From Alistipes sp. (GTDB lineage: Bacteria; Bacteroidota; Bacteroidia; Bacteroidales; Rikenellaceae): a stretch of 48,169 bases of DNA. Shown here piece by piece: positions 1 through 48,169 of the stretch. A program made the position numbers and the translations under genes. The DNA lies in the NCBI GenBank assembly GCA_017631255.1, contig JAGBTP010000031.1, positions 1 to 48,169 of the forward strand, in the 5' to 3' direction. Numbering within the stretch: position 1 is the first letter of the stretch; the number at the start of each line of letters is the position of its first letter. The notes beneath the pieces are model-generated. The model was not told the DNA's origin. It saw only the letters and a program-made list of their open reading frames with translations, and ran no database searches.

Positions 1-2
1 AT

Positions 3-821
3 GACGAGGTAGCATTCGACACCTTCGATACCTTCTTCGCCCTCCCCGACCTTCTCCCCGCCACAGCGCAGGGAGCGGTACAGCAAGGGGTAGCACAGCA
101 AGGCGTGCAGGGTGCACAGGCACAGCAGGGTCTCCAGACGGCGCAGGCGCAACAGGCACAGCAGACACAGCAGGGTTTCCAGGCGGCGCAGCAAGTGGCA
201 CCCAATACCGCGCAGCCAGCCGCTAATACCGCTCAACAAGTGGCATCCAATACCACGCAGCCAGCCGCTAATACCGCGCAGCAAGTGGCACCCAACGCCA
301 CACAGCGACCAGAGGGTACGGGTCGTACTACGCGTGCAATGGGACCACTGAGGAGTGCGGTGCAGAGTGTGAGTCTTAGCTCGATGCTTGCGGGCGACAT
401 CCTCACCGCTGGTGAGCGCCTCGAGCAGGAGCGTAAGGAGGAGGAGCGTACGGCATCGAACATCGACCCGCTATGCGAGGAGAAGATATCAATGGCACGC
501 GATAAGATTATCGACAGCCTGATGAGCACCCGCCCACGCCTCGGTCGTGTATTCGAGAATATGACCATCGAGGGCAATGTCGTGAAGGCTACGGTGGCAT
601 CGCAGGCGCTATGCGACGAGGTGATGTACGAGAAGAGCGAGTTGCAGAAGCTCTTTGCTACGCAGAGCGGCGCCACGGGACTCATCGAGATAGAGATTAC
701 GGTCAACGAGCGTGTCAAGGTAGCACGCCCCATCACCATTGAGGATAGGCTTCGCCACCTCATCGCCAAGAATGACCGCCTCACGGAGATGATTACCGCC
801 CTCGGTCTTGATGCCGAGTAG
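3..821 (+). CDS. dnaX: DNA polymerase III subunit gamma/tau, C-terminal part (5' end outside window)
   Basis: The reading frame is open from the window edge to a TAG stop, so only the C-terminal ~272 residues are present. The first part is a glutamine/alanine-rich linker with repeated AQQVA(P/S)NT units, typical of the flexible region between the ATPase and tau domains. The last ~115 residues form a compact acidic/basic domain ending in a ...RPITIEDRLRHLI...GLDAE segment, which resembles the C-terminus of Bacteroidetes DnaX. In the clamp loader, gamma/tau binds delta, delta' and the polymerase core. A GTG at 105 is an internal codon, not the start, because the frame continues upstream of it. 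The stop codon is also the first base triplet of a tandem repeat array. The identification rests on the C-terminal domain alone because the Walker motifs lie outside the window. Confidence 0.68.
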   Translation, partial: DEVAFDTFDTFFALPDLLPATAQGAVQQGVAQQGVQGAQAQQGLQTAQAQQAQQTQQGFQAAQQVAPNTAQPAANTAQQVASNTTQPAANTAQQVAPNATQRPEGTGRTTRAMGPLRSAVQSVSLSSMLAGDILTAGERLEQERKEEERTASNIDPLCEEKISMARDKIIDSLMSTRPRLGRVFENMTIEGNVVKATVASQALCDEVMYEKSELQKLFATQSGATGLIEIEITVNERVKVARPITIEDRLRHLIAKNDRLTEMITALGLDAE

Positions 822-922
822 GGCACATCTGCGGGTGCAAATTAGGGCACATCTGCGGGGTACAAATTAGGGTACATCTGCGGGTACAAATTAGGGCACA
901 TCTGCGGGTGCAAATTAGGGCA
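819..922 (+). repeat. Four 24-25 bp tandem repeats starting at the dnaX stop codon
   Basis: Units lie at 819-842, 843-867, 868-891 and 892-915, followed by a 7 base partial unit. Each begins with TAGGG(C/T)ACATCTGCGGG and ends with CAAAT. The first three bases of unit 1 are the TAG stop of dnaX. Units 1 and 4 are identical, while units 2 and 3 differ at a few bases. The period is constant and there are no unique spacers, so this is not a CRISPR. Confidence 0.95.
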
Positions 923-1055
923 TTATATAGTGGCGCAGGGTAGCGAGTCCCGAAAATAGGGTATCGTTGCGCCGACAACATAGAGCGGTGCTCCTCACGA
1001 CATAGCGAGGTTGCGCCGACAAACAAGGAATAAGATTAACTAAAAACAATAGACT
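923..1055 (+). other. Intergenic region upstream of tyrS
   Basis: A GTTGCGCCGACAA motif occurs twice, near 966 and 1012. No clear TAnnTTTG promoter element and no small ORF was seen. The base composition just before the tyrS start is A-rich, as is common for Bacteroidetes translation starts. Confidence 0.4.
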
Positions 1056-2351
1056 ATGATTAAAGATTTTGTACAGGAGCTCGAGTGGCGTGGTATGATT
1101 CACACCATTATGCCTGGCGCTAAGGAGCAGTTGCAGAAGGAGATGACTTCGGCATACTTGGGTATCGACCCAACAGCCGACTCACTACATATTGGTCACC
1201 TCGTGGGTGTTATGATTCTCAAGCACTTCCAGATGTGTGGTCACCGCCCTATCGCCCTTATCGGTGGCGCTACGGGTATGATTGGCGACCCTTCGGGCAA
1301 GTCGCAGGAGCGTAACCTCCTCGACGAGACCACCTTGCGCCACAACCAGGAGGCTATCAAGAACCAGCTCGCTAAGCTCATCGACTTCGACTCTATGGCC
1401 GACAACCACGCTATCCTCGTGAACAACTACGACTGGATGAAGGAGTTTTCGTTCCTCGAGTTCGCACGCGATATCGGTAAGTGCATCACCGTGAACTATA
1501 TGATGGCCAAGGACTCGGTTAAGAAGCGTTTTAGCGGCGAGGGCGAGGGTATGTCATTCACGGAGTTTACCTACCAGCTTCTCCAGGGCTACGACTTCCT
1601 CCACCTCTACCAGGAGTACAACTGCAAGCTCCAGCTCGGTGGTGCCGATCAGTGGGGTAACATCACCACAGGTACGGAGCTCATCCGCCGCAAGCTGGGC
1701 GCTGAGGCTGAGGCATTTGCCATCACCTGCCCACTCATCACTAAGGCCGACGGCACCAAGTTCGGCAAGACCGAGAGCGGCAATGTATGGCTCGACGCGC
1801 GCTACACCTCGCCATATAAGTTCTACCAGTTCTGGCTCAATGTAAGTGACGACGACGCTAAGCGCTACATCAAGATCTTCACACTCCTCGACCGTGAGAC
1901 CATCGAGGCTCTCATCGCTGAGCACGACGCAGCGCCACACCTTCGTGCATTGCAGAAGCGCCTTGCTGAGGAGGTGACAACGATGATTCACTCTAAGGAG
2001 GAGCTCGAGAAGGCTCAGGCCGCTACCAACATTCTCTTCGGCAACGCCACATCTGAGGCCTTGCGCTCACTCGACGAGGCTACGCTGCTCCAGGTATTCG
2101 AGGGCGTGCCACAGTTCACCATCACGCGTGCCGATATGGAGAAGCCATTTGTCGACATCGTAGCCGAGGCGGCAAAGGTGTTCCCATCGAAGGGCGAGTG
2201 CCGCAAGATGGTTCAGGGCGGTGGCGTGCAGCTCAACAAGGAGAAGGTTGCGGACGCTATGCGTGCCGTTACGGATGCCGACCTCATCGCTGGCAAGTAC
2301 CTCCTCGTGCAGCGTGGTAAGAAGAACTACTACCTCATCACCGTAGAGTAA
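1056..2351 (+). CDS. tyrS: Tyrosyl-tRNA synthetase
   Basis: Charges tRNA-Tyr with tyrosine in the cytoplasm. The protein has 431 residues, a normal length for bacterial TyrRS. The class I HIGH signature is intact (HIGH at 45-48, preceded by [11 protein letters not shown]). The second signature is KFGKT at 235-239, the usual TyrRS variant of KMSKS. The tyrosine-pocket motif [10 protein letters not shown] is present upstream of it. Residues ~355-430 form the S4-like RNA-binding domain ([19 protein letters not shown]). The ATG start is preceded by an A-rich stretch. folB starts 6 bases downstream, so the two are probably cotranscribed. Confidence 0.97.
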
Positions 2352-2357
2352 CACGCT

Positions 2358-2717
2358 GTGGAGAAGCTATATACCATACGCCTCGACGGCATCTACCTGC
2401 GTGCCTACCACGGCTGCTACGACCTTGAGCAGCAGGTGGGCAACCGCTTTCGTGTCGACCTTGTGATACGCACGCCGCTGGGCACGCTGCCCCAGAGCGA
2501 CGATGTCACGCAGGCGGTCAACTACCTCACGGTCTTTGGCATCGTCGAGGAGTCGATGAAGCGCACACGCCGCACCATCGAGGCGGCAGCGACGGATATC
2601 ATCAACGCCGTACGCGAGGCCTTTCCGCAGATTGTGGAGGTGGAGTGCACGGTGGCCAAGATAGCGCCGCCGCTGGGTGGTAAGATAGATAGAGTAAGTG
2701 TCACACTAATAGGATAG
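2358..2717 (+). CDS. folB: Dihydroneopterin aldolase
   Basis: Folate biosynthesis enzyme that cleaves 7,8-dihydroneopterin to 6-hydroxymethyl-dihydropterin and glycolaldehyde. The 119-residue length matches the small FolB fold. The N-terminus (YTIRLDGIYLRAYHGCYDLE) carries the family's AYHGC/E signature, and the C-terminus has the characteristic VAKIAPPLGGKIDRVSV motif with the conserved lysine of the PP.GG segment. It starts with GTG only 6 bases after the tyrS stop. The SNF-family transporter gene follows within 7 bases, consistent with one transcript although the functions are unrelated. Confidence 0.9.
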   Translation: MEKLYTIRLDGIYLRAYHGCYDLEQQVGNRFRVDLVIRTPLGTLPQSDDVTQAVNYLTVFGIVEESMKRTRRTIEAAATDIINAVREAFPQIVEVECTVAKIAPPLGGKIDRVSVTLIG

Positions 2718-2724
2718 ACTCACT

Positions 2725-4062
2725 ATGTCAACAGAGACAACAAAGCGTGGTGGCTTCGGCGGCAAGCTCGCCGCCATCCTCGCCGCCGCAGGCTCAGCCA
2801 TCGGTCTGGGCAACATTTGGCGTTTCCCCTACATCACATCCGAGAATGGTGGTGGTGCCTTCATCATCATCTACCTCGGCTGTATCCTTCTGCTCGGTCT
2901 GCCGCTCCTCATTGCGGAGTTCGCCGTAGGCCATAACTCGAAGTGCAACCCTATCGACGCCTTTGCAAAGATTCGTAAGGGCTGGGGCTGGCTCGGTGCT
3001 ATGGGCCTCATCTCGGTGTTCCTGATTATGGGCTACTACTTCGTAATCTCGGGCTGGACCATTAACTACACCATCGCCTCGGCGACGGACAGCATCGGTG
3101 GCGACTATGGCGGCTTCTTCACCACATTCACCACCGACATCTGGAAGCCCCTTATCTTCACCGTCGCATTTATCCTCCTGAACCACTTTATCATCATCGG
3201 AGGCGTTCAGGGCGGCATCGAGAAGGCGTCGAAAATTATGATGCCGCTGCTCTTTGCCATCCTCGTGGTGCTGGCCGTCTATTCGTTGTGGCTACCCGAG
3301 GGTCGTGAGGCGCTGGGCAATGTCTTTACGCCAGACTTCTCGAAGGTTACGGGCAAGACCTTCCTCGACGCTATGGGCCAGGCCTTCTTCACCCTATCGG
3401 TTGGTATGGGCGCTATGCTTATCTACGGCTCGTACTTCAAAGAGGGCACCAAGATTGCGGGTACGGCTATCAGCGTGGTGACGCTCGACACCCTTGTGGC
3501 TATCATCGCTGCGGTCATTATCTTCTCGGCAGGTGTCGAGAACGAGAGCGGTATGCAGCTTGCATTTGTGGCAATGCCTAAGGTCTTTGCGGCGATGCCG
3601 CTGGGCAATGTGTGGTCAATGCTCTTCTTCCTGCTCCTGGGTCTTGCGGCACTATCGTCGACAATCTCTATGCACGAGGCCGTAACCTCGTACTTCGTCG
3701 AGAAGCGCGGTATGACGCGCACTATGGGCGCCACTATCGTCACCCTCGGCGCTATCCTCCTGGCCTCGGCAGCATCGCTGTCGCTCGGTGCGTGGAACGA
3801 GTACAGGGTTGCGGGGATGAACCTCTTTGCGCTGCTCGATAACTTTACGGCTATCGTTATGTTGCCTCTGCTCGGTATCCTCACCTCGGTATTCGTGGGC
3901 TGGATATGGAAGAGGAGCGATGCCAAGGCCGAGCTTACGGCTCAGGGTGGCGTCGACAAGGCGACATACCCCGTTATCTACTTCTTGCTGCGCTATGTGT
4001 GCCCTGTGCTGGTGTCTACGGTATTCGTATTTGGCATCATCGACTTTATAAAGAGCTTATAA
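2725..4062 (+). CDS. Sodium-dependent transporter of the SNF/NSS family
   Basis: Inner-membrane Na+-coupled symporter of the neurotransmitter:sodium symporter family, probably for an amino acid. The N-terminal AILAAAGSAIGLGNIWRFPY block is the family signature of transmembrane helix 1, with the unwound substrate/Na+ site. About 11-12 hydrophobic segments can be counted over 445 residues, the usual size of bacterial LeuT/TnaT/MhsT-like proteins. The substrate cannot be read from the sequence. It starts 7 bases after folB, and fumarase follows after 35 bases. Confidence 0.9.
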   Translation: MSTETTKRGGFGGKLAAILAAAGSAIGLGNIWRFPYITSENGGGAFIIIYLGCILLLGLPLLIAEFAVGHNSKCNPIDAFAKIRKGWGWLGAMGLISVFLIMGYYFVISGWTINYTIASATDSIGGDYGGFFTTFTTDIWKPLIFTVAFILLNHFIIIGGVQGGIEKASKIMMPLLFAILVVLAVYSLWLPEGREALGNVFTPDFSKVTGKTFLDAMGQAFFTLSVGMGAMLIYGSYFKEGTKIAGTAISVVTLDTLVAIIAAVIIFSAGVENESGMQLAFVAMPKVFAAMPLGNVWSMLFFLLLGLAALSSTISMHEAVTSYFVEKRGMTRTMGATIVTLGAILLASAASLSLGAWNEYRVAGMNLFALLDNFTAIVMLPLLGILTSVFVGWIWKRSDAKAELTAQGGVDKATYPVIYFLLRYVCPVLVSTVFVFGIIDFIKSL

Positions 4063-4097
4063 CAAAACATATACAATAAAACTAACGGATTACTACT

Positions 4098-5711
4098 ATG
4101 GCTGAATTTATCTATCAGGAGCCGTTTCCTATCCAGTCGGATAAGACGGAGTATCGCCTTTTGACCAAGGACTATGTAAAGGTTGTTGAGTGCGACGGTC
4201 GCAAGATTCTCAAGGTTGACCCAAAGGGTCTTGAGCTATTGGCTAAGGAGGCCTATGCCGATGTATCGTTCTACCTTCGTGCGTCACACCTCCAGAAGCT
4301 CTCCAACATCCTCAACGATCCAGAAGCTACCGACAACGACAAGTTCGTTGCCTACACAATGCTTATGAACCAGTGCGTAGCTGCCGAGGGTGAGCTTCCT
4401 ACTTGCCAGGATACAGGTACGGCTATCTGCATCGGTCACAAGGGCGAGGATGTATATACCGGCGCCAACGACGCTGAGTGCATCTCGCGCGGTGTCTACG
4501 AGACATACAAGGAGCGCAACCTCCGCTACTCACAGGTTGTGCCATTCACTATGACCGAGGAGAAGAACTCGGCTACCAACCTCCCAGCGCAGATCGACAT
4601 CTACGGTGGTCACCCAGGTATGGAGTACGAGTTTTTGTTCATCACCAAGGGTGGTGGCTCGGCAAATAAGACCTTCCTCTACCAGCAGACCAAGGCCCTC
4701 CTCAACGAGGAGTCGCTCACAGCCTTCATCAAGAAGCATATCCTCGACCTCGGCACCTCAGCGTGCCCACCATACCACCTGGCTATCTGCATCGGCGGTA
4801 CCTCGGCAGAGATGTGTCTTTCGACCGTAAAGAAGGCGTCGGCAGGTTACCTCGACGAGCTCCCAACATCGGGCAACGAGGGTGGCCGCTGCTTCCGCGA
4901 CCTCGAGTGGGAGGCTAAGGTTGAGAAGATTTGCCAGGAGATTGGCCTCGGTGCTCAGTTCGGCGGCAAGTACTATGTTCACGATGTACGCGTCATCCGC
5001 GCACCACGCCACGCAGCTTCGTGTCCAGTAGCTATCGGTGTTAGCTGCTCGGCAGACCGTAACATCAAGGCTAAGATTACGCCAGAGGGTATCTTCCTCG
5101 AGCAGCTCGAGAAGAACCCAGCACGCTTCCTCCCAGCACAGGCACCAGCAATGTCACCAGCCGTCGACATCGACCTCGATGAGGGTATGGATAAGGTACG
5201 CGAGATTTTGTCGAAGTACCCTATCAAGACACGCCTCAACCTCAAGGGTACGCTCGTTGTAGCGCGCGATATCGCTCACGCCCGCATCAAGCAGATGCTC
5301 GACGAGGGCAAGCCTATGCCTGAGTACTTCAAGAACCACCCTGTTTACTACGCAGGCCCTGCTAAGACCCCATCGGGTATGGCATCAGGCTCGTTCGGTC
5401 CTACTACCGCAGGCCGTATGGACTCGTATGTCGACCTCTTCCAGAAGGCAGGTGGCTCGATGGTTATGGTTGCTAAGGGTAACCGCTCGCAGCAGGTTAC
5501 CGACGCTTGCAAGGCAAACGGTGGCTTCTACCTCGGCTCTATCGGTGGTCCTGCGGCTATCCTTGCTAAGAACTCTATCAAGAGCGTTGAGGTTGTAGAC
5601 TTCGAGGAGCTTGGTATGGAGGCGGTGCGTAAGATCTATGTGGAGAACTTCCCAGCCTTTATCATCGTCGATGACAAGGGCAACGACTTCTTCGCTGACT
5701 TCGCACATTAA
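4098..5711 (+). CDS. fum: Class I (iron-sulfur) fumarate hydratase
   Basis: Interconverts fumarate and malate. The protein has 537 residues and one chain carrying both the alpha and beta regions, as in FumA/FumB rather than the split two-subunit form. An N-terminal cluster region contains the PTCQDTGTA motif (Cys103), one of the expected 4Fe-4S ligands. The C-terminal beta region contains [23 protein letters not shown], followed by a KGNRSQQV motif. Oxygen-labile class I fumarase fits an anaerobe that uses the reductive branch to succinate. A strong hairpin follows the stop. Confidence 0.95.
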
Positions 5712-5731
5712 TATACTCTACCTATAATTTC

Positions 5732-5761
5732 GGGGGTGTCCTCAACGCTGTGGATACCCCC
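5732..5761 (+). terminator. Hairpin terminator after fumarase
   Basis: A 10 bp stem (GGGGGTGTCC with GGATACCCCC, one G-U pair) closes a 10 base loop 21 bases after the fumarase stop. The following sequence is T-poor, so it is a strong hairpin but not a textbook terminator. Confidence 0.6.
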
Positions 5762-5834
5762 TAATTATGGGTCACTAAGGGTAGCGACGCCCCACACCCC
5801 TGCGATGCGAAGGATGTACGCCTACACGCATTTG

Positions 5835-5869
5835 GCCACGAAACGACGCCTTTTTACCACGAAACGACA
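5835..5869 (+). repeat. Direct repeat CCACGAAACGAC
   Basis: Two identical 12-mers at 5835-5846 and 5858-5869 lie in the intergenic space before batD. No clear function. Confidence 0.7.
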
Positions 5870-5935
5870 ATAAATACGCCCCCTGCGGCGTTTGGTTAGA
5901 TATCTGATTTGAGAGAAGATAGCTATTTTTTGAAG

Positions 5936-7768
5936 ATGAAACTATTACAAAGACTAACACTCGTCCTCGCACTCCTACTTTGCGGCCTACCCGCCTGGGC
6001 ACAGGTGTCGTTTACGGCCGATGCGCCAACGCTTACGGCTGTTGGTGAGCCCTTCCGCATAGAGTTCACCGTCGACGCCAAGCCCGACAAGGATAGCTTC
6101 GTAGCACCCTCGTTCGAGGGCTTCGAGGTTGTGGCAGGCCCCTCGGTATCTACGGGCCACTCGGTGCAATTCATCAACGGAGAGCAGTCGACGAGCTACA
6201 ACTGCACCTACTCCTATGTCCTAATCCCCACCACAGCGGGCACCTTCACCATCGCCTCGGCAACGATTGAGGTCGATGGCCGCACATATCGCACCAAGCC
6301 CCTCCCTATCGAGATTATCAAGGAGCGCAAGGGCGAGAGCGGTAGCGGTACAACATCAGGAAATAGGACGCAGCAAAACCCCGAAAGCCGCATCGGCAAG
6401 GACGACATTCTCCTCCGCCTTAAGGTCTCGGACACAGAGCTTTACAAGGGTGAGTCGCTCCGTGCCTCACTAATACTATACACGCGCGTCAACATCGACA
6501 ACATCGACAACCTCTCGCTCCCGCCCTTCGACGGCTTCTGGTCTCAGGAGCTCGAGTTCGACAACAGCCCCTCACGCGAGGAGTACAACGGTCGTGTCTA
6601 CGAGACATACAAGATAAACGAGTTCCTGCTCTCGCCCCAACAGAGCGGCACCATCGTCATCCCCGAGGCGCAGCTTACGGCTCGTGCCCCCGTGGTGTTG
6701 CAGGATAAGCGCAGCATCGACCCCTTCTTCGGTGGCCGCCAGGTCTACCACATCACACGCGAGCTCAAGAGCCCTGCGGTGAGCATCAAGGTCAAGGAGT
6801 TCCCCTCGGGTGCCCCCGCCTCGTTCAATGGCGCTGTGGGTAGCTTCCGTATGGCGAGCCGAATGCCAAGTGCCGAGATTATGAGCAACACCGCCGACCA
6901 GATCGAGATTACCATTTCGGGCAGCGGCAACCTCAAATTCATCACCGCACCCAAGGTCGTACTTCCCGAGTCGTTCGAGCTCTACGACACCAAGGTCGAG
7001 GATAACATCAAGGCTACGGCTACCGACACTTCGGGCAGCATCACCTACACCTTCCCCTTCGTTGCGCGCTCCTCTGGCGAGTTCACCCTCGAGCCTATCC
7101 ACTTTAGCTACTTCGACCCCGCTACGGGTAAGTACGAGAGCCTTGCAACCGAGAGAATGACCATCACCGTGCTCGACGATAACAACGCATCTTCGAAAAG
7201 CAGTGCCGCGCAGATTGGAGGCCTTACGAACTACGGCACCGCTATGCGTCAGCTCGACCGCGATATCCGCTTTATCCATACGGGCCGCCTCACCTCGGCA
7301 TCCACTATGGAGCTAATCTTCAGCCCACTGTATTGGCTTATCGTTACGCTCTGCGCAACGCTCTTTATCGTCACCTACATCCTTGTCCGCAAGCGCATCC
7401 ACGACAACCGCAACATCGTAGCGCGCCGTATGAAGCGTGCCGATAAGGTCGCAGTGCAGCGCCTGCGTATGGCCGAGCGATATATGAACGAGGATAAGCG
7501 CCACGACTTCTACGAGGAGATGCTTCGCGCACTGTGGGGCTACATCAGCGATAAGTTCAACATCCCCGTCTCGAACCTAACGAAGGAGCGCATACGCGAG
7601 GAGCTCTACCGCCGTGGTGTTACGGCCGCCATTGCCGAGCACTTCTGCGAGATTATCTCCCGCTCCGAGGAGGCTCAGTACGCCCCATCGGCCGATGGCG
7701 ATATGCGTGATGTCTACTCCGATGCCATCGATGTGATCTCAAAAATCGAGGAGGCAATAAAGCGATAA
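5936..7768 (+). CDS. batD: BatD-like envelope protein (oxygen-tolerance family)
   Basis: BatD is part of the Bat (Bacteroides aerotolerance) envelope complex. The chosen ATG at 5936 gives MKLLQRLTLVLALLLCGLPAWAQ, a clean signal peptide. An in-frame TTG at 5909 would add nine hydrophilic residues in front of it and is rejected. The mature part (~25-460) is beta-rich and Ig-like, with repeated ELYKGESLR and SFELYDTK type strands. One transmembrane segment lies near residues 465-485 (WLIVTLCATLFIVTYIL), followed by a ~125-residue cytoplasmic helical domain. This is the usual BatD architecture at ~610 residues. The downstream gene is BatE-like, but batA/B/C are not in the window, so they may lie elsewhere or be absent. 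Confidence 0.88.
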   Translation: MKLLQRLTLVLALLLCGLPAWAQVSFTADAPTLTAVGEPFRIEFTVDAKPDKDSFVAPSFEGFEVVAGPSVSTGHSVQFINGEQSTSYNCTYSYVLIPTTAGTFTIASATIEVDGRTYRTKPLPIEIIKERKGESGSGTTSGNRTQQNPESRIGKDDILLRLKVSDTELYKGESLRASLILYTRVNIDNIDNLSLPPFDGFWSQELEFDNSPSREEYNGRVYETYKINEFLLSPQQSGTIVIPEAQLTARAPVVLQDKRSIDPFFGGRQVYHITRELKSPAVSIKVKEFPSGAPASFNGAVGSFRMASRMPSAEIMSNTADQIEITISGSGNLKFITAPKVVLPESFELYDTKVEDNIKATATDTSGSITYTFPFVARSSGEFTLEPIHFSYFDPATGKYESLATERMTITVLDDNNASSKSSAAQIGGLTNYGTAMRQLDRDIRFIHTGRLTSASTMELIFSPLYWLIVTLCATLFIVTYILVRKRIHDNRNIVARRMKRADKVAVQRLRMAERYMNEDKRHDFYEEMLRALWGYISDKFNIPVSNLTKERIREELYRRGVTAAIAEHFCEIISRSEEAQYAPSADGDMRDVYSDAIDVISKIEEAIKR

Positions 7769-7805
7769 TGGGGCTCAACACCGCCAAAAATAAAGTCATA
7801 GAAAG

Positions 7806-8621
7806 ATGAAAATTAGAATACTACATATCGTGGCGCTGGTTCTACTTCTGGCCACCGCTACCTTAAGCCACGCTGCCGATGCCAAGACCACAGCCCGTGC
7901 TGCGTGGGACGAGGGCATCGCCGCCTACGAGCGTAAGGATTATGCCAAGGCCGTGGAGGCCTTCGAGAGCATCGCCTCACTCGGTGAGGTGTCGGACGAC
8001 CTCTACTACAACCTTGCCAACGCCTACTTCAAGCAGGGACAGCAGCCCGATGCTGTGCGCCACTTCGCCGGTGGCGAACTTGGCAGGGCGGTACTCAACT
8101 ACCACCGTGCTCTGCGCCTCAACCCCGCTATGGAGGATGCGCGCTATAACCTCGAGATTGCCGTCGACCATACCAACGACACCGACGGCCTGCCTCAGAG
8201 CTTCATCGTGACGCTCTGGCACGCTCTGCGCAACGCAATGACCGCGAACGGCTGGACGGTGCTCTCGCTCGTGATGCTCGCCACGCTGCTCACGCTGACT
8301 ATGGTCTACCTGCTTTCGGAGCGCATCGCGCTGCGCAAGGCCTGCTTCTTCACCTCGCTCCTGCTGGGCGTGTGCCTTATCCTTAGCACCACCCTCGCCG
8401 CCTCGAGCCACTATGCCATCAAAAACGACACGCGTGCCGTAGTTCTATGCCACGACACCACCCCCGTACACGCCTCGCCCGATAGCGCCTCGAAAATTAT
8501 CCGCCAGCCCTCGCAGGGTGTGACGGTGCGTATTGCGCGTAGCCACGGCGAGTGGTCCGAGATTATCTTCGCCGACGGCGAGAAGGGCTGGATACGCAGC
8601 GCCATCATCGAACGCATATAA
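7806..8621 (+). CDS. batE: BatE-like protein: TPR, two membrane helices, SH3-like domain
   Basis: The 271-residue protein starts with a signal peptide (residues 1-23). Two to three TPR helix pairs follow (AWDEGIAAYERKDYAKAVEAF; DLYYNLANAYFKQG; LNYHRALRLNPAMEDARYNL). Two transmembrane segments lie at ~145-200. The C-terminal ~65 residues resemble a bacterial SH3 domain (VHASPDSASKIIRQPSQGV...GEWSEI...GWI). This order is that of BatE, which acts with BatD in the periplasmic Bat complex. A short insert (QQPDAVRHFAGG) interrupts the second TPR. It starts 37 bases after batD and is probably in the same operon. recR starts 11 bases after the stop. Confidence 0.85.
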   Translation: MKIRILHIVALVLLLATATLSHAADAKTTARAAWDEGIAAYERKDYAKAVEAFESIASLGEVSDDLYYNLANAYFKQGQQPDAVRHFAGGELGRAVLNYHRALRLNPAMEDARYNLEIAVDHTNDTDGLPQSFIVTLWHALRNAMTANGWTVLSLVMLATLLTLTMVYLLSERIALRKACFFTSLLLGVCLILSTTLAASSHYAIKNDTRAVVLCHDTTPVHASPDSASKIIRQPSQGVTVRIARSHGEWSEIIFADGEKGWIRSAIIERI

Positions 8622-8632
8622 CCGCGCGCGCT

Positions 8633-9241
8633 ATGTCGAAACTCTTGGATAATGTATGTAGCGAGCTGCAACGCCTGCCAGGTATCGGCCGCCGCACGGC
8701 ACTGCGCCTTGCGATGCACATCCTCAAGATGGAGCCAGCCGTCGTAGATTCGCTCTCGTCGAGCATCGCCCGCTTCCGCCACGATGTGAAGTACTGCCAT
8801 AGCTGTAATAACCTGTCGGATAGCGACATATGTCCTATCTGCGCCGACACACGCCGTGATCACTCCACCATTTGCGTCGTCGAGCAGGTGCAGGATCTGC
8901 TCTCTATCGAGAATACGGGCCAATACCGAGGCATCTACCATATCCTCGGTGGCGTCATCTCGCCAATGCAGGGCATCGGACCCTCGGACCTCAAGATTGA
9001 CCTCCTGTGCGACAAGCTGCTTACGGGCACGGTCAAGGAGGTTATTATCGCCATTTCGACCTCTGTCGAGGGCGAGACCACGCTCTTCTACCTACTCAGC
9101 CGCCTAAGAGCCTTCCCCGATGTTAAGGTTACGACCATCGCCCGAGGCATAGGATTTGGAGATGAGCTTGAGTATGTCGACGAGCTGACCATCACCCACG
9201 CCCTAATGAACCGTCGCGAGGTCAAGAGCGATAACGAGTAA
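8633..9241 (+). CDS. recR: Recombination mediator protein RecR
   Basis: RecR works with RecO/RecF to load RecA at gaps. The ATG at 8633 gives a 202-residue protein, the family's usual size. Upstream in-frame codons lie inside batE and are not used. Features in order: helix-hairpin-helix (LQRLPGIGRRTALRLAMHIL, ~10-30), a four-cysteine zinc motif (CHSC...CPIC, ~54-72), then a Toprim domain (ICVVEQVQDLLSIENTGQYRG...). The C-terminus contains the GIGFGDELEYVDELTITHA segment typical of RecR. Confidence 0.96.
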   Translation: MSKLLDNVCSELQRLPGIGRRTALRLAMHILKMEPAVVDSLSSSIARFRHDVKYCHSCNNLSDSDICPICADTRRDHSTICVVEQVQDLLSIENTGQYRGIYHILGGVISPMQGIGPSDLKIDLLCDKLLTGTVKEVIIAISTSVEGETTLFYLLSRLRAFPDVKVTTIARGIGFGDELEYVDELTITHALMNRREVKSDNE

Positions 9242-9350
9242 CTGTCGACAAAGGAGTATCCGAACAGATAGATATGGCTGTACGGCGGGCATTTCACCTG
9301 CGATTTTTGGTTTTTCACCGATTTATCGCTACTGATACTAAAAAAATGTG

Positions 9351-9358
9351 TATATTTG
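9351..9358 (+). promoter_or_regulatory. Bacteroidetes -7 element (TATATTTG)
   Basis: A perfect TAnnTTTG sits 29 bases before the lipoprotein start at 9387. No TTTG is found at the expected 19-base spacing upstream, so only the -7 half is convincing. Confidence 0.55.
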
Positions 9359-9386
9359 CAATGTAACACGCGAAACACGAGATACT

Positions 9387-10616
9387 ATGAGAAGACTATT
9401 TCAACTGATAACACTATCGCTAAGCGCCACACTCCTGGTCGGTTGCTCAGCGTTGATGAACTCCTCGTCGTACGGCACCAACGACCTCTACCGCAGCAAT
9501 AACCGCACGGAGGTAGCCAACGACCTGCGCGCACAGGCCGAGGCTGAGAAGGCCGAAGCCGAGGCTCGTCAGGCAATGTGGGAGGCACGCCTCGCCGAGG
9601 CCAATGCCGCAAGTGCTGAGCAGGCATACTACGCCTCTACAAGCACACCATCCTACACATCGGTGGTGGCCGACACCTACGAGAGCGCCTACGCCCACCG
9701 CTTGCAGGGCTTCAACTCGCCTACATACAAGCTCCCATCGAGCTACTATAACCTTGCCACCAGCGACGCTATGTACTATGCAACGGCCTATGACCCAGCG
9801 CAGTACAACATTATGGTGTCGGGCGATCAGGTATGGGTCGAGCCTAAGTACATCACCTCGATGTTCGGATCGTGGGGCGCAACGAATGTATCGTTTGGCC
9901 TCTACGCCTCACCTTGGACCTTCGGCTGGAGCATCTATGTCGACCCATTCTACTACTCGTGGTGGGGCTACCCTCGCTACTCGTGGTACGACTGGAATTG
10001 GACCATCTGCTACGATCCATTCTTCTACCCATACTACCCAGGCTATTACCCCTATTACCCAGGTTATTACCCCTATCCAGGCTACTATCCTCACCACCCA
10101 GCCCCACACCATCCTCCACACCCACCACGCCCACATCACCCTCATCACCCACACCACCCAGGTATGGGTCCTGGCGGCGGTCCTGGCGGACACGGTGGCC
10201 ATCCGAATATGAATGGCGACCGTCGTCACTCGGCAGCGCGCTACACCTCGCCCACCTCGAACCGTAACTACGGCGGTGGCGTGCGCAATACCACCACCGA
10301 GGGTCGTCCCGACAACTCACGCGTGACATCTACGGGCATAAATAGCAGCAAGAATTCGCGCTACACATCGGGCGGCAGCAACAGCAGCAACCGAGGCAAC
10401 AACACCTCGCACAGCACCACAACACGCACCCAGAATAGCTCGAACAGCAAGAGCTCGAACAGCAACTTCCGCCAGTCATCTGGCTCGTCGACACGCAGCA
10501 ACAACTCTACGACTATCGGCTCGATGCGTGGTGGCTCATCGGGTGGCTCACGCACTGGCGGTGGCGGTGGTGGTGGTGGCGGCCGCATCGGTGGCACCAC
10601 ATCATCACGACGATAA
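9387..10616 (+). CDS. Low-complexity surface lipoprotein (Tyr/Pro, His/Pro, Ser/Asn and Gly tracts)
   Basis: The ATG at 9387 gives an N-terminus MRRLFQLITLSLSATLLVGC with a lipobox (LVGC, Cys20). A GTG at 9348 would put 13 extra residues before this signal and is unlikely. Next come an Ala/Glu-rich helical stretch (~45-75), then an aromatic-rich region with many Trp/Tyr residues. Repeated YYPGYYPYYPGYYP units lie at ~214-236, followed by a His-Pro block (~237-262). The rest is Ser/Asn/Thr/Arg-rich, ending in a poly-Gly tail. No known catalytic domain is visible. Such composition suggests a secreted or outer-membrane matrix, adhesive or metal-binding protein, but this is inference. A tetraloop hairpin follows the stop. 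Confidence 0.8.
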   Translation: MRRLFQLITLSLSATLLVGCSALMNSSSYGTNDLYRSNNRTEVANDLRAQAEAEKAEAEARQAMWEARLAEANAASAEQAYYASTSTPSYTSVVADTYESAYAHRLQGFNSPTYKLPSSYYNLATSDAMYYATAYDPAQYNIMVSGDQVWVEPKYITSMFGSWGATNVSFGLYASPWTFGWSIYVDPFYYSWWGYPRYSWYDWNWTICYDPFFYPYYPGYYPYYPGYYPYPGYYPHHPAPHHPPHPPRPHHPHHPHHPGMGPGGGPGGHGGHPNMNGDRRHSAARYTSPTSNRNYGGGVRNTTTEGRPDNSRVTSTGINSSKNSRYTSGGSNSSNRGNNTSHSTTTRTQNSSNSKSSNSNFRQSSGSSTRSNNSTTIGSMRGGSSGGSRTGGGGGGGGGRIGGTTSSRR

Positions 10617-10625
10617 CTTCTTACG

Positions 10626-10661
10626 CAGGGTGGCGGTGCTTCGGCATCGCAGCCCTGTTTT
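10626..10661 (+). terminator. Hairpin terminator with TTCG loop
   Basis: A 14-pair stem with one mismatch closed by a C(TTCG)G loop, followed by TTTT. It lies 10 bases after the lipoprotein stop. Confidence 0.6.
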
Positions 10662-10703
10662 GCTATAAACCAACATAAGTTTCACACCTTAAATTAGTTA
10701 GAT

Positions 10704-12413
10704 ATGAGAAAACTTTACACCATACTCGCATCACTGCTGCTGGGCGCATCGTCGCTCACCGCACAATCGTACGATGTTGGTGGCACCGTGCTCAACAACG
10801 ACATCATCGGCTGGTTCGACATCTATAACTTGTCGTTCACCTCGCACAACTACGGCACGGCGCGCTCAATGGCTATGGGTAACGCCTTTACGGCCCTCGG
10901 AGCCGATATGATTTCGGCATCGCTCAACCCCGCAGGTATCGGTATGTATGTCGACAGCGACTTCAGCATCACGCCAATGATGCAGTTCACCAAGAGCCAC
11001 ACCAAGGGCGGCGACGACTACTACGCCCCTGGCACGCCTAAGAGCCACCAGCGCTATCGCGAGGACCTCAACCGCTTCGGTATGTCGAGCGCCGGTGCAG
11101 TCTTCACCGTCCTCAAGAGCACAGGCGTCGTCACCAATATCAATGTAGGCTTTGCCTATAACCGCATCGCCGACTTCAACCAGAATATGCGCGTAGCCTC
11201 TATCGGCGAGAGCAGCGCCAACACTATCGCCAACCTCTTCTGCAATATCGGCAATGTCGACGGCCTTGTGACCAACGACGACGGCACTATGCCTTTCGGT
11301 GGCGACCCATTCTATTGGGGCTCGACGCTGGCATATAAGAATGGCGTTATCAACAAGGACGAGCAGGGCTGGTTTATCGACCGCATCGGCAGCGAGGCAG
11401 AGATCGACCAGTACAACGCCGTGCAGACGCGTGGTTCTATTGGCGAGTATGCCCTCACCATCGGCTTCAACCTTATGGATAAGATATATATAGGTGCGTC
11501 GCTTGGTCTCCAGAGCCTCGACTACCGTCGTGAGGTCTTCTATGGCGAGGACTATATCTACACCGAGGAGACATTGCCTACGGGTGAGGAGATACCCTAC
11601 CAGCTCACCTATATGAACTACCAGCAGAATAGCCACATCTCGGGTATGGGCGTCAACCTCAAGTTCGGTATCACTGCACGCCCCGTAAATTGGCTTCGCA
11701 TTGGCGTAGCCTACCACTCACCTACCTGGTACGACGCTAACTTCCAGTACGGCGGCTCGATGTGGTCCGAGACATATAGCGCTGGCAACAACCCCGATGG
11801 CTACGACCTCAACCGCAACGGCTACTTCCACGACGATGTTAGCTCTCCCGTCCTCACCGACGAGGGTCCTTACGGCTGGAACTTCCGCTCACCATCACGC
11901 CTGCTTACGGGTGTTGCCGTAACTATTGGCAGGCGCGTAATCCTGTCTGCCGACTACGAGCGTAGCTGGTACCAGACCAACCGCCTCGAGTCGTCACCTA
12001 TCCAGGGCCTTGCAAGCGGCTATACGCCCACCTTCAAGGATGTGTTCAAGGGTAGCAATACGGTGCGTGTAGGCGCTGAGGCCTACATCCTGCCCTTCCT
12101 TCCTATCCGCGTGGGATATATCTGGAACGGCTCAACACTGCGCGATGGCTATGAGGATATCGTAGCATCACACCCTATGGTTACGGAGCAGTGGTTCGCC
12201 ACCGCAGGCTTTGGCATCAAGTTTTCGGAGAGCCTCTACCTCGACTTTGCATACCAGTATGGCGTATCGAAGCAGAGCAAGTACCAGAGCTTCTACGGCT
12301 ACTATACCGACCGCGAAGGTAACACTGTCGACGATCTCACTACCGAAAGCCGCCTCTACTCCACCCACACGAACCGCCACCACGCCGTCCTCACCCTCGG
12401 CTTCAGGTTCTAA
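10704..12413 (+). CDS. Outer-membrane beta-barrel, OmpP1/FadL/TodX-like
   Basis: The protein has 569 residues with a signal peptide (1-20, cleavage after LTA). The first mature block contains GTARSMAMGNAFTALGAD followed by SLNPAGIGMYVDS, which closely matches the N-terminal hatch region of the FadL/OmpP1 outer-membrane transport family. The rest alternates aromatic and polar residues as expected for barrel strands, and the chain ends in LTLGFRF with the terminal Phe used as the BAM signal. FadL proteins import hydrophobic compounds. The substrate here is unknown. It is convergent with the DUF4252 gene and shares a bidirectional terminator with it. Confidence 0.85.
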   Translation: MRKLYTILASLLLGASSLTAQSYDVGGTVLNNDIIGWFDIYNLSFTSHNYGTARSMAMGNAFTALGADMISASLNPAGIGMYVDSDFSITPMMQFTKSHTKGGDDYYAPGTPKSHQRYREDLNRFGMSSAGAVFTVLKSTGVVTNINVGFAYNRIADFNQNMRVASIGESSANTIANLFCNIGNVDGLVTNDDGTMPFGGDPFYWGSTLAYKNGVINKDEQGWFIDRIGSEAEIDQYNAVQTRGSIGEYALTIGFNLMDKIYIGASLGLQSLDYRREVFYGEDYIYTEETLPTGEEIPYQLTYMNYQQNSHISGMGVNLKFGITARPVNWLRIGVAYHSPTWYDANFQYGGSMWSETYSAGNNPDGYDLNRNGYFHDDVSSPVLTDEGPYGWNFRSPSRLLTGVAVTIGRRVILSADYERSWYQTNRLESSPIQGLASGYTPTFKDVFKGSNTVRVGAEAYILPFLPIRVGYIWNGSTLRDGYEDIVASHPMVTEQWFATAGFGIKFSESLYLDFAYQYGVSKQSKYQSFYGYYTDREGNTVDDLTTESRLYSTHTNRHHAVLTLGFRF

Positions 12414-12543
12414 ATTCAAGCGGTGTTTATACGATTAGGGCTGTCAGTAGGTCACACCGTTGAGCAGCACGACCATTGCGTTGAAGCGTTCGCGAAGGTG
12501 GGTCACACATACTTATAATATATGTAGATGCTTTCATTTACAA

Positions 12544-12571
12544 CATCAGGGGAGCCACGGCTCCCCTGATG
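12544..12571. terminator. Bidirectional hairpin between convergent genes
   Basis: A perfect 13 bp inverted repeat, CATCAGGGGAGCC then GGCTCCCCTGATG, separated by two bases. It is placed between the 3' ends of the FadL-like gene (plus) and the DUF4252 gene (minus). Neither side has a long T run. Confidence 0.65.
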
Positions 12572-12604
12572 CGTTATTGTGTAATATGCGTTATTGTGTA
12601 GTAT
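12571..12604 (+). repeat. Two 17 bp tandem repeats next to the DUF4252 stop codon
   Basis: Units GCGTTATTGTGTAATAT (12571-12587) and GCGTTATTGTGTAGTAT (12588-12604) differ by one base and end 5 bases from the stop codon of the minus-strand gene. Confidence 0.9.
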
Positions 12605-12608
12605 ATCG

Positions 12609-13079
12609 TTAGCGGCGTTCGAGTGTGGCGATTTCACCGAGGCGTGAGGGTGGTATCTCGCCCGAAAGGGCTACCACCGAGGTGATGCCCTCGGTGTGAC
12701 TCTTGACCAAGATGATAAGCTCGGTATATACCTCGCCCCGCTTGATACCATAGACCTCGTTGAGCGCCTTGCCGTCGTCGTGCGTAGCGATATACTCCGC
12801 ACCCACATCGTTGATAATGGCCCGTGTGCGCGAGATGAGCGTAGGGGTATAGGCAGCGTTCTTGCTCTCGATTAACTCGATGTTATCGAGCATCTTAAAT
12901 GTCGTGCGCTGCTCCTTGGGGGCGAACGACGATGCCACGCCGATAAGGAAGTTGCCGACGCTCTCGTGCTTGACGCCGCTATTTTTTGCGGCCGCCTTAC
13001 CGAGTGTGACGATGGCTGGGATGGTGGCGTGAGCGCAAAGGGGCAGCAGCGCCGCAAGCAGCAGGATATATCTTCGCAT
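12609..13079 (-). CDS. DUF4252-like secreted protein
   Basis: The ATG at 13079 gives 156 residues beginning with MRRYILLLAALLPLCAHA, a signal peptide. A further upstream in-frame start at 13205 would lie beyond the -7 promoter element and is rejected. The C-terminal part has the pattern of the Bacteroidetes DUF4252 family: a short helix with FKMLDNIELIES, then VYTELIILVK, and a terminal SVVALSGEIPPSRLGEIATL motif. The function is unknown. Paralogues are usually periplasmic or outer-membrane associated. Confidence 0.78.
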   Translation of the reverse strand: MRRYILLLAALLPLCAHATIPAIVTLGKAAAKNSGVKHESVGNFLIGVASSFAPKEQRTTFKMLDNIELIESKNAAYTPTLISRTRAIINDVGAEYIATHDDGKALNEVYGIKRGEVYTELIILVKSHTEGITSVVALSGEIPPSRLGEIATLERR

Positions 13080-13105
13080 AGGGTAATGGTTATGGTTTCT
13101 AAGCA

Positions 13106-13113
13106 CAAATATA
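13106..13113 (-). promoter_or_regulatory. -7 element (TATATTTG) for the DUF4252 gene
   Basis: Perfect TAnnTTTG read on the minus strand, 26 bases upstream of the ATG at 13079. No TTTG at the expected upstream spacing. Confidence 0.55.
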
Positions 13114-13178
13114 TACAAAATGTCGTAATAGTCGCACGGTTCTGCCGCTGCGGGTGCGATTATTTCAAATAAAAGGGC

Positions 13179-13186
13179 TATCTTTG
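13179..13186 (+). promoter_or_regulatory. -7 element (TATCTTTG) for queD-polA
   Basis: Perfect TAnnTTTG located 34 bases before the queD ATG, in the divergent region with the DUF4252 gene. The -33 half is not obvious. Confidence 0.6.
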
Positions 13187-13220
13187 TAAGATAGTAGGAT
13201 AACAATTAAAAACATAGCAT

Positions 13221-13673
13221 ATGTCAGTAATACGACTTACCAAGGAGTTTACATTCGAGGCGGCGCACTCACTCGAGGGCTACGACGGCCTTTGTCGCGA
13301 GATTCACGGCCACTCGTACCGCCTTTTTGTCACCGTGAAGGGTGAGCCAGAGAGCAACGAGGCATCGCCCAAGCTCGGTATGGTGATGGACTTCGGCATC
13401 CTGAAGCGTATCGTCAACGAGCAGATTGTCGAGCGCCTCGACCACTCGTTTATGATGCGTCGCACGACGGAGGCCGAGGAGGTGGCCGATGTGCTCAGCT
13501 ACCGTTTCTCGAAGGTGGTGATGACCGATTACCAGCCTACCTGCGAGAATATGCTTGCCGACTTTGCAGAGCGACTGCTTGGTGCGCTACCCGAGGATAT
13601 CGAGCTATACTCGTTGCGCCTGCACGAGACAGCGACATCGTATGCCGAGTGGTTTGCCTCGGATAACTTCTAA
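13221..13673 (+). CDS. queD: 6-carboxy-tetrahydropterin synthase (PTPS/QueD family)
   Basis: Second step of queuosine/7-deazaguanine synthesis, converting dihydroneopterin triphosphate to 6-carboxytetrahydropterin. The protein has 150 residues. Zinc ligands are visible: His16 in FEAAHSL and His29/His31 in REIHGHSY. The nearby Cys25 (GLCREIHGH) is the catalytic cysteine position. The CxxxHxH spacing favours QueD over mammalian-type PTPS. A C-terminal LRLHETATSYAEW motif provides the conserved Glu. Its TAA overlaps the ATG of polA by one base (TAATG), suggesting translational coupling. Confidence 0.92.
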   Translation: MSVIRLTKEFTFEAAHSLEGYDGLCREIHGHSYRLFVTVKGEPESNEASPKLGMVMDFGILKRIVNEQIVERLDHSFMMRRTTEAEEVADVLSYRFSKVVMTDYQPTCENMLADFAERLLGALPEDIELYSLRLHETATSYAEWFASDNF

Positions 13674-16591
13674 TGCGTCGAGATATGCCTAAGAGCCTAT
13701 ACCTTATAGACGCCTACGCGCTCGTATTCAAGTACTACTACGCCTTTATGGGGCGCCCTATGCGCAGCCGTGACGGTATGAACACCTCGGTGGTCTTTGG
13801 CTTCACGAAGTTCCTGCGCGAGATACTCAGGCGCGAGAAGCCCGACCTTGTGGGTGTGGCGTTCGACCCCCCTGGTGGCTGCTTCCGCAGGGAGATGTTC
13901 GCTGAGTACAAGGCCAATCGTCCCCCCACGCCCGAGGATATCAAGCTATCGGTGCCATATGTCAAGCGCCTGCTTGAGGCTATGCGCATACCCATTCTCG
14001 AGGTTGCGGGCTACGAGGCTGACGATGTGATTGGCACGCTGGCAAAGCGTGGTGCGGCGGAGGGTTATAGCGTCTTTATGGTCACGCCCGACAAGGACTA
14101 CGGTCAGCTGGTGGGCCAGGGTTGCGTCATATACCGACAGAAGGGCGACGCCGTGGAGATTGTCGACAAGGCGGCCATCGAGGAGAAGTATGGCATCACC
14201 GAGCCGATATTGGTGCGCGACATCCTTGCACTCTGGGGCGATAGTGCCGACAACATACCAGGTGTGCCGGGCATTGGCGAGAAGGGAGCTACGAAGCTCG
14301 TGCGCCAGTGGGGCGAAGTGGAGAATATCCTCGCAAATGCCGAGGCCATAGGTGGTAAGACGGGTAAAAATATCGCAGAGTGGGGCGATAAGCTGCTCCT
14401 TGCCAAGCAGTTAACCACGATATGCACCGATGTGCCTATTGACTTCGATGCTGAGGCTTTGGCCGTGTCGGAGCCAAACTATGCCGAGTTGAAGGCTCTG
14501 TATTCGGAGCTTAACTTCTCGTCGTTCCTGCGTGATATCGAGAATATGGCACCTGTGGAGGAGGCACCTACCGCACCCGTTCAGGAGCCGCAGACGCAGC
14601 TTCAAGAGGTGGCGCGTGCCAAGGCTGAGGCCAAGCGCAGGGCGAGCCTCGAGGGTCAGGGTGACCTCTTTGCGGCATTTGGTGCCCCCGCAGAGGGTGG
14701 GACTACGGCGGCGGACGCGGCGGTGGCAGGCACAACAGATACCCTCATCGTTTCTGAGGTGGCAGAGATGGAGGGTCTTGATATTCAGACCATTGCCACT
14801 ACGCCGCATAACTACCGCACTGTGATGAGTGCCGAGGAGCTTAGCGCCGTATGTCGTGAAATTGAGAGCTATGATGAGCTATGTTTCGACACTGAGACCA
14901 CGGGTCTTGACCCAATAACAAGCCGCATCGTCGGCATCTCGCTCGCCGTAACGGAGGGCGAGGCGTGGTATGTGCCCTTCAATGTCGAGGGCAGCGAGGC
15001 CTATGCCGACATCCTGCGCCCAATCTTCGAGTGCGAGCGAATAACGAAAATAGGTCAAAATATCAAGTTCGACCTTATGGTGCTCCGAGGCATCGGCATC
15101 GAGGTGCGTGGCGTCAAGATCGACACGATGCTGCTGCACTACCTCATCGACGCCGAGTCGCGTCACAATATGGACTTCCTTGCAGAGCGATATTTGAACT
15201 ACCGCCCGATAGCTATCGAGACGCTTATCGGCAAGGGTGCCAAGCAGTTAACGATGGATATGGTGGGCATCGAGCGCGTGGCGGAGTACGCCGCCGAGGA
15301 TGCCGACATCACGCTGCGCCTCAAGCGCGTGCTATATCCCAAGGTCGAGGCACTCGGTATGATGGAGCTATACCACCGCATCGAGGAGCCTATGATTGAG
15401 GTGTTGGCCGATATGGAGCTTACGGGCGTGACCATCGACAGCGCAGCGCTCAAGGAGTATGCCGTTGAGCTTCGTGAGCTGCTCGCACGCCTCGAGGCTG
15501 AGGTCAGGGAGCTGGCTGACGAGCCTGCGCTCAACATCAACTCATCGCGTCAGCTGGGCGAGGTGCTCTTTGTCAAGCTGCGCATCACCGACAAGCCTAA
15601 GATGACCAAAACCAAGCAGTTCTCGACCGAGGAGGAGTACTTGCAGGGCTTCGCGCGTAGCTTCCCGATTGTGGAGAAGATACTCGAATATAGAGGCGTC
15701 AAGAAGCTGCTCTCGACATATGTCGAGGCGCTGCCAGAGCTGGTAAATAGGGTATCGGGACGCATACATACATCGTACAATCAGGCAGTTACGGCAACAG
15801 GACGCCTCTCGTCAACTAACCCAAACCTGCAAAACATACCTATACGCGACAATCTGGGCAAGCCTATCCGTCGTGCCTTTGTCGCCTCCGATGCCAACCA
15901 CACCCTCGTGGCGGCAGACTACTCGCAGATTGAGCTGCGCATTATGGCCCACCTTGCCGGTGATGAGTCGCTTATCGAGGCCTTCCGCCTTGGCGAGGAT
16001 ATCCACGCAGCAACAGCAGCACGCCTCTATGGCAAGCAGCCAAGTGAGGTGACATCGGACGAGCGTCGTCACGCCAAGACCGCCAACTTCGGCATCATCT
16101 ACGGCATCTCGGCATTTGGCCTCGCGCAGCGCCTCGACATCGCTAACCGTGATGCTAAGGCCCTCATCGATAACTACTTTGCCTCGTATCCAGGTGTCAA
16201 GGCATATATGGATGGTGCTATCCAGAGTGCCACTGCCAGCGGCTATGTCGAGACGATGTTTGGCCGCCGCCGCGTGCTGCGCGACATCAACTCGTCGAAC
16301 CGCACCGTGCGAGGTGTAGCTGAGCGCAACGCCATAAATGCCCCTATTCAGGGCTCTGCCGCCGACATTATGAAGCTCGCAATGGTAGAGATTGCCCGCC
16401 GCTTTAAGGCCGAAGGCATCGGCTCCAAGATGATTATGCAGGTACACGACGAGGTTGTAATCGACACCCTCAACACCGAGCTTGAGCTCGTTAGCCGTAT
16501 CGTCAAGGAGGCAATGGAGAGCGTAGCCGTACTTCGCGTTCCACTTGTAGCTGAAGTGAATAGCGGTACTACTTGGCTTGACGCACATTAG
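13673..16591 (+). CDS. polA: DNA polymerase I
   Basis: The 972-residue protein has three domains. The 5' nuclease domain (~5-290) carries the acidic cluster YEADDVIG and DKDYGQLV. A low-complexity linker (~291-384) follows. The 3'-5' exonuclease domain (~385-580) starts with CFDTETTG (406-411), so the proofreading acidic residues are kept. The polymerase domain has motif A DYSQIELR (749 on), motif B RHAKTANFGIIYG (799 on) and motif C MQVHDEVV (922 on). The start overlaps the queD stop. An alternative ATG four codons later (MPKSLYLIDAY) matches the family start equally well. Confidence 0.97.
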   Translation: MRRDMPKSLYLIDAYALVFKYYYAFMGRPMRSRDGMNTSVVFGFTKFLREILRREKPDLVGVAFDPPGGCFRREMFAEYKANRPPTPEDIKLSVPYVKRLLEAMRIPILEVAGYEADDVIGTLAKRGAAEGYSVFMVTPDKDYGQLVGQGCVIYRQKGDAVEIVDKAAIEEKYGITEPILVRDILALWGDSADNIPGVPGIGEKGATKLVRQWGEVENILANAEAIGGKTGKNIAEWGDKLLLAKQLTTICTDVPIDFDAEALAVSEPNYAELKALYSELNFSSFLRDIENMAPVEEAPTAPVQEPQTQLQEVARAKAEAKRRASLEGQGDLFAAFGAPAEGGTTAADAAVAGTTDTLIVSEVAEMEGLDIQTIATTPHNYRTVMSAEELSAVCREIESYDELCFDTETTGLDPITSRIVGISLAVTEGEAWYVPFNVEGSEAYADILRPIFECERITKIGQNIKFDLMVLRGIGIEVRGVKIDTMLLHYLIDAESRHNMDFLAERYLNYRPIAIETLIGKGAKQLTMDMVGIERVAEYAAEDADITLRLKRVLYPKVEALGMMELYHRIEEPMIEVLADMELTGVTIDSAALKEYAVELRELLARLEAEVRELADEPALNINSSRQLGEVLFVKLRITDKPKMTKTKQFSTEEEYLQGFARSFPIVEKILEYRGVKKLLSTYVEALPELVNRVSGRIHTSYNQAVTATGRLSSTNPNLQNIPIRDNLGKPIRRAFVASDANHTLVAADYSQIELRIMAHLAGDESLIEAFRLGEDIHAATAARLYGKQPSEVTSDERRHAKTANFGIIYGISAFGLAQRLDIANRDAKALIDNYFASYPGVKAYMDGAIQSATASGYVETMFGRRRVLRDINSSNRTVRGVAERNAINAPIQGSAADIMKLAMVEIARRFKAEGIGSKMIMQVHDEVVIDTLNTELELVSRIVKEAMESVAVLRVPLVAEVNSGTTWLDAH

Positions 16592-16619
16592 CATTGCGTA
16601 ACTTCGTGCGATTGCTTCT

Positions 16620-16750
16620 GATCTCTTGTCTGAAGGGGTTAGATTTGGCCTATCGCAAAAGAAACCACTCGGGGATAGTACAATGAAGTACAGCCCCGAG
16701 TGGTTTACTTTTTGGGATGGGCCGCAGATTGCAACCTACCACGAGAATTT
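16620..16750. repeat. MITE-like structured element, copy A
   Basis: Imperfect inverted ends GATCTCTTGT and ACGAGAATTT (each two mismatches from the consensus AATTTCTTGT/ACAAGAAATT). The central stem AAACCACTCGGGG pairs with CCCCGAGTGGTTT (16662-16706) around a loop holding two GTAC tetramers. Downstream of the hairpin is GGGCCGCAGATTGC, shared with the other copies. It directly abuts copy B. Confidence 0.8.
16662..16706. terminator. 13 bp hairpin inside element copy A
   Basis: Perfect 13 bp inverted repeat downstream of polA followed by ACTTTTTGG. It may act as the polA terminator, but the same position in the other element copies has no T run. Confidence 0.5.
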
Positions 16751-16912
16751 AATTTCTTGTCAGAGTACAACTAATTCACCTCCGATAAAGAAGTAAGCCC
16801 AGATGGATAGTACTTTGTGTACATTCCATTTGGGCTTACGATTGAGAGGCCGCAGATTGCGGCTTATCACAAGAAATTCACAAGAAATTCACAAGAAATT
16901 CACAAGAAATTA
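16750..16912. repeat. MITE-like structured element, copy B, ending on the kbl stop codon
   Basis: The left end is TAATTTCTTGT at 16750-16760. The right end is a run of four ACAAGAAATT units, the last (ACAAGAAATTA, 16902-16912) containing the TAA stop of kbl on the minus strand. The internal hairpin AAGCCCAGATGGA/TCCATTTGGGCTT is at 16795-16837, followed by TTACGATTGAGAGG and CCGCAGATTGCGG. The left TIR to first right TIR spans about 128 bp. It is identical in length and internal order to copy C. Confidence 0.85.
16868..16911 (+). repeat. Four 11 bp tandem copies of CACAAGAAATT
   Basis: Exact units at 16868-16878, 16879-16889, 16890-16900 and 16901-16911. Each is the terminal inverted repeat of the structured element, and the last overlaps the kbl stop codon. 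Confidence 0.97.
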
Positions 16913-18097
16913 CTTGAGAACACCGAGCTTCTTACCCACCTTCACGAACGCCTCAACGCAACGGTCGAGCTGCTCAACGGTGTGACCTGCTGACACCTGA
17001 ACACGGATACGAGCCTGGCCCTTTGGTACTACTGGGTAGTAGAAGCCGGTAACGAATACACCCTCCTGCTGGAGCTCAGCAGCGAAGTCCTGTGAGAGCT
17101 TAGCATCGTAGAGCATAACGGCGCAGATAGCTGACTGTGTAGGCTTGATGTCGAAGCCGGCAGCAACCATCTTAGTGCGGAAGTGCTCAACATTTGCTAC
17201 GAGCTGATCGTGAAGAGCATCGCTCTCCTCGAGCATCTTGAACATCTCGATAGATGCACCCACTACTGCTGGTGGGAGTGAGTTAGAGAAGAGGTATGGG
17301 CGTGAGCGCTGGCGGAGCATATCGATGATCTCCTTGCGGCCTGTTGTGAAGCCACCCACAGCACCACCAAATGCCTTACCGAGGGTACCGGTGAGGATAT
17401 CTACCTTGCCACGGAGGTCGTAAAGCTCGGTGATACCACGACCTGTCTTACCGAGAACACCTGCTGAGTGGCACTCGTCAACCATAACAAGAGCGTCGTA
17501 CTTCTCCGCAAGCTCGCAAATCTTATCGAGTGGAGCGGCGTTACCGTCCATAGAGAATACACCGTCGGTCACGATGATACGGAAGCGCTGCGCCTGTGCC
17601 TGCTTGAGGCACTCCTCGAGCTCTGCCATATCGGCATTAGCGTAGCGATAGCGCTGAGCCTTGCAGAGGCGCACGCCGTCGATGATAGATGCGTGGTTGA
17701 GGGCGTCAGAGATGATAGCATCCTCAGCGGTGAAGAGAGGCTCGAAGACACCACCGTTAGCGTCGAAGCAAGCAGCGTAGAGGATAGTGTCCTCAGTGCC
17801 GAAGTAGTCGGCGATAGCCTTCTCGAGCTCCTTGTGCATATCCTGGCAACCGCAGATGAAGCGTACTGATGACATACCGAAGCCACGCTCATCCATAGCC
17901 TTCTTAGCAGCGTCGATAAGGCGCTGGTTGTCAGAGAGGCCGAGGTAGTTATTAGCACAGAAGTTGAGTACTGGGCGGTTAGCTACATCGATTTCGGCGC
18001 GCTGTGGCGACTCGATGATACGCTCTGTCTTGTACAAGCCGGCAGCCTTGATCTCTGCCAACTCATTCTGCAAATACTGCTGAAATTTTCCGTACAT
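16910..18097 (-). CDS. kbl: Glycine C-acetyltransferase (2-amino-3-ketobutyrate CoA ligase)
   Basis: PLP enzyme of the alpha-oxoamine synthase family that cleaves 2-amino-3-ketobutyrate with CoA to glycine and acetyl-CoA. The protein has 395 residues. Family landmarks: NFCANNYLGLSDN (45-57), GFGMSSVRFICG (72-83), VMVDECHSAGVLG (204-216) and the PLP-lysine motif TGTLGKAFGG with Lys241. A threonine dehydrogenase is not adjacent. Alternative members (BioF, serine palmitoyltransferase-like) are less likely because of the GMSSVRFICG and C-terminal RIRVQVSAGHT motifs. The last codon AAG is followed by a TAA provided by the end of the repeated element. Confidence 0.93.
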   Translation of the reverse strand: MYGKFQQYLQNELAEIKAAGLYKTERIIESPQRAEIDVANRPVLNFCANNYLGLSDNQRLIDAAKKAMDERGFGMSSVRFICGCQDMHKELEKAIADYFGTEDTILYAACFDANGGVFEPLFTAEDAIISDALNHASIIDGVRLCKAQRYRYANADMAELEECLKQAQAQRFRIIVTDGVFSMDGNAAPLDKICELAEKYDALVMVDECHSAGVLGKTGRGITELYDLRGKVDILTGTLGKAFGGAVGGFTTGRKEIIDMLRQRSRPYLFSNSLPPAVVGASIEMFKMLEESDALHDQLVANVEHFRTKMVAAGFDIKPTQSAICAVMLYDAKLSQDFAAELQQEGVFVTGFYYPVVPKGQARIRVQVSAGHTVEQLDRCVEAFVKVGKKLGVLK

Positions 18098-18178
18098 TGT
18101 AGTAATAGTTTTAAGAGTTTATATTTGATTGACTTATTGTTACACTATTTCGGAGGGTTGTATGCACATAATCTTTTA

Positions 18179-18209
18179 CAAAGATATGATTTTTTCGTCG
18201 AACTTCAAA
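18179..18209 (-). promoter_or_regulatory. Canonical promoter for kbl (TTTG-N19-TATCTTTG)
   Basis: On the minus strand, TTTG at 18209-18206, 19 bases, then TATCTTTG at 18186-18179. The predicted transcript starts near 18172 and leaves a leader of about 75 bases. Confidence 0.8.
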
Positions 18210-18314
18210 CACTTGGCACCGCTTTTTTTGCTCTCGAGGCGTGTCAAATTTTCAAAAACGGAGGGCGGCGAGCGTCAGGATAAAGAAAAAATGTAGAAAA
18301 ATAGCGTAAAATGG

Positions 18315-18344
18315 TTGCAAGTATTTAGAAAATAGTTATATTTG
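18315..18344 (+). promoter_or_regulatory. Canonical promoter for speB (TTG-N19-TATATTTG)
   Basis: TTG at 18315-18317, 19-base spacer, TATATTTG at 18337-18344. The predicted leader to the speB ATG is ~125 bases. It probably drives the entire polyamine cluster. Confidence 0.78.
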
Positions 18345-18477
18345 CGGCGAGAATTAGGCCATAAAACTAATAAATGAAGATATCTTTGTAGTTTTCGTGG
18401 CCGCATATTATGGTATAATTGGTGTGTACCAGAGAGTTAGACAATACAAAAAAGATTAAATTAGTTCTATTCGAGAG

Positions 18478-19332
18478 ATGAGACCATTTGGTGATTTCAC
18501 CCCCGAAGAGATGTGCTACCAGAGTGCCGCAATAGCAATACTACCAGTACCTTACGACGGTACCAGCACTTGGATTAAAGGGGCAGACCGTGGCCCCAAG
18601 GCTCTGCTCGAGGCATCCTACAACCTCGAGTTTTACGACATCGAGACCCGCACCGAGGTCTACAAGCGTGGCATCGCTACGCTCGAGCCCGTAACCGAAG
18701 CCGCATCGCCCGAAGCTATGGCCGATGCTGTGGAGCGCCGTATGGAGCAGATCCTCCTCGACGGCAAGTTCCCTGTGCTTATCGGTGGCGAGCACTCGGT
18801 CTCTATTGGCGCCTTTCGCGCTATGGCGCGCCGCTACCCCCATCTATCTATCCTTCAATTAGATGCGCACTCTGATATGCGCGATGAGTACGAGGGCTCA
18901 GCCTGCAACCACGCCTGTGTTATGGCGCGTGCCAAGGAGCTTACGCCCCACATCACGCAGGTCGGCATCCGCTCATCGGCACGCGAGGAGCAGCATAACA
19001 TCTGCCCCGACCGCACCTTCTATGCCCACGATATCGTAGGTCAGGAGGGGTGGCAGGAGCGCGTGTCGCAGCAGCTCACCGAGGCGGTATATATCACCAT
19101 CGACCTCGATGTCCTCGACCCCGCCTATATGCCCTCCACGGGCACACCCGAACCTGGTGGGCTGAGCTACCGCGAGGTTATCACGCTCCTACGACGCGTT
19201 ATCAAGGAGCATCGTGTCGTTGGCTTGGATGTTGTGGAGCTCTGCCCCAACCCGACTGCCAAGGCCTCCGACTTCCTCGCAGCCAAGCTTATCTATCAGT
19301 TTCTCAGCGAGTTGTACGCGGACAAGGAATAA
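18478..19332 (+). CDS. speB: Agmatinase (ureohydrolase family)
   Basis: Hydrolyses agmatine to putrescine and urea. The 284-residue protein has the binuclear manganese motifs of ureohydrolases: GGEHS (His106), DAHSD (129-133) and TIDLDVLDP (Asp209, Asp211), plus the SACNHACVM loop at 141-149. The short N-terminus and the position beside arginine decarboxylase, CASDH and CASDC favour agmatinase over arginase. It is the first gene of the polyamine cluster and has its own canonical promoter upstream. Confidence 0.88.
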   Translation: MRPFGDFTPEEMCYQSAAIAILPVPYDGTSTWIKGADRGPKALLEASYNLEFYDIETRTEVYKRGIATLEPVTEAASPEAMADAVERRMEQILLDGKFPVLIGGEHSVSIGAFRAMARRYPHLSILQLDAHSDMRDEYEGSACNHACVMARAKELTPHITQVGIRSSAREEQHNICPDRTFYAHDIVGQEGWQERVSQQLTEAVYITIDLDVLDPAYMPSTGTPEPGGLSYREVITLLRRVIKEHRVVGLDVVELCPNPTAKASDFLAAKLIYQFLSELYADKE

Positions 19333-19518
19333 GACATATTCCTAAGGCAAGGCATAAATTTAAGGAAAGAAAACCAACCCCACCCGCGAAAGGGGAGGGA
19401 AGATTAAAGTAAAGCAACCCCTAACCGGGTTGCACACCAGACCGGAAAGCAAAACGGTAGAGAGTCCGCAGAGTCCTCGTTATTGTACTCTGCACCTATA
19501 ATAACCTAACAACCTAAA
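19333..19518 (+). other. Structured 186-base leader between speB and CASDH
   Basis: Three short inverted repeats occur in series: CCCC/GGGG near 19370-19395, GCAACCC/GGGTTGC (19414-19420 with 19427-19433) and GCAGAGT/ACTCTGC (19468-19474 with 19487-19493). No promoter element and no real ORF is visible; a frame that appears open here is the shadow of speB. It could be a processing or regulatory leader. No known riboswitch class was recognised. Confidence 0.4.
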
Positions 19519-20709
19519 ATGTCAAAAGTTTTAATTATTGGAGCCGGTGGTGTCGGAACTGTTGTGGCACACAAAGTGGCAGCAGACAGCGTATTTACCG
19601 ACATTATGCTTGCAAGCCGCACAAAGTCGAAGTGCGACGAGATTGCTAAAGCCGTTGGTGGCAACCGTATTCAAACAGCCCAGGTCGATGCCGATAGCGT
19701 CGAGGAGCTCGTTGCGTTGATGCGCTCGTTCCAGCCAGACATTGTGATTAATGTAGCTCTTCCTTACCAGGATTTGACAATTATGGATGCCTGTCTCGAG
19801 TGTGGCGTCAACTACCTCGACACGGCAAACTACGAGCCTAAGGACGAGGCTCACTTCGAGTACAGCTGGCAGTGGGCCTACCACGACCGCTTCAAGGAGA
19901 AGGGTCTTATGGCCATCCTCGGTTGCGGCTTCGACCCAGGCGTGTCGGCAATCTTTACGGCCTATGCCGCTAAGCACCACTTCGACGAGATTCACTACCT
20001 CGACATCGTTGACTGCAACGCTGGTAACCACGGTATGGCCTTCGCTACGAACTTCAACCCCGAGATCAACATCCGCGAGGTGACGCAGAAGGGTCGCTAC
20101 TGGGAGAATGGCGCGTGGGTGGAGACCGCACCACACGAGATTCACAAGCCGCTGAACTACCCCGAGATTGGCGAGCGCGAGTCGTACCTCATCTTCCACG
20201 AGGAGCTCGAGTCGCTCGTTAAGCACTACCCTACCATCAAGCGTGCTCGCTTCTGGATGACCTTTGGTCAGGAGTACCTCACCCACCTTCGCGTCATTCA
20301 GAACATCGGTATGGCGCGCATCGACCCTATTATGTACAACGGTATGGAGATCGTGCCTATCCAGTTCCTCAAGGCGGTGCTTCCCGACCCTAAGTCGCTC
20401 GGTGCTAACTACCACGGCGAGACCTCTATCGGCTGCCGCATCCGAGGCATCAAGGATGGCAAGGAGCGCACCTACTACATCTACAACAACTGCGACCACG
20501 AGGTTGCCTTCCGTGAGACGGGAACTCAGGCCGTTAGCTTCACTACGGGAGTACCTGCGGCGCTCGGTGCTTCGATGTTTGCGCGTGGCATCTGGCGTGG
20601 TGCTGGTGTGTTCAATGTCGAGCAGCTCGACCCCGATCAGTTCCTTGCCGAGCTTGGCGAGAGGGGCTTGCCTTGGGTTGAGAAGTTCGACCTCGACCTC
20701 GAGCTTTAG
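19519..20709 (+). CDS. Carboxynorspermidine/carboxyspermidine dehydrogenase (saccharopine dehydrogenase-like)
   Basis: Reductively condenses a diamine (putrescine or diaminopropane) with aspartate semialdehyde using NADPH. The 396-residue protein begins with a Rossmann motif (LIIGAGGVGTVVAHK, glycines 8, 10, 13) of the saccharopine dehydrogenase fold. Typical CASDH segments include DIVINVALPYQDLTIMDACL, GVNYLDTANYE and ILGCGFDPGVSAIFTAYA. Adjacency to nspC and speA assigns it to polyamine synthesis rather than lysine metabolism. Its product is the substrate of the downstream decarboxylase, which starts 3 bases after the stop. Confidence 0.92.
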   Translation: MSKVLIIGAGGVGTVVAHKVAADSVFTDIMLASRTKSKCDEIAKAVGGNRIQTAQVDADSVEELVALMRSFQPDIVINVALPYQDLTIMDACLECGVNYLDTANYEPKDEAHFEYSWQWAYHDRFKEKGLMAILGCGFDPGVSAIFTAYAAKHHFDEIHYLDIVDCNAGNHGMAFATNFNPEINIREVTQKGRYWENGAWVETAPHEIHKPLNYPEIGERESYLIFHEELESLVKHYPTIKRARFWMTFGQEYLTHLRVIQNIGMARIDPIMYNGMEIVPIQFLKAVLPDPKSLGANYHGETSIGCRIRGIKDGKERTYYIYNNCDHEVAFRETGTQAVSFTTGVPAALGASMFARGIWRGAGVFNVEQLDPDQFLAELGERGLPWVEKFDLDLEL

Positions 20710-20712
20710 GTT

Positions 20713-21876
20713 ATGAATAGAAAGGACAATATGCTTCGTGGGTGGGACCTTGAGAGTGTTCCCACCCCGGCGTATGTCATAGATGAGGATATGCTACGCC
20801 TCAACCTCAGCGCCATCGACGAGGTGCGCGCGAGGGCGGGTGTGAGCATCATCGTAGCACTCAAGGCCAACGCCACCTGGCACCTCTTCGATATGCTCAA
20901 GGCACATAGCAGCGGCGCTACGGCGAGCTCGCTTGCCGAGGCGAGGCTGGTCAACGAGTTTATGGGCATCAAGGTACACACCTACGCCCCAGTATATGTC
21001 GAGGAGGAGATAGACGAGATCCTTGCCCTTAGCAGCCACATCACCTTCAACTCGCTCACGCAGTATGCACGCTATGGCGAGCGTGCTCGGAGTGCGGGCG
21101 TGTCGTGTGGCCTGAGGGTCAACCCCGAATATAGCACCGTGGCGACAGACCTCTACAACCCCTGCATCCCCGAGTCGCGCCTCGGCATCCGCTCTGTCGA
21201 CCTTGAGACTCTTCCCGCAGGCATCGAGGGCTTGCACTTCCACTCGCTCTGCGAGTCACGCCCCGACGACTTGGAGGCAACGCTTGCCGCCCTTGAGAGT
21301 CGCTTTGCACGCCATTTCGACCGCATCAAGTGGATTAACTTCGGCGGTGGCCACCTGATGACGCACAAGGACTACGACAGGGAGCGCCTCGTAGATATCC
21401 TCTGCCGCTTTCGTTCGCGCTACCCCCACCTTGAGGTCATCCTCGAGCCAGGCAGCGCCTTCACTTGGGATAGCGGCATATTGGTAGCACGCGTCGAGGA
21501 TGTGGTGCGCAACGGCGGCCGCACGACGCTGATGCTCAATGTGTCGTTCGCCTGCCATATGCCCGACTGCCTCGAGATGCCATACAAACCCGCCATCGTG
21601 GGTATGCACGACCCTAAGGAGGGCGAGGAGGCGCTATGGATGGGAGGCAACTCGTGCCTTGCGGGCGATATGTACGGTGCGTGGGCTACCGATGACGGCC
21701 ATAGGCCCTCTGTTGGCGAGCGCATCGCATTCCGCGATATGGTACACTACACTATGGTCAAGACCACTATGTTCAACGGCGTTAGCCACCCCGCTATTGT
21801 TCTCCGCACCAGTGCGGGTGAGATGCGTGTGCTGCGCCGCTACGATTACAACGACTACAAACAACGAATGGGCTAA
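20713..21876 (+). CDS. nspC: Carboxynorspermidine/carboxyspermidine decarboxylase
   Basis: PLP-dependent alanine-racemase-fold decarboxylase that turns carboxyspermidine into spermidine. The protein has 387 residues. The PLP lysine is Lys51 in IIVALKANATW. The substrate/PLP segments HFHSLCES and INFGGGHLMTHKDYD, and the catalytic-cysteine motif GGNSCLAGD, are all present. It starts 3 bases after the CASDH stop, and speA follows 23 bases later, so the set is one transcription unit. Confidence 0.93.
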   Translation: MNRKDNMLRGWDLESVPTPAYVIDEDMLRLNLSAIDEVRARAGVSIIVALKANATWHLFDMLKAHSSGATASSLAEARLVNEFMGIKVHTYAPVYVEEEIDEILALSSHITFNSLTQYARYGERARSAGVSCGLRVNPEYSTVATDLYNPCIPESRLGIRSVDLETLPAGIEGLHFHSLCESRPDDLEATLAALESRFARHFDRIKWINFGGGHLMTHKDYDRERLVDILCRFRSRYPHLEVILEPGSAFTWDSGILVARVEDVVRNGGRTTLMLNVSFACHMPDCLEMPYKPAIVGMHDPKEGEEALWMGGNSCLAGDMYGAWATDDGHRPSVGERIAFRDMVHYTMVKTTMFNGVSHPAIVLRTSAGEMRVLRRYDYNDYKQRMG

Positions 21877-21899
21877 GTGCCGATATAACACATAATTAG

Positions 21900-23801
21900 A
21901 TGAGAAAGTGGAAGGTAGACGACTCTATCGAGTTGTACAATATTAATAGCTGGGGCAAGGACTACTTCTCGGTCAACGAGGAGGGTAATGTCGTGGTGCG
22001 ACCCAAGGATGGTGGCGCTACTATTGACCTGCGCAAGCTCATCGACGAGCTTCAGATTCACGACATCAGTATGCCCCTTCTGCTGCGCTTCCCCGACATA
22101 CTTAACAACCGCATCACCAAGATATCGCGCTGCTTCGAGCGCGCCGCCAAGGAGTACGACTACAAGGCCGAAAGCTACATCGTCTACCCCATCAAGGTCA
22201 ACCAGATGCGCCCCGTTGTCGAGGAGCTCATCAGCCACGGCAACAACTACCGCGTAGGCCTCGAGGCGGGCTCGAAACCTGAGCTTCACGCCGTACTATC
22301 GCTCAACTTCGACCACGACTCGCTCATCATCTGCAACGGCTACAAGGACGAGAGCTACATCAAGCTGGCGCTGCTGGCGCATAAGATGGGCCGCAAGATC
22401 TTCCTCGTTGTCGAGAAGCTCGTCGAGCTGCGCACCATAGCGCGCCTCGCCAAGGCGATGAACATACGCCCCAACATCGGCATACGCATCAAGCTCGCAA
22501 GCTCGGGTAGCGGCAAGTGGGAGGAGTCGGGTGGCGACATCTCGAAGTTCGGCCTTAACTCCTCGGAGCTCATCGACGCCCTCAGCATCTTGCGTGGTGA
22601 GGGTATGGAGGAGTGCTTCAAGCTCATCCACTTCCACATCGGCTCGCAGGTGACCAACATCCGCCGCATCAAGACGGCACTCAAGGAGGCAACGCAGTTC
22701 TACGCCCAGCTACGCAAGAGCGGCTATAATATTGAGTTTGTGGATATTGGCGGCGGCCTTGGCGTCAACTACGACGGCACACAGTCGGCCATCAGCGGCA
22801 ACAGCATCAACTACTCGATTCAGGAGTATGTCAACGATGCGGTCTATTCGATTGTCGACATCTGCCACAAGAACGACCTCAAGCAGCCTAACCTCATCAT
22901 CGAGTCGGGCCGCTCGCTTACGGCACACCACTCGATCCTCGTCTTCGAGGTGTTGGCCCGCACGCAGCTCCCCGCCTTTGGCGAGGAGGAGGTCATCGGT
23001 GACGACGCCCACGAACTTGTGCGTGACCTCTACGACATCTGGAATAAGCTCACCCCAAGCCGCCTCATCGAGCAGTGGCACGACGCTATGCAGGCGCGTG
23101 AGGACGCCCTTGAGTTCTTCAACCTCGGACTTGTGGACCTCGAGACGCGTGCTCTCGTCGAGCGCCTCTTCTGGTCTATTGCACGCGAGGTGAACACTAT
23201 GTCGGGCAAGAGCAAGCACGCCCCCGAGGAGCTTCGTGCCATCTCGCGTAGCCTGCCCGATAAGTACTTCTGTAACTTCTCGCTGTTCCAGTCGCTTCCC
23301 GACTCGTGGGCTATCGACCAGATATTCCCCGTCGTACCGCTCTCGCGCCTAAACGAGCCACCTACCTGCTCCGCGACGCTGCAAGATATCACCTGCGACT
23401 CGGACGGTAAGATTGATAACTTCATCTCTACCTCGAATAACGCCTACCACCTCCCCGTCCACGAGCTTCGTGAGGGCGAGCCATACTATATCGGCGTCTT
23501 TTTGGTGGGTGCATATCAAGAGATTCTGGGCGACTTGCATAACCTCTTCGGCGATACTAATGCGGTGCATATCTCGGTCAAGGGCGACGAGTATGTCATC
23601 GACAAAATCATTGAGGGTGAGACCATTGCCGATGTTCTGGACTATGTTCAGTTCGACCATAAGCGTATGGTTCGTGCCATCGAGATCTGGGTTGCTAAGT
23701 CGGTCAAGAGTGGCGCCATCACCCTGGAGGAGGGCAAGGAGTTCATCTCGAACTACCGCTCTGGCCTCTACGGCTACACCTACCTCGAGCCCTACGAGTA
23801 A
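21900..23801 (+). CDS. speA: Biosynthetic arginine decarboxylase
   Basis: Converts arginine to agmatine, the substrate of the SpeB at the head of the same cluster. The 633-residue protein has the PLP lysine at Lys99 in YIVYPIKVNQ, a glycine-rich phosphate site (VDIGGGLGVNYDG), and the C-terminal SpeA-type region with SWAIDQIFPVVPLSRL and GAYQEILGDLHNLFGDTN. It is slightly longer than diaminopimelate decarboxylase, as expected for SpeA. A strong hairpin with a short T run terminates the cluster. Confidence 0.96.
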   Translation: MRKWKVDDSIELYNINSWGKDYFSVNEEGNVVVRPKDGGATIDLRKLIDELQIHDISMPLLLRFPDILNNRITKISRCFERAAKEYDYKAESYIVYPIKVNQMRPVVEELISHGNNYRVGLEAGSKPELHAVLSLNFDHDSLIICNGYKDESYIKLALLAHKMGRKIFLVVEKLVELRTIARLAKAMNIRPNIGIRIKLASSGSGKWEESGGDISKFGLNSSELIDALSILRGEGMEECFKLIHFHIGSQVTNIRRIKTALKEATQFYAQLRKSGYNIEFVDIGGGLGVNYDGTQSAISGNSINYSIQEYVNDAVYSIVDICHKNDLKQPNLIIESGRSLTAHHSILVFEVLARTQLPAFGEEEVIGDDAHELVRDLYDIWNKLTPSRLIEQWHDAMQAREDALEFFNLGLVDLETRALVERLFWSIAREVNTMSGKSKHAPEELRAISRSLPDKYFCNFSLFQSLPDSWAIDQIFPVVPLSRLNEPPTCSATLQDITCDSDGKIDNFISTSNNAYHLPVHELREGEPYYIGVFLVGAYQEILGDLHNLFGDTNAVHISVKGDEYVIDKIIEGETIADVLDYVQFDHKRMVRAIEIWVAKSVKSGAITLEEGKEFISNYRSGLYGYTYLEPYE

Positions 23802-23816
23802 CAGGGCGTAAAAAGG

Positions 23817-23853
23817 AATATGCAGTACTTCGACGAAGTACTGCATATTTTGT
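23817..23853 (+). terminator. Terminator of the polyamine cluster
   Basis: A perfect inverted repeat, AATATGCAGTACTTCG with CGAAGTACTGCATATT, followed by TTGTT, lying 16 bases after the speA stop. Confidence 0.8.
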
Positions 23854-23901
23854 TAATATGTGTAATGTGTAGTAGAAGCATCACACCTCCCTCGGCGCGA
23901 C

Positions 23902-24031
23902 TAATTTCTTGTTAGATAGGTGCTTATGTGGCCTCGATAAAGAAGAAAGAGCGGATGGGACATACTATGCGTATTTCCCATTCGCTCTTACGATTGAGAG
24001 GTCGCAGATGACCCCTTATCACCCCAAATTA
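23902..24031. repeat. MITE-like structured element, copy C, ending on the ridA stop codon
   Basis: The left end TAATTTCTTGT (23902-23912) is identical to copy B. The internal order is the same: CGATAAAGAAG, a hairpin stem AAGAGCGGATGGGA/TCCCATTCGCTCTT around ATAC/GTAT, then CTTACGATTGAGAGG and CGCAGAT. The right end ACCCCAAATTA (24021-24031) is a decayed inverted repeat that contains the TAA stop of ridA on the minus strand. The conserved AATTTCTTGT to TTATCAC span is 120 bases in both B and C. Confidence 0.85.
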
Positions 24032-24403
24032 CTTGATGGCGATAGCATCAATCTCCACCAACGCACCCATTGGAAGGGCAGCAACCTGATAGCAGATACG
24101 AGCTGGCTTGTCGCCGGTGAAGAACTCGGCGTAGATAGCGTTCATAGCTGCGAAGTCGGCGATGTCGGCGAGGAGAACGGTGGTCTTAGCTACATTGTCG
24201 AAGGTGTAGCCTGCCTCGTTGAGGATATAACCGAGGTTGGTGAGTGCCTGACGGGTCTGTGCCTCAACGCCCTCAGCCATCTTGCCGGTAGCGCCGTCGA
24301 TTGGGAGCTGACCAGAGATGTAGAGAGTTGCGTCGTGAGCGATAGCCTGTGAGTATGGACCTACTGCCTTAGGTGCCAAAGGTGATGCGATAACTTTTTT
24401 CAT
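24029..24403 (-). CDS. ridA: RidA family enamine/imine deaminase
   Basis: Hydrolyses reactive enamine/imine intermediates from PLP enzymes to ketoacids plus ammonia. The 124-residue length is typical. The signature segments GPYSQAI (15-21), LYISGQLP and the catalytic Arg102 in ARICYQVAALP with Glu117 in LVEIDAIA are all present, so it is a true RidA subgroup member. It lies convergent to the polyamine cluster. The product ends ...AIK, and its TAA is formed by the end of element copy C. Confidence 0.95.
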   Translation of the reverse strand: MKKVIASPLAPKAVGPYSQAIAHDATLYISGQLPIDGATGKMAEGVEAQTRQALTNLGYILNEAGYTFDNVAKTTVLLADIADFAAMNAIYAEFFTGDKPARICYQVAALPMGALVEIDAIAIK

Positions 24404-24429
24404 AATCGTATTAGTTTTAGTTGATTTGT

Positions 24430-24458
24430 ATTATCTTTGTTCCGACTACAAAGATAAT
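24430..24458. promoter_or_regulatory. Palindromic pair of opposing -7 elements between ridA and the META lipoprotein gene
   Basis: ATTATCTTTGT at 24430-24440 and ACAAAGATAAT at 24448-24458 form a perfect 11 bp inverted repeat with a 7 base centre. Each arm contains TATCTTTG: plus strand 24432-24439, minus strand 24456-24449. The two promoters therefore overlap face to face and could compete. Neither has a clear -33 half. Confidence 0.65.
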
Positions 24459-24477
24459 TATAATTTAGGAAATAGAT

Positions 24478-24909
24478 ATGAAGCGTGCGATTTTATTTTT
24501 TTGGGTAATTTTTGTTTCGGCATTGGTGATGGGTGGTTGCTGCGACTGTAGGCAGCGCTCGAAGCTCGAGAGGCCGCTGGTGGGTACGGAGTGGCAGCTG
24601 GTGCAGATTATGGGCAAGGAGGTTGTTGCCGAGGGCGATAGCTTTACGATTTTGTTCCATAACAATGGCACTGCGACGGGTATGGGTGCTTGCAATAGGC
24701 TTACTGCGACATATAGCACCACATCGTCACGCTCACTGACAATCAGCAACTTAGGATCTACACGCCGCTACTGCACGAACCACGAGGCGGAGAACGCCTA
24801 CTACGATATGCTCGAGGGCGTAACGCACTACGAGATGGATGCCGATAATATGCTACTCCTTAGCAACGGCACCCTCGTTGCCATTATGCACGCCGTACCT
24901 GCGGAGTAG
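24478..24909 (+). CDS. META-domain lipoprotein (HslJ-like)
   Basis: The 143-residue protein starts with a hydrophobic signal ending ...ALVMGGC, a loose lipobox, followed by a second cysteine. The body matches the META/HslJ pattern: VGTEWQLVQI, a FHNNGTATGMGACNRLTATY core with the G.CN motif, then a LTISNLGSTRRYC strand, and an AENAYYDML helix. HslJ-type domains occur in envelope proteins linked to stress or antibiotic resistance. No precise role is known. It is monocistronic, with a -7 element 38 bases upstream. Confidence 0.82.
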   Translation: MKRAILFFWVIFVSALVMGGCCDCRQRSKLERPLVGTEWQLVQIMGKEVVAEGDSFTILFHNNGTATGMGACNRLTATYSTTSSRSLTISNLGSTRRYCTNHEAENAYYDMLEGVTHYEMDADNMLLLSNGTLVAIMHAVPAE

Positions 24910-25050
24910 CGAAAGGCAAAGAGTGGTGCAGGCAAATGTAGCAAGCACCATTTACCCGCAGACTATGGTAAAACATAGAAGGTACTCTCAACTCGTGCAT
25001 TGCGCTTAGCAAGCTACTACATATCAAAGAGTTATATGTGGCTCACACAC

Positions 25051-26013
25051 TTACGCAGGGGCGTTTACGGCGCTCTTGTTTGTGGCGTGGGCCACAAGTC
25101 TATTTAGCGATGTGACGAGCGTGTCGTAGTAGCTCTTCGATACGGGGATACGCTTTATGGACTCGTCGTCGAGGCGTATATAGTGCATTCTGCGCTCCTC
25201 CTCCATAACACTTATCTTGTTGATATTCACGATGAAAGAACGATGACAACGCACCATACAGCTACCCTTGAGACTCTCCTCGATGCTGCGCGTGCGGCAG
25301 CGGAGCATATAGGATAGCACCTTGTCGTTGTGCTTGTAATAAACCCTGATGTAGTTGTCCTCCGACTCGAGGTAGTATAGCGACTCGATGTTGAGCGTGA
25401 GGCGCAGCGTGCCGCTATTGTCGTAGAGGTTGACCATCCTCGGCGCAGCCTCCTGCTTCTGCGGCACAATGGCAGCCTTGAGTTCGTGCTCCTTGCTATT
25501 CTCTAAGAGGCGATACTCCTCGCCCAGACGCTGCAACTGATACTGCGCCGCCTCAAGCTCCTCGCACTTAGTCATATAGGCGGCATAGAACGATACTAAC
25601 GCATTGGGTATCACAAGGATAAGCGTAACACACATCAGCGCACGCGTTGCCAACAAAGGCGTCGACAACCCCTCGACGGGGAAGTAGTTGACCGTTATGA
25701 GGGTGTACTCGAGCGAGATAAGGAGGTTCTCACCCATAATCCACCAAATGTAGTTCATCGCCGTAATCTCAATCCTATCGTGCACCGAGTACATAAGCAC
25801 ACGGCTGAGGATTAGCGTCACGATGGCACCGATGTAGAACAGGAGCGTGAAGCCGAACTTTAGGCTATCGTCGACGCTGAACCATACCGCCAGCGAGAAT
25901 GGTTGGTAGACGAGCAGAAAGAGTCCAGAAAATAGGATAATGAAGGCTATCACCACCGATATGTAGCGGCGCGAGACCAGAAATTTGGGTATCTCCCTAT
26001 CGCTGATATACAT
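25051..26013 (-). CDS. Membrane-anchored LytTR DNA-binding regulator
   Basis: The 320-residue protein has about four transmembrane segments in residues 15-150, a predicted coiled coil at ~152-185 (KCEELEAAQYQLQRLGEEYRL), and a LytTR DNA-binding domain at ~205-305. The latter shows the family pattern IESLYYLESEDNYIRVYY...RSIEESL...MVRCHRSFIVNINKI...IPVSKSYYDTL. There is no receiver domain, so it is probably a one-component membrane sensor-regulator. No histidine kinase is adjacent. Target sites are unknown. The promoter upstream is canonical. Confidence 0.88.
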   Translation of the reverse strand: MYISDREIPKFLVSRRYISVVIAFIILFSGLFLLVYQPFSLAVWFSVDDSLKFGFTLLFYIGAIVTLILSRVLMYSVHDRIEITAMNYIWWIMGENLLISLEYTLITVNYFPVEGLSTPLLATRALMCVTLILVIPNALVSFYAAYMTKCEELEAAQYQLQRLGEEYRLLENSKEHELKAAIVPQKQEAAPRMVNLYDNSGTLRLTLNIESLYYLESEDNYIRVYYKHNDKVLSYMLRCRTRSIEESLKGSCMVRCHRSFIVNINKISVMEEERRMHYIRLDDESIKRIPVSKSYYDTLVTSLNRLVAHATNKSAVNAPA

Positions 26014-26035
26014 AATAGTTGCGTTGCTGTGACCA

Positions 26036-26066
26036 CAAAATTACAAAAAACTCTTGGTTCGCCAAA
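26036..26066 (-). promoter_or_regulatory. Canonical promoter of the LytTR gene (TTTG-N19-TAATTTTG)
   Basis: On the minus strand, TTTG at 26066-26063, 19 bases, TAATTTTG at 26043-26036. The ATG is 22 bases further on, giving a leader of only ~15 bases. Confidence 0.78.
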
Positions 26067-26147
26067 TATTTTACCACAAATAGTGCTTTTTCGCCACTAT
26101 ATTTCAATTTTTACCACAAATCGTATGCGCGTATAACACTCAGTGCG

Positions 26148-26155
26148 TATCTTTG
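26148..26155 (+). promoter_or_regulatory. -7 element (TATCTTTG) about 405 bases upstream of fabH
   Basis: Perfect TAnnTTTG, no -33 partner at 19 bases. If used for fabH it would create a ~400-base leader containing degenerate repeats. Confidence 0.45.
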
Positions 26156-26560
26156 CACCGCCTTAAACCAAAATCATCGGCCGACTGCAGATTAGTGCAG
26201 TTCGACGGTGGGGCGTGTAGTGGTCGTGATTGGAAGAATAGACCAATGGCCTCGATGAAAAAAGAGGCGTGGAAACGCGTGAATTTGAGGGGCGAGGTAC
26301 GGCGTGAAATGCGTGGCGAAAATTGCGTAGAGAAGTCAGGAAAAGAGGGCGTGATGTGCAGCGAGGATATACAATCTGAGGTGCGACACAAATCTGCAAG
26401 GCGGCAAGTGTGGCTGAACACAGAGCTGCGGGGCACAAGTCCTACTGAACACAAATCTGCGGGGCGCAAGTCGGCTGAAAATACAGAGCTGGATATGCAG
26501 CGTAGAGAACGGCGTGAAATTGGTATAAGAAAATAATGTTAAACTAACACGATATTTCGA
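26156..26560 (+). other. Long region upstream of fabH without a credible gene
   Basis: The stretch contains a small inverted repeat ACTGCA/TGCAGT near 26181-26198 and degenerate ~30 bp tandem repeats at 26381-26500. A 127-codon open frame starting with TTG at 26153 is repeat-derived and unlike a protein. Purine-rich composition on the plus strand. No RNA gene was recognised. Confidence 0.5.
26381..26500 (+). repeat. Three to four degenerate ~30 bp tandem repeats
   Basis: Units begin near 26381, 26415, 26446 and 26476. The best conserved pair starts TGAACACA(A/G)A(T/G)CTGCGGGG and ends CAAGTC. The core CACA..TCTGCGGGG.GCAA resembles the dnaX-associated repeat at 819-915. Confidence 0.7.
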
Positions 26561-27514
26561 ATGAAAATTATTGGAACAGGAGCGGCGCATCCTAAGTGTG
26601 CTGTGAGCAACCAGATGCTCGAGCAGTTTCTCGAGACCACAGATGAGTGGATCACTGAGCGCACAGGCATCAAGGAGCGTTGCGTGATATCGTCGGAGAA
26701 GCTCGAAGACCTGGCAACCGAGGCGGCCAACAAGGCACTTGAGGATGCTGGTCTCACCGCAGCAGACATCGACTATATCATATGCTCAAATGTTGTAAAC
26801 GAGTATGTTACACCAGCCCTGAGCTGCATCATCCAGGGTAAGCTGGGTGCTACCTGCCCTACGCTCGACATCAACGCAGCGTGCGCAGGCTTCATCTTTG
26901 CCCTCGATATGGCCGAGGATAAGCTCAAGTGCAAGAAGGCCAAGAACATCCTCATCATCTGTGCCGAGGAGCCATCGCGTATGGTGAGCTGGCAGAACCG
27001 CAGCACCTGCGTGCTCTTTGGTGACGGCGCTGGCGCAGCGGTAGTTACCGAGGGTGACGAGCTCAAGGCCATCCGCCTCACAACATCATCACTAACCGAG
27101 GTGCTCTACTACCAGCGCAGCCTCGAGCCTACGCCATATATCACCAAGGAGGAGAACTTCGAGCCCCTCATAATGAAGGGTCGCGAGGTGTTCAAGCACG
27201 CCGTAACCAGTTCGTGCCGCGACATCCGCAAGCTCCTCAGCGAGACAGGCCTTGCAGCCGAGGATATCAAGTACTTCGTGTTGCACCAGGCTAACCGCCG
27301 CATCATCGACTCGATTCGTGGCTTCTTGGGCGTTGACGAGGAGCGTGTGCCACACAATGTGGAGCGCTACGGCAACATCTCATCGGCAGCGCTGCCTGCC
27401 CTCCTCGACGAGCTCAACCGCGCGGGCAAGCTCCAGAAGGGCGACAAGCTCGTGTTCAGCGCCTTCGGTGCTGGCTTCACCACAGGTGGTTGCGTAATCG
27501 AGTGGGCGAAATAG
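26561..27514 (+). CDS. fabH: 3-oxoacyl-ACP synthase III
   Basis: Initiates fatty acid synthesis by condensing an acyl-CoA primer with malonyl-ACP. The 317-residue protein carries the catalytic triad Cys108 (INAACAGF), His242 (FVLHQANRRI) and Asn272 (ERYGNISSAA). It is the first gene of a fabH-fabF-fabG group. The acyl carrier protein gene, often found next to fabF, is not in the 234-base gap that follows. The stop codon neighbourhood contains weak 10 base repeats of AATAGTC. Confidence 0.95.
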   Translation: MKIIGTGAAHPKCAVSNQMLEQFLETTDEWITERTGIKERCVISSEKLEDLATEAANKALEDAGLTAADIDYIICSNVVNEYVTPALSCIIQGKLGATCPTLDINAACAGFIFALDMAEDKLKCKKAKNILIICAEEPSRMVSWQNRSTCVLFGDGAGAAVVTEGDELKAIRLTTSSLTEVLYYQRSLEPTPYITKEENFEPLIMKGREVFKHAVTSSCRDIRKLLSETGLAAEDIKYFVLHQANRRIIDSIRGFLGVDEERVPHNVERYGNISSAALPALLDELNRAGKLQKGDKLVFSAFGAGFTTGGCVIEWAK

Positions 27515-27540
27515 TCAACCAAAATAGTCCAATAGTAGCC
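27509..27540 (+). repeat. Weak ~10 bp repeats of the fabH stop region
   Basis: AAATAGTCAACC, AAAATAGTCC and AATAGTAGCC follow in series. The first contains the TAG stop at 27512-27514. Confidence 0.5.
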
Positions 27541-27748
27541 AAACGGAGTAAAACTTTCGCCCAATAGGACGCACTAAAATGTCGAGGCGAGGAGTTCGCT
27601 TAAGGGGCGAAGAATAGTGCGAAAAAGAGGCCTCAACAATAGGCCACAAAGAGAGGCTGCAAGAGATAGGACAGACAAAAGAGAATAGTTACAAACAAAA
27701 ATATAACGCACGAGCTACGGCACGGCGACAAATTAACAAAAAACAGAA
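27515..27748 (+). other. Purine-rich spacer between fabH and fabF
   Basis: 234 bases without an ORF long enough for acpP and without a TAnnTTTG element. It is probably a transcribed spacer. GAGGCCTCAACAATAGGCC contains a small inverted repeat. Confidence 0.4.
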
Positions 27749-29002
27749 ATGGAAAAGAGAGTAGTTATCACCGGTATTGGTGCTATTACCCCAGTGGGCA
27801 ACCACGCAGAGGATACTTGGAAGAACCTCGTTGAGGGAAACTGTGGTATCGATTTTATCAAAGGATATGAGGAGTTCAACCTTCCTATCAAGGTTGCAGG
27901 TCAGATTAAGAATTTCGACAAGTCGGAGTACGAGCTCAACGCAGGCCTCGCACGCCGTAGCGATAAGTTCTGCCTCTACGCTATGGCAGCAGCGTCGGAC
28001 GCGATGAAGGATTCGGGTCTGGTGAGCGGCGAGAACATCGAGCCTGAGCGCCTCGGCGTATATATCGGTTCGGGTATCGGCGGTATGGATACATTCGTTG
28101 ACCAGACACGCGTACTCTTGGAGGAGGGCGTAGGCCGCATCTCGCCATTCTTCGTGCCTATGATGATCTCGAACATCGCATCGGGTAATGTGGCTATCTC
28201 GCACAACGCTCAGGGCGTATGCTTGCCCGTTGTAACTGCTTGTGCTACTGGTACTCACGCCGCAGGTGAGGCCTTCCGTGCCATCAAGCACGGCTATGCC
28301 GATGCCATCATCTGTGGTGGTGCCGAGGCTTCGGTGCACCCACTTGCCATCGCAGGCTTCGCAAACAGCAAGGCACTCTCACGCTCGGAGGATCCTAAGG
28401 CAGCATCGCTTCCATTCTCAGCTGACCGCCACGGCTTCGTTATCGCTGAGGGTGCTGGTATGATGATCTTCGAGTCGCTCGACAACGCTCTCAAGCGTGG
28501 CGCTAAGATCTACGCTGAGGTTGTGGGCTATGGCAACAGCTGCGACGCTCACCACTTCACCGCACCACGCCCAGACGGCCTCCCAGCGTCACGCGCTATC
28601 AAGCAGGCACTCGACGAGGCACAGTTCGACGCAGAGAAGGATCTCCTCTACATCAATGCACACGGCACCGGCACACCACTCAACGATGCTGCTGAGACCA
28701 AGGCCATCAAGCTCGCTATGGGCGAGGAGAACGCTAAGAAGGCGATGATCACCTCAACGAAGTCAATCACCGGCCATATGCTCGGTGCTACGGGTGCTGT
28801 TGAGCTCATCGCATCGGCATTGTCACTCTACCACGGTGTGGTAACACCTACCATCGGTCTTACAAATCAGGACCCTGAGTGCGACCTCGACTACACACCT
28901 CTCAAGGCGCGCGAGGCGGAGCTCACCGTTGCAATTTCAAACTCACTCGGCTTTGGTGGCCACAATGCCTGCGTAGCATTGCGTAAGTGGGAGAATAAGT
29001 AG
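27749..29002 (+). CDS. fabF: 3-oxoacyl-ACP synthase II
   Basis: Elongating condensing enzyme. The 417-residue protein has the nucleophile Cys165 in VVTACATGTHAAGEAF, and the two histidine motifs NAHGTGTPLND and KSITGHMLGATG. The N-terminus MEKRVVITGIGAITPVG is the family start. It is followed after 27 bases by fabG. Confidence 0.97.
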   Translation: MEKRVVITGIGAITPVGNHAEDTWKNLVEGNCGIDFIKGYEEFNLPIKVAGQIKNFDKSEYELNAGLARRSDKFCLYAMAAASDAMKDSGLVSGENIEPERLGVYIGSGIGGMDTFVDQTRVLLEEGVGRISPFFVPMMISNIASGNVAISHNAQGVCLPVVTACATGTHAAGEAFRAIKHGYADAIICGGAEASVHPLAIAGFANSKALSRSEDPKAASLPFSADRHGFVIAEGAGMMIFESLDNALKRGAKIYAEVVGYGNSCDAHHFTAPRPDGLPASRAIKQALDEAQFDAEKDLLYINAHGTGTPLNDAAETKAIKLAMGEENAKKAMITSTKSITGHMLGATGAVELIASALSLYHGVVTPTIGLTNQDPECDLDYTPLKAREAELTVAISNSLGFGGHNACVALRKWENK

Positions 29003-29029
29003 TCTAACAAACTAAGAAACAGAGATATT

Positions 29030-29776
29030 ATGAAACTTCTGGAAGGTAAGGTAGCACTCGTAACGGGTGCTGGTCGTGGCATCGGCAAGGCTATCGCATT
29101 GCGCTTTGCACAGGAGGGTGCCAATGTTGCATTCACCGACTTGGCAGTCAACGAGGCTGTCGAGGAGACCATTAAGGAGATTGAGGCCCTCGGCGTCAAG
29201 GTTAAGGCTTATGCCTCTAACGCCGCCGATTTCGAGGAGAGCCACGCTGTTGTTAAGCAGATTGTCGAGGACTTCGGTCGCATCGATGTGCTTGTTAACA
29301 ACGCAGGCATCACCAAGGATGGCCTTATGATGCGTATGTCTGAGGCGCAGTGGGATGCGGTTATCAATGTCAACCTCAAGTCGGCATTCAACTTCATCCA
29401 CGCCGTAACGCCTGTTATGGCTAAGCAGCGCAGCGGCTCGATCATCAATATGTCGTCGGTGGTGGGCGTTAGCGGCAACGCTGGCCAGTGCAACTACTCA
29501 GCATCGAAGGCAGGTATGATTGGCCTTGCAAAGTCTATCGCTAAGGAGATGGGTCCTCGTGGCATCCGTGCAAACTGCATCGCCCCAGGCTTCATCATCA
29601 CCGATATGACCAACCAGCTCTCGCAGGAGGTTAAGGATCAGTGGGCTGCACAGATTCCATTGCGTCGTGGCGGCACCCCTGAGGATGTTGCTAATGTGGC
29701 ATTGTTCCTCGCTTCTGACCTCTCATCCTATGTCAGCGGTCAGGTTCTCCACTGCTGTGGCGCTATGAACTGCTAA
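29030..29776 (+). CDS. fabG: 3-oxoacyl-ACP reductase
   Basis: NADPH-dependent short-chain dehydrogenase reducing 3-oxoacyl-ACP. The 248-residue protein has the TGAGRGIG cofactor motif (12-19), NNAG, and the Ser-Tyr-Lys active site with YSASK (Tyr156, Lys160). Its place after fabF supports FabG over other SDRs. It ends 19 bases before a strong intrinsic terminator. Confidence 0.95.
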   Translation: MKLLEGKVALVTGAGRGIGKAIALRFAQEGANVAFTDLAVNEAVEETIKEIEALGVKVKAYASNAADFEESHAVVKQIVEDFGRIDVLVNNAGITKDGLMMRMSEAQWDAVINVNLKSAFNFIHAVTPVMAKQRSGSIINMSSVVGVSGNAGQCNYSASKAGMIGLAKSIAKEMGPRGIRANCIAPGFIITDMTNQLSQEVKDQWAAQIPLRRGGTPEDVANVALFLASDLSSYVSGQVLHCCGAMNC

Positions 29777-29795
29777 TCATCGGGTTATGCAAACG

Positions 29796-29830
29796 AAAAG
29801 GGCTGTCCGCTTAAGGACAGCCCTTTTTTT
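29796..29830 (+). terminator. Intrinsic terminator after fabG
   Basis: A 13 bp perfect stem AAAAGGGCTGTCC/GGACAGCCCTTTT with a GCTTAA loop and a T run. On the minus strand it also ends in TTTT, so it could once have terminated the kinase gene from the other side. Confidence 0.95.
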
Positions 29831-29842
29831 GTGGTATGTATC

Positions 29843-29864
29843 GCCTTACTTTGCGAGTATCCCC
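29843..29864. repeat. Left 22 bp direct repeat: remnant of the kinase 3' end
   Basis: It matches 32680-32701 at 21 of 22 bases. Read on the minus strand it encodes GILAK and TAA, against GILAQ and TAA in the intact kinase gene. Confidence 0.85.
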
Positions 29865-29921
29865 TCAGTGGCTATAATATATTTGGTTTTATGTGCCTCA
29901 AACGCCTATTTCGCTACATTA

Positions 29922-29938
29922 GGTTCTGTATAGGTTCA
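29922..29938. repeat. Left inner 17 bp direct repeat of the R-M module
   Basis: GGTTCTGTATAGGTTCA matches GGTTCAGCATAGGTTCA at 32535-32551 at 15 of 17 bases. The pair brackets the three R-M genes and their promoter. Confidence 0.75.
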
Positions 29939-29977
29939 CACTTTTGTCGCATTTTATCGCAATGGGCGGATAGGTAC

Positions 29978-30982
29978 TTACTCCTTGATAAGAACATGTA
30001 AATATTCCGTTGTAGTATCTGCCAAATGGTTGCGATTTTCTGCTTTATCCGCTCTAAATCGAGAGTATTCTTTCTGAAATACTTGGTATCTACCATATTT
30101 ACTCATAATTTGTCGAATGGTGTCAATAGACATCAAGCCTTCATTATTGTATGATAATACGATATACTTAAATTTCGCATCGGCAATCAGTCTCTCGAAA
30201 GAATCTCTTACAACAGATTTACTGCAATAGTCCGACTTGTTATACTCTCTTAATCCAGTCCTACCCTTTGGCTCAAACACTTTGTATTCGGCAATTGTAT
30301 TTAAGAGATGATAATTTGCTCCGTACTGTCTAGCGTTATAAGGTGGATCGAGATACAAAATGTCGCCACTAATACTCTTTATAAGTATATTCGCATCTTC
30401 TCGGTACACTTGATGATTATGACTATTTAATTGATAAGTTGCAGGTGCAATTACTATCGGCTTCTGTGCAGACTTTTTCAAGCTTTTCAGAAACGCCCCA
30501 TATACCGATGCTGTATTAGCGTGTTTATCTGCACTCTCTATTAAACTACAAAGGAGGAAATAGTACAAATCATCTGATATCTCTCCATTGTTCTTCCACT
30601 CTTCGATAGCTACTCTTGCAGCATCAATCTTCTTTCCATTCTCATCCGAGAAATATTGACGATTATTGCCTCCTCCTAGGCAATACTGAGAATATATAAA
30701 CCCATTTTCAACACCATCTAATTGATTGAGTCTTACGATATACTCATCTTTGCCCTCTATTTCTAAATGATTGCCAATATAGTTGCGATTGAGAATATAG
30801 CTATAATACTCCCAATCATTAGATATCACTTGGCTAACCTGCGTCTTAAAATGGCGACCAACTATGCCGGTACCAGCAAATAAATCGCAAAATACAAGAT
30901 GCGACATATCTTCGCCAACAACGCTTTTTATCGTGTGGTCTATAAAATCAAGCAGTGAGTATTTAGAACCAATATAGTTCAT
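29978..30982 (-). CDS. Type II adenine-N6 DNA methyltransferase, D12 class
   Basis: The 334-residue protein has the alpha-class order of motifs: MNYIGSKYSLLDFI at the N-terminus, the SAM-binding motif CDLFAGTG (32-39), a ~170-residue target-recognition part, then the catalytic motif YLDPPYNARQYG with DPPY at 212-215. It probably protects one strand of the recognition site of the nuclease encoded just upstream. The coding sequence is AT-rich compared with the neighbouring host genes, a sign of transfer. It is the last gene of the operon, 6 bases after the nuclease gene. Confidence 0.9.
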   Translation of the reverse strand: MNYIGSKYSLLDFIDHTIKSVVGEDMSHLVFCDLFAGTGIVGRHFKTQVSQVISNDWEYYSYILNRNYIGNHLEIEGKDEYIVRLNQLDGVENGFIYSQYCLGGGNNRQYFSDENGKKIDAARVAIEEWKNNGEISDDLYYFLLCSLIESADKHANTASVYGAFLKSLKKSAQKPIVIAPATYQLNSHNHQVYREDANILIKSISGDILYLDPPYNARQYGANYHLLNTIAEYKVFEPKGRTGLREYNKSDYCSKSVVRDSFERLIADAKFKYIVLSYNNEGLMSIDTIRQIMSKYGRYQVFQKEYSRFRADKAENRNHLADTTTEYLHVLIKE

Positions 30983-30988
30983 ACAAAC

Positions 30989-31669
30989 CTATTCTTGCGG
31001 ATATAACTTTTGCATTATATATTCAGCAGTATGCTCCGATGCTTCTTTTGACACTCTTGCAACACAACTTTTTCTATATGCGACTGGATCATATTGATAA
31101 CAGCCTACACAACCCAACGCGTCAGTGTAATTATCATCTCCTTCGTAAAACGGATATGGATTGCCTTTAATATTTTGAGCATTCCATCTTTTATTTGTCA
31201 ATTTGCACTCCTTACAGATCTGACGCTTTACATCGTTGGCAGCTTTACATAGTGGCTGAAAATCCTCTAACAATTGTGTTGCAGGATTAGAAACACGCCA
31301 ATCCTCTTTTCTGCCATCTTTGTGGTCAATTTCGATTTTTGTGTTCTCCGAAAAACCTCGAACACCAAGCATTACACAGCGCTCGCTTTTATAGTAGTCT
31401 CTAATATCCTGACGAATATTCTGATTAAAGGTTTCTCCTTTCCTTAAACCAGCTAATCTTACCGCATCAATCGAGTTGCCCTTGGTTATAGATTTATCGA
31501 ACTCAACAATATATTTCTTAGCCAAAGTCGAACTAGCACGGCACCAACTACCACCATTACCTAACTGCAAATCTGCATATTCTCCAACAAATTCTGTTGC
31601 ATACACCCATCGGCTCTCACCATTTTCGTTTGGGTTGGCTAGTTTGATAAATAATTCGGGCTTCGTCAT
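30989..31669 (-). CDS. HNH-type restriction endonuclease (predicted)
   Basis: The 226-residue protein has a beta-beta-alpha-metal core: KIEIDHKDGR (Asp115-His116), FQPLCKAANDVK (137-148), with zinc cysteine pairs CKEC (152-155) and CVGC (187-190). This is the arrangement in several type II HNH restriction enzymes. Its place between two methyltransferase genes of different classes supports a restriction role, and two methyltransferases suggest an asymmetric recognition site. The specificity cannot be read. It starts 3 bases after the stop of the upstream methyltransferase gene. A homing or other HNH nuclease is the alternative. Confidence 0.8.
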   Translation of the reverse strand: MTKPELFIKLANPNENGESRWVYATEFVGEYADLQLGNGGSWCRASSTLAKKYIVEFDKSITKGNSIDAVRLAGLRKGETFNQNIRQDIRDYYKSERCVMLGVRGFSENTKIEIDHKDGRKEDWRVSNPATQLLEDFQPLCKAANDVKRQICKECKLTNKRWNAQNIKGNPYPFYEGDDNYTDALGCVGCYQYDPVAYRKSCVARVSKEASEHTAEYIMQKLYPQE

Positions 31670-31672
31670 ATA

Positions 31673-32443
31673 TTAAAGTTTTTTGAATACAAATATATAC
31701 TCATGCTTAAACAAGAAATAATCACTTTTTAGTGCTCTATATTTCCAAATATCTTGTGCGCCAAGTTTTCCACGGTTACCTTCGATGTTCTTCACAATTA
31801 CTCCTTTCATCTTCACTTTGAGAGTTTGTCGAACAGCATTCATTATCATAAATGCCAAAGGAACAACTTCGCTTTTCTTATAAATATCCCCAGCAACTAT
31901 TGCAAAATAACCATTCTTTTTCAGATACTGAAAGCCTGTTGAAATGGCACTAGTCAATTTCTCTATGAACAAATCAACATCTGGTATATTTGATAAATCC
32001 CTTTTGTCATTAGTAAATTTTACAATATCCAAATATGGTGGATGTGCAATCATAAAATCTACATGTTCCTTATTTTGCTGTATCAACCAGCCCCCAATAC
32101 TCTTCGAAAATTCTGCTGAATTAGTGACATCTACATTTTTGATTGCATAGTTAATGGTTGTGCAATCTTGCATCTTCTCATTAACATACTCAATAATCTG
32201 TTCATTGATATCAAATCCGATGTAATCTCTTTGCAAACTCTCACATTCGAATAGGGTTGTTCCACTACCCGAAAAAAGTTCTAAAACTGTTTCGTCAGTA
32301 CTTGTGTATCTTCTAATAAGTTGATTGGGTATTTGAGGCACAAAATTGCCGTGATAAACATTCTTATGCTTACCGCCTTTTGCCCTCTCAGGAATAATCC
32401 ACAAACTATCTACATTAATATCAGATTGCTTCCAGTCTTCCAT
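31673..32443 (-). CDS. DNA methyltransferase with HPPY motif IV (N4-C or N6-A)
   Basis: With the ATG at 32443 the protein has 256 residues. A motif X-like segment (SLWIIPERAKGGKHKNVYHG) precedes the SAM-binding motif ETVLELFSGSGTT (57-63 for FSGSGTT). The catalytic motif is IAHPPYLDI (134-137), a less common form of (D/N/S)PP(Y/F/W). The order X-I-IV followed by a C-terminal target region resembles the gamma-like arrangement. The open frame continues upstream to 32524, but the canonical promoter lies inside that extension. The start is therefore 32443, or 32461 as a leaderless start. It is the first gene of the R-M operon and is AT-rich. Confidence 0.85.
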   Translation of the reverse strand: MEDWKQSDINVDSLWIIPERAKGGKHKNVYHGNFVPQIPNQLIRRYTSTDETVLELFSGSGTTLFECESLQRDYIGFDINEQIIEYVNEKMQDCTTINYAIKNVDVTNSAEFSKSIGGWLIQQNKEHVDFMIAHPPYLDIVKFTNDKRDLSNIPDVDLFIEKLTSAISTGFQYLKKNGYFAIVAGDIYKKSEVVPLAFMIMNAVRQTLKVKMKGVIVKNIEGNRGKLGAQDIWKYRALKSDYFLFKHEYIFVFKKL

Positions 32444-32469
32444 ATTGATTTCAGTCCCCATATTCCGCA

Positions 32470-32500
32470 CAAATTTATAAAAAATATAGCAACTTACAAA
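32470..32500 (-). promoter_or_regulatory. Canonical promoter of the R-M operon (TTTG-N19-TAAATTTG)
   Basis: On the minus strand, TTTG at 32500-32497, 19 bases, TAAATTTG at 32477-32470. Transcription would start near 32463. This leaves about 20 bases to the ATG at 32443 and almost none to the ATG at 32461. Confidence 0.82.
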
Positions 32501-32534
32501 ACATACAAATTTTGGTTCACGCAATTTTTCTTTT

Positions 32535-32551
32535 GGTTCAGCATAGGTTCA
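32535..32551. repeat. Right inner 17 bp direct repeat of the R-M module
   Basis: GGTTCAGCATAGGTTCA, partner of 29922-29938, located just upstream of the R-M promoter. Confidence 0.75.
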
Positions 32552-32624
32552 ACAAATGTTGCGGAGGGGTTTGATTTTGCCTAATTCCGCCACAGACCAT
32601 CGCCAAACCAAGCGTATTTATACG

Positions 32625-32659
32625 AAAAAAGGACGGAAATCGTTGTGATTTCCGTCCTT
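32625..32659 (-). terminator. Intrinsic terminator of the kinase gene
   Basis: A 13 bp perfect stem AAGGACGGAAATC/GATTTCCGTCCTT with a 5 base loop. On the minus strand it is followed by a TTTTTT run (32630-32625). Confidence 0.9.
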
Positions 32660-32660
32660 C

Positions 32661-32713
32661 GTACCCCCTTACAATCTCAGCCTTACTGTGCGAGTATCCC
32701 CCTTACAATCTCA
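32661..32713. repeat. Local duplication at the kinase stop codon
   Basis: GTACCCCCTTACAATCTCA (32661-32679) and GTATCCCCCTTACAATCTCA (32694-32713) differ by one inserted base. The second copy is coding (the last codons of the kinase) and the first is downstream of its stop. Confidence 0.9.
32680..32701. repeat. Right 22 bp direct repeat (kinase 3' end)
   Basis: The last codons and TAA of the intact kinase gene; partner of 29843-29864, 2837 bases away. Confidence 0.85.
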
Positions 32714-33765
32714 CGCATCGCCTCGTACTGCGCCTCCATACTACGGAGCAACTTATACTGCGCGCGCGTGCGGACAAGGTTGTGGTCGGCGGAGGTGGTC
32801 TTGTAGTATTTGTCGCCGTCGATGTAGTCCATCAGGAAGCGCAGCACCTGCTCGAAGGTGATGTAGAGCGCCGAAAAGGCGAGCCACTCGCACTCACTCG
32901 CCGTCATCGAGCTACGCCTTTCGGATAGGTAGCCCTCGGCATAGGCACGGAACATCGTGATGCTCATCTCGACACGCTCGAGGTCGCTGTCATCCTCCTT
33001 GCCCGTATTGGTGTAGGAGCGGATGGCGTCGCCAAAGTCGTTGAGCGCAGTAGAGCTCATCACCGTGTCGAGGTCGATGGCGCAGAGCACCTCACGCGTG
33101 GTGGCGTCGAAGAGTATGTTGCTGATTTTGGTGTCGTTATGCGTCACACGCGTAGGTATCTCACCCGACTCAACCCTCGACCAGAAGTCGAGCATCTGCT
33201 CGCGTCGTGCCTCTATCCAGCCAATCTCGTCGCCCACCTCCGCAGCACGCCCAACGGGGTCGGCAGCAAGCGTGGCATCCCACTGCTCGAAGCGCCAGCG
33301 TATGTCGTGGAAGCCCTTGATTGTCTGACTAAGCGGCCTATCAAAGTCGGCAAGGAGGCTCTGGAAGCGACCTATGCCCACACCACCCTGATAGGCCAGC
33401 TCTGGCGTCGTGGCACGGTCGTAAGTCACTGTATTTGGGATATATAGACACACCGCCCAGTAGCCACCCTCTGCCTCGTGGTATAACTTACCGTCAAGCG
33501 CAGGGATTATGGTGAGCGTCTCTCGCAGCGGGTCTACGACCTTGGCCTTGATGTGGTCGGTGACGGCCTTGATGTTATCCATCATCGCAGGCACATCGGG
33601 GAATACGAGGTGGTTCTTGCGTTGCAGGATATAGTCGGGCGCCTCGCCCTCGGTGGTGACGATGTAGGTGTCGTTGATGAAGCCCTCGCCCAGAGGCTCT
33701 ATGGCCGCCACCCTACCCTCCAGAGCGAAGGCAGAGGCTATGCGTCGTAGTTGGTCGTGTGTCAT
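32683..33765 (-). CDS. APH-fold phosphotransferase, NahK/MdsC-like N-acetylhexosamine kinase
   Basis: The ATG at 33765 gives 360 residues starting MTHDQLRRIASAF. An upstream start at 33885 would add 40 unlike residues and precede the -7 element. The fold is that of aminoglycoside/choline kinases: a glycine loop LGEGFINDTYIV (25-36), the catalytic loop VTHNDTKISNILFD (207-220, HND at 209-211) and the metal aspartates in CAIDLDTV (231-233). The HNDTK.(N/S)N form is that of N-acetylhexosamine 1-kinases and of MdsC-type proteins in gut Bacteroidetes, which use mucin or host amino sugars. The substrate is inferred. Its 3' end is duplicated at 29843 on the far side of the R-M module. Confidence 0.75.
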   Translation of the reverse strand: MTHDQLRRIASAFALEGRVAAIEPLGEGFINDTYIVTTEGEAPDYILQRKNHLVFPDVPAMMDNIKAVTDHIKAKVVDPLRETLTIIPALDGKLYHEAEGGYWAVCLYIPNTVTYDRATTPELAYQGGVGIGRFQSLLADFDRPLSQTIKGFHDIRWRFEQWDATLAADPVGRAAEVGDEIGWIEARREQMLDFWSRVESGEIPTRVTHNDTKISNILFDATTREVLCAIDLDTVMSSTALNDFGDAIRSYTNTGKEDDSDLERVEMSITMFRAYAEGYLSERRSSMTASECEWLAFSALYITFEQVLRFLMDYIDGDKYYKTTSADHNLVRTRAQYKLLRSMEAQYEAMREIVRGILAQ

Positions 33766-33782
33766 ATTCTTAAGGTTTACAA

Positions 33783-33790
33783 CAAAGGTA
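33783..33790 (-). promoter_or_regulatory. -7 element (TACCTTTG) of the kinase gene
   Basis: TAnnTTTG on the minus strand 17 bases upstream of the ATG at 33765. No -33 partner is evident. Confidence 0.5.
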
Positions 33791-33875
33791 ATACATCGCA
33801 CGCGAAAACGGCACGCCACACCGATATATTTTCGCACTTTTTTCGCGCACCGCCCTACACCTATATATATAATAA

Positions 33876-33896
33876 GGGGAGCCACTACGACTCCCC
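33876..33896 (-). terminator. Hairpin after the BACON lipoprotein gene
   Basis: GGGGAG/CTCCCC stem with a 9 base loop. On the minus strand it is followed by TTATTATATATA. It lies 28 bases past the stop of the minus-strand gene. Confidence 0.55.
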
Positions 33897-33923
33897 CTCG
33901 TTTAATACTTAAAATTTATATGC

Positions 33924-35888
33924 TTACTTCTTAGCTGGCATAGTGGTAATTTGCTTACGACCTACAAGGCTCACCTGCATCTTACCGCTACGAGTCTCGC
34001 CACTAACGATGTCGATAAACTCCTGAGGATCACGAAGGTCAGATGACGAATATGTGAATGGTGCACTGTACACCATATCGCTGTAATTGCCTCGGTAGTC
34101 CTGAACAACACCTGCGATGACATACTCAGTACCGAAGGCACCCGCGTCGGCCATAACATCGGTGTAAGAGTACGCCACGAGGTCCTCGTAAACCCACTCG
34201 TCGCCATAAGCCTCAACCGAAGCGGTGTCGTAGATGTAGTGGTAGACAGCACTAACCTCTGCACCCTCGGTCTCAAGCCAGTGAATCATAGCGAAGCCGC
34301 CCGCAGCACTTGCAAGGTTTGCGTAGTTAGGGTCGAGTGCCGCAACAGCCACAGGGTCGTAAGGGCCGTAGGTCACGATGTTAGAGATGCTCGCCTCCGA
34401 TGGTGCCGCTGGCTCGGTACGAATATCTACGCGAGTGAGGTCGGTTGTCGACACGCCACCGTGGAAGCCAAATACCAGAATCGAGTAGTCGGTATCTGGT
34501 GCGAGGTATGTGGTGTAGTAGTTGTACGCGCCCTTGTACTCATCGAGCCAGTACGACTCAACCATATAGTTCATAATCTCCTCGTCGCTGCCGAACTCCT
34601 CGAGCGATGCGCTCTTAGTAACCAAGATAGTGTAACCATCGTTGAGGTTCGAAGGGGTAACGGTGAAGTCGAGAACACTTGAGTAGCAAGCGTTAATCGC
34701 CACATCGAAGGTAACATCCGACGCCGCAACATCACCCGTCTCGAAGGTCTTAACCACAGGGCGTGAGCTGAGCATTGGGATGCCGTCGATGACTTCGAGT
34801 GCAAAGGTGAGGATCGCGTAGTTGCTATTAGCGTAGAACGACTCCTCGAAGGTAGCAACGCCCTGACGACACTCGTCGCGTAGCACCTCCTCAAGGGTCA
34901 TATTGTAATAGCCCATATATGAGTTCATAAGCCTCATCCACTGCTGCGCTACATAAACCATATAGTCGTCGGTAGCCTGCTCACCCTCAGCAAGATAGAG
35001 CTCACTTGAATCGTCGCAGGTGATGGTAGCGTAGTAGCCGTCGTAGCCCTGAGGCGTGATAGTGAACGACGCGTCTACGCCGTCAAGGGCCACCTCGATG
35101 TCGAAGGCCTGCTCGCCGATGTTGTTGATAGGCGTGTGCACAACCTCATAGAATATAGGTGTGGTAACGGTGTAGTCGCTCATATCCTCGGCGAACTGAA
35201 CGCCATAGACATATACCACATAGTCCTGCTTTGGCTCGAGCGAGGTCCACTCGATAGCGTTGTTACCCTTGCGTGCGAGGCCGAACTCCACCATAAAATC
35301 GCCAATCTCGTATCCATACGCACCCGCATACTGCAAGAAGAAATTATAGTCGTCGGCAAGCAATCCCTCCTCGTCGGTGATGCCCATCTGCTGGAAGTAG
35401 CTCACCTCCGACATATACACGACATAGTATGTCTCGTCGTTCTGAGCCGTAATCTCCGACACGAAGCGGTTGTATGTAACATCCTTTGCCTCAATGGTAT
35501 AAGGATCGCCATCCTTACCGAGCTGCGTCACCTCAACCACCACGCTCTCCGCCTCTGGGTACTTGATAGTGATGCTTGCCTGGCGGGCATTCTCGTCGTT
35601 GTTGTAGGCCGCTGTGAGCTTCACAAATGTATTTGAACGCTCCTTGATTGTAATCCACTCAGCCTCGCAGTTTGCCCCCACGGCAACATCGCCGATGGCG
35701 TTTGTTACGGTCAGCTCGATGGTGTAGTCGCCACCCTCAGATGCCACCTCCAGAGTGGTGTCTGCGATGTTGATTACGGGCTTGTTGCCCTCCTGAGGCT
35801 CCACGGTTGGGGTGTCCTTGGTACAAGCCGCAAAGAGTGCAGCCGAAAGGATGGCTGCGCCTACGAAAAGGTTTTGAAAAAGTCTCAT
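33924..35888 (-). CDS. Large BACON-type surface lipoprotein
   Basis: The ATG at 35888 gives 654 residues beginning MRLFQNLFVGAAILSAALFAAC, a lipoprotein signal (lipobox FAAC). A GTG two codons earlier is possible. Residues ~40-130 resemble a BACON/Ig-like domain (TLEVASEGGDYTIELTVTN...WITIKE...ARQASITIKY...VVVEVTQLG). The rest is acidic and tyrosine-rich with several ~150-residue segments that look like repeated beta domains (e.g. TSLEPKQDYVVYVYGV, TYLAPDTDYSILVFGF, fibronectin-like). Likely an exported carbohydrate- or mucin-binding protein. No enzyme motif was seen and no SusC/SusD pair is adjacent. Confidence 0.82.
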   Translation of the reverse strand: MRLFQNLFVGAAILSAALFAACTKDTPTVEPQEGNKPVINIADTTLEVASEGGDYTIELTVTNAIGDVAVGANCEAEWITIKERSNTFVKLTAAYNNDENARQASITIKYPEAESVVVEVTQLGKDGDPYTIEAKDVTYNRFVSEITAQNDETYYVVYMSEVSYFQQMGITDEEGLLADDYNFFLQYAGAYGYEIGDFMVEFGLARKGNNAIEWTSLEPKQDYVVYVYGVQFAEDMSDYTVTTPIFYEVVHTPINNIGEQAFDIEVALDGVDASFTITPQGYDGYYATITCDDSSELYLAEGEQATDDYMVYVAQQWMRLMNSYMGYYNMTLEEVLRDECRQGVATFEESFYANSNYAILTFALEVIDGIPMLSSRPVVKTFETGDVAASDVTFDVAINACYSSVLDFTVTPSNLNDGYTILVTKSASLEEFGSDEEIMNYMVESYWLDEYKGAYNYYTTYLAPDTDYSILVFGFHGGVSTTDLTRVDIRTEPAAPSEASISNIVTYGPYDPVAVAALDPNYANLASAAGGFAMIHWLETEGAEVSAVYHYIYDTASVEAYGDEWVYEDLVAYSYTDVMADAGAFGTEYVIAGVVQDYRGNYSDMVYSAPFTYSSSDLRDPQEFIDIVSGETRSGKMQVSLVGRKQITTMPAKK

Positions 35889-35928
35889 ATTCACACAGTA
35901 TAAAAATTAGGTTTGAAATTCTCTAACG

Positions 35929-35936
35929 CAAAAGTA
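35929..35936 (-). promoter_or_regulatory. -7 element (TACTTTTG) of the BACON lipoprotein gene
   Basis: TAnnTTTG on the minus strand. A TTTC (35959-35956) sits at the correct 19-base spacing as a near-match -33. The leader would be ~35 bases. Confidence 0.6.
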
Positions 35937-36303
35937 TGACGAAATTAATAAATATGAAAATATTTTTACATATTTTTTTCGTCATAACTATTATTTTCTT
36001 CTTTCTCGCATTGGCAACAATACTCTTCCGTAACGCCAAATTACTATATTACCGCGTGTTACGCCTCGCACCCAGCCCATAGTCGAGGAGGGGCGAAATT
36101 GGGTCTCGAGCACTTAGTTGGGGCATATTCTCACAAATCGTACCTTTTTTTTGCAGATTTATTTCTATCTTTGCCTCTGGCAACCCGCGTAAACGGGGGG
36201 GGCGAGAATAGAGAATATAGCGACCGCTGGGGGGGCAACACATAGCGACCACGGGGGAGCAGAGGACAACAACATCAAGACCGCAGGAGAGCATAAAGAT
36301 ATT
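35937..36303 (+). other. Divergent region with G-tract leader before the LolC/E-like gene
   Basis: The first 120 bases are AT-rich. A plus-strand TATCTTTG lies at 36166-36173. Between it and the TTG start at 36304 are G runs of 8 (36195-36202), 7 (36229-36235) and 5 (36253-36257), within two partly repeated ATAGCGACC units. The frame of the downstream gene is open from 36193 without a standard start. Confidence 0.6.
36166..36173 (+). promoter_or_regulatory. -7 element (TATCTTTG) of the LolC/E-like gene
   Basis: Perfect TAnnTTTG 131 bases upstream of the TTG start; the -33 half is not clear in the T-rich stretch above it. Confidence 0.55.
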
Positions 36304-37539
36304 TTGAGGACCGAATTTTACATAGCACGACGACTTTCGAGTCGCAAAGGGGGTGCCAAGGCGGGCATTATGGAGCGTGTGGCGACGATAGCTACGGCCA
36401 TAAGTCTTGCCGTGGTAATCATCACCCTGTCCGTCGTCATCGGCTTCAAGCACGACCTTCACCAACTCATTTCGGGCGCCGTGTCCGACATCGTAATCAC
36501 CGCACCGCAGAGCCGTGGCGTGGTGTCGAGCGTGGGCATTGAGCCGACACAACATATCGCCAACATCCTCACTGACAACCGTATAGCCCACTACTCACCC
36601 TTCGTAACGAAGGAGGGCGTGCTCAAGAGCAACGACAACATCGTCGGCGTGCTACTCAAGGGCGTCGACACGCTATACGACCGCAGCTTCTACGAGCAGC
36701 GCATAATCGAGGGTCACTTTCCCCGCCTGGGCGAGGAGCCTCGCACCAAGGATTTGCTCCTCTCAGAGCGTGTGGCACACGGGATGGATGTCGAGGTGGG
36801 CGACCGCATCGAGATGCTCTTCATTGACCACAAGGGCACGGTGCTACGCGACAGGTTCGAGCTGTCGGGCATCTACCATACGGGCGTCGACTTCCTCGAT
36901 GCGACATACGCCTTCACCGACCTGCGCAATGTGGCACGCCTCTACGGCAATAGCAGCGTTACGGGCTACGAGCTATGGCTTGCGGAGGGGTGCAACAAGC
37001 TTGACTTTCAGGAGGATATAAACATAGCCTTGTTTGACCTCTACTACGAGGACTACACCGAGGCCGAGGCCTTCACCATCGAGGAGATGTTCACCGATGT
37101 CTTCGGCTGGCTTGCTACGCACGATGTCACCGCTACGGCCGTCATCGTCATTATGCTCATCGTGGCGCTCCTGAATATGGCCACGGCGCTGCTCATCATC
37201 GTCCTCGAAAGGGAGCGTATGATTGGCCAGTTGCGTGCTATGGGTATGCGTCGCATCGCCGTGATTGAGGTCTTTCTCTTCCGTGCGCTCTTCATCATCC
37301 TCAGGGGTGTGGTGTGGGGCACGGTGGTGGGTGTAGCTCTTGCCGCTGTGCAACATATATGGCGCATTGTGCCGCTACCCTCGGAGGGGTATATGCTCGA
37401 TGCTGTGCCTGCCTCGATGTGCTGGGGCTGGTGGCTTGCCGCCATCGTGGGAGGCATCGTGGCGACGCTGCTCTTTATGCTGCTGCCGGCAGCCGTAACG
37501 GCACGCGTGTCGCCCGCCGATACTATGAGATACGAATAA
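36304..37539 (+). CDS. ABC permease of the LolC/LolE (FtsX/MacB) family
   Basis: The inner-membrane subunit that releases outer-membrane lipoproteins to the LolA carrier is the best match. The 411-residue protein starts TEFYIARRLSSRKGG, close to the FIARR(L/I) start of the family. One transmembrane helix (~25-48) is followed by a ~220-residue periplasmic domain and three helices in the C-terminal third (~275-405). The ending LLPAAVTARVSPADTMRYE carries the family's P...RYE terminus. The start is TTG because no ATG or GTG is in frame before the conserved region. No LolD-type ATPase gene is adjacent. ubiE follows 21 bases later. Confidence 0.87.
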   Translation: MRTEFYIARRLSSRKGGAKAGIMERVATIATAISLAVVIITLSVVIGFKHDLHQLISGAVSDIVITAPQSRGVVSSVGIEPTQHIANILTDNRIAHYSPFVTKEGVLKSNDNIVGVLLKGVDTLYDRSFYEQRIIEGHFPRLGEEPRTKDLLLSERVAHGMDVEVGDRIEMLFIDHKGTVLRDRFELSGIYHTGVDFLDATYAFTDLRNVARLYGNSSVTGYELWLAEGCNKLDFQEDINIALFDLYYEDYTEAEAFTIEEMFTDVFGWLATHDVTATAVIVIMLIVALLNMATALLIIVLERERMIGQLRAMGMRRIAVIEVFLFRALFIILRGVVWGTVVGVALAAVQHIWRIVPLPSEGYMLDAVPASMCWGWWLAAIVGGIVATLLFMLLPAAVTARVSPADTMRYE

Positions 37540-37560
37540 ACGACTGAAAATTAACAATAT

Positions 37561-38280
37561 ATGAAACCTTACAACGAGGAGCAATCGAAGAAGGAGCAGG
37601 TCGAGGAGATGTTCGACAACATCGCCCCCACATACGACCGCCTGAACCACATTATGTCGCTCAACATCGACAAGATATGGCGCCGTCGCGTGATGCGCAT
37701 CGTGCGCCGACACAAAGCCCGCAAGATTATGGATGTGGCAACGGGTACGGGCGACCTCGCCATAGCTATGGCCAAGAGGGTCGACAGGACACAAATCCTG
37801 GGCATCGACCTTTCGGAGGAGATGCTCGCCGTAGCGCGCAAGAAGATACAGAAGCAGGGTCTCGAGGAGCGCATTATGCTCGAGAAGGGCGATGCCGAAA
37901 ACCTCGCAATGGTGAGTAGCGAGAGCCTCGATGCCGCAACGGTGGCCTTCGGTGTTCGCAACTTCGAGAACATCGAACGCGGTCTTAGCGAGATTTACCG
38001 TACGCTGCGCGTGGGAGGCCTTCTGGTGGTGCTCGAGTTCTCGATGCCTAAGAATAGACTCATCCGCTGGGTGTATAGCCAGTATGCCCACCGCCTCCTG
38101 CCACGCATCGGCGGAATGATATCGAAGGACAAGCGTGCCTACACCTACCTCCCCGACTCGGTGGAGGAGTTCCCCGCCCCTGAGCGCTTCGCTGAGATAC
38201 TCAAGGGCGTAGGCTTCAAGAGCGTCAAGCTGCGCTCGCAGAGCTGCGGCATTGCATATATTTATATAGCTACCAAGTAG
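37561..38280 (+). CDS. ubiE/menG: Demethylmenaquinone methyltransferase
   Basis: Methylates demethylmenaquinol in the last step of menaquinone synthesis. The 239-residue protein has the UbiE/MenG signatures: FDNIAPTYDRLNHIMSLNIDKIWRR, SAM motif MDVATGTGDLA, and the later signature block of AFGVRNFEN with LEFSMPKN. Bacteroidetes use menaquinone, so MenG is the likely role. The 3' end, including the TAG stop, is repeated several times just downstream. Confidence 0.95.
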   Translation: MKPYNEEQSKKEQVEEMFDNIAPTYDRLNHIMSLNIDKIWRRRVMRIVRRHKARKIMDVATGTGDLAIAMAKRVDRTQILGIDLSEEMLAVARKKIQKQGLEERIMLEKGDAENLAMVSSESLDAATVAFGVRNFENIERGLSEIYRTLRVGGLLVVLEFSMPKNRLIRWVYSQYAHRLLPRIGGMISKDKRAYTYLPDSVEEFPAPERFAEILKGVGFKSVKLRSQSCGIAYIYIATK

Positions 38281-38380
38281 CAACGCCCTGCGCGCCTACC
38301 CAAGTAGCGCTCCTGCTATGCGCCCTACCCAAGTAGCGACCACCACCGACGCCTAACCTATATATATAGCCATCAGGTAG
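38259..38380 (+). repeat. Repeated copies of the ubiE stop-codon region
   Basis: CTACCAAGTAG at 38270-38280 is the end of ubiE. CTACCCAAGTAG recurs at 38296-38307 and 38325-38336. TATATATAGCCATCAGGTAG at 38361-38380 resembles the longer ubiE end TTTATATAGCTACCAAGTAG at 38261-38280. The period is 26-29 bases. Confidence 0.85.
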
Positions 38381-38384
38381 AACT

Positions 38385-39035
38385 ATGCTGCCCCGACACC
38401 GATACCTCGCAACAACCATTGTGGCCCTGCTCGTGACGCTCTTCACGGGTACGGCGACCCTTACGGCGGCACCGTGTGTCAAGGCTATTGAGCGGGCGGT
38501 GATGGAGCGCGTCGAGGTGGAGGAGATATCGCGCGTTACGCACCTCTCGACTTCGGGGGCTAACCTCTGGGTCGTGGTGCGCAATGATAGTGGGGCACGC
38601 CTCGTTATTAAGAGTGGCGAGCTGGACATCCTCGTTGACGGCGAGGTGCGTGCCACCATCGCGCTGCGTGATAAGGTTGTCATCCGCCGCCGCAGCCACG
38701 ACGAGGTGCTACTACCTCTACGCTTCAGGTCGCGCAACACCCTCGCCCTCGCCTCCCTGCTCCGCAGCCTCCTCCGTAATGCGTGGGAGGGAACAGGCGA
38801 TATTTCGGATGGCGTGGGTACAAATACGATAGGCGTGGGTACAAATACGATAGGCGCACCCCTAAACAACGCGGGCAGAAGTGGCAACGGCATCACAATA
38901 TCGCTGCGAGTGCGTGGCGGAACGGCCCTATTTAAGCGGACGGTGGTGCTTGAAGGTATGAGCCTCGGTGAGGCACTAAGCACCTTGGGCATTTCGCGCG
39001 ATATGCTCGCAGAGGTGGAGAGGCTGCTGGACTAA
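38385..39035 (+). CDS. Hypothetical exported protein with an Ig-like/LEA-like domain
   Basis: The 216-residue protein begins with a basic and hydrophobic signal (LATTIVALLVTLFTGTATLTAAP). The ~100 residues that follow have the strand pattern of LEA14/WHy-type or small Ig-like domains (LWVVVRNDSGARLVIKSGEL...VVIRRRSHDEVLLPLRF). A 21 bp tandem duplication at 38811-38852 adds a GVGTNTI repeat. The C-terminal end has a strand-rich segment and a short helix. No function can be assigned. It precedes another small exported protein. Confidence 0.65.
   Translation: MLPRHRYLATTIVALLVTLFTGTATLTAAPCVKAIERAVMERVEVEEISRVTHLSTSGANLWVVVRNDSGARLVIKSGELDILVDGEVRATIALRDKVVIRRRSHDEVLLPLRFRSRNTLALASLLRSLLRNAWEGTGDISDGVGTNTIGVGTNTIGAPLNNAGRSGNGITISLRVRGGTALFKRTVVLEGMSLGEALSTLGISRDMLAEVERLLD
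38811..38852 (+). repeat. 21 bp in-frame tandem duplication
   Basis: Two identical units beginning GGCGTGGGTACAAATACGAT at 38811-38831 and 38832-38852, encoding GVGTNTI twice. Confidence 0.97.
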
Positions 39036-39093
39036 TGAAGAGGCGTGAAGTTAGAGAATAAAACAGAAGCAATAAACGGATAATTAGATAGTT

Positions 39094-39615
39094 ATGAAGA
39101 GATTTCTGGTGCTAATGATAGCACTTATGGGTGCAACTACGGCGATGGCACAGAGCATCGACGCCCTTGTGCTGAGCCTTGAGGAGCGTGCCGTGGCGGG
39201 CAACAAAATCAGCGTCGTCGAGGATAGCGAGACGCGTGCTGCGGTGAGCATCGTCGAGGCGCAGCGTCGTGCTAAGGAGGTGAGTGGTTTCCGCATCGTC
39301 ATCTTCTCGAACAACGGCCAGTATGCGGGCGACAATGCCGAGGAGGTGCTCACGAAGTTCCGCGAGAGCTTCCCGCACATCAACGCCTACCTTGTCTACG
39401 AGAGTCCCTACTTCAAGGTGTCGGTGGGCGACTGCCTATCGATGGAGGAGGCGCAGATACTTATGGCCGAACTTCTGCCCCAATACCCTAAGGCATACCC
39501 CAAGCGCGAAATCATTAGTTATGAGCACCTTACAACCTCGCACCGTGCTCCCATCTCGATGCCCGACAGCCTACCTGGTGCGAGCGTGGATGTGCCTCGT
39601 ATCGAGCAGATGTAA
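39094..39615 (+). CDS. SPOR-like exported protein
   Basis: The 173-residue protein has a signal peptide (MKRFLVLMIALMGATTAMAQ). The region ~65-145 follows the SPOR pattern found in Bacteroidetes: GFRIVIFSNNGQYAG, FRESFPHINAYLVYESPYFKVSVGD, then a helix MEEAQILMAELLPQYPKAY. SPOR domains bind denuded peptidoglycan glycan strands. Probably a periplasmic cell-wall associated protein. Confidence 0.82.
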   Translation: MKRFLVLMIALMGATTAMAQSIDALVLSLEERAVAGNKISVVEDSETRAAVSIVEAQRRAKEVSGFRIVIFSNNGQYAGDNAEEVLTKFRESFPHINAYLVYESPYFKVSVGDCLSMEEAQILMAELLPQYPKAYPKREIISYEHLTTSHRAPISMPDSLPGASVDVPRIEQM

Positions 39616-39647
39616 ATTTTTTTGGTAAAAGTTGCTATTTTTCGCGA

Positions 39648-39664
39648 TATATTTGCTAACTTTG
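39648..39664 (+). promoter_or_regulatory. Two adjacent -7 elements before the Cys-rich lipoprotein gene
   Basis: TATATTTG at 39648-39655 and TAACTTTG at 39657-39664 are both perfect TAnnTTTG. TTTG at 39621-39624 and TTG at 39632-39634 lie upstream at 22-23 bases. Confidence 0.65.
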
Positions 39665-39702
39665 TGGTGAGAAGATTTTATTAATTTCTAACAACATTCA
39701 CT

Positions 39703-39978
39703 ATGAAGAAGATTTTTGCTTTTGCAATTTTGTTTGCTGCAATGTCAATGGTTGCTTGCGGTGGCGAGCAGAAGAAGGCTAACGAGGCTGAGGAGGCTGC
39801 TGCTACTGAGTGCTGCGGCGAGTGCGCAGCTGAGAAGGCTTGCACTGAGGAGTGCTGCGGCGAGTGCTGCGCTGAGGAGTGCACCGACTGCGAGAAGAAG
39901 GCTGAGTGCGAGAAGACTGAGTGCTGCGGCGAGTGCGCAGCTGAGGAGGCTCCAGCAGCTGAGGTTGTTGCTGAGTAA
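39703..39978 (+). CDS. Small cysteine-rich lipoprotein with repeated ECCGEC motifs
   Basis: The 91-residue protein has a lipoprotein signal MKKIFAFAILFAAMSMVAC (lipobox MVAC). The ~70-residue mature part is almost entirely Glu, Ala, Lys and Cys with TECCGECAAE, EECCGECCAEEC, CTDC and TECCGECAAE. About 17 cysteines follow the lipid-anchored one. The pattern suggests multiple metal sites or redox-reactive pairs in an intrinsically disordered chain. It has its own promoter and a strong terminator, so it is independently expressed and probably abundant. The function is unknown. Confidence 0.85.
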   Translation: MKKIFAFAILFAAMSMVACGGEQKKANEAEEAAATECCGECAAEKACTEECCGECCAEECTDCEKKAECEKTECCGECAAEEAPAAEVVAE

Positions 39979-40000
39979 TTAACTGCAACTACGAACAGTT

Positions 40001-40036
40001 GGAGAGGTTCTCGAAGAGGGGCCTCTCCTTTTTTTT
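40001..40036 (+). terminator. Intrinsic terminator of the Cys-rich lipoprotein gene
   Basis: GGAGAGG/CCTCTCC stem followed by eight T residues, 22 bases after the stop codon. Confidence 0.88.
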
Positions 40037-40119
40037 GCACCTCGGAGCACCATTATGTCGGGATAGCGTGGAGCTATGTGGCAAAAAATTATTAAATTCG
40101 CGCTATAATACATACCGAT

Positions 40120-41553
40120 ATGACAACATTTTTAATATGCTTAGTCGCCCTCGTTGCGGCCTACTTCCTCTATGGCGCCTTCATCGACCGCCTCGTAGGC
40201 ATCAACCCTAAGGCCGAGGTACCCTCGCAGCGCCTCTACGACGGCGTGGACTATGTGCCGCTACCCCGCTGGCGCATCTTCCTCATACAGCTGCTCAACA
40301 TCGCCGGTACGGGACCCATCTTCGGCGCTATCCTCGGTGCCTGCTACGGCCCTGTGGCATTCCTCTGGATCACGCTGGGCGGCATCTTCCTCGGCGCTAT
40401 GCACGACTACATTGCGGGCGTGATATCGCTGCGCAACGACGGCAAGAGCCTTCCCGAGATTATCGGCAAGTACCTCGGCAGGGGTATGCACCGCTTCACG
40501 CTGGTGATGATTCCGGTGCTTATGATCCTCGTGGGTGCGGTATTTATCGTCACACCGTCACAGATATTGGCCGACAAGACCAACCTGCCCTATATGATGT
40601 GGGCGGGCATCATCATCGTCTACTACTTCATGGCTACGCTGCTGCCCGTCGACAAGATTATCGCAAGGATATACCCCCTCTTCGGCGCCGCCCTCATCTT
40701 TATGGCGCTGGCACTGCTTGGCGTCCTCCTCTTTGGCGATTACGCTGTGCCTGAGCTCACTACGCTCGAGAATATGCACTTCAATGCCGAGCGATTGCCT
40801 ATCGTACCGACGCTCTTTATCTCTATTGCGTGCGGTGCTATTTCGGGCTTCCACGCCACACAGTCACCCCTTATGGCGCGCTGTATGAACAACGAGCGCG
40901 AGGCGCGTCCTATATTCTTCGGCGCTATGATATCCGAGTCTATCGTCGCCCTCATCTGGGCAGCCATAGCGATGTCGTTCTTCGGTGGTGTGCAGGGCCT
41001 CAACGACTTTATGCAGGCCAACGGCAGCAATGCCGGCGTGGCGGTATCGGTCATCAGCGACACCACACTTGGCACCATCGGCGGCATCCTCGCCATCCTC
41101 GGCGTCGTGGCAGCACCCATCACCTCGGGCGATACGGCCTTCCGCTCAGCACGCCTCATCCTCGCCGATATGTTGGGCTACGACCAGAAGCCTATAATGA
41201 AGCGCCTCGTGGTGAGCATCCCGCTCTTTGCCATCGGCATCAGCATAGCGTTCATCGACTTCGATGTCATCTGGCGCTACTTCGCCTGGTCGAATCAGGC
41301 ACTGTCGGTCATCACACTATGGATGATCACGGCGTGGCTTATGCGTCGCAAGAGCCGCTGGAGTTTCATCGCCCTTGTTCCCTCGATCTTTATGACCTAT
41401 GTCTGCTCGTCGTTCATCTTCGTGTCGACGCAGTTCGTGGGCCTTGGCGCCTGCACCGAGGCATACGCCTACGGTGGTGCTATGACCGCCATAATTTCCG
41501 GATTACTAATGCTTAACATTCGCAAAGATGTCAAACGAGGCCTTACAATTTAA
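40120..41553 (+). CDS. cstA: CstA family carbon starvation protein (transporter)
   Basis: Inner-membrane carrier linked to peptide or pyruvate uptake. The 477-residue protein belongs to the shorter CstA form. Family features: YDGVDYVPLPRWRIFLIQLLNIAGTGPIFGAILGA near the N-terminus, then GGIFLGAMHDY, and AISGFHATQSPLMARC in the middle. There are about 12-13 membrane segments. Its stop lies 26 bases inside the next gene's start, so the two are translationally coupled. Confidence 0.93.
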   Translation: MTTFLICLVALVAAYFLYGAFIDRLVGINPKAEVPSQRLYDGVDYVPLPRWRIFLIQLLNIAGTGPIFGAILGACYGPVAFLWITLGGIFLGAMHDYIAGVISLRNDGKSLPEIIGKYLGRGMHRFTLVMIPVLMILVGAVFIVTPSQILADKTNLPYMMWAGIIIVYYFMATLLPVDKIIARIYPLFGAALIFMALALLGVLLFGDYAVPELTTLENMHFNAERLPIVPTLFISIACGAISGFHATQSPLMARCMNNEREARPIFFGAMISESIVALIWAAIAMSFFGGVQGLNDFMQANGSNAGVAVSVISDTTLGTIGGILAILGVVAAPITSGDTAFRSARLILADMLGYDQKPIMKRLVVSIPLFAIGISIAFIDFDVIWRYFAWSNQALSVITLWMITAWLMRRKSRWSFIALVPSIFMTYVCSSFIFVSTQFVGLGACTEAYAYGGAMTAIISGLLMLNIRKDVKRGLTI

Positions 41554-42217
41554 CCCCACCAACGACCAGACCTTCGAGCTCGAGGGACGCGGTAAGTACA
41601 ACTTCGTGAAACATAAGGATAGGGTCGATGCCCTTGTTGCCGAGGGTCGCTATGCCGAGGCGTGCGAGGCACGCTACGAGGCCTTTGGCATCCTTGCCGA
41701 CGCCCTGCCCGAGGATGAGGCTATGCCGCTCAGCTGGGAGCACACCAATAGCCGTGCGGCGCTGGCCATACTCTACGGCTCTGCCACCGACCACTTCCGT
41801 ATCGGCGACCTTGAGATGGCTATGGCGCAGCTCGAGATGCTACTCGAGTGCGACGGCGAGGACCACTTCGAGGCCGTTAACCTTCTGGCACTATGCTACA
41901 TAGCTATGGAGGAGTGGGATGCCTTCGACGACCTTGTCATCGACCTTACGGATAAGTCTGCCGAGGCTGTTGTTGCCCGCCTGTGGGCATCGCTGCGCCG
42001 TGATGGCAGGCTCGATGGCGACCTTGTGCGCCTACTCAAGTCACGCCATAAGGCCTTCTATGCCGAGCTTACTGCCACCGACCACCCTGCCGACGAGGCC
42101 TTTCGTCGTGATATCGCCTCGGAGCGACCCTCACAGGGTGCTGAGGCGCGCGAGTGGTGGCTCCTCACCGAGCCGCTGTGGTGCGAGTTTCCCGAGCTTA
42201 TCGAGGCGCTGCAATAA
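41528..42217 (+). CDS. Helical repeat (TPR-like) cytoplasmic protein
   Basis: The 229-residue protein has no signal and is acidic. Helix pairs resemble TPR or ST7-like repeats: LVAEGRYAEACEARYEAFGIL, SRAALAILYGSATDHFRIGDLEMAMAQLEMLL, and VNLLALCYIAMEEWDAFDDLV. It overlaps the end of cstA by 26 bases. The function is unknown; perhaps an accessory of the transporter. Confidence 0.75.
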   Translation: MSNEALQFNPTNDQTFELEGRGKYNFVKHKDRVDALVAEGRYAEACEARYEAFGILADALPEDEAMPLSWEHTNSRAALAILYGSATDHFRIGDLEMAMAQLEMLLECDGEDHFEAVNLLALCYIAMEEWDAFDDLVIDLTDKSAEAVVARLWASLRRDGRLDGDLVRLLKSRHKAFYAELTATDHPADEAFRRDIASERPSQGAEAREWWLLTEPLWCEFPELIEALQ

Positions 42218-42254
42218 GATTTATCACAAAGAGTTATCGCTAAGACATATATAA

Positions 42255-42350
42255 ATGCGCGTACATACACGCATACACGCGTGCGCGCGAGCGCGCATAC
42301 ACGCGTACATACACGCATACACACATACACGCGTGCGCGCGAGCACACAC
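42255..42350. repeat. Alternating purine-pyrimidine tract with a ~40-50 bp duplication
   Basis: Runs of (CA)n/(CG)n/(TA)n steps. The string CACGCGTGCGCGCGAGC occurs twice, each preceded by ACATACACGCATACAC. Z-DNA forming potential. Confidence 0.85.
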
Positions 42351-42358
42351 AAAATGAA

Positions 42359-42392
42359 GAGGGTTTGTCCGATATTAATTGGACAAACCCTC
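42359..42392. terminator. Long hairpin between convergent genes
   Basis: GAGGGTTTGTCC/GGACAAACCCTC, a perfect 12 bp stem with a 10 base loop, between the TPR-like gene (plus) and the DAHP synthase gene (minus). No long T run on either side. Confidence 0.6.
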
Positions 42393-42531
42393 ACGCTTTA
42401 GGCCCACAAATAACGGTAGGCTCTACACCCACCACCACCCCTTTCAAAGGGGATTTTTGGGGCTATATTTGGGGATTTATGGGGCTTAATATATCAAATT
42501 GAAAGGCACCCCGCTACAATCGCTACGGCCT

Positions 42532-43614
42532 CTATTTTTTCTTCTCTTCCTCCCTGACCTCTAATTGTTGCCTTACCGACTCCTCGTGGATGGCGCTGAA
42601 GATCTGGTGGATAAACTGCTTCGAGATGCTCATAACCTCAGCCTTGGCCTCGGCAGCGAGGAGCAACTCGTTATACCTATCGTGCTGAACCACAGCCATA
42701 TCGTGCTTGCGTTTGTAGTCGCCAATAGCCCTCGCCACATCCATACGCTCAGCGAGCAACTCTATGATGCGGCTGTCGATGGTGTCGATATGGAGGCGGT
42801 AGTCGCTCAGCGCATCCTTGCCCGCAGGTGTGCGGCGCAGTGCCAGCGTTGCGAGGAGCTCCTTGAGCACAGCGGGCGTAATCTGCTGCTGCGCATCGCT
42901 AAGAGCCCTCTCGGGCGCAGGGTGGCACTCGATCATAAGACCCGAAAAGCCAAGGTCGAGGGCCTGCTGCGAGAGCTGTGCCACGAGGGTACGGTTGCCA
43001 CCTATATGGCTGGGATCCGAAAGTATCGGCATAGCGGGAATCCTGCGGTGCAGCTCGATGGGCACCGACCAATGTGGCGCATTGCGGTATGGCGTGGTCT
43101 GGTGCGTGCCGAAGCCACGATGCACAGCCGCAAGCCTACGCACATCACTATTATACACCCTCTCGATAGCACCCACCCAGAGGTCCACATCGGGGATTAC
43201 GGGATTCTTGACAATTACCGTCGTGTCGACACCACGCAGGGCATCGGCAATCTGCTGCATAGCGAAGGGGTTTGTCGTGGTGCGGGCACCTATCCACACG
43301 CCATCAATGTCGGCCTTGAGCGCCAGCTCGAGGTGTTCGGGTGTCGCCACCTCGGTTATCACCCTAAGTCCGAGTTCCTGCTTGGCCTCGCGTAGCCACT
43401 CGAGTGCCTGGCTGCCTATGCCCTCGAACGAGCCAGGCTTGGTGCGGGGCTTCCACACGCCAGCACGCAATATCTCCACCCCCGCCTCGGCAATGCCACG
43501 CGCAGCAGCGAGAAGCTGCTCACGACTCTCAGCACTACAAGGACCAGCGATGTAGAGAGGCTCGTGCAGAGACTCCCCAAATAGGGGTTTGAGGTCGGTC
43601 ACCACGCTACTCAT
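42532..43614 (-). CDS. Bifunctional DAHP synthase / chorismate mutase
   Basis: Two shikimate-pathway activities on one 360-residue chain. Residues ~15-255 are a KDO8P-type (type I-beta) DAHP synthase: IAGPCSAES (22-30), RAGVWKPRTKPGSF, and the C-terminal metal/PEP motifs DPSHIGG and MIECHPAP. Residues ~265-350 are an AroQ-type chorismate mutase (LSDYRLHIDTIDSRIIELLAERMDVARAIGDYKR...HDRYN). This DAHPS-first order occurs in Bacteroidetes. It begins 8 bases after the cyclophilin stop, so the two are cotranscribed. The C-terminus is very lysine-rich. Confidence 0.93.
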   Translation of the reverse strand: MSSVVTDLKPLFGESLHEPLYIAGPCSAESREQLLAAARGIAEAGVEILRAGVWKPRTKPGSFEGIGSQALEWLREAKQELGLRVITEVATPEHLELALKADIDGVWIGARTTTNPFAMQQIADALRGVDTTVIVKNPVIPDVDLWVGAIERVYNSDVRRLAAVHRGFGTHQTTPYRNAPHWSVPIELHRRIPAMPILSDPSHIGGNRTLVAQLSQQALDLGFSGLMIECHPAPERALSDAQQQITPAVLKELLATLALRRTPAGKDALSDYRLHIDTIDSRIIELLAERMDVARAIGDYKRKHDMAVVQHDRYNELLLAAEAKAEVMSISKQFIHQIFSAIHEESVRQQLEVREEEKKK

Positions 43615-43622
43615 AGTGCGGA

Positions 43623-44060
43623 CTACTCCTCGACGATGGTGATAGACAAGATGAGGTCGCCAGGGCGGATATCGTCAATAACATCCACGCCCTCAACCAC
43701 ACGGCCAAAGCAGGTATGGCGACCGTCGAGGTGCTGCGTGTTCATACGGTTGTGGCAGATGAAGAACTGCGAGCCGCCGGTGTTAGGGCCACGGTGCGCC
43801 ATCGAGAGCACACCACGGTCGTGGTACTGGCGCTCAGCGCGTGTCTCGCAAGGGATTGTGTAGCCTGGGCCGCCGGTGCCGTCACCCTTAGGGCAGCCAC
43901 CCTGAATCACGAAGTCGGGAATCACACGGTGGAAGGTGAGGGCGTCGTAGAAGTGGCTTTCGGCCAGCTTTACGAAGTTATCGACGGTGATAGGGGTCTC
44001 GTTGGCGTACAACTCAGCCTTCATATCACCCTTCTCGGTAGAGATAATAGCGTATTTCAT
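43623..44060 (-). CDS. Cyclophilin-type peptidyl-prolyl isomerase
   Basis: The 145-residue protein without a signal peptide is a cytoplasmic cyclophilin. Landmarks: [25 protein letters not shown] and the SQFFICH core (active-site Arg in FHRV, and the GGSQFFI strand). It starts the two-gene operon with the DAHP synthase-chorismate mutase. The promoter has a -7 element 38 bases upstream. Confidence 0.95.
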
Positions 44061-44098
44061 AGTATTCGGTTTTTAGGATTTTGGTTTAATCTATTATG

Positions 44099-44106
44099 CA
44101 AAGATA
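44099..44106 (-). promoter_or_regulatory. -7 element (TATCTTTG) of the cyclophilin operon
   Basis: Perfect TAnnTTTG on the minus strand, 38 bases before the ATG. No -33 partner at 19 bases. Confidence 0.55.
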
Positions 44107-44148
44107 CAATAAAGATGCGAAAAACGGCACGAAACTCGGAAGAATATT

Positions 44149-44178
44149 GAGGCCACCCACCACTTTGTGGGCAGCCTC
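44149..44178 (-). terminator. Hairpin after the C11 protease gene
   Basis: GAGGC/GCCTC outer and CCCAC/GTGGG inner stem, 72 bases after the protease stop on the minus strand; modest T content follows. Confidence 0.55.
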
Positions 44179-44250
44179 GTATAGTATTGAGTGACACAGG
44201 TAGGACAATCGTATCTCTATTTATATCGCCCTACTGGCTCCCTCCAACTT

Positions 44251-45444
44251 TTACTGCGCACCTATCGCTTTTGCCCAGTTCGTCTCGAGCCAAGCGGTGT
44301 GCGTTGCGGGGCAGGCATCCTGAGGGATGTAGCAGCTCAGGCCACACGAGCGCTCCACGGCGAAGCTATCCTCGTCGCCCGTAGAGGTGAGGATGGTGTC
44401 GGTATAGCCCTTGTAGAGCACTGCGCGCTCAAGGGCCGTATTGAAGTTCTTGAGCACCTCGTCCGAGGCGGCGATAGTCTCAGCATAGTGGAGCAGGTCG
44501 AAGTAGAGGTGGTAGTCGAAGGCATCGTAGGCCTGCACCGCTGTGGCGTCGGCCTTGAGTGTAGCGGCAGCGCCCACAACGCCACGCATAGCCTCGGCCA
44601 ATGGTTCCAGGGCTGCACAATCGACGAGGGCCACGGTACCAGATGAACCCTTGTAATACTCCATATACTCCTCACACACAGCCTCTAAGCTATGACCCTC
44701 ATACTCGAAGAGCATAGGCACCATAGTCTCGTAGGGGAAGCCCTCACCGAGGACCTCAGCAACCGAAGCGACGATATAATCTGCCGAGTGGCGAAGGTCG
44801 TAGAGCGCCTCGACATTACCCATAAAGCAGGCGTCGAAGATTATGTAGTTATAGTGCGTATCGCCGATGGCATATGCCAAGTCCTCAATCTCCATACAGT
44901 CGTAGTCGTCCTGAGCGTAGAAGAGTGGCTGTGCCTGAGGCTCGTCACTGCGTGTGCCCTCGCCAAGGAGGTAGACATCGTAGAGGTCCGAAGGCACCCA
45001 GCCGCCGCCGTGCGACGAGAGTATGAGGCCGTAGCTATCCGCTGGTGCCTCGGCCTTGACCTGCGCCAGAACGCTGCGGAAGAACTCCTTGTCGACGGTC
45101 GAGATGTTGGTATCGTACTCCTCAACGAGGCGCTGCTTGGCCATTCCGTCGTTCATATATAGCTCCGTAAGGCGGGTGTAGTTGCCACGGTCGTAGAACA
45201 CAAAAATACGGTTATCGCCCTCAGGCACATCGTAATAGGCCGTAAGGATGCGCTGCAAGTTCGAGTCCATAAACTCGGCAAGGCCGTTGTTTCCCTGCAT
45301 AAATATCGCGAGCGTATGGCTCTCAGTCAGAGGCTTAGGCTCTGCTGGCTGCTCAGGCGTTGGGGGCTCTGGCGCTGGAGGTTCGGGCGAGTGGACAGGA
45401 GCAGTCATTGCCGACGACCTGAGCGACGATGTTGCAGGCACCAC
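44251..45444 (-). CDS. Clostripain-like (C11) cysteine protease, N-terminus uncertain
   Basis: The 397-codon frame has the C11 catalytic dyad: His145 in ILSSHGGGWVPSD and Cys206 in IIFDACFMGNVEALYDL. An N-terminal proline-rich linker (SPEPPAPEPPTPEQPAEPKP) is the kind that normally follows a lipoprotein or secretion signal. No such signal is present: the only starts in frame are GTG codons at 45444/45441 and an ATG at 45408, with a stop (TGA) at 45450. The signal is therefore missing or out of frame. A strong plus-strand terminator with no gene in front of it lies just upstream. The 5' end may have been rearranged. Confidence 0.8.
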   Translation of the reverse strand: MVPATSSLRSSAMTAPVHSPEPPAPEPPTPEQPAEPKPLTESHTLAIFMQGNNGLAEFMDSNLQRILTAYYDVPEGDNRIFVFYDRGNYTRLTELYMNDGMAKQRLVEEYDTNISTVDKEFFRSVLAQVKAEAPADSYGLILSSHGGGWVPSDLYDVYLLGEGTRSDEPQAQPLFYAQDDYDCMEIEDLAYAIGDTHYNYIIFDACFMGNVEALYDLRHSADYIVASVAEVLGEGFPYETMVPMLFEYEGHSLEAVCEEYMEYYKGSSGTVALVDCAALEPLAEAMRGVVGAAATLKADATAVQAYDAFDYHLYFDLLHYAETIAASDEVLKNFNTALERAVLYKGYTDTILTSTGDEDSFAVERSCGLSCYIPQDACPATHTAWLETNWAKAIGAQ

Positions 45445-45495
45445 GGCTCAGCCTCTCTCATTGCGCCGATAACGGGCCGCATCGACTAATCTAAG

Positions 45496-45528
45496 GGTGG
45501 TGGGTAGTTTACCCGCCACCTTTTTTTT
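45496..45528 (+). terminator. Orphan intrinsic terminator
   Basis: GGTGGTGGGTA/TACCCGCCACC (one G-U pair) with a 3 base loop and eight T residues. It reads on the plus strand, but the gene to its left lies on the minus strand. Confidence 0.9.
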
Positions 45529-45583
45529 GTTTGCGCACCATCATATTGTCGCTCTCAGATAGGCCCAAATATAATATTTTTCG

Positions 45584-45591
45584 TATCTTCG
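45584..45591 (+). promoter_or_regulatory. Near-consensus -7 element (TATCTTCG)
   Basis: One base from TAnnTTTG and 24 bases before the ABC ATPase ATG, downstream of the orphan terminator. A related TAAATTCG lies before cstA at 40093-40100. Confidence 0.4.
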
Positions 45592-45615
45592 CGCTAAGAA
45601 TAAAAAGTTTGGACG

Positions 45616-46542
45616 ATGGATAGCATCCTAAAAATTGAGAATGTCTCGAAGAGCTATACGGGACATAAGGCCCTCGACGATGTGTCGCTCGAGGTGCCAC
45701 GCGGCGCCGTGTACGGACTGCTGGGCCCCAATGGTGCGGGTAAGACCACCCTCATACGCGTGATCACGCGCATAACCATAGCCGACTCGGGTCGTGTGCT
45801 GCTCGACGGCAAGCCCCTTACAGGAGGCGATGTATTCAAGATTGGCTATATGCCCGAGGAGCGAGGCCTCTACAAGAAGATGCGTGTCGGCGAGCAGGCC
45901 CTCTTCTTTGCCCGCCTCAAGGGTCTCACGAAGCAGGAGGCAGAACACCGCCTACGCCGCTGGTTCGAGCGCCTCGCCATAGCCGACTGGTGGGAGCGCA
46001 AGGTCGAGGATTTATCGAAGGGTATGGCGCAGAAGGTTCAATTCATCGCCACCGTTGTGCACGAGCCCAAGCTTCTAATCTTCGATGAGCCATTTTCGGG
46101 CTTCGACCCCATCAACGCCAACCTCCTCAAGGAGGAGATTCTTGGCCTCAGGGATAGGGGTGCAACCATCATCTTCTCGACCCATAATATGGCCTCGGTG
46201 GAGGAGATATGCGACCACATAACCCTTATCAACAAGTCACACAACATCCTCTCAGGCCCCGTTGACCAGATACGCCGTTCGGCTGGAGGCAACAACTTCG
46301 AGGTGGTACATCGTGCCGACGACAGCACCCTCAGCGCCGCCCTTGCCGAGCGGGCCATCATCGTGGGCGAGAGCCACAACATCATCGGTGGCTACCGCGA
46401 AAGCAAGATATACATACCTCGAGATGAGGATGTTAAGCGCGTGATTGCGGCCCTCAACGACAACTGCGGCCTGCGCTCGCTACGCGAGGTGATGCCCTCG
46501 ATGAACGATATATTCATCCGTGCCGTAAATGGCACACTATAA
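45616..46542 (+). CDS. ABC transporter ATPase (NatA-like)
   Basis: The 308-residue protein has Walker A GPNGAGKTT (37-45), signature LSKGM (133-137), Walker B LLIFDEPFSG (153-162) and the switch histidine in FSTHNM. The ~80-residue C-terminal extension (after HNILSGPVDQIRRSAG) matches the DUF4162 tail of NatA-type exporters. It pairs with the permease starting 12 bases after its stop. The substrate is unknown; Na+ or drug export is possible. Confidence 0.92.
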   Translation: MDSILKIENVSKSYTGHKALDDVSLEVPRGAVYGLLGPNGAGKTTLIRVITRITIADSGRVLLDGKPLTGGDVFKIGYMPEERGLYKKMRVGEQALFFARLKGLTKQEAEHRLRRWFERLAIADWWERKVEDLSKGMAQKVQFIATVVHEPKLLIFDEPFSGFDPINANLLKEEILGLRDRGATIIFSTHNMASVEEICDHITLINKSHNILSGPVDQIRRSAGGNNFEVVHRADDSTLSAALAERAIIVGESHNIIGGYRESKIYIPRDEDVKRVIAALNDNCGLRSLREVMPSMNDIFIRAVNGTL

Positions 46543-46554
46543 CCCCTGCCGAGT

Positions 46555-47838
46555 ATGAAAAATATCTACCTTATAATCTCACGCGAGTACCTCGAGCGCG
46601 TACGCAAGAAGTCATTTATCGTCGTCACGCTGCTTATGCCCCTGCTGATGATTGGCCTTATGATCGCCCCGACCCTTATGATGCTATATAGCGGCAGCGA
46701 CCTCAAGCGCATCGCCGTCATAGACCGTTCGGGCATCGTAGCCAGCGAGCTGGTGTCGAGTGCCGAGGTGGAGTTCGTGCGCGAGGAGCAGCTAACCAAG
46801 GACGAGGCCTGCCGCATATACAACAACGATAGCGACATCTTCGGCGTATTATATATAGGTAGCGACATCGAGTCGCGCGACTCGGTGCAGCTCATCACCA
46901 ACAGCTCCTCGTCGCTGATGCTCGAGGAGAACATCGCTGGCCAGATATCCGCCATCGTCGAGCGCGAGAAGCTCCGCCGCTACAACATCGACAACCTCGA
47001 GACCATCCTCGCCGAGGTGGAGACCCATATCGACCTCAGCACCTATGTCAACGACGGCACTGGCGACGAGACCACTATGGAGTCAACCTCGTCGGGCGTG
47101 AGCTACATCCTGGGCATCGCGCTCGGTATGCTGCTCTATATGGTCATCATCCTCTACGGCCAGATGGTGCTCACCTCGGTTGTCGAGGAGAAGGCAAGCC
47201 GTGTCATAGATGTTATGGTTACGAGCTGCTCGCCCTTTGCGCTTATGATGGGCAAAATTCTCGGTATCGCCGCCGTCGCCCTCACGCAGATAGCCATCTG
47301 GGCGGCACTCATCATCTCCGCCTCGAAGTTCCTGCTGCCCTCGCTCCTCCTCGCCGATGGCGCCGCTGCGGGCGATATGATGCTCTCTGCCGCTATGGGC
47401 ACCCTCGGCAATACGGGCTACCTCGCCTCGCTCTTCGCCTATGTCGCCCTCTTCCTCATCGGTGGCTTCCTGCTCTACGCCTCGTTATATGCCGCAGCAG
47501 GTTCGGCTGTCGACTCGGTGCAGGACGGCCAGCAGTTCAATAGCGTCATTATGCTACCCATCATCCTCTCGATGATTATTATGATGTCGGTCTTCAACGA
47601 CCCCAACTCGCCCCTCGCCTTCTGGGCCTCTATCGTGCCCCTCACCTCGCCTATCGTGATGATTACGCGCATACCTTTCGGCATCCCCGGCTGGGAGATA
47701 GCCCTCTCCGTAGTGCTCCTCTACGCCACCTTCGTTGCCACCACCTGGCTTGCATCCAAGGTCTTCCGTGTCGGCATCTTTATGCACGGCAAGCGCCCTT
47801 CCTGGAGCGACCTCTGGCAGTGGGTAAGGATGAAGTAG
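46555..47838 (+). CDS. ABC-2 type permease (NatB-like)
   Basis: The 427-residue protein starts MKNIYLIISREYLERVRKKSF, the YLERVR.KSF entry of NatB/ABC-2 permeases. The first transmembrane helix (~22-45) is followed by a ~130-residue extracytoplasmic domain and five C-terminal helices (~185-405). The conserved VVEEKASRVIDVMVTSCSPF element links to the ATPase. It is cotranscribed with the ATPase gene. Confidence 0.92.
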   Translation: MKNIYLIISREYLERVRKKSFIVVTLLMPLLMIGLMIAPTLMMLYSGSDLKRIAVIDRSGIVASELVSSAEVEFVREEQLTKDEACRIYNNDSDIFGVLYIGSDIESRDSVQLITNSSSSLMLEENIAGQISAIVEREKLRRYNIDNLETILAEVETHIDLSTYVNDGTGDETTMESTSSGVSYILGIALGMLLYMVIILYGQMVLTSVVEEKASRVIDVMVTSCSPFALMMGKILGIAAVALTQIAIWAALIISASKFLLPSLLLADGAAAGDMMLSAAMGTLGNTGYLASLFAYVALFLIGGFLLYASLYAAAGSAVDSVQDGQQFNSVIMLPIILSMIIMMSVFNDPNSPLAFWASIVPLTSPIVMITRIPFGIPGWEIALSVVLLYATFVATTWLASKVFRVGIFMHGKRPSWSDLWQWVRMK

Positions 47839-47886
47839 GGGCTACAACGATGTAACACACACCACAAAACAGCACCATAGGCAACG

Positions 47887-47949
47887 ATGAAGAAGAACTC
47901 TATAACGGACACGAAGAGGCTCGCCATAACCCATAACGAGCGACTATGA
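47887..47949 (+). CDS. Possible 20-codon ORF coupled to the next gene
   Basis: ATG at 47887 to TGA at 47947-47949 encodes MKKNSITDTKRLAITHNERL. Its stop overlaps the next ATG (ATGA). It may be a leader peptide or chance. Confidence 0.25.
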   Translation: MKKNSITDTKRLAITHNERL

Positions 47950-48169
47950 AGCCACGCACACGCCTCTACCTCGCCGCCTCGCTTATCTGGGGCATCCCAG
48001 GCGCACGCATCACCCTCAAGGGCGTTGCGGCCTACGGCGTGCTGCCGCACGACAAGGTGTGGTGGCTCGCCGCCATTAGTGCCATCATAGCACTCCTCTT
48101 TTTCCTTATCTTTCGCCGCGTCACCACCCGCTATTGCCACCATATCGCCTCGCTCAGCGACGCCGAAAT
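47946..48169 (+). CDS. Hypothetical membrane protein, 3' end cut by the window
   Basis: The frame is open from the ATG at 47946 to the end (74 codons visible). Two hydrophobic segments are seen: LYLAASLIWGIPGARITLKG, whose glycine/proline content is unusual, and WWLAAISAIIALLFFLIF (~residues 43-60). A cytoplasmic-looking basic stretch RRVTTRYCHH follows. The family was not recognised. It sits 107 bases after the NatB-like gene and may belong to the same unit. Confidence 0.6.
   Translation, partial: MKPRTRLYLAASLIWGIPGARITLKGVAAYGVLPHDKVWWLAAISAIIALLFFLIFRRVTTRYCHHIASLSDAE

Follow-up and report, generated by a model that had tools for sequence, protein, structure and literature searches.

What are the repeated hairpins that separate the 3' ends of polA and kbl in this Alistipes genome, and why do they lie there? 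The window, by which we mean the whole stretch of DNA analysed (48,169 nucleotides of contig JAGBTP010000031.1, assembly GCA_017631255.1), had been given an initial annotation in which a non-coding, MITE-like element with inverted ends occurred as two tandem copies and a third one further on, and could either be mobilised in trans or be a transcribed RNA element. That annotation missed that a single hairpin makes up the whole element and that its right end is linked to the stop codons of genes. The copies and the genes adjoining them are as follows:

13673..16591, + strand: DNA polymerase I gene (polA; NF004397), on the left side of copy A
16619..16751, + strand: element copy A, stem subtype I, sharing TA with copy B
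16750..16879, + strand: element copy B, stem subtype II, its left arm poorly matched to its right arm, right end towards kbl
16794..16838, + strand: central hairpin of copy B, with TAC-N-GTA tip and terminator-like core
16867..16912, + strand: right end of copy B, made of four 11-bp units (TCACAAGAAAT) that lead into TTA, the minus-strand stop codon of kbl
16910..18097, - strand: glycine C-acetyltransferase gene (kbl; TIGR01822, 684 bits), ended by the element
21900..23801, + strand: biosynthetic arginine decarboxylase gene (NF003763), on the left side of copy C
23902..24031, + strand: element copy C, subtype II, ending in TTA, the minus-strand stop codon of the Rid-family gene
23946..23990, + strand: central hairpin of copy C, with the same TAC-N-GTA tip as copy B
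24029..24403, - strand: Rid-family hydrolase gene (ridA; TIGR00004, 158 bits), ended by copy C

Element copies in the window

Copies A and B are indeed head-to-tail neighbours, with the TA at 16750-16751 common to both, the third copy lies at 23902-24031 as annotated, and the distance from the left end to TTATCAC, when remeasured, is exactly 120 bases in both B and C. Copy A had been described as having the same ordered parts over a span of about 122 bases; it lacks CGATAAAGAAG and TTACGATTGAGAGG, has CTACCAC in place of TTATCAC, measures 123 bases and belongs to another stem subtype. The "variable 30 base segment" reported behind the left end is present, but it is actually the left arm of the hairpin and pairs with the right arm in most copies. 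Folding z-scores of A, B and C range from -4.1 to -8.4 on both strands (against 200 dinucleotide shuffles). The left end of A lies 27 nt past the polA stop codon, and the kbl stop lies 33 nt past the model end of B.

Other repeats occur in the same window. Positions 819-908 hold about four 24-bp tandem repeats (TAGGGCACATCTGCGGGTGCAAAT), starting at the TAG stop with which the ORF at 105-821 ends; within them is ATCTGCGG, which is the CCGCAGAT of the element in reverse complement, and the repeats may be decayed right-arm pieces of that element. A short stretch of period-8 low-complexity repeats (CGCGTACATACACGCATACACG...) occupies positions 42258-42348. Upstream of polA, positions 12442-12503 form a 62-nt inverted copy (92%) of the kbl 3' end at 16934-16995; since kbl and polA converge in the window, whereas kbl followed by polA is co-directional in at least nine congeners, this kbl remnant looks like a rearrangement scar near the elements.

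Copies in the genus and in other Bacteroidales

A BLAST search with the A/B region as query gave 24 matches in the source genome (1.82 Mb, 76 contigs, 86% complete). The covariance model R1, built from 23 copies, gave 78 rows there with both strands counted (150 of 339 candidates scored), and a hand count of that listing, from the same 150 of 339 candidates, placed them at about 42 distinct places at E<=0.001. R1 was positive in 24 of 37 genomes of the genus and, in that run, in none of 24 belonging to other families; five genomes of the genus had at least 56 R1 matches each (56 candidates scored per genome). Further copies, which the initial annotation had proposed to seek by nucleotide search, were thus found in the source genome and in its relatives. 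An assembly artefact was rejected, because the copies sit on many contigs and in many assemblies; the genomes compared are mostly draft MAGs. With the kbl protein as query, the named relatives heading the matches listed are mostly "Alistipes sp." MAGs, many of them from herbivore hindgut. Rfam 15 gave no match in the window at gathering score and a single match on 18 element-bearing loci, a tmRNA outside the element, while a permissive Rfam search of the A/B region returned matches all far below the family cut-offs. An 18-base core pattern had no match in IMG/VR, and no such element is described in Alistipes, Rikenellaceae or Bacteroidetes among the matches listed by a literature search, in the available parts of those texts.

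A set of 108 copies was assembled for structural analysis: 30 source-genome copies with loci, 47 congener copies and 31 copies from 394 kb of genome G017. Left outside this set were 12 further source-genome places of the 42 or so, second-strand rows of the same copies, and weak, partial and some good matches (L060 1178, L061 1204, L069 1658 and 1956, L077, L080 1376, L081 1372, L105 977, L107 2571, L125, L127, L189 13623, L194 16225, L199 16797). The kbl-site matches of L103, L105 and L107 were omitted as coming from the same genomes as L093, L097 and L094, and L101 as being the same place as L202 9693. Two G017 copies (L197 11619 and 19273) are probably wrongly oriented; they are counted in the 108 and were removed from the 106-copy analyses, namely the arm re-pairing and the T-tract count.

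Over 198 genomes of the order, R1 matched three: the source genome, G128 and G249. The last was not counted as a carrier, its fold lacking the geometry when judged by eye. A broader model, R2, built from 40 sequences of which two came from G128, matched 7 of 393 genomes (8 candidates scored per genome), namely the source genome, G213 (one of the four listed genomes from other genera of the source family), G128 and its congeners, four genomes in all from a second family, and G308 of a third family. Relatives with a similar geometry are found in three further genera, of which two belong to Bacteroidales families different from that of the source genome. Direct search of the six non-genus genomes yielded 2 to 13 matches each and 31 in total, of which 30 were analysed, the last having no locus. 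The least secure carrier is G213, with two weak matches, neither near a stop. G128 is partly exceptional, with 2 of 5 copies near a stop; at L235:8057-8596 it holds a 225-bp tandem array (2.4 copies) with related hairpins, off the stop codon, between ORFs that we take to be carbamoyltransferase-like and penicillin-binding-protein-like, the array lying in front of the latter.

Hairpin geometry, strand and gene ends

Each copy forms a single long, imperfect hairpin, about 125-133 bp in length. Read from the foot, it begins with a stem of about ten pairs and an internal loop (TCAGAA / TTATCA); about nine more pairs lead to a second loop, which has AGAT in each side and could form tandem G-A pairs, and beyond which there is further stem. 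At the apex a central GC-rich stem is flanked by A-rich and T-rich stretches and capped by the tip TAC-N(3-7)-GTA, present in 108 of 108 copies compared with 87 of 2160 letter-shuffled ones. In the alignment 90.3% of cells are paired and 94 cells have both sides changed; the covariation score is 0.421 against 0.184 when shuffled, with none of 500 shuffles reaching the observed value on any of five measures, and sliding the partner columns by 1-3 lowers the pairing to 35-52%. Compensatory change occurs in 28 of 33 pairs among 40 diverse copies. The two arms of one copy also pair better with each other than after random re-pairing (-23.5 versus -14.2; sd 0.44, 20 re-pairings), and even the terminal sequences are not fixed, varying between copies and covarying within a copy. 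Across copies the letters change and the shape is kept.

The orientation used here, the + strand of the window, is antisense to the gene at the right end. This antisense strand is the more stable one in 103 of the 108 copies, by 14.5 kcal/mol on average, and G-U pairs number 536 on it against 106 on the gene strand. When copies were oriented by the stop codon alone, which avoids circularity, it folded better in 74 of 80 copies and in 18 of 18 from other genera; for all analysed copies from other genera the count is 30 of 30. The transcribed RNA element that the initial annotation offered as an alternative is kept as a possible reading because the antisense strand is the better folder. Template switching between the arms was rejected as a source of the covariation, on the reasoning that it would be expected to recreate perfect pairs and would leave the G-U bias unaccounted for.

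Placement is as asymmetric as folding. When ORFs of at least 70 codons ending near either end of the 108 copies were collected, the right end fell exactly at an ORF stop codon in 54 copies and within -20 to +15 nt of one in 78, and the left end within the same range in 6. In other genera the right end does so in 19 of 30 copies versus 1 of 30 for the left, and several ORFs there stop at +10 or +11. The last letters of the element usually form the stop signal of the gene. Read in the direction of the gene, a TTATCAC right end is GTGATAA, which gives a TGA and a TAA in the frame adjoining the terminal TAA, so that this end can stop two reading frames. Among the 30 copies of 108 without a stop near the right end, some are second copies of head-to-tail arrays and others are without explanation. 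Window copies A and B are both among these 30 and copy C fits its stop exactly; the end of B is shifted by its fourfold 11-bp repeat, and A sits behind B. Genes bearing elements look like core genes. The kbl and Rid-family genes were assigned by NCBIfam, and from translations we take others to encode an aldolase, a phosphoglycerate kinase, SecA or ribosomal protein S1; six element-bearing gene families are common to the source genome and G017.

A strand-specific fold next to a stop codon recalls the attC sites of integrons, whose boxes are R'' (RYYYAAC) and R' (GTTRRRY). With this consensus, end boxes were found in 0 of 108 and 0 of 30 copies, and membership of attC was dropped. A looser, attC-like site, at which a tyrosine recombinase would recombine the folded bottom strand and the gene plus its hairpin would form a cassette, agrees with the better folding of the antisense strand, with the position against the stop codon, with the tandem sites and with one synteny break at an element end; the genes attached nevertheless look like core genes and not cassettes, and we regard such a site as very improbable. 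Known attC sites, palindromic and recognised by their enzyme as a folded bottom strand according to the accessible part of the source (PMC3053210), are the nearest parallel in strand logic.

The core of the hairpin suggests another role. The 9 bases that follow the GC stem include at least 5 T in 88 of 106 copies when read with the gene and in 60 of 106 when read the other way, T making up 27% overall and these counts having no shuffled control. The central GC stem with its T-rich flanks resembles a two-way terminator, and to judge from the sequences a terminator role of the element is plausible. A strict consensus scan called no terminator within copies A, B and C. Ordinary hairpins with a T-rich flank stand, by eye, at element-free ends of kbl in G025 and of ridA in G086. 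Terminator action uses the central hairpin only and leaves the outer-arm pairing unexplained. The element might all the same be a host-owned RNA module of 3' ends, that is, a terminator or mRNA-stability hairpin at fixed gene ends, spread or homogenised by recombination and not mobile. The stop-codon position, the recurrence of the same gene families in different species, the T-rich flanks on both sides of the central stem and a mini-hairpin of the right arm in the gene-sense strand (-7.6 versus -3.0 kcal/mol for letter shuffles) are as such a module would have them, whereas the antisense position of the better-folding strand and the head-to-tail arrays are not.

Turnover between relatives and mode of spread

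The comparison of orthologous sites bears on the same question. At the kbl stop codon an element of one subtype or another is present in 11 of 12 fetched congeners, which were chosen for close kbl matches among 101 genomes; among 32 named loci listed for kbl it is present in L103, L105 and L107 and in none of the other 29. Genomes G011 and G064, 95-96% identical at kbl, yet have different elements at the same stop. At sites shared by the source genome and G017 the identity of the elements is 0.56-0.73, averaging about 0.64 in eight pairings, while random pairs from the two genomes reach 0.60; being slightly more alike, the shared-site elements may have some ancestry in common.

Genomes G028 and G029, two species whose long aligned blocks are mostly 87-94% identical, were compared, partly by eye, at 8 of the 16 elements listed by R1 for the fetched stretches of G028. 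In G029 one of the eight is 97% alike, two keep the site but differ in the apical stem, another element stands in place of one, and four are missing. Polymorphic presence, which the initial annotation had held would support mobility, is therefore seen between two fairly close genomes, these being of two species. One of the absent sites has an ordinary hairpin in place of the element in G029, and another keeps a single AATCTGATTT, also part of element ends. At one G028 site there are three tandem copies, with outer arms partly shared and apical stems different (by eye). Which genes carry the element differs between close relatives, and one stop codon can hold different elements. The module outlined above fits poorly with orthologous sites that often hold other subtypes and with several sites that have no element in a related genome, and on balance we think it rather unlikely.

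Two further features were seen in these loci. The alignment of G028 C11 (L223:6564) with G029 C13 and C1 breaks at the right end of an element, as if at a rearrangement breakpoint. A second palindromic repeat with an 8-nt period (AAGGAATTTAGGGAAGTTAG...; L203:13665-13765) has many copies in G028, G029 and G017, and several loci have it immediately outside the left end of the hairpin.

If copies move, by what means? The MITE-like reading of the initial annotation holds in so far as the element is multi-copy, non-coding and structured with inverted ends. Under the classical MITE reading, the element would have arisen from a DDE insertion sequence by deletion and would move in trans by way of its inverted ends, duplicating TA or a similar target; the size of about 130 bp, the patchy occurrence and the TA common to the adjacent copies A and B would further agree with this. 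Yet the ends vary and covary, the flanks of the 108 copies, left flanks included, have by eye no constant target duplication, and the orientation-exact placement at stop codons is left unexplained. No DDE_3 match reached the cut-off in the 37 genomes of the genus, with one DDE family searched and in MAGs, which often lose repeated IS copies; two sub-cut-off matches were in G002 and G018, both without an R1 match. A simple TA-target MITE was rejected, and the classical MITE seems to us improbable. More generally, profile searches for two transposase families yielded no transposase, recombinase or autonomous long copy. Unpaired element ends are many in the 394 kb of G017.

REPs, too, can be palindromic, extragenic, strand-asymmetric and near stop codons, as the element is, and a REP/BIME-type repeat moved by a RAYT (Y1) transposase was therefore considered. 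Y1_Tnp (PF01797) was found in 0 of the 37 genus genomes, the same search being positive in 5 of 14 control genomes, and the element measures about 130 bp against 20-40 bp for REPs, which carry a GTAG or CGTC tag in the part of the source available (PMC3733652). We give this explanation hardly any credence. REPs are the nearest parallel in habit, as extragenic palindromes with conserved unpaired positions, on what that source excerpt tells of them.

Other small repeats resemble the element in part, as far as the available portions of the sources describe them. In function the nearest are the pneumococcal SPRITEs, Rho-independent-terminator-like repeats with an 18-bp duplex and a U-rich tract that are enriched near CDS 3' ends and between convergent genes, and for which co-option as terminators has been suggested (PMC3049150). 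These are likewise dispersed, terminator-resembling repeats at gene ends, whereas the hairpin described here is about 130 nt long, has covarying arms, is tied to stops by one end in one orientation and folds better on the antisense strand. ERIC or IRU elements are nearest in size and shape (127 bp, long hairpin, intergenic and transcribed, with orientation-dependent effects on upstream mRNA), but they are listed with 7-bp inverted ends, target duplication and TA termini (PMC2229807), where the ends of our element vary and show by eye no constant duplication. Correia/NEMIS and RUP repeats share a length of about 100-160 bp, inverted ends and secondary structure, and have TIRs, target duplication and TA termini, to which RUP adds an IS630 partner (PMC2229807); the DDE_3 search in 37 genomes found no such partner for the element. 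Among SPRITE, ERIC, attC and REP, none fits fully.

Shape kept while letters change, together with carrier genes that differ between relatives, makes this look like a mobile gene-ending element. The best explanation, for which we judge the evidence about evenly balanced, would be a dispersed hairpin element of about 125-133 bp, mobile, recognised by its shape, located at gene 3' ends and perhaps doubling as a terminator. From the outer arms, the strand bias and the turnover we infer recognition of a folded single strand during spread. Copies would spread to gene ends and be exchanged between them; in the spread step the antisense strand would be single and folded, as ssDNA or RNA, and a putative enzyme would recognise it by shape. 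The host would tolerate the copies since the element supplies a stop codon and a two-way terminator-like hairpin, and could thus stand in for the gene's own terminator. Against mobility, elements occupy many of the sites in two or more species (kbl, and the six families common to the source genome and G017), which a long-lived host function predicts as well.

The element belongs with the small palindromic repeats, and there is a real chance that it is a distinct class among them. More tentatively, it may represent a new class of Bacteroidales mobile DNA. Hairpins of about 130 nt, recognised by shape and largely free in their letters, would be placed or exchanged precisely at core-gene stop codons, in a single orientation, by a putative enzyme that acts on the antisense strand when folded; gene ends, with their stop and terminator, would in this way be exchangeable parts. 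Many bacteria have small palindromic repeats, but a family tied to stop codons in one orientation, its geometry kept across several Bacteroidales genera while its sequence is rewritten, is unusual. It raises testable questions as to which enzyme reads the shape, by what means the stop codon is located and whether genes exchange their ends, and the covariance models made here detect such elements where sequence search alone is weak.
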